Virus record (IMG/VR): IMGVR_UViG_3300044972_000129
Location: 1-29,461 of that record
From: a virus
Reading direction: 5' to 3' (one strand)
Length of the DNA stretch: 29,461 bases
Below the pieces are notes generated by a model, which saw only the letters and a program-made list of their open reading frames with translations, had not been told where the DNA came from and searched no databases. The position numbers were made by a program, and so were the translations under genes. Position 1 is the stretch's first letter. Every line of letters begins with the position of its first letter. Of this stretch, positions 1 through 29,461 are shown in pieces.

Positions 1-286
1 GTGATGTCACGGTTGTTGATGCCGTTACTGCAGCCAAAGCAATCTCATCAAACAACTTAAAATTTGCTCCGCTTGAATCACTGATAAAAATCAAAACCAA
101 AGTTGCCGCATTTGTTCCAGCAACCTTCGCACCAATTTGTGTGATCTTCGTGCCGTTTGTTGCAGCAGTTAAAAGCGTGACGGTGTTTGTCATCGTTGCA
201 CCTGTTCTGTCGGTTGTCGCAGTCGTTACCGTTGCGATTGCAAGTTCTGGTGATAGTGCGAATATGGGTGATGTATTTGCTGCCAT
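1..286 (-). CDS. Phage structural protein of unknown function, C-terminus cut by window edge
   Basis: The frame starts at ATG 286 and stays open for 95 codons to position 1, where it runs off the window. The product begins MAANTSPIFALSPELAIATV and is rich in Thr, Ala and short hydrophobic beta-type stretches, with no charged clusters and no membrane segment. Small Thr/Ala-rich proteins of this kind sit among virion genes in many phages, so a virion or tail-fibre accessory role is inferred from context. It begins 1 bp after the stop of the fibre-like gene upstream, as expected in one late operon. If the molecule is circular, the frame continues without a stop into the gene fragment at 29316-29461, giving about 143 residues. 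No specific function is recognised. Confidence 0.7.
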   Translation of the reverse strand, partial: MAANTSPIFALSPELAIATVTTATTDRTGATMTNTVTLLTAATNGTKITQIGAKVAGTNAATLVLIFISDSSGANFKLFDEIALAAVTASTTVTS

Positions 287-287
287 T

Positions 288-1088
288 TTAGTAGTTATAA
301 AATAAGTATAAGTCCCCACCCGTTGATGGTGGAATGTTTAAGTTTGTCAAATTGCTTCCGTCAACGGCAGGAAGTTTTGCAGACGCATCCAACTGTACTA
401 ATTGAGATGCTCCGTTAAATGTGTTTCCTTGCTTTGTAACGGCAGATGATAGGCGTGAATCACTCAATGTACCACTTGCGATGTTTGATGCGTTTGTGGT
501 GTCTACATCGGCAACATTGCTCAACCCTACTTGTGCTTTTGTAACTGAGTGTGGGTTGCTTGTGTTGGATGTATGTGATGTAAGTGTTGATAGGTTTGCG
601 GTGATCTGAGCTTGTAATTTACCAAACGCAATCAATACCGAATCAGTTGCAGAAATCACGGCATTTGTCACTAAAGAAATACCAGTCAACACGACTGCTC
701 TCACCCTCGCTGCGGTGAAATACTCGTTTGTTCCCTCGCTGATGTCCGTGGTTGTCAATACAACTGCACCCGTCTTTGTGTTTACGGATTGAACATTTCC
801 CTGAGATGCGATGGTGATGGTTTGAAGTGCATCGTCAAAGGTGATGGATGTGTTTGAACCAGCTTTGAACGCTGCCTTTGCCTTCGTGTAAACTCGTGTA
901 TTGGTGAAATATAGGTTTGTTCCTTCGGCAAGGTTTGTTGTTGTACTGGCTTCCAATACCCTTTGTCCGATGTTGGCAAGGTTTGTCCGTTTGGTGACAT
1001 TCTCGGAATAGTCAACAATCGGAATACTATCCTGATTGACATCAATAGTTCCAATGGAATCAAGTTGGGATATTTTCTTGTTAGACAT
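288..1088 (-). CDS. Tail-fibre-like protein with EGTN-YFT-RV repeats
   Basis: This 266-residue protein carries two copies of the motif EGTNxYFTxxRV (around residues 54-67 and 117-130), a repeat common in phage tail fibres and other trimeric beta-rich appendage proteins. The rest is rich in Ser, Thr, Asn and Ala with alternating hydrophobic residues, and it has HTSNTSNPHSVTKAQVGLSN near residue 170, a phrase often seen before the ends of fibre proteins. It lies at the end of the structural block after the capsid and tail tube genes. Its start overlaps the previous gene by 8 bp. A role in host recognition is inferred from the repeats and position; no receptor-binding domain can be assigned. Confidence 0.7.
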   Translation of the reverse strand: MSNKKISQLDSIGTIDVNQDSIPIVDYSENVTKRTNLANIGQRVLEASTTTNLAEGTNLYFTNTRVYTKAKAAFKAGSNTSITFDDALQTITIASQGNVQSVNTKTGAVVLTTTDISEGTNEYFTAARVRAVVLTGISLVTNAVISATDSVLIAFGKLQAQITANLSTLTSHTSNTSNPHSVTKAQVGLSNVADVDTTNASNIASGTLSDSRLSSAVTKQGNTFNGASQLVQLDASAKLPAVDGSNLTNLNIPPSTGGDLYLFYNY

Positions 1089-1308
1089 AACTTTCTATCA
1101 AACGACCTCCATCCTCTTGGAGCAATAAAAATGAATCCTCAGTTAATAAAAACGCAGCAGTCAACGCATCTACTTCATAATTTTTCTTGACATCATCCAC
1201 GCTTCTTTCAAACCCCATATCCCTATTCGTGGTGAATGTTTTCTTGGTGAGTGATACCTCGTGTTCAACGCCCATATCACGATTCGTTGTGTAGATTTTC
1301 TCGCTCAC
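1081..1308 (-). CDS. Small late-operon protein with an internal duplicated motif
   Basis: The 75-residue product contains the motif TTNRDMGxExxV twice, at about residues 7-18 and 27-38, followed by a unique C-terminal half that ends in hydrophobic and acidic residues (LLTEDSFLLLQEDGGRLIES). No family is recognised. It overlaps the upstream gene by 4 bp (ATGA) and the downstream fibre-like gene by 8 bp, so it is probably translated by coupling within the fibre cluster. A small tail-fibre accessory or virion protein is a guess from position only. Confidence 0.6.
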   Translation of the reverse strand: MSEKIYTTNRDMGVEHEVSLTKKTFTTNRDMGFERSVDDVKKNYEVDALTAAFLLTEDSFLLLQEDGGRLIESYV

Positions 1309-1655
1309 GATACCTGGTAAAATAACTCGTTGTTTAACAATGGAAGAACTTTCAACAATCCCGTTTCAACCAACTCATCAGCCAATGAAGGATTCAAGTT
1401 GTTGGAAGAAATCTGAGCGTAAATATTGTACTCGTGTTCACCGACCTCCAAAGTTTTGGCATCGGTCACACCTTCATCAAACAAGAACTTGTTGTATCGT
1501 TCTTTGAAAGTGGATGTATCGGTCAATATGAAATTCTTGAATGCATCGGTTTGTCTGCACTTCATACTGAACAGAAAATACGGGTTTGCAATCGTCACTT
1601 TTTCGGTGAGAGTTACATACCAGTATTCGGAATCTTGCTTAGTTACTTGGAGCAT
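1305..1655 (-). CDS. Hypothetical late protein downstream of the tail tube gene
   Basis: This 116-residue protein has a mixed alpha/beta composition, with NPYFLFSMKCRQTDAFKNFI near residue 24 and the motif VGEHEYNIYAQ near residue 76, which resembles beta-sandwich virion proteins of Bacteroidota phages. It is the first gene after the terminator at 1689-1714, and the promoter-like pair at 1660-1691 lies only a few bases before its ATG. It heads the short cluster that ends with the fibre-like gene and the edge-cut gene, so a tail or fibre-attachment role is possible. No enzyme motif or membrane segment is seen. Confidence 0.6.
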   Translation of the reverse strand: MLQVTKQDSEYWYVTLTEKVTIANPYFLFSMKCRQTDAFKNFILTDTSTFKERYNKFLFDEGVTDAKTLEVGEHEYNIYAQISSNNLNPSLADELVETGLLKVLPLLNNELFYQVS

Positions 1656-1659
1656 CTTT

Positions 1660-1691
1660 GTAAAATAGCGAGTTTACTTTTATGTAACAAA
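1660..1691 (-). promoter_or_regulatory. Possible promoter for the fibre cluster
   Basis: On the minus strand TTTG (1691-1688) is followed after exactly 20 bases by TATTTTAC (1667-1660). The -33 element and spacing fit the Bacteroidota consensus, but the -7 element matches TAnnTTTG imperfectly at its last two bases. The -33 TTTG is part of the T tract of the upstream terminator. The predicted start would lie within a few bases of ATG 1655. Confidence 0.4.
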
Positions 1692-1714
1692 AAAGGGTGA
1701 GCAAATGCCCACCC
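1689..1714 (-). terminator. Rho-independent terminator after the tail tube gene
   Basis: On the minus strand an 8-bp stem (1714-1707 with 1702-1695, including one G-U pair) closes a 4-base loop and is followed directly by six T residues (1694-1689). It lies 25 bases past the stop of the gene at 1739-2245. This is a textbook intrinsic terminator shape and should end or reduce transcription of the capsid and tail tube genes. Confidence 0.85.
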
Positions 1715-1738
1715 CCTTTGTCTATGAATCAAGCGTAC

Positions 1739-2245
1739 TTAAATGCCCAATGTAGTTACCACCGAACCTTGCAAGATGAAAGGTGCTTCGGCTTCGATTG
1801 CAGATAGAGTCACCTCGTATCCAGTAGAGTCACCCATTGCAGTACCCGTGTTGCTGACCATTGCAGTCACATCACAACCCAAGTCTTTACCAGCCAACCA
1901 ATATTCGTCATTGTTCGTTTTCACGATTGCATAGCAACGACCTTGTGCAAGAAGTTTCATCTCGTTGCGTTTGGTAGTTGACAATCTGCGAAGTTTGAAC
2001 ACAATGTCAGCTTGGTTGAAAGATGTGCCGTTTTCAATCGAAACATTTGTAGTGTTTGTCATTGATCCGGTTGCTTTCGGTAGCTCGTAAGTGTATACAT
2101 CACCGCTCACCACAGTTGTTGCAGTAACTACACCGCTAACAACGGTAAACTTTGATGCAGTCCAACTGATTAGGTGGATGCTTTTGATACCCCCGATTGC
2201 CTCTTTGCAATCAAGGGTAAATCCTGATGTTAATAAACAAGGCAT
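1739..2245 (-). CDS. Probable tail tube (major tail) protein
   Basis: The 168-residue product begins with a short CLLTSGFTLDCKEAIGGIKS segment and has a central region (around 70-125) with NGTSFNQADIVFKLRRLS followed by KLLAQGRCYAIVKTNNDEYW. That pattern, a beta-rich protein with a kinked central helix and a second strand pair reading 'iv.dn.g.ywl.G...G', is found in tail tube-type proteins encoded next to major capsid genes in Bacteroidota siphophages. It follows the major capsid gene by 11 bases and is followed by an intrinsic terminator, which fits a highly expressed virion protein. The assignment rests on position, size and fold impression, so a different major virion protein is possible. 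Confidence 0.6.
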   Translation of the reverse strand: MPCLLTSGFTLDCKEAIGGIKSIHLISWTASKFTVVSGVVTATTVVSGDVYTYELPKATGSMTNTTNVSIENGTSFNQADIVFKLRRLSTTKRNEMKLLAQGRCYAIVKTNNDEYWLAGKDLGCDVTAMVSNTGTAMGDSTGYEVTLSAIEAEAPFILQGSVVTTLGI

Positions 2246-2256
2246 CCTATCTCAGA

Positions 2257-3186
2257 TTAAAGGGTGAAATAAACAACTTCAGATGGGAATGCAACCTGCA
2301 CACCATACTTGAAAGTCAAACGGAAACGAACTTCGTCAGAATCTTCAGAGTACCAAAGTTTTGCGATTTCCTCTTCGTTTGCAAGGTCAGTTCCTAAGAA
2401 GAAGTTAGACAATGAACCGGCAAACAATTTGTTTGTTCCGTTCAAACCACCAACGGCGATCAACTTCATATTAGTTCCAGGATAAACCATTTCCATTTCA
2501 GTTGCAGCATCGGCTACATAGTGAAACAAATTGGCGTTCTTCAAATTAACCAACATCAACTTGTAAGCGTCAACACCCAAGAAACAAACTAAGTCAGTTT
2601 TGGTTGCAACGGCAGCTGGAATGTTTGCATAGATTTGATCCAAGATGTCATCGATGTTTGCAGCAGTCACGGTTGTGAAAGTTGTTGGTGCAGCATTCGC
2701 CAATGTTGGAGATGCAGCAGCGATGATTTTGCTGAAACCATCAAAACGGCTTAAGTTAGGATTACCACTTGCAGTATCACCCTGCCAAAGAGCAGTTTCC
2801 AAAGTTTGTGCAATCACGGCTACCTTCTCATTTCCAATCTGCTCCTCGAAAGGAATCATTGTTGGTGAACCGGGCATAATTTGTGTTTGCATCCACTTTG
2901 CTTCCAAAGTTTTAGGACAAAGAGTTTCTTCAACTTTCACAGCACCAACGGTGATGTTTCTTTGTGTGAAGGTAGTTGTTCCGCTTGGATTGTACCCACA
3001 GCCATCGGCTTGTAGGAATACAGTTGAAGCGATGATGTTCAAGGCAGCAGATGATTTAACACCTACCTGCACTTGGTTTGCAGCGTACATCGCAGCAGCA
3101 GTTTTGCCGCTGAACAATGCTTTAACCAACAAATCTGTTGATTGTTCGTTGTTGTAATTAACGAGAGATCCGACTGAAAATGCCAT
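2257..3186 (-). CDS. Major capsid protein
   Basis: This 309-residue protein is the best candidate for the main shell subunit. It follows a prohead protease gene and a scaffold-like gene, the usual order for HK97-fold capsids. Visible features are a long N-terminal region, the phrase LCPKTLEAKWMQTQIMPGS (near 90), a helix-rich middle with DDILDQIYANIPAAV, the segment LVCFLGVDAYKLMLVNLKN typical of the peripheral domain of HK97-type capsids, and a C-terminal VRFRLTFKYGVQVAFPSEVV strand resembling the end of many capsid subunits. Cysteines at several positions (for example residues near 63 and 88) could matter for stability, but this is not shown by sequence. The gene starts at ATG 3186, nine bases after the scaffold gene stop. 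Confidence 0.85.
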   Translation of the reverse strand: MAFSVGSLVNYNNEQSTDLLVKALFSGKTAAAMYAANQVQVGVKSSAALNIIASTVFLQADGCGYNPSGTTTFTQRNITVGAVKVEETLCPKTLEAKWMQTQIMPGSPTMIPFEEQIGNEKVAVIAQTLETALWQGDTASGNPNLSRFDGFSKIIAAASPTLANAAPTTFTTVTAANIDDILDQIYANIPAAVATKTDLVCFLGVDAYKLMLVNLKNANLFHYVADAATEMEMVYPGTNMKLIAVGGLNGTNKLFAGSLSNFFLGTDLANEEEIAKLWYSEDSDEVRFRLTFKYGVQVAFPSEVVYFTL

Positions 3187-3195
3187 AGTTTTAGT

Positions 3196-3729
3196 TTATT
3201 TATTTAGTGAGTTTTTTAATCTTTTCAATGCTTCAAACTGATCATTCTTCTTGTTTGAAACGGGAGTTTTTGTTGGTTCTTCTGAAGGCAAGTCAGCAAC
3301 TTTCTCAATCAAGTCGATTGCTTTGCTCATTGCTTCTTTGTGGTTGTTGTTAGATGCAGTCAATGTTGCAACCTTAGCAGTCAATTCAGCAATGGCAGTT
3401 TCCATTTTGGCAACTACTTCGTTGAATGCACTTACTGTTGCGAACTCTTCGGCTTCAACTTCAATCTCAACTTCAGGTTCAACGATTTCAGTAACCATTC
3501 CACCAACGGTTGTTACCAACAATCCACCTTCAACTTCGTGAGTTGCATCAGGTGCTGGAATGTCACCTTCAGCAGTTTGAACGAAGATGGCAGTTCCGAT
3601 TGCCAATTCACCTTCGTAAGTGATTACAGTACCATCAGTCAATGTGGCGGTTGCCATCTCGACTTTGATTTCTTCGTCAGAGAATCCAAGCATTGTGCGG
3701 ATTTCCTTGAGTGTTTCTTTTGCGTTCAT
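3196..3729 (-). CDS. Scaffold-like head protein
   Basis: The 177-residue product is acidic, with a run of Glu/Val residues (VEPEVEIEVEAEEF, near 84-97), followed by a predicted coiled coil (VVAKMETAIAELTAKVATLT, about 105-124) and a basic C-terminal helix (FEALKRLKNSLNK). Long helical proteins with a basic capsid-binding tail placed between the prohead protease and the major capsid gene usually act as scaffolds that direct shell assembly and are then degraded. The N-terminal half has a small beta-rich domain (TLTDGTVITYEGELAIGTAI) of the kind seen in head proteins of Bacteroidota phages. The function is inferred from position and architecture. Confidence 0.65.
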   Translation of the reverse strand: MNAKETLKEIRTMLGFSDEEIKVEMATATLTDGTVITYEGELAIGTAIFVQTAEGDIPAPDATHEVEGGLLVTTVGGMVTEIVEPEVEIEVEAEEFATVSAFNEVVAKMETAIAELTAKVATLTASNNNHKEAMSKAIDLIEKVADLPSEEPTKTPVSNKKNDQFEALKRLKNSLNK

Positions 3730-3768
3730 TTGTATATTAATTAGTTTTTAGTTGTAAGTGTTGCAATT

Positions 3769-4764
3769 TTACTTGCCATTCCATTGGGAAAGGATTGATT
3801 TCATTTGGTCAAGGAGTTGTTCATCAGCATCAACCGGAAAGTCAAAAACACCCTCAACTGAGAATCCCTTGAACTCGCCTGACTTGACTTTTGCCCATAC
3901 TTCTTCGTTGTCGATTAAATAAGACACAAACCAAGAACCATCGGCAACCTCTTCAAATCCCTTCGGTGGCATCACGCCCCGTTCACGATCAATAATGTAT
4001 GATTCAAACAAGCTCACGCCATCTGCGATTGGTGTTTTGTGGTGAGTGTTCACCGCATCGTACTTGTTGCCCCTTGCCCACTTCTTTGCAATCTTGAAGA
4101 TGCTCTCCTTGTCAAATACCACATAGTATTCCCCACGCACATCATCCCTTCGGTAGATTGGTAGATCGGCAATCATTGCTGCTCCAGTAACGATTCGTTT
4201 TTCCTCGTCTTGGATGGCAAATTTACTCGCTGACAATTTGCGTTCAGTCCATCTCAACATCTCCTCACCACCCCACAACAAATAAGAGATAGTCCCACAA
4301 GCATTGTCATCATCGGGATTGTAGTATTCTTTGGCTCGTGATAGGTATGAATAAATCCGTTGAACCGTTTCATCGCTGATTGGTTCACCTTGTGCCAATT
4401 GTTGACCTCTCACCTTGCCGACTTGAGTTGCACACTTGTTTCCGTTCTCCTCGTTCAATCGGATACCTCTTTCGGCATTTGCTTTCGCACCTTCAGGATA
4501 ATCCGTGTAACTTTCAAACTTTGATTGATACATTGAATAACATATCGCAACGGCTTGTTCACTATCCTTGCCTTCGCCAATTAAAATTGGGATACATCTT
4601 TGAACAAACTCTTCTTCACTTTCATTTGGATTCGGTTCAACAAACTGCTCTTCAAATGCAAGAAAGTCCTTTTGTATGGCTGGAGTTTCTACCAAAGAAA
4701 CGAACTCAATGCCTGTTTCATCGTCAAACTCGTTGATGTCTAATCGGTATACTGGTAACTTCAT
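3769..4764 (-). CDS. XkdF-type prohead protease with inserted phage module
   Basis: The 331-residue protein has the ends of an XkdF/prohead serine protease. Residues 18-30 (TGIEFVSLVETPA) match the family's first strands, HH at 241-242 in NTHHKTPIADG supplies the likely catalytic His, and GFSVEG at 300-305 carries the likely nucleophile Ser302. Between these parts lie about 130 extra residues: a segment with CIPILIGEGKDSEQAVAICY (57-76) and a module at 88-177 with YPEGAKANAERGI, GEPISDETVQRI and LLWGGEEMLRW, a recurrent phage head-region module whose role I do not know. The enzyme should cleave scaffold and capsid N-termini during head maturation. It is followed by scaffold and capsid genes, which supports the call. 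Confidence 0.8.
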   Translation of the reverse strand: MKLPVYRLDINEFDDETGIEFVSLVETPAIQKDFLAFEEQFVEPNPNESEEEFVQRCIPILIGEGKDSEQAVAICYSMYQSKFESYTDYPEGAKANAERGIRLNEENGNKCATQVGKVRGQQLAQGEPISDETVQRIYSYLSRAKEYYNPDDDNACGTISYLLWGGEEMLRWTERKLSASKFAIQDEEKRIVTGAAMIADLPIYRRDDVRGEYYVVFDKESIFKIAKKWARGNKYDAVNTHHKTPIADGVSLFESYIIDRERGVMPPKGFEEVADGSWFVSYLIDNEEVWAKVKSGEFKGFSVEGVFDFPVDADEQLLDQMKSILSQWNGK

Positions 4765-4779
4765 CTTTCTTAAATAGCG

Positions 4780-6426
4780 TTATTTTACAACGGATACTTT
4801 TCTTGTCGTATCCACACGATCAGTTGTTCTTCGGATGTCACCTTCAGTCACAAATACTTTGGTATCAAATCCGCTTACTGTTGGAAGTGATGAGCTGATA
4901 TTTGGTGCAGACATTTGTGGAATACCACCGCCATTCATTTGTCCTCCGCCTGATGGTGCAGACGGCTGACCACCTTTGAGGATATCCCTTGCTCTCTTTG
5001 CATTGGTTAAAATCATTGCTGCCAATCCAATGTACTTTGCTGCACCGGCAAGACCCCCCGTTGCGACATTGTCCGGTGATGGTGATTGACTGACTTTTAA
5101 CGCAGCGGAAAGTGCCATTGCCGTGTCTGCCGCAATTACACTAACTGCAAGAATCTTACCCGTTTTTGATTGTTCACCAGCAAGTCCGATTACTGCATTT
5201 GCTAAATCAACCGATGCTGCGTATAAATCTTGTTTTGACTGCTTAATGGCAGCATCATTTGCTAATTGGTCAGCAGTTGCCTTGTCGCTGATTGCTTTTC
5301 TTTTTGCGGCTTCTTGCTCATTAAGAATTAATTGATCCGCAATATCTTGTGCCGTTTGTGCTTTTAATTGCTCTGCGTTTTTAACAATCCCAGCACCTTT
5401 GATGTTAAACAATTCGTCTTGGAGTTCTTGTTCGTGCTTCTTGTTCTTTTCATTCTCCGCTTCAAGCTCTTTTGCTGATTGGTCTTTTGCATCTTTGATT
5501 GCTTTCAATCTTGCCTTTTCAGCCGCAGCCGCAGCCGCTGCTCTTTCTGCATTGTACTTGGCTTCTTCAATCTTCAAAATTGCCAAAGCGTTCTTCGTGT
5601 CAAGAATGATTTTACCCCATTCTTTCTCCGTGTTCTTTCCGTAGTTTGCACGAGCTTGTGCAAGGTCATTCTCTAACTTTTGTCGTTGCTTGTTGAACAC
5701 ACCAACTTGATCACCTCTTGCTTGTAACAATGCAATCTCTCGGTCAAGTTGCTCATTCGTCTTGCCCGTTGTCTTGTTCAATTTGTCCAATGCCCTATCT
5801 TGAGCGGATGTTATTCCAACCCAATCGGTAAACTTCTGAACCAACCCACCGACAAATGTTGCCATTGATGAAAGACCAGGAAGCAAGTTCATCACCGCCT
5901 TCTTGAGTGTATCAAAATTTGTGATGATCAATGTCAATGCAACTCCAATCACGCCAAATGCCAAAGTAGACATATTGCCCAACGCTTTGAATGCGTTAAT
6001 CACACCGCCTTTGATATTACCAGCCAATGCACCAAATTGTTGTTGAACTTTCCCAATACCCTCAAGACCTTCAGCCAACGCCATCGCACCTTGCAGTTTG
6101 ACCATTGTCTTTTCCAAGTCCTTTGATTGATTGCCGAACAATGCCATTGCCCCTTGTGCTGCTTGGAATCCACGAGCAACACCTGAAACAACTGTGTTCA
6201 ATTGGGCAAACTTGTCGGGATTAACCGCAGCCACACGATCATTGAAATCCTCCATTCTATCACGAGCAGATGCAAGTGCTGCTTCTGCCTTCCGTGCTTC
6301 AGGTGAGAACTCACCAAACTGCATCACCGCTTGTTGAGCTTGGATGGTCAGTTCCTTTATTTCGGACTTCATTGATTTGAAGTCGGGCTTTTTGACGGTT
6401 AAGTCAATCGTTGCGTTTAGTGCCAT
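4780..6426 (-). CDS. Tape measure protein
   Basis: This 548-residue protein sets tail length in long-tailed phages. It shows the usual pattern: an N-terminal helical region, a hydrophobic segment at about 150-170 (STLAFGVIGVALTLIITNF), a long Ala/Lys/Glu-rich coiled coil (about 220-390, including a run of eight Ala), a second hydrophobic stretch near 425-470, and a Gly/Pro/Ser-rich region before a short basic C-terminus. At roughly 0.15 nm per residue it would specify a tail of about 80 nm. It lies directly after the large tail-tip gene (1-base overlap at 6426) and directly before the prohead protease, so here the tail genes precede the head genes, which is unusual. Confidence 0.85.
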   Translation of the reverse strand: MALNATIDLTVKKPDFKSMKSEIKELTIQAQQAVMQFGEFSPEARKAEAALASARDRMEDFNDRVAAVNPDKFAQLNTVVSGVARGFQAAQGAMALFGNQSKDLEKTMVKLQGAMALAEGLEGIGKVQQQFGALAGNIKGGVINAFKALGNMSTLAFGVIGVALTLIITNFDTLKKAVMNLLPGLSSMATFVGGLVQKFTDWVGITSAQDRALDKLNKTTGKTNEQLDREIALLQARGDQVGVFNKQRQKLENDLAQARANYGKNTEKEWGKIILDTKNALAILKIEEAKYNAERAAAAAAAEKARLKAIKDAKDQSAKELEAENEKNKKHEQELQDELFNIKGAGIVKNAEQLKAQTAQDIADQLILNEQEAAKRKAISDKATADQLANDAAIKQSKQDLYAASVDLANAVIGLAGEQSKTGKILAVSVIAADTAMALSAALKVSQSPSPDNVATGGLAGAAKYIGLAAMILTNAKRARDILKGGQPSAPSGGGQMNGGGIPQMSAPNISSSLPTVSGFDTKVFVTEGDIRRTTDRVDTTRKVSVVK

Positions 6427-9152
6427 TATTTTTGTGCTATTATGAAATAATCAACGCCATCTGTTTCAAAGATGTGCGATGCCCATTGTAAAATCATTGT
6501 ATGTGTATCTCCTCCGTCTATCTTTGCCGTTCCTGTCGTAGCAACTATCACAGAACTTCCGGAAGTTATTTTTTTAATTGCAAATTGTTTCCCACTCAAT
6601 CCAGTTGGATCAGGCAAGGTAATTGTCTTGCTTCCACTGGTGGTATCAACCAAAAACAATCTATCGTCTTTTGTTGCCGTTGTGTTTGCCGTTACCGTCT
6701 TGACCGAACCTCCACTCAAAAAAGATGGATACATCTCGTAATTCCCGATGTAGAGTGTATCAGATTTGGTAACTTCAAAGTCATTGCAGACAAGAGCCAC
6801 ACTTCCATCCGTTCCGATTGGGAATGATACCTCCGTCAATCCAAGACCTGAGTTGTTGACATTGATTGCTGAATTGACAACTTCAGTTCCAACAAAAACA
6901 CCCATTCCCGTTCCTTGACTTATGCCAACGCTCACGCCTTTGATACCGGGTCGGATTGGATTGTTTCCGCTCGGATAAATATCTCCGTATGTTTCGCCTT
7001 GATTCCCTCCAGCAGTTCCCGAACCAATCACTTTGATGGTTTGTGTTGCAGGTGGGATGAACTGAGCCAAAAGGAATTCGCATTCATAAACGCCTTCTTC
7101 AACTGGATTGTAATCACTGACCTTATTCAATCTCCAGTATTGTCCTTCAAAGAAATACAAGTTGTTGAATCGCAAGTTGTACCAATCCGATGGGGTGATT
7201 CTGAAGTAAGCTCGTACAATCTTGGAGTTCTTGTTGGTGATCTCCGTGATGAATCGGTAGTAGAAATTTGTGACAAGGTTTGAATTGCCATACTGATAAC
7301 CAGCACCAAGACCAAGTTCTTTCGGCATACCAAATAGTATGTCAAAGGTTGGGGCAGTAACTGAATCATAGTGAATCGTCATTGGTAACTTTGTACGATT
7401 CGAGTAGAATGGCAGCATATAGGAAATTGGATACAATCTCCAAGATACATCGGACTGCAAACCGCCATAATAAAGGATTCTCAAGTCACCATCTTTCTCC
7501 GCCTCAACATAACTCAAGACAAAGTTCTTTTGATTGTTTGGATAATTCTTGATCTGAGTTGGTGAGAACACAATGTCAATCTTCTTCTCCGTCTTGACAA
7601 AGTCATTGTCAACTTTGTAGGTGCGTGATCCGTAGGTTGATTGATAGAGTTCCTGGTATTGTTTATTGGATTCATCTGCACCTTCTTTGTAGCTGAACAC
7701 ATAGGGATTGGCATCAAGATCACCCATAGGGATAATCTCAACGGGTTGTGAGTAGTCAAGTTTCTTTGTCCAATCCACATTCACTCCGTTGTAGAAATCA
7801 TCACGGGGAACAATCCTCAGAACCTTTGGTTGGTCTTGACTTGGTTCAATGTACAAGTTGAACATCTTGACAAACGACATCAGCATCTCGCTTTGCTTGA
7901 CTTCAGAATTTAAGAACTGCGAGAAATCAACCGTTGTGTTGTAACCGTATGTTGATGCTTGACAATCATTGAGCAAAACGGAATCGGCTAAAATGTTGTA
8001 AGTGAATTGTGCATTGGACAAAGTTTGTCCAAAAGCATCGTCACGAACTTGCACCAATCTAAATTCAACCGTATCACCGCTTCGTGCTTGTAAGCCAAAC
8101 AACAAATTGTGAGTCATTGATGCTCCGAGAATTTGAGTGATCACCGCAGATTTGATGATTGTTCCGTTCACAAAGATTCCGATTGATACATCAACATCAG
8201 TGATTGGTGATGGTGGAACATAGGATGCCAATGTGCAAACCGCTTTGATGGTCAACTCAAATGCGTAATCCCCCATCGCAGGTACGGTGTAAACTCCAGT
8301 AGTGTTGTAATTCCCACCATTGTCAAAGTTGCCTGAAGTTGAATCGTTCTCAAAGATGATTGTTTCGTTCAACTGCATTGACTGACTCGCAGTTTTAGTT
8401 GCTTGGAATTTCCTTGCTTCAATCACTCCAGCGCTCACGGTCAATCCGTTTGGTGGTGGGATGACTAATCTTTTGAATCGGGCGTTATTGAAGAACGAAT
8501 CGTTTGTATACGAGTACCCAGCGTTTGTGAATATCTTGTCAACGATGGTCTTGGCATACAAGCAAGGTGTCATTGATGATACTTCAAACTGGGTGATGTT
8601 TTGCGTGTTTGAATATCCCTTGTCTATCATTGCGTACATATAACCTTCGCCATACGCAAATGCTTGTGGACTTCCGTTTTTGTAGATGGTTGTATCCCAA
8701 GAATCAATCACCGAACCGCTTGATAATGTGTGGTTAAATTCGCTGAAGTTTAGGTCGTTCAATTTGCGGTCTGCGATGGTTGTGAATAGATCAGCCGTTT
8801 GTCCGTGTAGTGAACATTCATATTGAATGTCCGTTGAATCCAGCACATTGATTTGAATCAATCTGATGAATCCACGCAACTGCTCAATTTCGTCAAGCAA
8901 TACCACGACATCCGCTTTCTTATTCGGATTGAAGTCGGGTGCAAACTGCGTAGTTCCTTGAATGGTTTGTTCAACCTCAAAGATGTGACCAAATAGTTTG
9001 TTGTTCGCACGAGTACCAGGAATGACAACCGTCTTTGTCCACTCACTTGACCTTGTTTCAGGCGACTTGATGTCAGCAATTGACTTGGAGATGAGAATGT
9101 CAAAGTTGTCCGATAGGTCAACTGGTGAGTTGTTGACTAATAACCTGATCAT
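6426..9152 (-). CDS. Large tail-tip / baseplate-hub-like protein
   Basis: At 908 residues this is the longest product. The N-terminal part (MIRLLVNNSPVDLSDNFDIL, then SEWTKTVVIPGTRANNKLFG) is typical of tail-tip proteins of Bacteroidota siphophages. The middle is beta-rich with many aromatic residues. The last 95 residues form a separate small domain (DDRLFLVDTTSGSKTITLPD, GKQFAIKKI, TAKIDGG) of the type appended to fibres and tip proteins and thought to help trimerisation or binding. It overlaps the upstream tail gene by 4 bp (ATGA) and the tape measure gene by 1 bp. A tail-tip or tail-associated hub role is inferred from size, order and domain pattern; no lytic motif was seen. Confidence 0.7.
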   Translation of the reverse strand: MIRLLVNNSPVDLSDNFDILISKSIADIKSPETRSSEWTKTVVIPGTRANNKLFGHIFEVEQTIQGTTQFAPDFNPNKKADVVVLLDEIEQLRGFIRLIQINVLDSTDIQYECSLHGQTADLFTTIADRKLNDLNFSEFNHTLSSGSVIDSWDTTIYKNGSPQAFAYGEGYMYAMIDKGYSNTQNITQFEVSSMTPCLYAKTIVDKIFTNAGYSYTNDSFFNNARFKRLVIPPPNGLTVSAGVIEARKFQATKTASQSMQLNETIIFENDSTSGNFDNGGNYNTTGVYTVPAMGDYAFELTIKAVCTLASYVPPSPITDVDVSIGIFVNGTIIKSAVITQILGASMTHNLLFGLQARSGDTVEFRLVQVRDDAFGQTLSNAQFTYNILADSVLLNDCQASTYGYNTTVDFSQFLNSEVKQSEMLMSFVKMFNLYIEPSQDQPKVLRIVPRDDFYNGVNVDWTKKLDYSQPVEIIPMGDLDANPYVFSYKEGADESNKQYQELYQSTYGSRTYKVDNDFVKTEKKIDIVFSPTQIKNYPNNQKNFVLSYVEAEKDGDLRILYYGGLQSDVSWRLYPISYMLPFYSNRTKLPMTIHYDSVTAPTFDILFGMPKELGLGAGYQYGNSNLVTNFYYRFITEITNKNSKIVRAYFRITPSDWYNLRFNNLYFFEGQYWRLNKVSDYNPVEEGVYECEFLLAQFIPPATQTIKVIGSGTAGGNQGETYGDIYPSGNNPIRPGIKGVSVGISQGTGMGVFVGTEVVNSAINVNNSGLGLTEVSFPIGTDGSVALVCNDFEVTKSDTLYIGNYEMYPSFLSGGSVKTVTANTTATKDDRLFLVDTTSGSKTITLPDPTGLSGKQFAIKKITSGSSVIVATTGTAKIDGGDTHTMILQWASHIFETDGVDYFIIAQK

Positions 9153-10282
9153 AAGCGTTGTGATTTGTCAGCGAATGACAAGGTGACATCAAGTTCAAGG
9201 TTGAACAACTTGTCCTGCACACCTTTCTTTTGCTCATAGGTTGCATTGTCAATGTTCACCGCATACAAAGTGCCATCATACATATACACCACCGGAGATT
9301 CAATTATATCACGCAACCAAACGGATTCGGTGTCATCAATCCAATTGGATGTGAGTTTCACTTTCTGACTTGCCGTTGTATGATAGTTTGAACGAGTCCG
9401 AACACTTGTCGCATAACCGTATGTCGCACCGAGCGAGTACGGATTGGATTGGAATTGCTTTCGTGCAACCTCGAATGTATCTCTGCGAACCATATTGAAA
9501 CGGAAGGAATCAAATCCACCCAAACGATTCATAAAGAAGATATCCGTTGTTTCGTATTTGCTGCACTCGTCTTTGATGTTGATGCGATAGGTTTCTGACT
9601 TGGCAGTTCCACCAAGTTTCAACACGACATCAAAGAATGTCGCTGCACCGGGTATTGTCAATTGGCTTCCCACGGGTATTCTCACGACCTTAGACGAAGG
9701 CAATGTGAATGTTTGGGTACTTGCATCGGAGTAGGTAATTACAACGCTTGTGGCATCACCTTTCAAAGCATACAACCAATCCTTTTGAGTGCGATGGATG
9801 TATCTCGTTCTGACATTTGTCAAGAACTTTGCACTTGATGATGTGGCAAGATATTGAGCTTGTGCGTAAGTGACCAAATCAAACGGATTTAAGGCAGCAT
9901 TCCAAACAGTTCCAGTTGCGGAAGTCAAGTCAAGATACTCCGTGATTGTTCCCGTTGCTGATGCGGAATACTCATACCCAAACTCGACCTCGTAATCCGA
10001 GAATGACGATGTGCATCCGCTTGGTGATGTATCTGCAAAGTTCCAATCGTTGCTGACATAACTCTCAACGATGCGACCAATGTTGAACACTCCCTTGTTT
10101 GTACTTCCAAAGTAGATAGGTGCTTTTAACTTAGCAACGGATGTTGCTGCGACTTTGACATTTGCAATGAACTTGAAATTGTCTTTAGTGTAGATACCAC
10201 CTGAAGATTCCGTGATCACGAAGTTCGTGTCGTTGAATCCGGGATGATACGAATCGGGTTGTTGGGTGATTGATAGAGCCAC
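9149..10282 (-). CDS. Tail-tip protein, possible distal tail component
   Basis: This 377-residue protein starts with GTG at 10282 (read as MALSITQQPDSYHPGFNDTN), a start phrase seen in tail proteins of Bacteroidota phages. It is beta-rich, with FIANVKVAA, IVESYVSNDWNF and a C-terminal half containing FMNRLGGFDSFRFNMVRR, followed by a region that describes a strand-rich domain ending VTLSFADKSQRL. It is the first gene after the repeat-rich control region and is coupled to the large tip gene by an ATGA overlap. It probably connects the tail tube to the tip. No family name can be given with certainty. Confidence 0.65.
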   Translation of the reverse strand: MALSITQQPDSYHPGFNDTNFVITESSGGIYTKDNFKFIANVKVAATSVAKLKAPIYFGSTNKGVFNIGRIVESYVSNDWNFADTSPSGCTSSFSDYEVEFGYEYSASATGTITEYLDLTSATGTVWNAALNPFDLVTYAQAQYLATSSSAKFLTNVRTRYIHRTQKDWLYALKGDATSVVITYSDASTQTFTLPSSKVVRIPVGSQLTIPGAATFFDVVLKLGGTAKSETYRINIKDECSKYETTDIFFMNRLGGFDSFRFNMVRRDTFEVARKQFQSNPYSLGATYGYATSVRTRSNYHTTASQKVKLTSNWIDDTESVWLRDIIESPVVYMYDGTLYAVNIDNATYEQKKGVQDKLFNLELDVTLSFADKSQRL

Positions 10283-10317
10283 GATAAAAAATAGCGGATA
10301 GGTGGTTGCGTTCCAAA

Positions 10318-10429
10318 TGCGCCTACTTTTATTTGATTGCGCCTATTTTGCACTATATAATGGTTAATTGCACCCATTTTGCACCACATTGACCAATATA
10401 ATAGTTAATGGATTGCACAATAATTGCAC
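10318..10429. repeat. Phased array of seven TGCAC/TGCGC boxes (iteron-like)
   Basis: On the plus strand the core TGCRC starts at 10318, 10338, 10349, 10369, 10380, 10414 and 10425. Spacings are 20, 11, 20, 11, 34 and 11 bases, so three pairs are one helical turn apart. Two larger units (from 10336 and 10367) share ATTGCRCCYATTTTGCAC, and both are followed by TATAATRGTTAAT. The last pair forms a perfect 11-base tandem repeat, ATTGCACAATA, at 10412-10433. Two boxes, TTTTGCACT (10346-10354) and TTTTGCACC (10377-10385), match the bacterial DnaA box TTWTNCACA at eight of nine positions. The array could be a replication origin or an operator. Confidence 0.75.
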
Positions 10430-10446
10430 AATAATGTGTCTTATAG

Positions 10447-10506
10447 TACCCGAATGCATATAGTTTTGGGTGTTTTATGCCACATTATACCCGAATGCGT
10501 ATAGTT
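10447..10506. repeat. Two 19-base direct repeats, 41 bases apart
   Basis: TACCCGAATGCRTATAGTT occurs at 10447-10465 and 10488-10506 with one mismatch; the starts are 41 bases apart, about four helical turns. On the minus strand each copy ends in GGGTA followed by TATAA-like sequence (TATAATG or CTATAAG), so the repeats could be operators or promoter elements for the tail genes that start at 10282. No canonical TAnnTTTG promoter was found in this stretch. Confidence 0.7.
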
Positions 10507-10528
10507 ATGATGGAAAATTTGATGCAGT

Positions 10529-10549
10529 TACTCGGGTAATCACCGAGTA
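10529..10549. repeat. Short inverted repeat in the control region
   Basis: TACTCGG (10529-10535) and CCGAGTA (10543-10549) form a perfect 7-bp stem with a 7-base loop. No T tract follows directly, so a terminator is unlikely; a protein-binding dyad is as plausible as an RNA hairpin. Confidence 0.5.
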
Positions 10550-10571
10550 TAGTGGAAAAATGTCGCAAGTA

Positions 10572-10603
10572 TTGTAACAAATTACGACAACTATTTGTTA
10601 CAA
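10572..10603. repeat. 11-bp perfect inverted repeat across the chaperone stop codon
   Basis: TTGTAACAAAT (10572-10582) and ATTTGTTACAA (10593-10603) are perfect reverse complements separated by 10 bases, and the second arm contains the stop codon of the frameshifted chaperone gene (10598-10600). On the minus strand the stem is followed by a mixed sequence with TTTTT about 15 bases later, so it might be a weak terminator, an mRNA end structure or a protein-binding site. Confidence 0.6.
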
Positions 10604-10948
10604 CATCTCATTCAGACAAGCCACGATGTACGGATTGAATCCTTTTCCTGCTGCATCCTCCAATCGTTTCTGCCGTTCTTTGGTCTTGGCTTTGTAGAAC
10701 GCCATTGAATTCAGGAACTCAATCAATGGCATATGCAGTATGAAATCCCACTTGGTGCGATCACCTTTGACAATCTTGTCAACTATCTCAAGCCAAACTA
10801 TTGGGCTTTGGTCAACTGCTCGGTCATCTCCTTCATCTGCCCCGTCAAAGAGGAGAGGATATTTTTCAATAATTCGGGATAAACTTCCAAAAAAAAAAGA
10901 GCATAAGTGTACGGAAGTGGGACAGGCAAGTGCATCATCAACGCACAT
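10598..10948 (-). CDS. Tail assembly chaperone extension, read by -1 frameshift
   Basis: This open frame is offset by -1 from the upstream chaperone gene and should be translated only from about position 10891, after slippage on the ten-T run at 10898-10889. From there it adds 97 residues (starting FGSLSRIIEKYPLLF) with a long helical C-terminal half containing MPLIEFLNSMAFYKAKTKER, giving a fusion of about 253 residues. The codons upstream of the slip site (MCVDDALACP...) look random, which argues against independent translation from 10948. The arrangement copies lambda gpG/gpGT: a short chaperone and a longer frameshift product made just before the tail genes. Its position upstream of the tail-tip and tape measure genes supports this. 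Confidence 0.7.
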   Translation of the reverse strand: MCVDDALACPTSVHLCSFFFGSLSRIIEKYPLLFDGADEGDDRAVDQSPIVWLEIVDKIVKGDRTKWDFILHMPLIEFLNSMAFYKAKTKERQKRLEDAAGKGFNPYIVACLNEML

Positions 10949-11358
10949 TTGTCCTCATAGTGTGCCTGAGCATCAACGACCTTCTTATTCCTTCCAAAGA
11001 AATCAACCTCAACCGATAGCAACGCAACAATCTTATTCAGCGACTCAATCACATCTCCGTTGAATACTTGCTGGAGTTCGATGAAGTGGTGACCACACAT
11101 CTCGTTTGGCGTTTTGGCTAATCGGAAGTAACGACCACGCAGTTTGAAGGTGAACTTGATTGGTGCTTTTGGTAGGTCATTGAGAAACGACAACTTTGCA
11201 AACTCGGTTGTGAGCTTGTCAAGGGTCATTGATTCGACCTCATCCATTGAAAGATTCAAAGCAATGGCAAGAATGTTCATCTGCCTCTCAAGGTCAGACA
11301 TATCACGACAAGAGTGAATCTCTTGCAGTTGGTGGATGGTTATGTTTTTCCAATTCAT
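10798..11358 (-). CDS. Tail assembly chaperone, short form (gpG-like)
   Basis: From ATG 11358 the product has 186 residues. This start is preferred over an ATG at 11412 because it lies just after the terminase stop (11360-11362), while the longer version would overlap terminase by 53 bases and adds no family-like sequence. The protein begins MNWKNITIHQLQEIHSCRDM, a helical phrase typical of tail chaperones of Bacteroidota phages, and ends in a helical tail (LKNILSSLTGQMKEMTEQLT). Near residue 154 the codons CTT TTT TTT TTG pass through a run of ten T residues, the proposed -1 slip site. Such chaperones coat the tape measure protein during tail assembly. Confidence 0.75.
   Translation of the reverse strand: MNWKNITIHQLQEIHSCRDMSDLERQMNILAIALNLSMDEVESMTLDKLTTEFAKLSFLNDLPKAPIKFTFKLRGRYFRLAKTPNEMCGHHFIELQQVFNGDVIESLNKIVALLSVEVDFFGRNKKVVDAQAHYEDKCALMMHLPVPLPYTYALFFLEVYPELLKNILSSLTGQMKEMTEQLTKAQ
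10889..10899 (-). promoter_or_regulatory. Programmed -1 frameshift slip site
   Basis: On the minus strand C followed by ten T residues is read as CTT TTT TTT TTG in the zero frame. Moving back one base gives TTT GGA and enters the 97-codon extension frame. T TTT TTT is a standard -1 slippery heptamer. The long run could also allow transcriptional slippage by RNA polymerase with the same result. Confidence 0.75.
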
Positions 11359-11359
11359 A

Positions 11360-12547
11360 TTATGCGAAGTAAAAGGTTCCTGGTCTATTATGAGCTTTGC
11401 AATCAACGGCAAGTGCGAGAGCCATCACACAGTCATCGTGTAGTCCGGGCGGTGCAGTATAACGCACACCCGTTCTTGTGTACTCAAATTCAAAGTTCTC
11501 CATCTCCGAGCCAATCGGTTCTTCAGGAAAGAACACATCGGTTTGTTGCACCGACATCACCAATCCTTCAATCAGTTGTTGTTTGCTTTGGCTGGTGAAC
11601 TTAAATCCCTTTACTCTTTGACAAAGTCGCTGAAGTTGTTCAACGATAGGATCTCCAACACCGGTACTATCCACAAACGATGGTGTGTTTCCAATGAGTT
11701 TGACAATCCTCGCTTGAGTTACTGACCAATCCGCTTGGAATCTCTCGCAGAATGATACGCAATTATTCGCATCCATACCAATAATAACCGTATAGTCCGA
11801 ATACTTTGCCAAATCCACACCCCACGCAACAACGGGCATTGATGATATTGGTCGGTAACATTTGCGGATTGCATCCAAGCCAAACGGATTCGACTTGTCA
11901 TCTGCTGGTTCTGCAAGGTAGAGTTCACGGAATACATAATCAGGTAGATCTCGCTTTGCTTGTTCAATCTCTTTCTCCGAGATGATGCCTTCCCTTGCTG
12001 CATCGTATGCCGTAATCTTGAAATACTTGTATTCGGCTTCTCCTTGCCTTGCTCGTTCCCCTAATTTATAGAACCAGTTCTTTTTGCCTTTGACATTCCC
12101 GATGAGTTTGCATTTGCCTTGTGTTGCAGTCAGCGTTGAACGGAGTGCATACCACGATTCCTCACGCATCCTTGATGCCTCATCAATCACCGCAGCATAG
12201 ACATCATCTCCATACAAGTTGTCCGGTTTCTCTCCTGACTTGAATTCAATCCTTGCACCCGTTGGCAAGGTCAACAATAGTTTTGTTTCGTTGCTGATGA
12301 AGAAGTTTTTGTCCGTGACTTGGTTCTTCATCCTTCGGAATGCAATCTCCGCTTGTTGGTATACTGGAGCAACCCACCACACCGACTGACCATCTTTGCA
12401 TTGGAGTGCTTGTTCAAAGAGCCAAATGATGTGTGATGCCGTCTTGCCAGTCTTGGTACTCGCAGCCGTAATAGTGAAACGGGCATCGCAATCAAGGATG
12501 TCTTTTTGGTAGTTGGTTAGATATGGTCGTGTGTAGTTTATTTGCAC
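11360..12547 (-). CDS. terL: Large terminase subunit (TerL)
   Basis: This 395-residue ATPase-nuclease drives DNA packaging into the prohead. The ATPase domain has a Walker A variant ASTKTGKT at 29-36, WVAPVYQQAEIAFRRMK after it, and Walker B AAVIDEA at 118-124. The RNase H-like nuclease domain shows WGVDLAKYSDYT near 245, FVDSTGVGDP near 295 and HDDCVMALALA from 370, which supply the acidic metal ligands. The gene overlaps the glycosyltransferase gene upstream by 10 bp and ends 2 bases before the chaperone start. The likely small subunit lies 2 kb upstream, separated by two glycosyltransferase genes. Confidence 0.93.
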   Translation of the reverse strand: MQINYTRPYLTNYQKDILDCDARFTITAASTKTGKTASHIIWLFEQALQCKDGQSVWWVAPVYQQAEIAFRRMKNQVTDKNFFISNETKLLLTLPTGARIEFKSGEKPDNLYGDDVYAAVIDEASRMREESWYALRSTLTATQGKCKLIGNVKGKKNWFYKLGERARQGEAEYKYFKITAYDAAREGIISEKEIEQAKRDLPDYVFRELYLAEPADDKSNPFGLDAIRKCYRPISSMPVVAWGVDLAKYSDYTVIIGMDANNCVSFCERFQADWSVTQARIVKLIGNTPSFVDSTGVGDPIVEQLQRLCQRVKGFKFTSQSKQQLIEGLVMSVQQTDVFFPEEPIGSEMENFEFEYTRTGVRYTAPPGLHDDCVMALALAVDCKAHNRPGTFYFA

Positions 12548-13527
12548 AACGATTTGTATAACTGCAATCGGGTTAGGTTGTGGAGTTCAAGGTTGTGATG
12601 TTTTTGGCAGTAGTCGTAGTTTGCCAATCCCATTGACTGACGAACTGAATGACCAACATCAATCATCTTTTCAATCGCAGTCCTCCAATCGTTTTGAGTT
12701 ACCAACAATACCCCGTCATTCGCCTGATGGTACAAGTAGGGATACACCGCAGAACAAATGATTGGTTTTTTGTAGGCACTCGCTTCCACTATCTTCAGCT
12801 CAGATTTGCAGTTGTTGAACTTGGTATCTTGCAACGGGGCAACCACGAAGTCAAAGTGGCGATACACCTCACCGTATTCAAACACGGTTGTGCCTTCAAC
12901 GATCTTTGCATTGGGCATACTCTTGGCGATGCGATTCCAAATCTCTCCGGGTGTATAACCGCAGATGTAGAACTCAATGTCCATTCCTTTGATTTGGTCG
13001 GCAATCAACTTCAAGTCCTCCTCGTGCGTAACTCCACCAACCCATCCGACCTTCACTTTGTCGGTGCGTTCCATCGGTTCTGCTTCCCATTGCTTGTGTG
13101 TGTAGTCAAGGCAATTGGATGCGATGATGACATTCTCATTGATCAAGCGAATCTCTTTGGCAAGTGCTGGAGTTGTGGTGATGACCGCATCAGCGTAATT
13201 GATAGAATCTTTCACACATTGCTTGATCCCTTTGCGATATGCCCAATATGCCGGGTTGTATTTCGGAAGAATCCAATAGTCATCAATGTCCACGACATAG
13301 GGAGTGCCTGAATCAGCAATCTTCTTCAACACATCATAATGCTTTGAACCAAGCCATCGTGAGAATATGATCACATCAAATGCACGATAGTCAAGGGTGA
13401 GCCATTCCTCTTGTGATTGGCAAACGCTGACATCCGCTTGTCCGTCAATTTGCATCCGAAGATGTGGCGTGAATAAGCGGTGGTAAACTACACCATTGAT
13501 TCCGTCAGTTAATATCAGTAATTTCAT
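12538..13527 (-). CDS. GT-B glycosyltransferase (GT4-like)
   Basis: The 329-residue protein has the layout of a GT-B glycosyltransferase. The N-terminal Rossmann-like half starts MKLLILTDGINGVVYHRLFT and contains YVVDIDDYWILP and the linker-region phrase ADAVITTTPALAKEI. The C-terminal half starts at VKVGWVGGVTHEEDL and includes the donor-site phrase KSELKIVEASAYKKPIICSA, which fits the family's E-x7-E region. It probably transfers a sugar from a nucleotide-sugar donor; the acceptor is unknown. It overlaps the GT9-like gene by 4 bp and terminase by 10 bp, so it is expressed with packaging genes. Possible targets are virion proteins, phage DNA or host surface glycans. Confidence 0.8.
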   Translation of the reverse strand: MKLLILTDGINGVVYHRLFTPHLRMQIDGQADVSVCQSQEEWLTLDYRAFDVIIFSRWLGSKHYDVLKKIADSGTPYVVDIDDYWILPKYNPAYWAYRKGIKQCVKDSINYADAVITTTPALAKEIRLINENVIIASNCLDYTHKQWEAEPMERTDKVKVGWVGGVTHEEDLKLIADQIKGMDIEFYICGYTPGEIWNRIAKSMPNAKIVEGTTVFEYGEVYRHFDFVVAPLQDTKFNNCKSELKIVEASAYKKPIICSAVYPYLYHQANDGVLLVTQNDWRTAIEKMIDVGHSVRQSMGLANYDYCQKHHNLELHNLTRLQLYKSLCK

Positions 13528-14267
13528 AGAGTTTTAAGTAAGTGATTGAACGCTTGATTGGTGACATAGTCAAACCCTTTGTTGACCGGGATGACATTCG
13601 GTGAGTGAACGCATATCTCAAGCAATCGTTTTACCTTCATTTGTTCTGCGATTGCGTATGTGCTTGACTGATTTCCGATGAATGCCTTGCAACTGCCGAC
13701 AATGGTTGCCAACATTAAAGCATCTTGGCATTTCAATAGTTCACAATCTAACTTCCATCTATCCGTGAATGAAATGTACTCATCTTCGTATCCAAAGAAA
13801 ACGCACTTGTGTTCCTTGAGTGGGAAGTAGTTGATATCGTAATTGCGATACCGAGATGTGAAGTTCAAAAGTATCTTGTCCGCAAAGTATGGGATAGGTT
13901 CAGTCGCTTCAATGCAAGGTTCGTGAAGGTCGGACATCAATTCGGGGTACACAAGAAAGTGATTCCGCCTCAAATCACCAGCAGATAAATTCAATCCGTG
14001 ATTCCTGAACTTATCAAAGTTATACTTAATATCGGGATGTGAATTCATCTCAACGCTTTTAATGTACGATTGATGCTCAAGCAAAGGTTTGATGTATTCG
14101 TATGACTTTAAGTTCATACAGTACCCTCCGCTTGGATGACCAGGAACACCATTCTGCTCACGGAATCCGATGTGAAAATCTACTGCACCGTGCAACTCCG
14201 CAACTCGCTTGGTTGCCGTAAGTGAATAGATCAAATCACCGAGATGCCCCGATTGGATTACTTTCAT
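13524..14267 (-). CDS. GT9/heptosyltransferase-like glycosyltransferase
   Basis: The 247-residue product begins MKVIQSGHLGDLIYSLTATK, the glycine-rich first loop of heptosyltransferase-like (GT9) enzymes, and has FIGNQSSTYAIAEQMKVKRL near 212-231, which corresponds to the 'g.dsg..hiAaalg' substrate-binding segment of that fold. It is shorter than bacterial heptosyltransferases, as are other phage members. It is coupled to the GT4-like gene downstream (4-bp overlap) and to the small gene upstream (4-bp overlap). The pair may act in one pathway of glycan modification; the substrates cannot be read from sequence. Confidence 0.65.
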   Translation of the reverse strand: MKVIQSGHLGDLIYSLTATKRVAELHGAVDFHIGFREQNGVPGHPSGGYCMNLKSYEYIKPLLEHQSYIKSVEMNSHPDIKYNFDKFRNHGLNLSAGDLRRNHFLVYPELMSDLHEPCIEATEPIPYFADKILLNFTSRYRNYDINYFPLKEHKCVFFGYEDEYISFTDRWKLDCELLKCQDALMLATIVGSCKAFIGNQSSTYAIAEQMKVKRLLEICVHSPNVIPVNKGFDYVTNQAFNHLLKTL

Positions 14268-14449
14268 TCGTTTGGTAAAATTGGGATGGGCATCCAGTAC
14301 ATCACATTAATCCAAGCCATCGTGTTTTCGTCAATCCACATATCGTCAATAAACCGTGCAAGTTTGATTTCGCCATCAAAGGTTGCAACGAGTTTAAGTT
14401 CTCCGTCATACGGTGGGAATGTGTCCTCACCTCTCCAAGTTTTTTTCAT
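14264..14449 (-). CDS. Small DUF551-like protein
   Basis: The 61-residue product is rich in Trp and acidic residues and ends with MAWINVMYWMPIPILPNE, close to the 'yvthWmplPepP' ending of DUF551 proteins that are common in phages. No enzymatic motif is visible. It overlaps the upstream terminase small-subunit candidate by 23 bp and the GT9-like gene by 4 bp. Its role is unknown. Confidence 0.6.
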   Translation of the reverse strand: MKKTWRGEDTFPPYDGELKLVATFDGEIKLARFIDDMWIDENTMAWINVMYWMPIPILPNE

Positions 14450-14804
14450 CGAGATTCAAAGTTATTGTAAAGTTTTTAGATTGGATTGTTTGGTCAATGG
14501 TTTCTTTCGGTTTGCCTTGTGATCGTGTGAGCAACATCTCCAAGTTGAACAAAGAGTTTTTGTCGTGACCTTTTAGCAATGCACCGGCAATCGTGCGTTC
14601 CATAATGGTGTACTCATCCCCTCGGTCTATCTTCTCCAGTTCTTTTCGTGATAGCGAAAGCATTGACAACATCGTTTCCTCCACCTGAGTTTTGGTGTAT
14701 CCGATTTCCTTCATTTGAGTGATGAGCTTCTGCGGTCTACCTTGCAGATTTATTCTTTCATCTCCACCTTTTTGAAAGGGTTTTAAGTTTTGCTCATTTG
14801 CCAT
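14427..14804 (-). CDS. Putative small terminase subunit (DUF5681-like)
   Basis: This 125-residue protein begins MANEQNLKPFQKGGDERINL followed by QGRPQKLI, the N-terminal signature of DUF5681-type proteins often found next to terminase genes. The middle (YTKTQVEETMLSMLSLSRKE and YTIMERTIAGALLKGHDKN) is helical, and the end (FNLEMLLTRSQGKPKETIDQ) matches the C-terminal 'lld.~~Gkp.q' segment of small terminase subunits. It would recognise the packaging site on phage DNA and recruit TerL. An HNH gene lies directly upstream, a pair often seen in phages that cut at cohesive ends. TerL itself is 1.9 kb downstream. Confidence 0.65.
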   Translation of the reverse strand: MANEQNLKPFQKGGDERINLQGRPQKLITQMKEIGYTKTQVEETMLSMLSLSRKELEKIDRGDEYTIMERTIAGALLKGHDKNSLFNLEMLLTRSQGKPKETIDQTIQSKNFTITLNLDEKNLER

Positions 14805-14826
14805 AATTCTCGCTGTTATTTCACAG

Positions 14827-15084
14827 TTATTTTGCCATTGACAATCTTTGTTCGTGAATGGATTTCAACCACTCCTTGTGTTGTTTCTTATCCCCGAATT
14901 TGATGTGGCATTCTCTACACAAACACATCAGATTTTCAATGACATCTTTCGTTGTTGTTCCACCCATTCCCCGTGCTTCTATGTGGTGAAGGTCGTTCCC
15001 AACTTTACCGCACACTTCACAATCAATGAATGAGCTGATGTCATATCCGAAGTGGTTCATATAAATTTTGGTGTGTTTCTTCAA
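14827..15084 (-). CDS. HNH endonuclease
   Basis: The 85-residue product is a compact HNH nuclease: CEVCGK near residue 23 gives the first zinc-binding pair, LHHIEARGMGG carries the catalytic His pair, ENLMCLCRECHIKFG supplies the Asn and the second Cys pair, and the end is a basic helix. Single-domain HNH proteins encoded beside terminase genes assist cutting of DNA during packaging in several phages. It overlaps the next upstream gene by 4 bp. A role with the terminase is inferred from position; a homing function is less likely because it has no NUMOD domain. Confidence 0.85.
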   Translation of the reverse strand: MKKHTKIYMNHFGYDISSFIDCEVCGKVGNDLHHIEARGMGGTTTKDVIENLMCLCRECHIKFGDKKQHKEWLKSIHEQRLSMAK

Positions 15085-15302
15085 AATATCAATCCTTCCT
15101 CGTTTAATAACTCACGCAAATAGTCACGCACTTTGACCAATGCTTCCACAACTTCATCAGGTGTTTCATCCGATGCGTACTTTGTCCGTGTTCTCAACTC
15201 GTTGTCAAGTTCCGATACAACGCACTTCCACTTCCATCCGTCAACTGCATCTTCAAACTGATGGCGTTCTTCGTCAAGGTTGAATTCAAGGATTGCTTTC
15301 AT
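15081..15302 (-). CDS. Conserved small phage protein (MKAILEFNL family)
   Basis: The 73-residue protein starts MKAILEFNLDEERHQFEDAV and continues WKWKCVVSELDNELRTRTKY, a pattern I recognise from many phages of Gram-positive and Bacteroidota hosts, where the family consistently has this N-terminal strand, a helix with LR..~K and a second helix ending in RxxLRELL. Function is unknown. It overlaps both neighbours by 4 bp, which points to coupled translation. Confidence 0.75.
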   Translation of the reverse strand: MKAILEFNLDEERHQFEDAVDGWKWKCVVSELDNELRTRTKYASDETPDEVVEALVKVRDYLRELLNEEGLIF

Positions 15303-15547
15303 CTATTGCCCTTAATTTTTTTTGTAATTCCCCACTCTACCAATTCCATAGCCCGTTTATAACCTTCTTTGTAACCATCGGCATAACTCGTTTCCTTTCC
15401 TGCGATTTCCATTTCTTTGGCTTGTTCTAAAAGTATTTCGTGTTTGTATTTAACTTGGTATGTTGTTTTGTCAACAATGATAATTCGGTGTTCAATCAGT
15501 TGGTCAAGAAACCATTGAACTGCCGTTTGTTGTTTATTGTTTGTCAT
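15299..15547 (-). CDS. Small hypothetical phage protein
   Basis: The 82-residue product starts MTNNKQQTAVQWFLDQLIEH and contains EILLEQAKEMEIAGKE, matching a recurrent type of small protein in Bacteroidota phages (TAVEWL ... EQAKEME). It is helical and charged, with a basic C-terminus (GITKKIKGNR). No function is known. It overlaps its neighbours by 4 bp on each side. Confidence 0.65.
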   Translation of the reverse strand: MTNNKQQTAVQWFLDQLIEHRIIIVDKTTYQVKYKHEILLEQAKEMEIAGKETSYADGYKEGYKRAMELVEWGITKKIKGNR

Positions 15548-15795
15548 TTCCGTTTGCGTTTGGGTTTTTGTTCATCATCGGCAAGTTGTGCCAATTCAAT
15601 TGCTTTTTGGTCTGCCCATATTAAAAGTGAGAACACCGATTCAATCACACAAGTTGAGCAGTTTGGAAGATTCCGACCAAATATCTCACGATGTACATTC
15701 TGAAGTTGTGCGGATTGCTCAGGCGTTAATTGGAACACGAGTGTTTTTTTGTAGATCTCGTATGCCGGGCGAAGTGACTGGATGAATTCTATCAT
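15544..15795 (-). CDS. Small hypothetical phage protein
   Basis: This 83-residue protein has a Cys pair in the middle (LPNCSTCVIESVFSLLIW), a phrase resembling the zinc- or disulfide-type CxxC of small phage proteins, and a strongly basic end (EEQKPKRKRK-like, after ADDEQ). The N-terminal half is helical (TPEQSAQLQNVHREIFGRNL). It overlaps neighbours by 4 bp each side. Function is unknown. Confidence 0.6.
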   Translation of the reverse strand: MIEFIQSLRPAYEIYKKTLVFQLTPEQSAQLQNVHREIFGRNLPNCSTCVIESVFSLLIWADQKAIELAQLADDEQKPKRKRK

Positions 15796-16046
15796 AGTTT
15801 AGTTTCTAATAGTGCGACAATCACAGTTGCGATGGATGCGTAAAGTATCCCCACCCAACCATAGGTGTACAAGAAAAAGGACAAGCCCAACCACCACGAC
15901 AAGCAGAACGCACAGTCAAGGGGTTTCATTCGCTTCCATTTGGAGAAGTCGCTTCCATAGAGATAGCGTTTTAGTAGGTCGGCTGGTTTGCCGAAGTTGA
16001 CGATGATGATGCTTAGACAAGCAATTCCAATTATTTCGTTGTACAT
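15792..16046 (-). CDS. Small membrane protein with CAFCLSWW motif
   Basis: I start this gene at ATG 16046 (MYNEIIGIACLSIIIVNFGK), because the frame upstream of that codon, open to 16139, overlaps the sigma-like gene and reads as non-protein-like sequence. The resulting 84-residue product has an N-terminal membrane segment, a short basic loop (YGSDFSKWKRMKPL), the motif DCAFCLSWWLGL, and one or two further hydrophobic segments (FFLYTYGWVGILYASIATVI). Small inner-membrane proteins with a C-x2-C-[LM]-S-[FW]-W motif occur repeatedly in Bacteroidota phages. Function is unknown. It overlaps the upstream gene by 16 bp. Confidence 0.65.
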   Translation of the reverse strand: MYNEIIGIACLSIIIVNFGKPADLLKRYLYGSDFSKWKRMKPLDCAFCLSWWLGLSFFLYTYGWVGILYASIATVIVALLETKL

Positions 16047-16540
16047 CTTTCTTTCATTAATTTTACTACACGCAGAATCTCTCTGACTGAAATATCCGTT
16101 TGGCGGTGGATTGCCCGTGCTGACATTCCGCTGCACCATAACTTGAATAACTCCCTTTCATAGAAATACGCTTCTTCAGTTACCTGATTTATTTTGTTGA
16201 TTCGCTTTTGTTCGATTTGCTCATCTTCTTCCCGTTCCAAAAGAAGGTCGGGTTCTTCAGACAAGTGCAAGTCGTAGACATCGTATTGATCATAAATCCG
16301 AGATTCACCAAAGGGATGCCGGTTGCCGTTGATACAAAGGTAGAGAAGACGGATTGTCCAAAACTGGATGTATCCGTCATTGTATATTTTCTCGATTTGT
16401 TCATCAGGTTTTTGCAGTATGGTCAAAAAGTAGAATTGATAGAGTTCCCTTGCCAACTCGTTTCCTTTGGCTATGTTCTTCGTGGCTTTGGTTAGCCATT
16501 CCGCTTTTGACAGTTCCTCTATGATTTCGGCTTTATTCAC
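16031..16540 (-). CDS. Sigma-70-like / HTH regulatory protein
   Basis: The gene starts with GTG at 16540 and encodes 169 residues. The last 50 (FYERELFKLWCSGMSARAIH, then RQTDISVREILRVVKLMKER) form a helix-turn-helix like sigma-70 region 4. The N-terminal half has a helical pattern (LARELYQFYFLTILQKPDEQ, then GYIQFWTIRLLYLCIN) that resembles a diverged region 2, and the centre is highly acidic. I infer a phage sigma factor or a sigma-like activator, perhaps for late genes whose control region at 10283-10597 lacks the host consensus. It could instead be a small HTH regulator or terminase-like protein. A -7-like element lies 19 bases upstream. Confidence 0.55.
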   Translation of the reverse strand: MNKAEIIEELSKAEWLTKATKNIAKGNELARELYQFYFLTILQKPDEQIEKIYNDGYIQFWTIRLLYLCINGNRHPFGESRIYDQYDVYDLHLSEEPDLLLEREEDEQIEQKRINKINQVTEEAYFYERELFKLWCSGMSARAIHRQTDISVREILRVVKLMKERCTTK

Positions 16541-16558
16541 ATTTTCTTTTCAATACTA

Positions 16559-16566
16559 CAAATATA
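16559..16566 (-). promoter_or_regulatory. Possible -7 promoter element before the sigma-like gene
   Basis: TATATTTG on the minus strand (16566-16559) matches the Bacteroidota -7 consensus perfectly and lies 18 bases before GTG 16540. No TTTG is present at the expected distance upstream, so this is a half-site only. The 69-base gap that holds it is AT-rich and has no gene. Confidence 0.4.
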
Positions 16567-16609
16567 ACCATTCTTTTCGTATTTTTTCTTTATCCTGAGC
16601 ATCTCATCC

Positions 16610-17089
16610 TCACACCGTAGAATATGTATTGACGAGCTTAGACCTTTCGTGCAGATGCAAACCCAGTAAGGATAAAGATTCGACATATAGTTTGTTGGTT
16701 GTTCGGTCATATTCTATAAGTGAATCGTACACTTGCACGGAGTTGATGATGGTTGAGTGATCACGGTGAAGAATCTTGCCGATGGAAAGATAGGTCATCT
16801 TCAAATGCTTTCTACATAAATAGCAAAACAAGTGCCGAGCATCCATAATGTTTTGAGTGCGAATCTTATCCACGATTGCATCAGGTGTGACATCATAGAC
16901 GATTGCAACTACTCGCATTGCTTCAGTCCACTCGGCATCTATCTCGTTGATCTTGCATCTTGGATTGATGATTTCATCTTTGAGTTTCTTGACCTCGTCA
17001 ATGCGTTTTTGATTCAGTTCTGCAACAACACCCCGAAGGCGTTTAACTTCTTGTTTAAGTAAATGTATTTCCTGATAGTAGTTTGTCAT
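16610..17089 (-). CDS. DnaA domain IV-like DNA-binding protein with coiled coil
   Basis: I start at ATG 17089 (MTNYYQEIHLLKQEVKRLRG), overlapping the methyltransferase stop by 4 bp; the longer frame to 17173 reads through methyltransferase sequence. The 159-residue product has an N-terminal coiled coil (about 5-40) and then a domain like the C-terminal DNA-binding domain of DnaA: VVAIVYDVTPDAIVDKIRTQ, DARHLFCYLCRKHLKMTYLS, and IGKILHRDHSTIINSV with the HRDHST signature at 108-113 that contacts DnaA boxes. The AAA+ ATPase domain is absent. It probably binds DnaA-like boxes in the phage origin or blocks host DnaA. It is encoded with DnaB and the replisome organiser. Confidence 0.8.
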   Translation of the reverse strand: MTNYYQEIHLLKQEVKRLRGVVAELNQKRIDEVKKLKDEIINPRCKINEIDAEWTEAMRVVAIVYDVTPDAIVDKIRTQNIMDARHLFCYLCRKHLKMTYLSIGKILHRDHSTIINSVQVYDSLIEYDRTTNKLYVESLSLLGLHLHERSKLVNTYSTV

Positions 17090-17925
17090 AACTCGTTTAT
17101 AATTTGAAATAATTGATAGGCAATTTGTGGAACTATTGCGTTGCCGTATCCTTTGATGGATTCTGCTCTCCACTTTGAAAAGGCAATGCCGTCCAATTTG
17201 GTGGGAAGCCCATCATCTCCGCTACAAATCGGGGATTGAGTTGGGAAGATATGCCAAGTGTTTCCGTCAATTGGCTGTTGGATTTGCGTTTTACTTTTGA
17301 CCCTCTCCAATCTGATACGATTGGTGTTGGTAGCAAAGCTCTGATTTCCGGGTTTCCCAAACTGAAATTTACTCCCCCTTTTGATTGCCAACTCTTGCTT
17401 GTTGTTTTGTCGCGATAGTCCGTAGCTTGTGGGGTGGGTATAAATTCCAATGAACCAACACCTATCTCTTCGGTGCGGTGCGTTTTTGGCTGCAGCTGGA
17501 ATAATAAACGGCTGTACTTCGTACCCTTCAGTTTCCAAGTCAAGGCACACCTGCTCGAATACCAATCCGCCATCAATATGCGTGATACCAAAAACATTTT
17601 CTGCGATGACGAATTTGGGTTTAATTTCTTGTATTGCTCTAAGCATCTCGCCCCACAAGTAGCGTTCATCTTCCGTACCTTTCTTTTTTCCTGATGATGA
17701 AAACGGTTGGCAAGGGAATCCACCGGTAAGAATGTCAATTGTGTTTGCATATTTTTTGAAATCAGTTGTACAAATATCTATGTGACTATCCGCATCAGGG
17801 AAGTGATAGTCCAATACTTTTCGTGGAAATTCCATCCACTCGCAATGAAAGATGTTTTCCCATCCCATCCACTCGGCTGCTAAATCAAAGCCACCTATTC
17901 CTGAAAATAAACTTCCGTGTCTCAT
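17086..17925 (-). CDS. dcm: DNA C5-cytosine methyltransferase
   Basis: The 279-residue enzyme has the ordered motifs of C5-cytosine methyltransferases: FSGIGGFDLA (7-16, cofactor binding), GGFPCQPFS (68-76, catalytic Cys72), ENV (109-111), APHRRDR (149-155) and the final GYGNAIVPQIAYQLF (259-273). The target-recognition part between 160 and 255 is short. It should transfer a methyl group from S-adenosylmethionine to a cytosine, probably protecting phage DNA from host restriction; no partner nuclease is encoded nearby. It overlaps DnaB by 4 bp upstream and the DnaA-like gene by 4 bp downstream. A second long frame lies inside it (17133-17750). Confidence 0.92.
   Translation of the reverse strand: MRHGSLFSGIGGFDLAAEWMGWENIFHCEWMEFPRKVLDYHFPDADSHIDICTTDFKKYANTIDILTGGFPCQPFSSSGKKKGTEDERYLWGEMLRAIQEIKPKFVIAENVFGITHIDGGLVFEQVCLDLETEGYEVQPFIIPAAAKNAPHRRDRCWFIGIYTHPTSYGLSRQNNKQELAIKRGSKFQFGKPGNQSFATNTNRIRLERVKSKTQIQQPIDGNTWHIFPTQSPICSGDDGLPTKLDGIAFSKWRAESIKGYGNAIVPQIAYQLFQIINEL
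17133..17750 (-). other. Long +1 open frame inside the methyltransferase gene
   Basis: This 205-codon frame lies on the same strand as the methyltransferase, shifted by +1, and covers its codons from about 59 to 264. Its translation looks protein-like: SSRCALTWKLKGTKYSRLLF, then LPTPIVSDWRGSK, then LNPRFVAEMMGFPPNWTALP. From memory, the last phrase resembles the LNPxxVExMMGFPxxWT segment found in-frame in other C5 methyltransferases, and the ALTWK phrase recurs in proteins of Bacteroidota phages. It may be an overprinted gene, a remnant of an alternative recognition domain, or an accident of a conserved nucleotide sequence. Confidence 0.35.
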
Positions 17926-19160
17926 AGTCGTTCTTGGTACATTGTGCGTTCACCGATGAATGTCGTTTTAATTGTGTAGCATTCACCGTGACGATTCTTT
18001 GCGATAATTAGTTCGGCTTCTTCTTGCTGGAGCTTCTCACCTGAATAGTATGCCGGGCGGAATGGGAACATCACAACATCCGCATCTTGCTCAATACTTC
18101 CACTCTCACGGATATCGCTCAGCATAGGTCTTTTGTCCGCTCTCTCCTCACATTTGCGTGATAACTGAGCCAACACTATCACTGTGATATTTAGTTCCTT
18201 AGAAAGCAATTTTAAGTTTCTTGATATTTCTGCAATCTCTTGCTCTCGGTTTGTTTTTGTTCCTTTGATCAACTGGATGTAATCAATGACTAAAAGTTCA
18301 AGTCCGTGTTTCGCTTTGTGAATCTTGGCTTTGGATTTGATTTGTTGGATACTGCAATTCGGATCATCGTCAATGTAAAATTGAACCGTCTGATTGTTGG
18401 CTGAATTGATAAGTTGCTGAACTTCAAACTCACGAAGGTTTGCATTGCGAATCTTCCAATTGGCAAGGTCGGTGATCAGCGACAAGTATCTTTTGACAAG
18501 TTGTTCGTTGCTCATCTCTAGCGACAAGAACAATCCCTTTCCACCAATCTTTGCAAAGTCATACATCAAAGACAAAGCGAGTGCCGTTTTACCCTGACCG
18601 GGTCGTGCAGCCATTACAATCAAATCACCATTGTTCCATCCTCCCAATACTCGGTCAAGTCCTGCCCATCCCGTTGGTCTTCCCGTGAGCTTGTCACCTC
18701 TTTGCACCGCCTCAATAATAGCATCAACCGTCTTGTTGGTAACTTGGGTAATCGTGACGGGATCATTGATGGTTGTGAACTTCGTGTTGTCGACCATTGT
18801 CTGAACATTTGTGAGAATCTCTTTTAAGTCAGATGTCAAATCCAAGTTGGTGATGTTCTCGATAAATTGTTTCTTCAGGTACTTGTGTTCAAGTGCTGGA
18901 AGGTGACTACTGATGTTTGGCATCCCATAAACATTCTGCGTGAGTTTGACGATTGTCACCATCTCAGCACGGCTGAACTTTTTCCCCAATGTCAGCACAT
19001 CAATCTCATCGTTGTTGATGTACATTTCCAACATTGATTCAACAATGCGTTTGTTTAGGTTGTCTTCAAACCATTGTGATTTGATTCTCGGCAACATTGC
19101 ACGAGTTTGGTCGTAGAATAAAAGTTGACCGATTATGTATTCTTCAAGTTCGTTCGTCAT
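17922..19160 (-). CDS. dnaB: Replicative DNA helicase, DnaB family
   Basis: I start at ATG 19160 (MTNELEEYIIGQLLFYDQTR, 412 residues); the frame is open further to 19211, but those codons overlap the upstream gene and look unrelated. The N-terminal domain is helical. The RecA-like domain has PTGWAGLDRVLGGW before Walker A RPGQGKT (186-192), Walker B LLVIDY (289-294), the AQLSRKCEERADKRPMLSDI segment and RESGSIEQDADVV, which are standard DnaB motifs including the arginine-rich subunit interface. It unwinds DNA at the replication fork. It lies between the replisome organiser and the methyltransferase, overlapping each, so the phage brings its own helicase and loader-type partner. Confidence 0.92.
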   Translation of the reverse strand: MTNELEEYIIGQLLFYDQTRAMLPRIKSQWFEDNLNKRIVESMLEMYINNDEIDVLTLGKKFSRAEMVTIVKLTQNVYGMPNISSHLPALEHKYLKKQFIENITNLDLTSDLKEILTNVQTMVDNTKFTTINDPVTITQVTNKTVDAIIEAVQRGDKLTGRPTGWAGLDRVLGGWNNGDLIVMAARPGQGKTALALSLMYDFAKIGGKGLFLSLEMSNEQLVKRYLSLITDLANWKIRNANLREFEVQQLINSANNQTVQFYIDDDPNCSIQQIKSKAKIHKAKHGLELLVIDYIQLIKGTKTNREQEIAEISRNLKLLSKELNITVIVLAQLSRKCEERADKRPMLSDIRESGSIEQDADVVMFPFRPAYYSGEKLQQEEAELIIAKNRHGECYTIKTTFIGERTMYQERL

Positions 19161-19737
19161 ATTCTCGCAAGTTAAATACTTTTCTGTTGATAACTTGTGG
19201 AGTAGTAACATTATTTGAAAGATTATTATTTTTCCAAGTGCGAACCGCTGCTCTCCAGTTCTTCATTTTGTTTTTACCTACAAGCCATCCGTTGGATTCG
19301 TAGTAGTCAAACCATTTCTCGGATACATCAGCCATTCCAATTTCTAACATATAGGTTTTTAACTCTGATAAAGTTGGTTTTATAAAAACAACTCTTTGTT
19401 TCTTTATATCTTTATCAATACCACTATCAATAACAATATCACTATCGGCATTTTTGGTATCATTTGGTATGCCACTTGATGCGGTCGCATCCCATCGCAT
19501 ACGAGCATTGTCAGAATTACGCTTCCTGATTGTTTCGTATTTATCCAAATCACGCTTTAACGCTTGTCGGATTGGTTCAAATGCAATCTTGGTTATCACA
19601 CTATCACTTTGTGGATTAAGGTCGTTCACATAGCGTAAAAGGTGCTTGAACAAATCACCAGCTTGTTCATCGGTTAGTTGCTCAACCGTGTGAATTATAT
19701 CGCAGTAGATCAAGAATGATTTTTTATCCGTTGCCAT
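19144..19737 (-). CDS. Replisome organiser-like protein (DUF6291-type)
   Basis: I start at ATG 19737 (MATDKKSFLIYCDIIHTVEQ), 197 residues; the frame extends to 19824 inside the endonuclease gene but lacks family-like sequence there. The N-terminal domain has LTDEQAGDLFKHLLRYVNDL and the helix YETIRKRNSDNARMRW, typical of DUF6291 and related replication proteins. The C-terminal segment SNGWLVGKNKMKNWRAAVRT, then WKNNN, matches the end of phage replication initiators and helicase loaders that bind DnaB. It is followed directly by DnaB. I infer a helicase-loading or origin-binding role. The low-complexity linker with many Asp and Ser residues (near 90-110) separates the two parts. Confidence 0.75.
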   Translation of the reverse strand: MATDKKSFLIYCDIIHTVEQLTDEQAGDLFKHLLRYVNDLNPQSDSVITKIAFEPIRQALKRDLDKYETIRKRNSDNARMRWDATASSGIPNDTKNADSDIVIDSGIDKDIKKQRVVFIKPTLSELKTYMLEIGMADVSEKWFDYYESNGWLVGKNKMKNWRAAVRTWKNNNLSNNVTTPQVINRKVFNLREYDERT

Positions 19738-20251
19738 TGTAGTTGATGTAAAAGAATCTTTGAATTTCACGCTTTTTATGATGCCTTTGTTTGTGACAAG
19801 TGTAAGATTGATTAGTGTCTTCACAAGCTAATTTTAACGAATCATATTTCACGCCAGTTGTTATATCAATTACCGGCTTTGATCTTGCTAATCTTAAGGA
19901 TTCGCATAACCCATTCTGCCAAGCGTGTATTATATTCTCCTTTGATGTTGCCCATTCAAGATTGTCTTTGTGATTGTTTAATTTGTTGCCATCAATGTGA
20001 TTTACTGTGTATTTATTTTCCAAATTTTCCATAAATGCCAAAGCAACTAACCGATGTATTTTTATAGTTTTTTTATTTGACTTAATTGTTAAAACTACTG
20101 CTAAATATTGATTACCAGGTACTCCAACTAATCCCGGTTTCAAAATTCGTTCTTTGCCATACTTGTAGCTCTTGACTCTCCCGTGACTGGAGATGTAGTA
20201 GATGCCATTGCTATCAGCAATCGGCTTCCATATTTCTTGTTGTGTTTCCAT
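19724..20251 (-). CDS. NUMOD4/HNH homing endonuclease
   Basis: The 175-residue product has three modules of a free-standing homing endonuclease. NUMOD4 is at the N-terminus (EIWKPIADSNGIYYISSHGR). The HNH core has HRLVALAFMENLENKYTVNH followed by IDGNKLNNHKDNLEWATSKE. A NUMOD1-like DNA-binding end has KPVIDITTGVKYDSLKLACE. Such genes move by cutting DNA at a target site, and they usually contribute nothing to phage replication. Its last 14 bases contain the start of the replisome organiser. A strong intrinsic terminator ends 11 bases before its ATG, so its expression requires read-through. Confidence 0.88.
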   Translation of the reverse strand: METQQEIWKPIADSNGIYYISSHGRVKSYKYGKERILKPGLVGVPGNQYLAVVLTIKSNKKTIKIHRLVALAFMENLENKYTVNHIDGNKLNNHKDNLEWATSKENIIHAWQNGLCESLRLARSKPVIDITTGVKYDSLKLACEDTNQSYTCHKQRHHKKREIQRFFYINYNGNG

Positions 20252-20262
20252 TTTTTTTGCAT

Positions 20263-20315
20263 AAAAAAAGCCTTATCAAAATGATGCAATTGCGGTGCGA
20301 TCATTCTAATAAGGC
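20263..20315 (-). terminator. Rho-independent terminator ahead of the homing endonuclease gene
   Basis: On the minus strand GCCTTAT (20315-20309) pairs with ATAAGGC (20276-20270), followed inwards by a 3x3 internal loop and a second 6-bp stem (20305-20300 with 20085-equivalent bases 20085 replaced here by 20085's true location 20280-20285). The stem is followed directly by seven T residues (20269-20263). It is a strong intrinsic terminator shape located 11 bases before ATG 20251. Confidence 0.85.
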
Positions 20316-20357
20316 AAAAATCTTGTAACGATGGGAATCCGCAATACTCCCGTTTAC
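20263..20357 (-). ncRNA. Candidate ~95-nt leader RNA or attenuator
   Basis: A canonical promoter (20394-20363) would start transcription near 20357, and the terminator at 20315-20263 would end it after about 95 bases. No open frame of useful length lies in this RNA. The leader part contains ATTGCGG (20345-20339), which is perfectly complementary to CCGCAAT (20295-20289) in the terminator's apical loop, so an alternative fold or a loop contact is possible. It may be a small RNA or an attenuator for the replication genes downstream. Confidence 0.5.
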
Positions 20358-20362
20358 TCTTA

Positions 20363-20394
20363 CAAATATAGCGAATTACTTGGGTTGTTCCAAA
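20363..20394 (-). promoter_or_regulatory. Canonical Bacteroidota-type promoter
   Basis: On the minus strand TTTG (20394-20391) and TATATTTG (20370-20363) are separated by exactly 20 bases, matching TTTG-N19-21-TAnnTTTG. The -33 element overlaps the last codons of the 53-residue gene. The stretch 20252-20375 holds this promoter's -7 box, the leader and the terminator, and no gene. Confidence 0.75.
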
Positions 20395-20537
20395 TTATAG
20401 TGTGGCTTCGCTTGGTTGTACAAATGGATGACCTTTGTCATAGAATATCCCATCTTCTTGGAGATCGTCAACCAAGTATATTGGTAGTCATCACGAAGGA
20501 TTGCAATCGCCCAAATCAATGCGTATCGTTCGCTCAT
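20376..20537 (-). CDS. 53-residue HTH-like small protein
   Basis: The frame runs from ATG 20537 to a stop at 20376-20378. The product begins MSERYALIWAIAILRDDYQY and continues TWLTISKKMGYSMTKVIHLY, which fits a short helix-turn-helix (ISKKMGYSMTKVIHLYNQA, about residues 25-43). Its start codon overlaps the stop of the 47-residue gene (ATGA), which indicates coupled translation. It may be a small regulator, or a DNA-binding accessory of the early operon. The assignment rests on the pattern and genetic context. Confidence 0.6.
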   Translation of the reverse strand: MSERYALIWAIAILRDDYQYTWLTISKKMGYSMTKVIHLYNQAKPHYNLEQPK

Positions 20538-20677
20538 TGTCGGTCTATAAAGTTTGCGTAATAGATGGCATCCGTTTCGTTCTCAAATGTCGCAAGTAAT
20601 TGTCCGGCAAAATACACACGCCACTTGACGATGTTATTTATTGATGCTTTGACCACGAGTGCTTTGATTTTTGTCAT
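20534..20677 (-). CDS. 47-residue small conserved-type phage protein
   Basis: The frame runs from ATG 20677 to a stop at 20534-20536. The end of the product, WRVYFAGQLLATFENETDAI followed by YYANFIDRQ, has the strand-turn-strand-helix pattern (aromatic strand, 'g..vatFe.e.dA..ya') seen in short phage proteins. It overlaps the upstream membrane protein gene by 44 bp and the downstream HTH gene by 4 bp (ATGA). An in-frame GTG at codon 8 would reduce the overlap with the upstream gene. Function is unknown. Confidence 0.6.
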   Translation of the reverse strand: MTKIKALVVKASINNIVKWRVYFAGQLLATFENETDAIYYANFIDRQ

Positions 20678-20909
20678 CGTTTAGTTCTTTTAAGAATGTG
20701 GCTTGTAGTTCCCAAGTTTTTGCACGGTCATTTGCTTCTGCAATCTTTGACCTGATCTCCAATAGTTCGGTTTCATAATCCCAAATCAAGCGATTCTTGT
20801 TTGAGATTTTTTCAAGTAGCTCATCTTCTCGTTCGGTTGTTTTGTGCAACTGGAGAAGGACGATGACAAATAAAATTGCCATTCCGATAATTAAGTAGTT
20901 TTGTATCAT
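20634..20909 (-). CDS. Small membrane-anchored coiled-coil protein
   Basis: The 91-residue product has one N-terminal membrane segment (YLIIGMAILFVIVLLQL, residues 4-20) followed by a long charged helix with heptad spacing (REDELLEKISNKNRLIWDYE, then LLEIRSKIAEANDRAKTWEL). The topology suggests a type II inner-membrane anchor with a cytoplasmic or periplasmic coiled coil. No family is recognised. It overlaps the upstream gene by 4 bp. Confidence 0.65.
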   Translation of the reverse strand: MIQNYLIIGMAILFVIVLLQLHKTTEREDELLEKISNKNRLIWDYETELLEIRSKIAEANDRAKTWELQATFLKELNDDKNQSTRGQSINK

Positions 20910-21112
20910 TTGCTTTTTCCTTTATAAAATTTGTGTTTATAGATTGCCTTCGTGTAGGTATCAAATTCGGGGATGTAGTTGTCCCTTTCAAATTGATACG
21001 GTGATGCCTCAGGCAAGTTGTCAAAGTCATTGAAGTATTGTTTCAACTTCCAGTACACGAACATCACCGCAATGGTGATGGGTGTGATTACGATTAAGAA
21101 TATCAAATCCAT
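20906..21112 (-). CDS. Small membrane protein
   Basis: The 68-residue product has one N-terminal membrane segment (LIFLIVITPITIAVMFVYW, residues 3-21) and a hydrophilic tail with several Tyr and Phe residues (NYIPEFDTYTKAIYKHKFYK). It may be an inner-membrane peptide of the early operon. It is preceded by a 69-base gap carrying a repeated ATAACAAATT element. No family is recognised. Confidence 0.6.
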   Translation of the reverse strand: MDLIFLIVITPITIAVMFVYWKLKQYFNDFDNLPEASPYQFERDNYIPEFDTYTKAIYKHKFYKGKSK

Positions 21113-21120
21113 AAATCAAA

Positions 21121-21152
21121 ATAACAAATTAACTTTCATAATAACAAATTTA
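21121..21152 (-). repeat. Two ATAACAAATT repeats, 20 bases apart, with a -7-like box
   Basis: ATAACAAATT occurs on the plus strand at 21121-21130 and 21141-21150, exactly 20 bases apart. On the minus strand the second copy contains TAAATTTG (21152-21145), a match to the TAnnTTTG consensus, but no TTTG lies at the -33 distance. The 69-base gap 21113-21181 otherwise holds no gene. It may be a weak promoter or a binding site. Confidence 0.4.
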
Positions 21153-21181
21153 TTTTATAGTTGAGTTGGTGAATGAACGAT

Positions 21182-21829
21182 TTATTTTGTAATTGACATA
21201 AATAGTTCTCCAGCCGATGCCAACTTCTCGTCAATGATTTCTTGAATGTCATCCTCCAAAGTAATCAAGGTTTGCGTGAGCTTCTTGCCAATGGGCATTC
21301 GTGGATCATACGATAAGAACAATGCTTCAGTCATCTCCGTTGCAACCATACCCATTTGAACTTGCCAATAGTATTCCGGGCGTTTAGATTTGAACTGTTC
21401 GTTGTTGGTGATGAATGAGTTCTGAAGGTGGTTTCCGCTATTGAACGGACATTTGATTTCAACCAGGTGTGTGCCAAGTGCATCAGGTGAATACCCACCC
21501 CATTCGCCATAAGTGATAAAGGTATATGTTTCCGCACCATAGTATGTGTAAAAGTCATCGGTCTGCTGAGAAAAGTAGTGGAATGCTTCTTTCTCGTGTT
21601 CCTTGCCCCAATCCAATGCACGACCATACATCTCCGCTTTTTGTCCGGTTAGGTATTCCGCTGCCTTCTCAAAGATGAATGTCTTTGCAGTTTCTGAGAG
21701 ATACTCCGATTTGTTTTTCGGAGTACCCATCAGTTTGTGGATTTCGGATGCGGTGAAGCGAGAACGCCTTAGATCTTGCCAATCGTCTTCGGTCAAATTA
21801 GTGTGAATTGTTGGAAGTTGAAGTTTCAT
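21182..21829 (-). CDS. YqaJ-type exonuclease (lambda Exo/RecB nuclease fold)
   Basis: The 215-residue enzyme has the motifs of YqaJ/lambda exonuclease proteins: RFTASEIHKLMG (24-35), GKEHEKEAFHYF (75-86, Glu), GGYSPDALG (111-119, Asp116), LVEIKCPF (122-129, Glu124 and Lys126) and YWQVQMGM (154-161, Gln156). It should digest duplex DNA from ends to yield single strands for annealing. It follows the ERF annealase gene with a 4-bp ATGA overlap, the usual phage recombination pair. The two proteins likely repair or circularise phage DNA by single-strand annealing. Confidence 0.9.
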   Translation of the reverse strand: MKLQLPTIHTNLTEDDWQDLRRSRFTASEIHKLMGTPKNKSEYLSETAKTFIFEKAAEYLTGQKAEMYGRALDWGKEHEKEAFHYFSQQTDDFYTYYGAETYTFITYGEWGGYSPDALGTHLVEIKCPFNSGNHLQNSFITNNEQFKSKRPEYYWQVQMGMVATEMTEALFLSYDPRMPIGKKLTQTLITLEDDIQEIIDEKLASAGELFMSITK

Positions 21830-22365
21830 TTCTCGCCAATTAAAAGTTTCTGATTGACTGGAGATACTTCAAACTTCGTGGTGATGTCGGTCATCAGTCC
21901 ACCTGTCTGCAAGTGTTCAACTGCCTTTGCCCAACTCTTGTGCTTTGGGGTGAGTTCTTCTTTCTTGGGTGCTGACTGCCTTCCCATTGCTTTCTCACCA
22001 TCGTCATCATCGTCAATGTTCAGATTTAGGATTGAGCCGAGTGCATATCTCCGTGCATAGGTCATTGCACTTCCCATTGCTTGTGGATCGTTTTGTTTTG
22101 CAACCGGCATCACATAGGATGATTCCATCCATTCTCCTGATTCAGCGTGAACGATTAATGTCGTGAGTGCATTCCCATCAGGGAACTGTGTAATTGCCAA
22201 TCCGCATTCGCTTAATGGCTTTTGGATGGTGTCCAGTATGTTTGATAAACTTGCATACTTGGATTTGAAGAAAGGATTGCTTGATTCCTTTCCGACCTTG
22301 CTCACCGATGCTTGGAATTTTACCAATGCACCAGCAATGTTCTTGATTGATTCGCTTTTATTCAT
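21826..22365 (-). CDS. erf: ERF-family single-strand annealing protein
   Basis: The 179-residue product has the ERF core: KNIAGALVKFQASVSKVGKE, then NPFFKSKYASLSNILDTIQK, the GLAITQFPDG strand, and GSAMTYARRYALGSILNLNI, which is the family's most conserved segment. A short acidic run (DDDDDGEKA) and a helical C-terminus follow. It binds single-stranded DNA and promotes annealing, working with the exonuclease encoded downstream. It is 12 bases after the previous gene. The start at 22365 fits the family N-terminus. Confidence 0.9.
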   Translation of the reverse strand: MNKSESIKNIAGALVKFQASVSKVGKESSNPFFKSKYASLSNILDTIQKPLSECGLAITQFPDGNALTTLIVHAESGEWMESSYVMPVAKQNDPQAMGSAMTYARRYALGSILNLNIDDDDDGEKAMGRQSAPKKEELTPKHKSWAKAVEHLQTGGLMTDITTKFEVSPVNQKLLIGEK

Positions 22366-22377
22366 AGAGTTTTTGTT

Positions 22378-22647
22378 TTAGAAAAAGTTAGTTCTTTGTC
22401 CTATCATAAATAGAACCTGAAATTTAGTTGGTTCAGCATTGAAGAATGCTTCCGAGTTGATGCCGTCAAATTCTTTGATACAACAATCACCAAATCCGCT
22501 GGTGGTTGAGTTCAAGTAATCACCAAGTTCTTCAATGTGGTTTGCGATGAGCCAATTGTCAACGGCTTCAATTGTGTAAACATACTTCTCTTCGGAGATA
22601 CGACCTTTCAAGGTTAGTATCCATCCATTGATAGCCAACTCAATCAT
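22378..22647 (-). CDS. Hypothetical early protein
   Basis: The 89-residue protein starts MIELAINGWILTLKGRISEE and is mixed alpha/beta, with a Cys pair (GFGDCCIKEFDG) and an aromatic end (RTNFF). It lies between the HTH regulator (8-bp overlap) and the ERF annealase gene, so it belongs to the early operon. A small subunit, inhibitor or phage defence-related role would be a guess. No family is recognised. Confidence 0.6.
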   Translation of the reverse strand: MIELAINGWILTLKGRISEEKYVYTIEAVDNWLIANHIEELGDYLNSTTSGFGDCCIKEFDGINSEAFFNAEPTKFQVLFMIGQRTNFF

Positions 22648-22825
22648 TGTTGACCTCCCTCAATGCAATCTCGATGACGGCTTTTGCTTTTGGAGAAACG
22701 ATGTTCCCATCGACTAAATACTTGCGAACGGTTGGAAGTGATACTCCGGTCTTCCGTGCGACAATCTGAAAAAGACCTTGTCTTCGTTTCAGTTTGATTG
22801 TTTCAATTGCTTTTGCGTAATCCAT
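22640..22825 (-). CDS. Small HTH DNA-binding protein, first gene of the early operon
   Basis: The 61-residue product has one helix-turn-helix (LFQIVARKTGVSLPTVRKYL, about residues 18-37, with a second helix after the turn), followed by a basic Ala-rich helix (SPKAKAVIEIALRE). This resembles small phage regulators of the Cro or MerR-like HTH kind, though it is shorter than either. It is the first gene behind the promoter at 22834-22865, with the ATG only 8 bases beyond the -7 box, so its mRNA may have almost no leader. It may control its own promoter. Confidence 0.8.
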   Translation of the reverse strand: MDYAKAIETIKLKRRQGLFQIVARKTGVSLPTVRKYLVDGNIVSPKAKAVIEIALREVNND

Positions 22826-22833
22826 AACGAGAG

Positions 22834-22865
22834 CAAAAGTAAAATAAACAAATCAATAATGCAAA
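22834..22865 (-). promoter_or_regulatory. Canonical early promoter
   Basis: On the minus strand TTTG (22865-22862) and TACTTTTG (22841-22834) are separated by exactly 20 bases, a perfect match to the Bacteroidota consensus. The ATG of the HTH regulator is at 22825, so the transcript would be leaderless or nearly so. It lies in the gap 22826-22881 between the late gene block and the replication genes. Confidence 0.8.
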
Positions 22866-22881
22866 TAAAATTTACTTTTAA

Positions 22882-23418
22882 TTATATTTTTATGTCCTCC
22901 GAGAATATCAAATCCCCGAAACGAGCGTTCAACTCGTTGACCAATTCCATCTGAATGGATTCGGTGAATGCCTTTTCTAAGAATGGTTGTGCCTTTGTTC
23001 CGCTTCGGTGAATCTTTTTGGCAATGGCTTTGGCAAGTGAATCGTATGTTTGACCTTCAGCCGGTTTGATACCTTTTTGTCTTATCCACTCTTTTAACGA
23101 TTGCCACAAGTACGGAGTGCCTTCAATATGCCCACCTCGTGTTGGTTTTCTTCCGTATTCAACAAATTCCCAATAGTCTTCAGCGACAAGAATGGTGTTG
23201 ATGGATGTCGGGGATTTGGTGATAGTACCAGGTGCGAAAGATTGTCGGAGTTTGGATGATGCGTTTGTTCCATTGGCATCAAGATTCGCCCAAATCGGTG
23301 GAATTACTTTCTTGTTCCACCATTCAACGATGATCTGCTGAAGGAGTGAACCTTGAGATGCATCACCTAAATAAGTATCCAACGCATCGGGCAATTTGGA
23401 TAAATCTATTTCAGCCAT
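22882..23418 (-). CDS. HK97 gp10-like tail/neck completion protein
   Basis: The 178-residue protein resembles HK97 gp10-type proteins, which help complete the neck or tail. Features are the helical N-terminus (LLQQIIVEWWNKKVIPPIWA), the strand-turn phrase VAEDYWEFVEYGRKPTRGGH, typical of the family's 'Y...~eyGt~.~p.~pf' region, and AQPFLEKAFTESIQMELVNE at the C-terminal end. It lies at the end of the late block, after the connector and tail terminator candidates and before the early promoter. The call rests on pattern and position. Confidence 0.65.
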   Translation of the reverse strand: MAEIDLSKLPDALDTYLGDASQGSLLQQIIVEWWNKKVIPPIWANLDANGTNASSKLRQSFAPGTITKSPTSINTILVAEDYWEFVEYGRKPTRGGHIEGTPYLWQSLKEWIRQKGIKPAEGQTYDSLAKAIAKKIHRSGTKAQPFLEKAFTESIQMELVNELNARFGDLIFSEDIKI

Positions 23419-23735
23419 ATTGCAACGCTTAAAATGGTTAGGACTACACTCAGCATCTTGTAACTGATTAAAGTGCGTGAGATGGCTTTATTTCGCTTGA
23501 CAAGGGCATTGTTGTCATCCTTCAGGTATCCGATGTTTGTCTTTTGCTTGACGATGATGGAATCTTGTTGATCAATGATGACGGAATCCGATGTCACAAT
23601 TTTGCGAAGAATTGTGACTTGCCTTCTTGCAATTGCACCCTTGACCAAATAGTGATTCGCTTCTTGGATTACACAAGTATCAATCAACACTTGTCCATTG
23701 CTGGTCAAAGGAATGAGAAACAACAAGAACCACAT
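23406..23735 (-). CDS. Exported protein with coiled coil and C-terminal membrane anchor (spanin-like)
   Basis: I start at ATG 23735 (MWFLLFLIPLTSNGQVLIDT), 109 residues, because the longer frame to 23828 overlaps the DUF3310 gene and reads as non-protein-like sequence. The product has a signal peptide (cleavage near SNGQ), a charged coiled-coil middle (DSVIIDQQDSIIVKQKTNIG), and a C-terminal membrane segment (MLSVVLTILSVAIWL). An exported helix with a membrane anchor at its end resembles spanins, but no lipobox is seen. Similar proteins are common in Bacteroidota phages. A role in lysis or envelope contact is only inferred. Confidence 0.55.
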   Translation of the reverse strand: MWFLLFLIPLTSNGQVLIDTCVIQEANHYLVKGAIARRQVTILRKIVTSDSVIIDQQDSIIVKQKTNIGYLKDDNNALVKRNKAISRTLISYKMLSVVLTILSVAIWLK

Positions 23736-23736
23736 T

Positions 23737-23973
23737 TTACAAAGTAGCACTTTTGGGCGATTGTTTTTCTTTGGTTTCAATGAGCTTGTCAAGATACCAC
23801 TTCGCTTTGTACAAATCTTCCAACCCATTTTTGTCTTCGCACCTCCAAATGTATTTGATTATGTTCCCGGTGCAAACTGCAATAATTCCTTTTTTATTGG
23901 TAGTTGCTGAATCAATTGCATCAATGCACTCAATTAGTCCTTGTTTATAGTGTTTTGGGTTGACCGCATCCAT
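23737..23973 (-). CDS. DUF3310 protein
   Basis: The 78-residue product matches the DUF3310 family: VNPKHYKQGLIECIDAIDS at the start, then VCTGNIIKYIWRCEDKNGLE and DLYKAKWYLDKLIETKEKQ. The family occurs in phages of many hosts, sometimes fused to nucleotide-metabolism domains, and may bind nucleotides or act in DNA metabolism; its activity is not established. It overlaps the upstream gene by 40 bp and is followed by the spanin-like gene after 1 base. Confidence 0.88.
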   Translation of the reverse strand: MDAVNPKHYKQGLIECIDAIDSATTNKKGIIAVCTGNIIKYIWRCEDKNGLEDLYKAKWYLDKLIETKEKQSPKSATL

Positions 23974-24188
23974 CGTTTTACAAAGATATCATATTCTTCC
24001 TCTAAAATAAATGAATGACCACCGAGCATATAAACAATGCAGTATTCGTGGTATGCACTCACTCCAACAATTTGTGCAGAATCAATCGCACCGTCTTCAA
24101 CAATTTCAATGATGTCGGCTTCTCCTTCGACCAAACCCATCCAATTGTCGTTCTTTTGCTCGTGTACAATTTGAACCTTTAAGATCAT
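23934..24188 (-). CDS. Hypothetical small protein
   Basis: The 84-residue protein is acidic and beta-rich (MILKVQIVHEQKNDNWMGLV, then GEADIIEIVEDGAIDSAQIV), with a hydrophobic centre (YCIVYMLGGHSFILEEE) and a basic end. It overlaps the DUF3310 gene by 40 bp. No family is recognised. Confidence 0.6.
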   Translation of the reverse strand: MILKVQIVHEQKNDNWMGLVEGEADIIEIVEDGAIDSAQIVGVSAYHEYCIVYMLGGHSFILEEEYDIFVKRWMRSTQNTINKD

Positions 24189-24209
24189 ATCCGTTTGCGT
24201 TTTTTTAAC

Positions 24210-25217
24210 TTATAGAATTTGACCGTTGATGATTTTGAAGTTGTCAACGTGAAACGATAAATCCTGGTTCACCGTTACATAGGCAAATCCATTAGACCAT
24301 TTGGTGTAGGCGTAAGGTCTATATTCAGGTGACAAGTTGCAAAGTGAACCCATTGACCACACTCCAACTTGTTCTCCGTGCAGATTGTTTTCTGAGTGAT
24401 GTGATACTTGGTGATAGTGACCAACAATTGTTGATGCCTTTGCTTTCAAGAAGAATCCTCGTGCCGGGTTTACTGGTGAGAATACTGATTCTCCAAGTTC
24501 GTGACCGTGCAACACCGTCAACTTGCCAAGTTTAATCATTTCACGATTGACGGGAATGATGTCGTAGGTGTGCAAATGCAACAAAGATTCCAAACTCACA
24601 TCGTTCAGGTCAGCCAGTTCACGAGCATTCCTAAGAATGTATGCTCTCATCCTTTCCTCGTGGTTTCCAATCTTGTAGTAGATGGGTTGTGTTGGGAATA
24701 ACTCTCTCAAATACTTAAAGAAGTTTCTTCCCATTTCCAATTCTTCCGAGATTTTTGGTCTGCGGATTTCCTTTGAGAACCTGCTCACATCATAACAATC
24801 AAGAATGTCACCATTCAAGATAATACAATCAGGCACATTGGTTGCTCCGTAATTTAGTGCAGCCGTCAACGCTTCTTCATCGTGGAAAGGAAGGTGAATG
24901 TCTGAAAGTACCAAATACTTGCCTTCGCCCAAAACAACGGGAATCATATCCTCAGCTCGTGAAAGGATATTTAGTTTTGCCAATCCTTCTTTGATGGAAG
25001 AATGTGTTGGCTTATCTATGTGATTTTGATTCATTGCACATTTTGCACTCATCTCTCCATTTGCACCCTTGTAATAACGCACACTATTTCTCGCAACTTC
25101 TAAACTTGGAAACAATCCCTCTTCCTTCGTGAATATCATTGATGCCAAAGTACGATTCGGCAATTCAGGAAATTGAAGAATGTATTTTTTGACGATTTCT
25201 TGTTTAAGTGTTTTCAT
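24210..25217 (-). CDS. Calcineurin-like metallophosphoesterase
   Basis: The 335-residue protein has all metal-binding motifs of the calcineurin-like phosphoesterase family: DIHLPF (106-111), NGDILDC (135-141), GNHEER (184-189), HGHE (237-240) and GHYH (266-269). The first 90 residues form a separate helical domain of unknown type (FPELPNRTLASMIFTKEEGL), perhaps DNA-binding. It should hydrolyse phosphodiester or phosphomonoester bonds; the substrate (nucleic acid ends, cyclic nucleotides or a protein) cannot be told from sequence. It lies within the late block after a membrane protein gene with a 4-bp overlap. Anti-defence action is possible but speculative. Confidence 0.85.
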   Translation of the reverse strand: MKTLKQEIVKKYILQFPELPNRTLASMIFTKEEGLFPSLEVARNSVRYYKGANGEMSAKCAMNQNHIDKPTHSSIKEGLAKLNILSRAEDMIPVVLGEGKYLVLSDIHLPFHDEEALTAALNYGATNVPDCIILNGDILDCYDVSRFSKEIRRPKISEELEMGRNFFKYLRELFPTQPIYYKIGNHEERMRAYILRNARELADLNDVSLESLLHLHTYDIIPVNREMIKLGKLTVLHGHELGESVFSPVNPARGFFLKAKASTIVGHYHQVSHHSENNLHGEQVGVWSMGSLCNLSPEYRPYAYTKWSNGFAYVTVNQDLSFHVDNFKIINGQIL

Positions 25218-25498
25218 AGAGTTGTGTCAAGTGTGCGATGTAACTCAATGGCTTGTTTCAGACCTTCTGACGAACTTTTGAATGTATCAAGGTAGATTGT
25301 ATCCAAGTGATTGAGATATTTGATGAGAACGCTTCGTTTGATTTTCTCCCTTTCCACAATTCTTTCGTGCATTTCTACCTTGATAAGTGTTTTTGGCTTT
25401 GGATGTTCTTCAAAATTAAACATCGCCCACACAACACTAAATAGGTACAACGCAACTATTGCTGAGATAAGGAGTGAGAACTTGGAAGTTGATTGCAT
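25214..25498 (-). CDS. Membrane-anchored protein with charged helical tail
   Basis: The product has one N-terminal membrane segment (FSLLISAIVALYLFSVVWAM) and a charged helical tail (VEMHERIVEREKIKRSVLIK, then NHLDTIYLDTFKSSSEGLKQ). I start at ATG 25498 (MQSTSKFSLL, 94 residues), since an ATG at 25528 would overlap the tail terminator candidate by 92 bases and adds only a short Tyr/Trp stretch; the overlap with the chosen start is still 62 bases. The tail has heptad spacing and may be a coiled coil. No family is recognised. Confidence 0.55.
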   Translation of the reverse strand: MQSTSKFSLLISAIVALYLFSVVWAMFNFEEHPKPKTLIKVEMHERIVEREKIKRSVLIKYLNHLDTIYLDTFKSSSEGLKQAIELHRTLDTTL

Positions 25499-25877
25499 AT
25501 CCAGCCAGTATATCAGTTTTTGAATCATAGAATGGTGATGCGTTCCCGTTGATGCTCAATTCAAAGTCACCATCGGTTTCCGTGTTGGTTTCTACCAACG
25601 CAAAAATGTCTGACATAATTTGTGCCGTGTCCGAAAGAACTTCAATTGTGTTGCTCTCAGATTCAAACACACGATCCATAACAATCAATGCAAAGTTGTA
25701 TGTCATCAACTTTCCAGTTGACTGCAAATTGAAGCCATCTGGATACAACCACACCAAAGGGTAATACTCGACATTCTCAACCGTCAAATTGGACTGCTGA
25801 CCAACACCAAAGTGACCGACCATTTTATGGCTTTCGGCTGCGGTCTGAATCTTTTTGATTATTTGGTTTAATGTCAT
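25437..25877 (-). CDS. Probable tail completion / tail terminator protein
   Basis: The 146-residue product begins MTLNQIIKKIQTAAESHKMV and has an YYPLVWLYPDG strand, a central MSDIFALVETNTETDGDFEL segment and an end GYAINFQVLTPYLSNSCVVP. A protein with this N-terminal helix and a final strand pair is usual just after the connector gene in Bacteroidota siphophages, where tail terminators and tail completion proteins lie. The position is downstream of the portal and connector genes. The call is a position and pattern inference. Confidence 0.55.
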   Translation of the reverse strand: MTLNQIIKKIQTAAESHKMVGHFGVGQQSNLTVENVEYYPLVWLYPDGFNLQSTGKLMTYNFALIVMDRVFESESNTIEVLSDTAQIMSDIFALVETNTETDGDFELSINGNASPFYDSKTDILAGYAINFQVLTPYLSNSCVVPI

Positions 25878-25921
25878 TTTTTAGGAATTTGAGAAGTTTG
25901 GCTTCGTTGTTTTTTTGCCAC

Positions 25922-26488
25922 TTATTTGTCCTGGTCGGTGGGGAAGTCGTAGTTGAAGAAACAATCGTCATATCTTAGTGGTAAATAAATTCCTCCGCTG
26001 AATGCAGTTGATTTCGGTCTGATGGTGTCAATGGTGTTGCCGGGATTCAAGAACAATGGATAATCATTTGTATTTGTGCGGAGATAATCACGCAACCTAT
26101 TTGCATAGTATTCCGCTTTGTCACGATAGCGACCTTCAATCAATGTCATCTCCTCAACGGATACTGCACGAGCATTGTCCGATTCACGACTTGCAACCGA
26201 TTTATTCATCAACTTAAATGTCATTGGCAACATTGCCTCAGTCAAAGTGTAGTACTTCAAACAAGGTGCTACATACGAATCCAAAAGGGTTGTGTTCAAG
26301 TTGGTCAGAGTTCCTGCGAATGCTTGAACTTGCAACTCGTTGTAAATACCTGAACCGATGACATCACGGATGTAAATCTCTTGAGCTTCTTTGATTGCTG
26401 ACTTCAGCAACTTATCGTCAACATTCTCATTCAAAGGACTGTTGTCTTTCAAATAGGTTGTTGATATGAAATATACAAAGTTTGTCAT
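25922..26488 (-). CDS. Head-tail connector protein
   Basis: I start at ATG 26488 (MTNFVYFISTTYLKDNSPLN, 188 residues). It overlaps the portal stop by one base, whereas the open frame to 26590 extends into the portal coding region and adds no family-like sequence. The protein is helical: DDKLLKSAIKEAQEIYIRDV, YVAPCLKYYTLTEAMLPMTF, and EGRYRDKAEYYANRLRDYLR, a layout typical of Bacteroidota-phage connectors or adaptors that follow the portal. It probably links the portal to the tail. The end of the protein (DDCFFNYDFPTDQDK) is acidic and exposed. Confidence 0.65.
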   Translation of the reverse strand: MTNFVYFISTTYLKDNSPLNENVDDKLLKSAIKEAQEIYIRDVIGSGIYNELQVQAFAGTLTNLNTTLLDSYVAPCLKYYTLTEAMLPMTFKLMNKSVASRESDNARAVSVEEMTLIEGRYRDKAEYYANRLRDYLRTNTNDYPLFLNPGNTIDTIRPKSTAFSGGIYLPLRYDDCFFNYDFPTDQDK

Positions 26489-28233
26489 TATTTGATTCTC
26501 CTCAATAATTGTTGTTGCCAAATGTGACGGCATTGTGGAACATTGACATCTCTCACGGGGTCGTGATACCATCCACCTCGTCTTGACCAAACATCAATTC
26601 CGGTCTCACTCTGAGCCGACATTGCATCAATATCCGCACGAGAATAAACACGATTGCTTTGTACAATTTGTTTGCAGAAATCACGAGATGTTGGAATCAA
26701 GATTCCGCCCTTCATTCCTGGTGCGATAGAGTATTTGTAACGAACCACAATTTCGGTTTGCAACTGACTGATTTCATCCAATCCTTTTGGGGTTACTTCA
26801 AGACCTTGATTGTATCCTTTTATCAACTTGGCTTCGTTCAATTTTGCAATGGTATCAACCACGACTTGTGGATCAAGTTTGGTGATGTTCACGATATCGC
26901 CAATCTGCAAACCTTTGTTTTCTTTCAGCACATTCAAGATGGCTGATTCAATCGCAGATGCGAAGTCAAACTTCATCGGTTCAAAGTTCTCCGCTGGTTC
27001 ACCATACTTCATAAAAACCGCCAAGTCACGCTCATCATCCCATCCAAAAGGATTTTGTGATGATAAGGCAACGGGTGCAACGGTTGGCTCAATCTCTTCA
27101 AATCCCAATTCCTTACGAGCTTCGTTCTGCGTTAATAGTCCAGCAGTAAACAAGGCAACATAATCAACTCCAATAGGTGGTTTGTTAATTGTTTCCAAGC
27201 GAACTGGAGAGATGAACTCAAACAAATAAGTCAAAGTATCATCAATCTTTTGTTGACGGGGTTCGATGTATGACTGTTGGAACATCTCATAAGCTTCAAT
27301 CATCTCGCTACGACCACCCAATTGACCTTCCACACGCACTCCAAAGAGCATCGGTGAGTTCACCTTGTGTGCAACAAATATCTCTTGTTGTACGGTCTTA
27401 TTCAATAAATCAAATTGCTTGTCAAAGTCAGACGGTTGCAAGTTGCTGATCACCGACTCTTTCTCTTGTGGGTCGTTGTATTGGATGATAAGTCCACCGG
27501 CATTGTCCGTGCCTTGATAATTCTCTTTGAATCGTCTTGCAGTTGCACGAGCTTCTTCAGGTGTTGGGATTCCTTTGAATAACTGGATGTGAGTTTGTGC
27601 GGTGAATCCGTTTTTGATTGAGTTCAAATAGTAATTTGAAATCTCGGTGTCAACCTCAATATATTTTAACGCACCAACATAATCAGGCAAAGGATATTCG
27701 CCTTGACCAGGTCGGTAGAATTGGCAATAATAAAGTGACTTTGATTCTCTTGTGGTTGCGTTGAATGGCTGATAGTGAACTTGCTCCGCTTTGCGGTCAG
27801 TCCAATCCTCACAATACACATACTCGCCTTCAAGTCCTTTGCGGATATTCTTGAAAGGGATGTGGTAAATCTCAGCAATTGCCGTCTTTGCTTTGTTCCA
27901 AATTATCTCAAGGCAATAACCATTGAACAACTCAAGGTCATAAGCAATCTTGTTCTTAACTTGGTTAAGTGTTTCGTAAGCATTAATCGCTTGAATCTTT
28001 GCTTCGGCTTTTGCGATGTCAACGGTGTTTTGTCCGATTACCTTTGTTCCAATACCGGCAACATACGATGCTTTGGAAGAAACGATGGCATTGTGCTTGG
28101 GTGACTTGTTGAATAACTCAATCAGGAAATCGGGATACAAGTTGTCAGCACCAAAAGTCACATATCCTTTCGCCTTGTTTTCTTTGAAAACGGGAAGGAC
28201 ATTGTCGTGAAAGTTGATTCTTTGGAAGATCAT
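26488..28233 (-). CDS. Portal protein fused to winged-helix and MuF-like domains
   Basis: The 581-residue protein has a portal core (about 1-400) that begins MIFQRINFHDNVLPVFKENK and contains the phrases YYLNSIKNGFTAQTHIQLFK and EIFVAHKVNSPMLFGVRVEG, typical of portals of Bacteroidota phages. Residues 428-485 look like a winged helix (ILNVLKENKGLQIGDIVNIT, then VTPKGLDEIS). Residues 508-581 resemble the C-terminal end of Mu gpF-type head morphogenesis proteins (GILIPTSRDFCKQIVQSNRV, then QCRHIWQQQLLRR). The portal forms the DNA channel and packaging vertex. The fusion suggests that the MuF-type protein rides on the portal. Confidence 0.85.
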   Translation of the reverse strand: MIFQRINFHDNVLPVFKENKAKGYVTFGADNLYPDFLIELFNKSPKHNAIVSSKASYVAGIGTKVIGQNTVDIAKAEAKIQAINAYETLNQVKNKIAYDLELFNGYCLEIIWNKAKTAIAEIYHIPFKNIRKGLEGEYVYCEDWTDRKAEQVHYQPFNATTRESKSLYYCQFYRPGQGEYPLPDYVGALKYIEVDTEISNYYLNSIKNGFTAQTHIQLFKGIPTPEEARATARRFKENYQGTDNAGGLIIQYNDPQEKESVISNLQPSDFDKQFDLLNKTVQQEIFVAHKVNSPMLFGVRVEGQLGGRSEMIEAYEMFQQSYIEPRQQKIDDTLTYLFEFISPVRLETINKPPIGVDYVALFTAGLLTQNEARKELGFEEIEPTVAPVALSSQNPFGWDDERDLAVFMKYGEPAENFEPMKFDFASAIESAILNVLKENKGLQIGDIVNITKLDPQVVVDTIAKLNEAKLIKGYNQGLEVTPKGLDEISQLQTEIVVRYKYSIAPGMKGGILIPTSRDFCKQIVQSNRVYSRADIDAMSAQSETGIDVWSRRGGWYHDPVRDVNVPQCRHIWQQQLLRRIK

Positions 28234-28250
28234 TGAAAGTAAATAGCAAC

Positions 28251-28859
28251 TTAAAGTGATTGCAACATACTAATCAAATCGGGGTGGGGATAAACATCAA
28301 TTTTATCTGCACGAACTGAGTTATGAGTGAACACTCCGTTCTTGCCTGACAATGCTCTTTTTGTCACCGACCAAATATCCTCGTGATAAGTTAGGTCAAT
28401 GCCGTATTTCTCACGCCACAACAACAACAATTCTTTGACTGATGCGATTTGTTCTTTTGTGTAGTTCTCAAAATAGGTGAATCCCTTGTATGGCTTATCA
28501 AGTTTGCACACATCTTTGACTTCTTTGCCTACATAATTGATGAACTTGCCGTTCTTCTCTACCAAGTATCCCCAATTACAAATCTCAATCCCGATGGATG
28601 TCTTGTCAAGTTTGGTGAATGGCAATCCTTTGAAGTGAGCAGATTTCAAACCTAAGTGATACGCCCAATACTTTGACGAGAACCCTTGCACGATTTCACC
28701 CGTGCGACTTATCGTAATGGCGGTTGCGATATTTACTGGATCAGCATCCCAAAATTGAAAGGTTGCAACTCCATCACCACCTCCAGCAGTATGATGCAAG
28801 TAAACTTGTGACTTTGGAGATTCCTCTTTGTAGAATCCGTTAAACTTAACTTGTTTCAT
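28251..28859 (-). CDS. N-acetylmuramoyl-L-alanine amidase endolysin (Amidase_2)
   Basis: I start at ATG 28859 (MKQVKFNGFYKEESPKSQVY, 202 residues), because the frame upstream overlaps the holin-like gene and looks random. The Amidase_2 fold shows YLHHTAGGG (first zinc His), the helix TSIGIEICNWGYLV, and THNSVRADKIDVYPHP (second zinc His and the third ligand region). It should cleave the amide bond between muramic acid and the peptide in the cell wall. No signal peptide or cell-wall binding domain is seen, so release likely depends on the holin-like proteins encoded just upstream. Confidence 0.85.
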   Translation of the reverse strand: MKQVKFNGFYKEESPKSQVYLHHTAGGGDGVATFQFWDADPVNIATAITISRTGEIVQGFSSKYWAYHLGLKSAHFKGLPFTKLDKTSIGIEICNWGYLVEKNGKFINYVGKEVKDVCKLDKPYKGFTYFENYTKEQIASVKELLLLWREKYGIDLTYHEDIWSVTKRALSGKNGVFTHNSVRADKIDVYPHPDLISMLQSL

Positions 28860-29049
28860 CGGTGAAGAAGTTTGTGATGAACTTTCCAGCTCCACCAGCG
28901 ATGCCGATAATCAACATCAACTTTGGGTGGTCAAGGTTCAAACCAGCAACAAACAACGATGCTCCGGCAATGGAATCACCAAGCACTCTGAATCGTTTTG
29001 GTGTAGGTTCAAAATAACCTTTTATCCTTGTCCTCTTTTTGGTTTCCAC
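28846..29049 (-). CDS. Holin-like small membrane protein
   Basis: The 67-residue protein starts with GTG at 29049. After a basic N-terminus (METKKRTRIKGYFEPTPKRF) it has two short hydrophobic segments (LGDSIAGASLFVAGLNL and KLMLIIGIAGGAGKFITNFF), which is the two-segment pattern of a type II holin. It overlaps the amidase start by 14 bp and lies in the lysis cassette. The 'PTPKRFRVLGDS' phrase recurs in small membrane proteins of Bacteroidota phages. A holin role is inferred. Confidence 0.6.
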   Translation of the reverse strand: METKKRTRIKGYFEPTPKRFRVLGDSIAGASLFVAGLNLDHPKLMLIIGIAGGAGKFITNFFTDETS

Positions 29050-29138
29050 GATTTGTGTTTGTTGATGTGCTTGGTATGTCTGCGGAGCTTATTCTTTGGC
29101 TTCGCTCTGAATGTGCTGATGTTAGTTGCCTTTGCCAT
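29022..29138 (-). CDS. 38-residue strongly basic protein
   Basis: The frame runs from ATG 29138 to a stop at 29022-29024. The product begins MAKATNISTFRAKPKNKLRR and is packed with Lys, Arg and His to its end (GQG). A similar short basic protein with the phrase 'fR.KPk.K...' and a GQG end recurs in Bacteroidota phages, so this looks like a real conserved mini-gene rather than chance. It overlaps the 64-residue holin-like gene by 17 bp and the next holin-like gene by 28 bp. It may bind nucleic acid or be a virion peptide; function is unknown. Confidence 0.6.
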   Translation of the reverse strand: MAKATNISTFRAKPKNKLRRHTKHINKHKSWKPKRGQG

Positions 29139-29316
29139 CTATCGCATCAATTTTCTTTGCGTAGTAACGAATCGCAAACAAACCCGAAACAATACCAACA
29201 AGAGCCAAGACAAGTGCAAACACAGGTTGCCAAGTGTTCGCAAAGTGCAGAACTGCCGAACTGCCTGAGATAGCCGTTGCAATGGCTGCCGTTGTATCAT
29301 TGTCAAAGTGTTTCAT
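29122..29316 (-). CDS. Holin-like small membrane protein
   Basis: The 64-residue protein has two hydrophobic segments (AAIATAISGSSAVLHFA and FALVLALVGIVSGLFAIRYY) and a charged C-terminus (AKKIDAIDGKGN). This is a class II holin-like topology. It starts one base after the stop of the edge-cut gene and is followed by the basic mini-gene, a second holin-like gene and the amidase. It would control permeabilisation of the inner membrane at lysis. Confidence 0.6.
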   Translation of the reverse strand: MKHFDNDTTAAIATAISGSSAVLHFANTWQPVFALVLALVGIVSGLFAIRYYAKKIDAIDGKGN

Positions 29317-29461
29317 TATTCAGTGGGCGGAAAAGGTGGTGATGGTGGTGGGATGTATTCGGCTTGTGGTAAGGTGAGAACCCAAGCGTATTGTGATGCT
29401 TGAACTTCGGGTTTGTCTTGGTCAGACAAAAACAAAAACCAAGTTCCGTCAATATCAGCAA
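29316..29461 (-). CDS. C-terminal part of a gene cut by the window edge
   Basis: The frame enters the window at 29461 and stops at 29316-29318, giving 47 codons after a partial one. The product ends DGTWFLFLSDQDKPEVQASQ, QYAWVLTLPQAEYIPPPSPP and FPPTE, a Pro-rich tail. On its own no family is recognised. If position 1 is joined to position 29461 it continues in frame from the gene at 1-286, giving one protein of about 143 residues. It abuts the holin-like gene by one base. Confidence 0.6.
   Translation of the reverse strand, partial: ADIDGTWFLFLSDQDKPEVQASQYAWVLTLPQAEYIPPPSPPFPPTE

Follow-up and report, generated by a model that had tools for sequence, protein, structure and literature searches.

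A candidate kissing-loop transcription attenuator at the head of the replication genes of flavobacterial phages

In ColE1, RNA I and RNA II meet through fully complementary 7-nt hairpin loops whose words are hypervariable within a constant frame; this kissing is intermolecular and targets the replication primer, and a terminator loop plays no part in it. Phage cases are the c4 antisense RNA and the P4 CI RNA, short RNAs that control expression ahead of replication genes by pairing. The rep attenuators of plasmids pT181 and pIP501 place a leader hairpin and a terminator just upstream of the replication-initiator gene, and the leader is kissed by a separate antisense RNA. In attenuators of the pT181 type the kissing loops set specificity, and a changed kissing word makes orthogonal variants (PMC4878617). 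Among phage leaders, the put RNA of HK022 lies at the start of early operons and controls termination; it binds RNA polymerase and so suppresses both pausing and termination (PMC9378689). IsrK of a Salmonella prophage is a terminator-ended short RNA that has a read-through mRNA isoform (PMC4825925).

The leader described here shares features with each of these systems. In its predicted working it comes closest to the plasmid rep attenuators, with the same hairpin and terminator just ahead of a replication-initiator gene, but the antisense RNA by which the pT181 type is defined is missing: the partner loop lies in the same transcript, in the terminator itself. The likeness to ColE1 consists in complementary 7-nt loops and variable words in a constant frame, whereas here the contact would form within one RNA and involve a terminator loop. 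As with put, a phage leader at the start of an early operon would control termination; unlike put, one hairpin of the leader is itself the terminator. The pair of short RNA and read-through mRNA recalls IsrK, which differs in sequence, host and structure and acts on an antiterminator gene; in the part of the published account drawn on here, loop-loop covariation is not described for IsrK (PMC4825925).

The window, meaning the whole stretch of DNA analysed, is 29,461 bases long; it is a viral contig that encodes terminase, portal, tape-measure and tail proteins. Behind the leader (Table 1), the DUF6291 protein is probably a replication initiator or organiser, and in Flavobacterium phage elemoA and Riemerella phage RAP44 its relatives carry the annotation "replication protein". 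The HNH and DUF6291 genes share 14 bases (19724-19737), where the first ends and the second starts, so that the endonuclease gene is closely packed into the replication operon, behind the leader and ahead of the initiator. Where relatives have the HNH gene the leader precedes it, and where they lack it the leader abuts the DUF6291 ATG; thus the leader is part of the replication operon, not an appendage of the endonuclease gene. Genes for ERF and YqaJ recombination proteins lie just upstream of the leader in transcription order. After DnaB, positions 16613-17925 encode a C5 DNA methyltransferase and a protein with a DnaA C-terminal DNA-binding domain, and small DnaA-like proteins similar to it are also found in Flavobacterium phage tooticki6-1 and Cellulophaga phage phi13:2.

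Table 1. Leader features and downstream genes in the window
Feature	Positions	Strand	Details and basis
Promoter TTTG-N20-TATATTTG	20363..20394	minus	Bacteroidota sigma-A (ABfr) type; -33 TTTG 20394-20391; -7 TATATTTG 20370-20363; predicted transcription start ~20358; pattern search and published consensus
P1/P2 hairpin	20325..20357	minus	P1 20357-20354 with 20328-20325; P2 20351-20346 with 20338-20333; folding and covariation
L2, 7-nt loop AUUGCGG	20339..20345	minus	closed by P2; putative kissing partner of L3; covariation
Linker AAGAUUUUU	20316..20324	minus	between P1 and terminator; geometry table
P3, intrinsic-terminator hairpin (predicted)	20270..20315	minus	16 bp (arms 20315-20300 and 20285-20270), one bulged base (20299) and a 3-bp GCA/UGC clamp next to L3; 19 bp in all
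L3, 7-nt terminator loop CCGCAAU	20289..20295	minus	putative kissing partner of L2; covariation
U7 run of terminator	20263..20269	minus	predicted 3' end of the ~96-nt short RNA
NUMOD4-HNH endonuclease	19724..20251	minus	PF07463, PF13392; first gene after terminator; absent in many relatives
DUF6291 protein	19144..19737	minus	PF19808; overlaps HNH gene end
DnaB-like replicative helicase	17922..19163	minus	PF03796; same operon as HNH and DUF6291

The Bacteroidota promoter consensus consists of TTTG at -33 and TAnnTTTG at -7 (PMC6847099), and the window promoter has both. As the -7 box spans -12 to -5 (PMC9723704), transcription is predicted to start near 20358, which gives a leader of 96 nt with all features of the element on the minus strand. 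TAnnTTTG also precedes the element in relatives; across the wider set the -7 box is nearly invariant and the -33 element weaker. An E. coli-like TATAAT at 20399-20394, part of an E. coli-type promoter at 20422-20394, is probably irrelevant, since the Bacteroidota promoter is conserved and suits the host type. For the complete leader, the predicted folding energy is -31.4 kcal/mol (z -3.7). Exactly 11 bases separate the U-run from the HNH ATG (20251), and TAnnTTTG is absent from that gap. The terminator stands between the promoter and the first gene of the operon, as in attenuators generally. An earlier note on this DNA, made from the sequence alone, had reported the promoter, the terminator, the 11-base gap and a 7-base complement; recomputation confirmed each, and comparative evidence backs the order it described, namely, promoter, leader of ~95 nt, terminator and replication genes. 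Positions 20262-20249 read ATGC-A8-TGG, where the first ATG is not in the HNH reading frame; close relatives (e.g., L004) have A9 instead, placing the ATG at the U-run in frame with HNH. Poly-A slippage or a start-site switch is a possible explanation of this difference.

The terminator hairpin taken alone folds at -23.1 kcal/mol (z = -5.0; 0 of 200 shuffles as good) and is directly followed by the U-run, as predicted for an intrinsic (rho-independent) terminator; the T columns of the run are invariant in the leader alignment. A pattern scan did not list this terminator. The complement between 20345-20339 and 20295-20289 is exact over 7 nt, and a refinement of the earlier description is that both 7-mers are complete hairpin loops. 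This points to a loop-loop (kissing) contact, compatible with both stems intact. We rejected an antiterminator that must break the terminator stem as the pairing here, as L2:L3 can form with both stems in place.

To trace the loop pair, relatives were gathered by scans with DUF6291 and the small upstream gene, yielding ~130 related contigs, and 35 distinct leaders were aligned for covariation. L2:L3 is paired in 245 of 245 cells, all Watson-Crick, and six of its seven pairs have changed on both sides. Double changes are also seen in P1 (3 of 6 pairs), P2 (4 of 5, with 98% paired) and P3 (12 of 19), for a total of 25 of 37 over the whole structure. None of 500 shuffles reaches the observed covariation score, and sliding the partner by 1 to 3 columns lowers pairing from 95% to 35-52%. 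The earlier note had allowed that the 7-base match might be due to chance (a few per cent) and had named covariation of the two segments in relatives as the test. The complementarity is kept with changed letters across the 35 leaders, with no loss observed, and so it is not chance; the comparative evidence supports a functional relevance of the match. In addition, the many G-U pairs in P3 imply that the transcribed strand is under selection as RNA. Taken together, these alignments indicate that the element is a real RNA structure kept by evolution. They also bear on whether the hairpins might be initiation structures of a replication origin, formed in single-stranded DNA and not in RNA. The location at the head of a replication module would suit such an origin, but a TAnnTTTG promoter always lies ahead, a U-run ends the element on the transcribed strand, and the G-U pairs tolerated in P3 would be A-C mismatches on the other strand, which makes this origin reading very improbable.

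Controlled scans lead to the same site. A descriptor that asks for a terminator loop complementary to an upstream hairpin loop returned 111 matches in ~130 loci, about 100 of them at this site, and the same descriptor returned 11 matches on reversed sequence. When a strict descriptor was applied to 133 distinct regions ahead of DUF6291, 68 passed, compared with 1.5% of dinucleotide shuffles. Most phage regions that the strict descriptor missed show 6- to 9-nt versions by eye (CGTCTGAC, CCTTCGAC, GGTCTCAC and GCTCTCACA); by direct reading, the element was not seen in three contigs (L244, L261 and L277) or in bacterial genome loci. From the end of L2 to the start of the terminator there are 23 nt in the window, which is also the typical value, and 21-25 nt in most elements. 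Such near-constant spacing is expected of a contact within one molecule. Terminators are common between phage genes and a gene upstream of this one ends at 20376, so an ordinary terminator of upstream genes with a coincidental 7-nt match might be proposed. However, compensatory change has preserved the match through some 30 different loop words, and no such loop pairs occur at the other terminators that these phages carry; on the covariation and the scans with controls, we regard a chance match in a plain terminator as ruled out.

Phages known from metagenomes share this plan with cultured phages of Flavobacterium and Cellulophaga. Promoter-anchored extraction gave 102 distinct elements with 36 loop words, each 6-9 nt long; as a few of these may be spurious, we count about 30 different words. 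The element lies directly before genes for DUF6291, for DnaD/O-like replication initiators or for an endonuclease that heads the replication module. First genes unrelated to DUF6291 encode replication-initiation proteins (phrog_270 and phrog_9474), a primosomal protein (phrog_9327), DnaD-like helicase loaders (phrog_186), GIY-YIG-like and HNH endonucleases, including NUMOD4-HNH, and small proteins without assigned function. While the first gene varies, the position is conserved, and its shared constant is the head of a replication module.

Among cultured phages, the word GTCGTCG precedes a NUMOD4 endonuclease gene in Flavobacterium phages tooticki6-1, hattifnatt9-1 and snork6-2. Phage tooticki6-1 (L190; MN812240.1) has elements at 11679 and 12729 with different words, one before endonuclease gp032 and a second, with the word GTGAGACG, before gp035 and DUF6291. 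The word is CGGGCAGG in phage 11b, TGAGAGC in elemoA and CTCTCACAA in phi13:2, and the element is absent before the DUF6291 gene of RAP44. As tooticki6-1 is virulent (PMC7077304), lysogenic immunity is not the role in it and like carriers, and the Rfam search gave no match to c4.

A covariance model, R1, recognises HNH-type leaders of other sequence, and the second tooticki6-1 element only weakly. R1 is of limited reach and may pass over divergent copies; it gave one match in 199 Flavobacterium genomes (L280) and two weak matches in 8 other genomes (L278 and L279). No convincing host-encoded copy was found with it: all three sequences form plain terminators or repeats in which the loop pair is missing, and none of the DUF6291 loci in 15 bacterial genome contigs passes the descriptor. 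In Rfam 15 no family matches at the gathering threshold, and a relaxed cutoff gives only subthreshold noise; in the open-licence papers searched, no prior description of the element was found. We therefore regard it as an apparently undescribed RNA family outside Rfam, a candidate transcription attenuator leader. Two other known classes were considered and rejected. A type III toxin-antitoxin locus (ToxIN-like) does not fit a leader without tandem repeats and downstream genes for an endonuclease and replication, and for a group I intron with HNH, the Rfam search of the window found no group I core.

The reading that we favor, with a probability of roughly 0.6, is that of a cis-acting kissing-loop transcription attenuator that meters the phage replication operon. 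Host RNA polymerase would initiate at the dedicated promoter, and the P1/P2 hairpin with loop L2 would fold first. As L3 and the 5' arm of the terminator leave the polymerase, L2 would capture L3 in a loop-loop helix of 6-9 bp before the 3' arm is made, and the outcome of kissing, together with P3 closure, would set the choice between termination and read-through. By default an RNA of ~96 nt would be released at the U-run, and regulated read-through would yield the mRNA for HNH, DUF6291 and DnaB. Kissing may speed closure of the terminator, or it may strain it and so favor read-through. The sequence itself displays the promoter motif, the two hairpins, the U-run, the L2:L3 pairing, the place ahead of the first gene of a replication module, and copies both homologous and analogous; efficient termination, regulated read-through and kissing as the switch, with the direction of its effect, are what we infer. 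Across elements, 7-20 nt separate the end of the terminator hairpin from the first AUG. Since translation initiation in Flavobacterium relies partly on a start region free of structure (PMC6847099), a folded P3 should also hinder translation of the read-through mRNA. Against the attenuator, a complete P3 plus kissing demands a sharp bend of the ~9-nt linker. In nascent folds, an extended L2:L3 stem that would act as an antiterminator, as does the pT181-type fold that sequesters the 5' arm of the terminator, is predicted for the GTAGAAG type and not for all types, and no conserved alternative (antiterminator) fold was found among types.

The earlier note had listed an attenuator, an antitermination site or a small RNA gene. 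The sequence supports an attenuator that would also make a small RNA, roles that sequence cannot separate. If the ~96-nt RNA were itself the functional product, it could act in trans through L2 or L3 on other transcripts or on its own read-through mRNA, with kissing serving RNA stability or self-inhibition. The compact unit of promoter, hairpin and terminator would suit this, and IsrK of Salmonella Gifsy-1 is a precedent for a prophage short RNA with a read-through mRNA (PMC4825925). In some leaders the L2 word appears a third time, between the U-run and the ATG, and there matches the leader's own L3 over 6-8 nt. This occurs in two lineages, one DUF6291 clade and the type-C HNH leaders; the loci are L249, L252, L254, L256, L262, L264 and L267 and, of HNH type C, L013, L020, L026 and L068, with the copies AGTCGCAG in L249, AGAGCAGT in L256 and TCGCAGCA in type-C HNH leaders; the copy is 8 nt long in L249, L256 and L013 and 6 nt long in L252 and L254. 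There, L3 could block the start, and the arrangement suggests a translational layer in which L3 may pair with either L2 or the translation start, in cis or in trans. However, 88 of 102 elements, the window included, lack the third copy, which makes it an elaboration and not the core function, and the conserved L2-P3 spacing and the placement always before a replication gene point to a role in cis. We hold the small-RNA reading to be tentative and unlikely.

Alternatively, the leader might be a scaffold for a phage or host factor, such as an antiterminator or a replication protein, whose binding would switch termination or translation. The structure is kept while letters change, and its geometry is constant, as a scaffold would be, and the associated replication proteins are unrelated. 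But loop and stem letters are nearly free, save GU...AG at the ends of L2 in the main type; as the downstream proteins are nonhomologous, one common protein partner would have to read shape only, and a candidate gene for the binding factor was not found. A scaffold of this kind is thus quite improbable. Control by a separate antisense RNA, as in pT181, was rejected: TAnnTTTG promoters on the opposite strand are not enriched over the elements and are rarer than expected (11 found versus 20.9 expected).

The cis attenuator would define an apparently unlisted class of structured RNA, widespread in flavobacterial phages and situated at the point of a lytic phage's commitment to DNA replication. 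With about 30 natural loop words, the loop-loop rule is directly testable. The element would offer a handle on how Bacteroidota phages time the expression of their replication genes, and would supply a ready set of terminator switches for Bacteroidota.

A closer look at relatives shows that leaders and their surroundings have different histories. Between the window and two relatives (L014 and L061), the 300 bases before the leader are 94-97% identical, while the leaders, at 67-70%, are at about the level of unrelated AT-rich sequence and have different words. Conversely, leaders of type A, 96-100% identical, occur with HNH proteins of 56-100% identity. Similar flanks with unlike leaders, and like leaders with unlike HNH proteins, imply that the leader recombines as a unit. 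It is conceivable, though we think it doubtful, that virulent phages use plasmid-style RNA copy-number control, with terminated leader RNAs accumulating with genome copies, kissing in trans and shutting off read-through into the initiator. Words would then diversify to avoid cross-reaction with a second element or a coinfecting relative, resulting in orthogonal or incompatibility-like groups traded as leader cassettes. A comparison of rates of change in loops and stems found no consistent excess in loops and hence does not demonstrate diversifying selection.

Further observations concern individual leaders. Compared over 20363-20262 with L014, L061, L068 and L071, the window has flanks 85-97% identical and leaders 67-70% identical, and both hairpins and loop words differ. 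Upstream of position 2501 in L282, a variant element with promoter box TATATTCG and a 6-nt word (GGTCAG/CTGACC) precedes a replication initiator that L137 has in nearly identical form; the leaders of the two are different, another leader swap. The GTGAGAG element of L137 (12538-12650) and of L283 is overlapped by a second potential hairpin pair, CTGCGGTA, perhaps an alternative fold that involves sequence ahead of the promoter.
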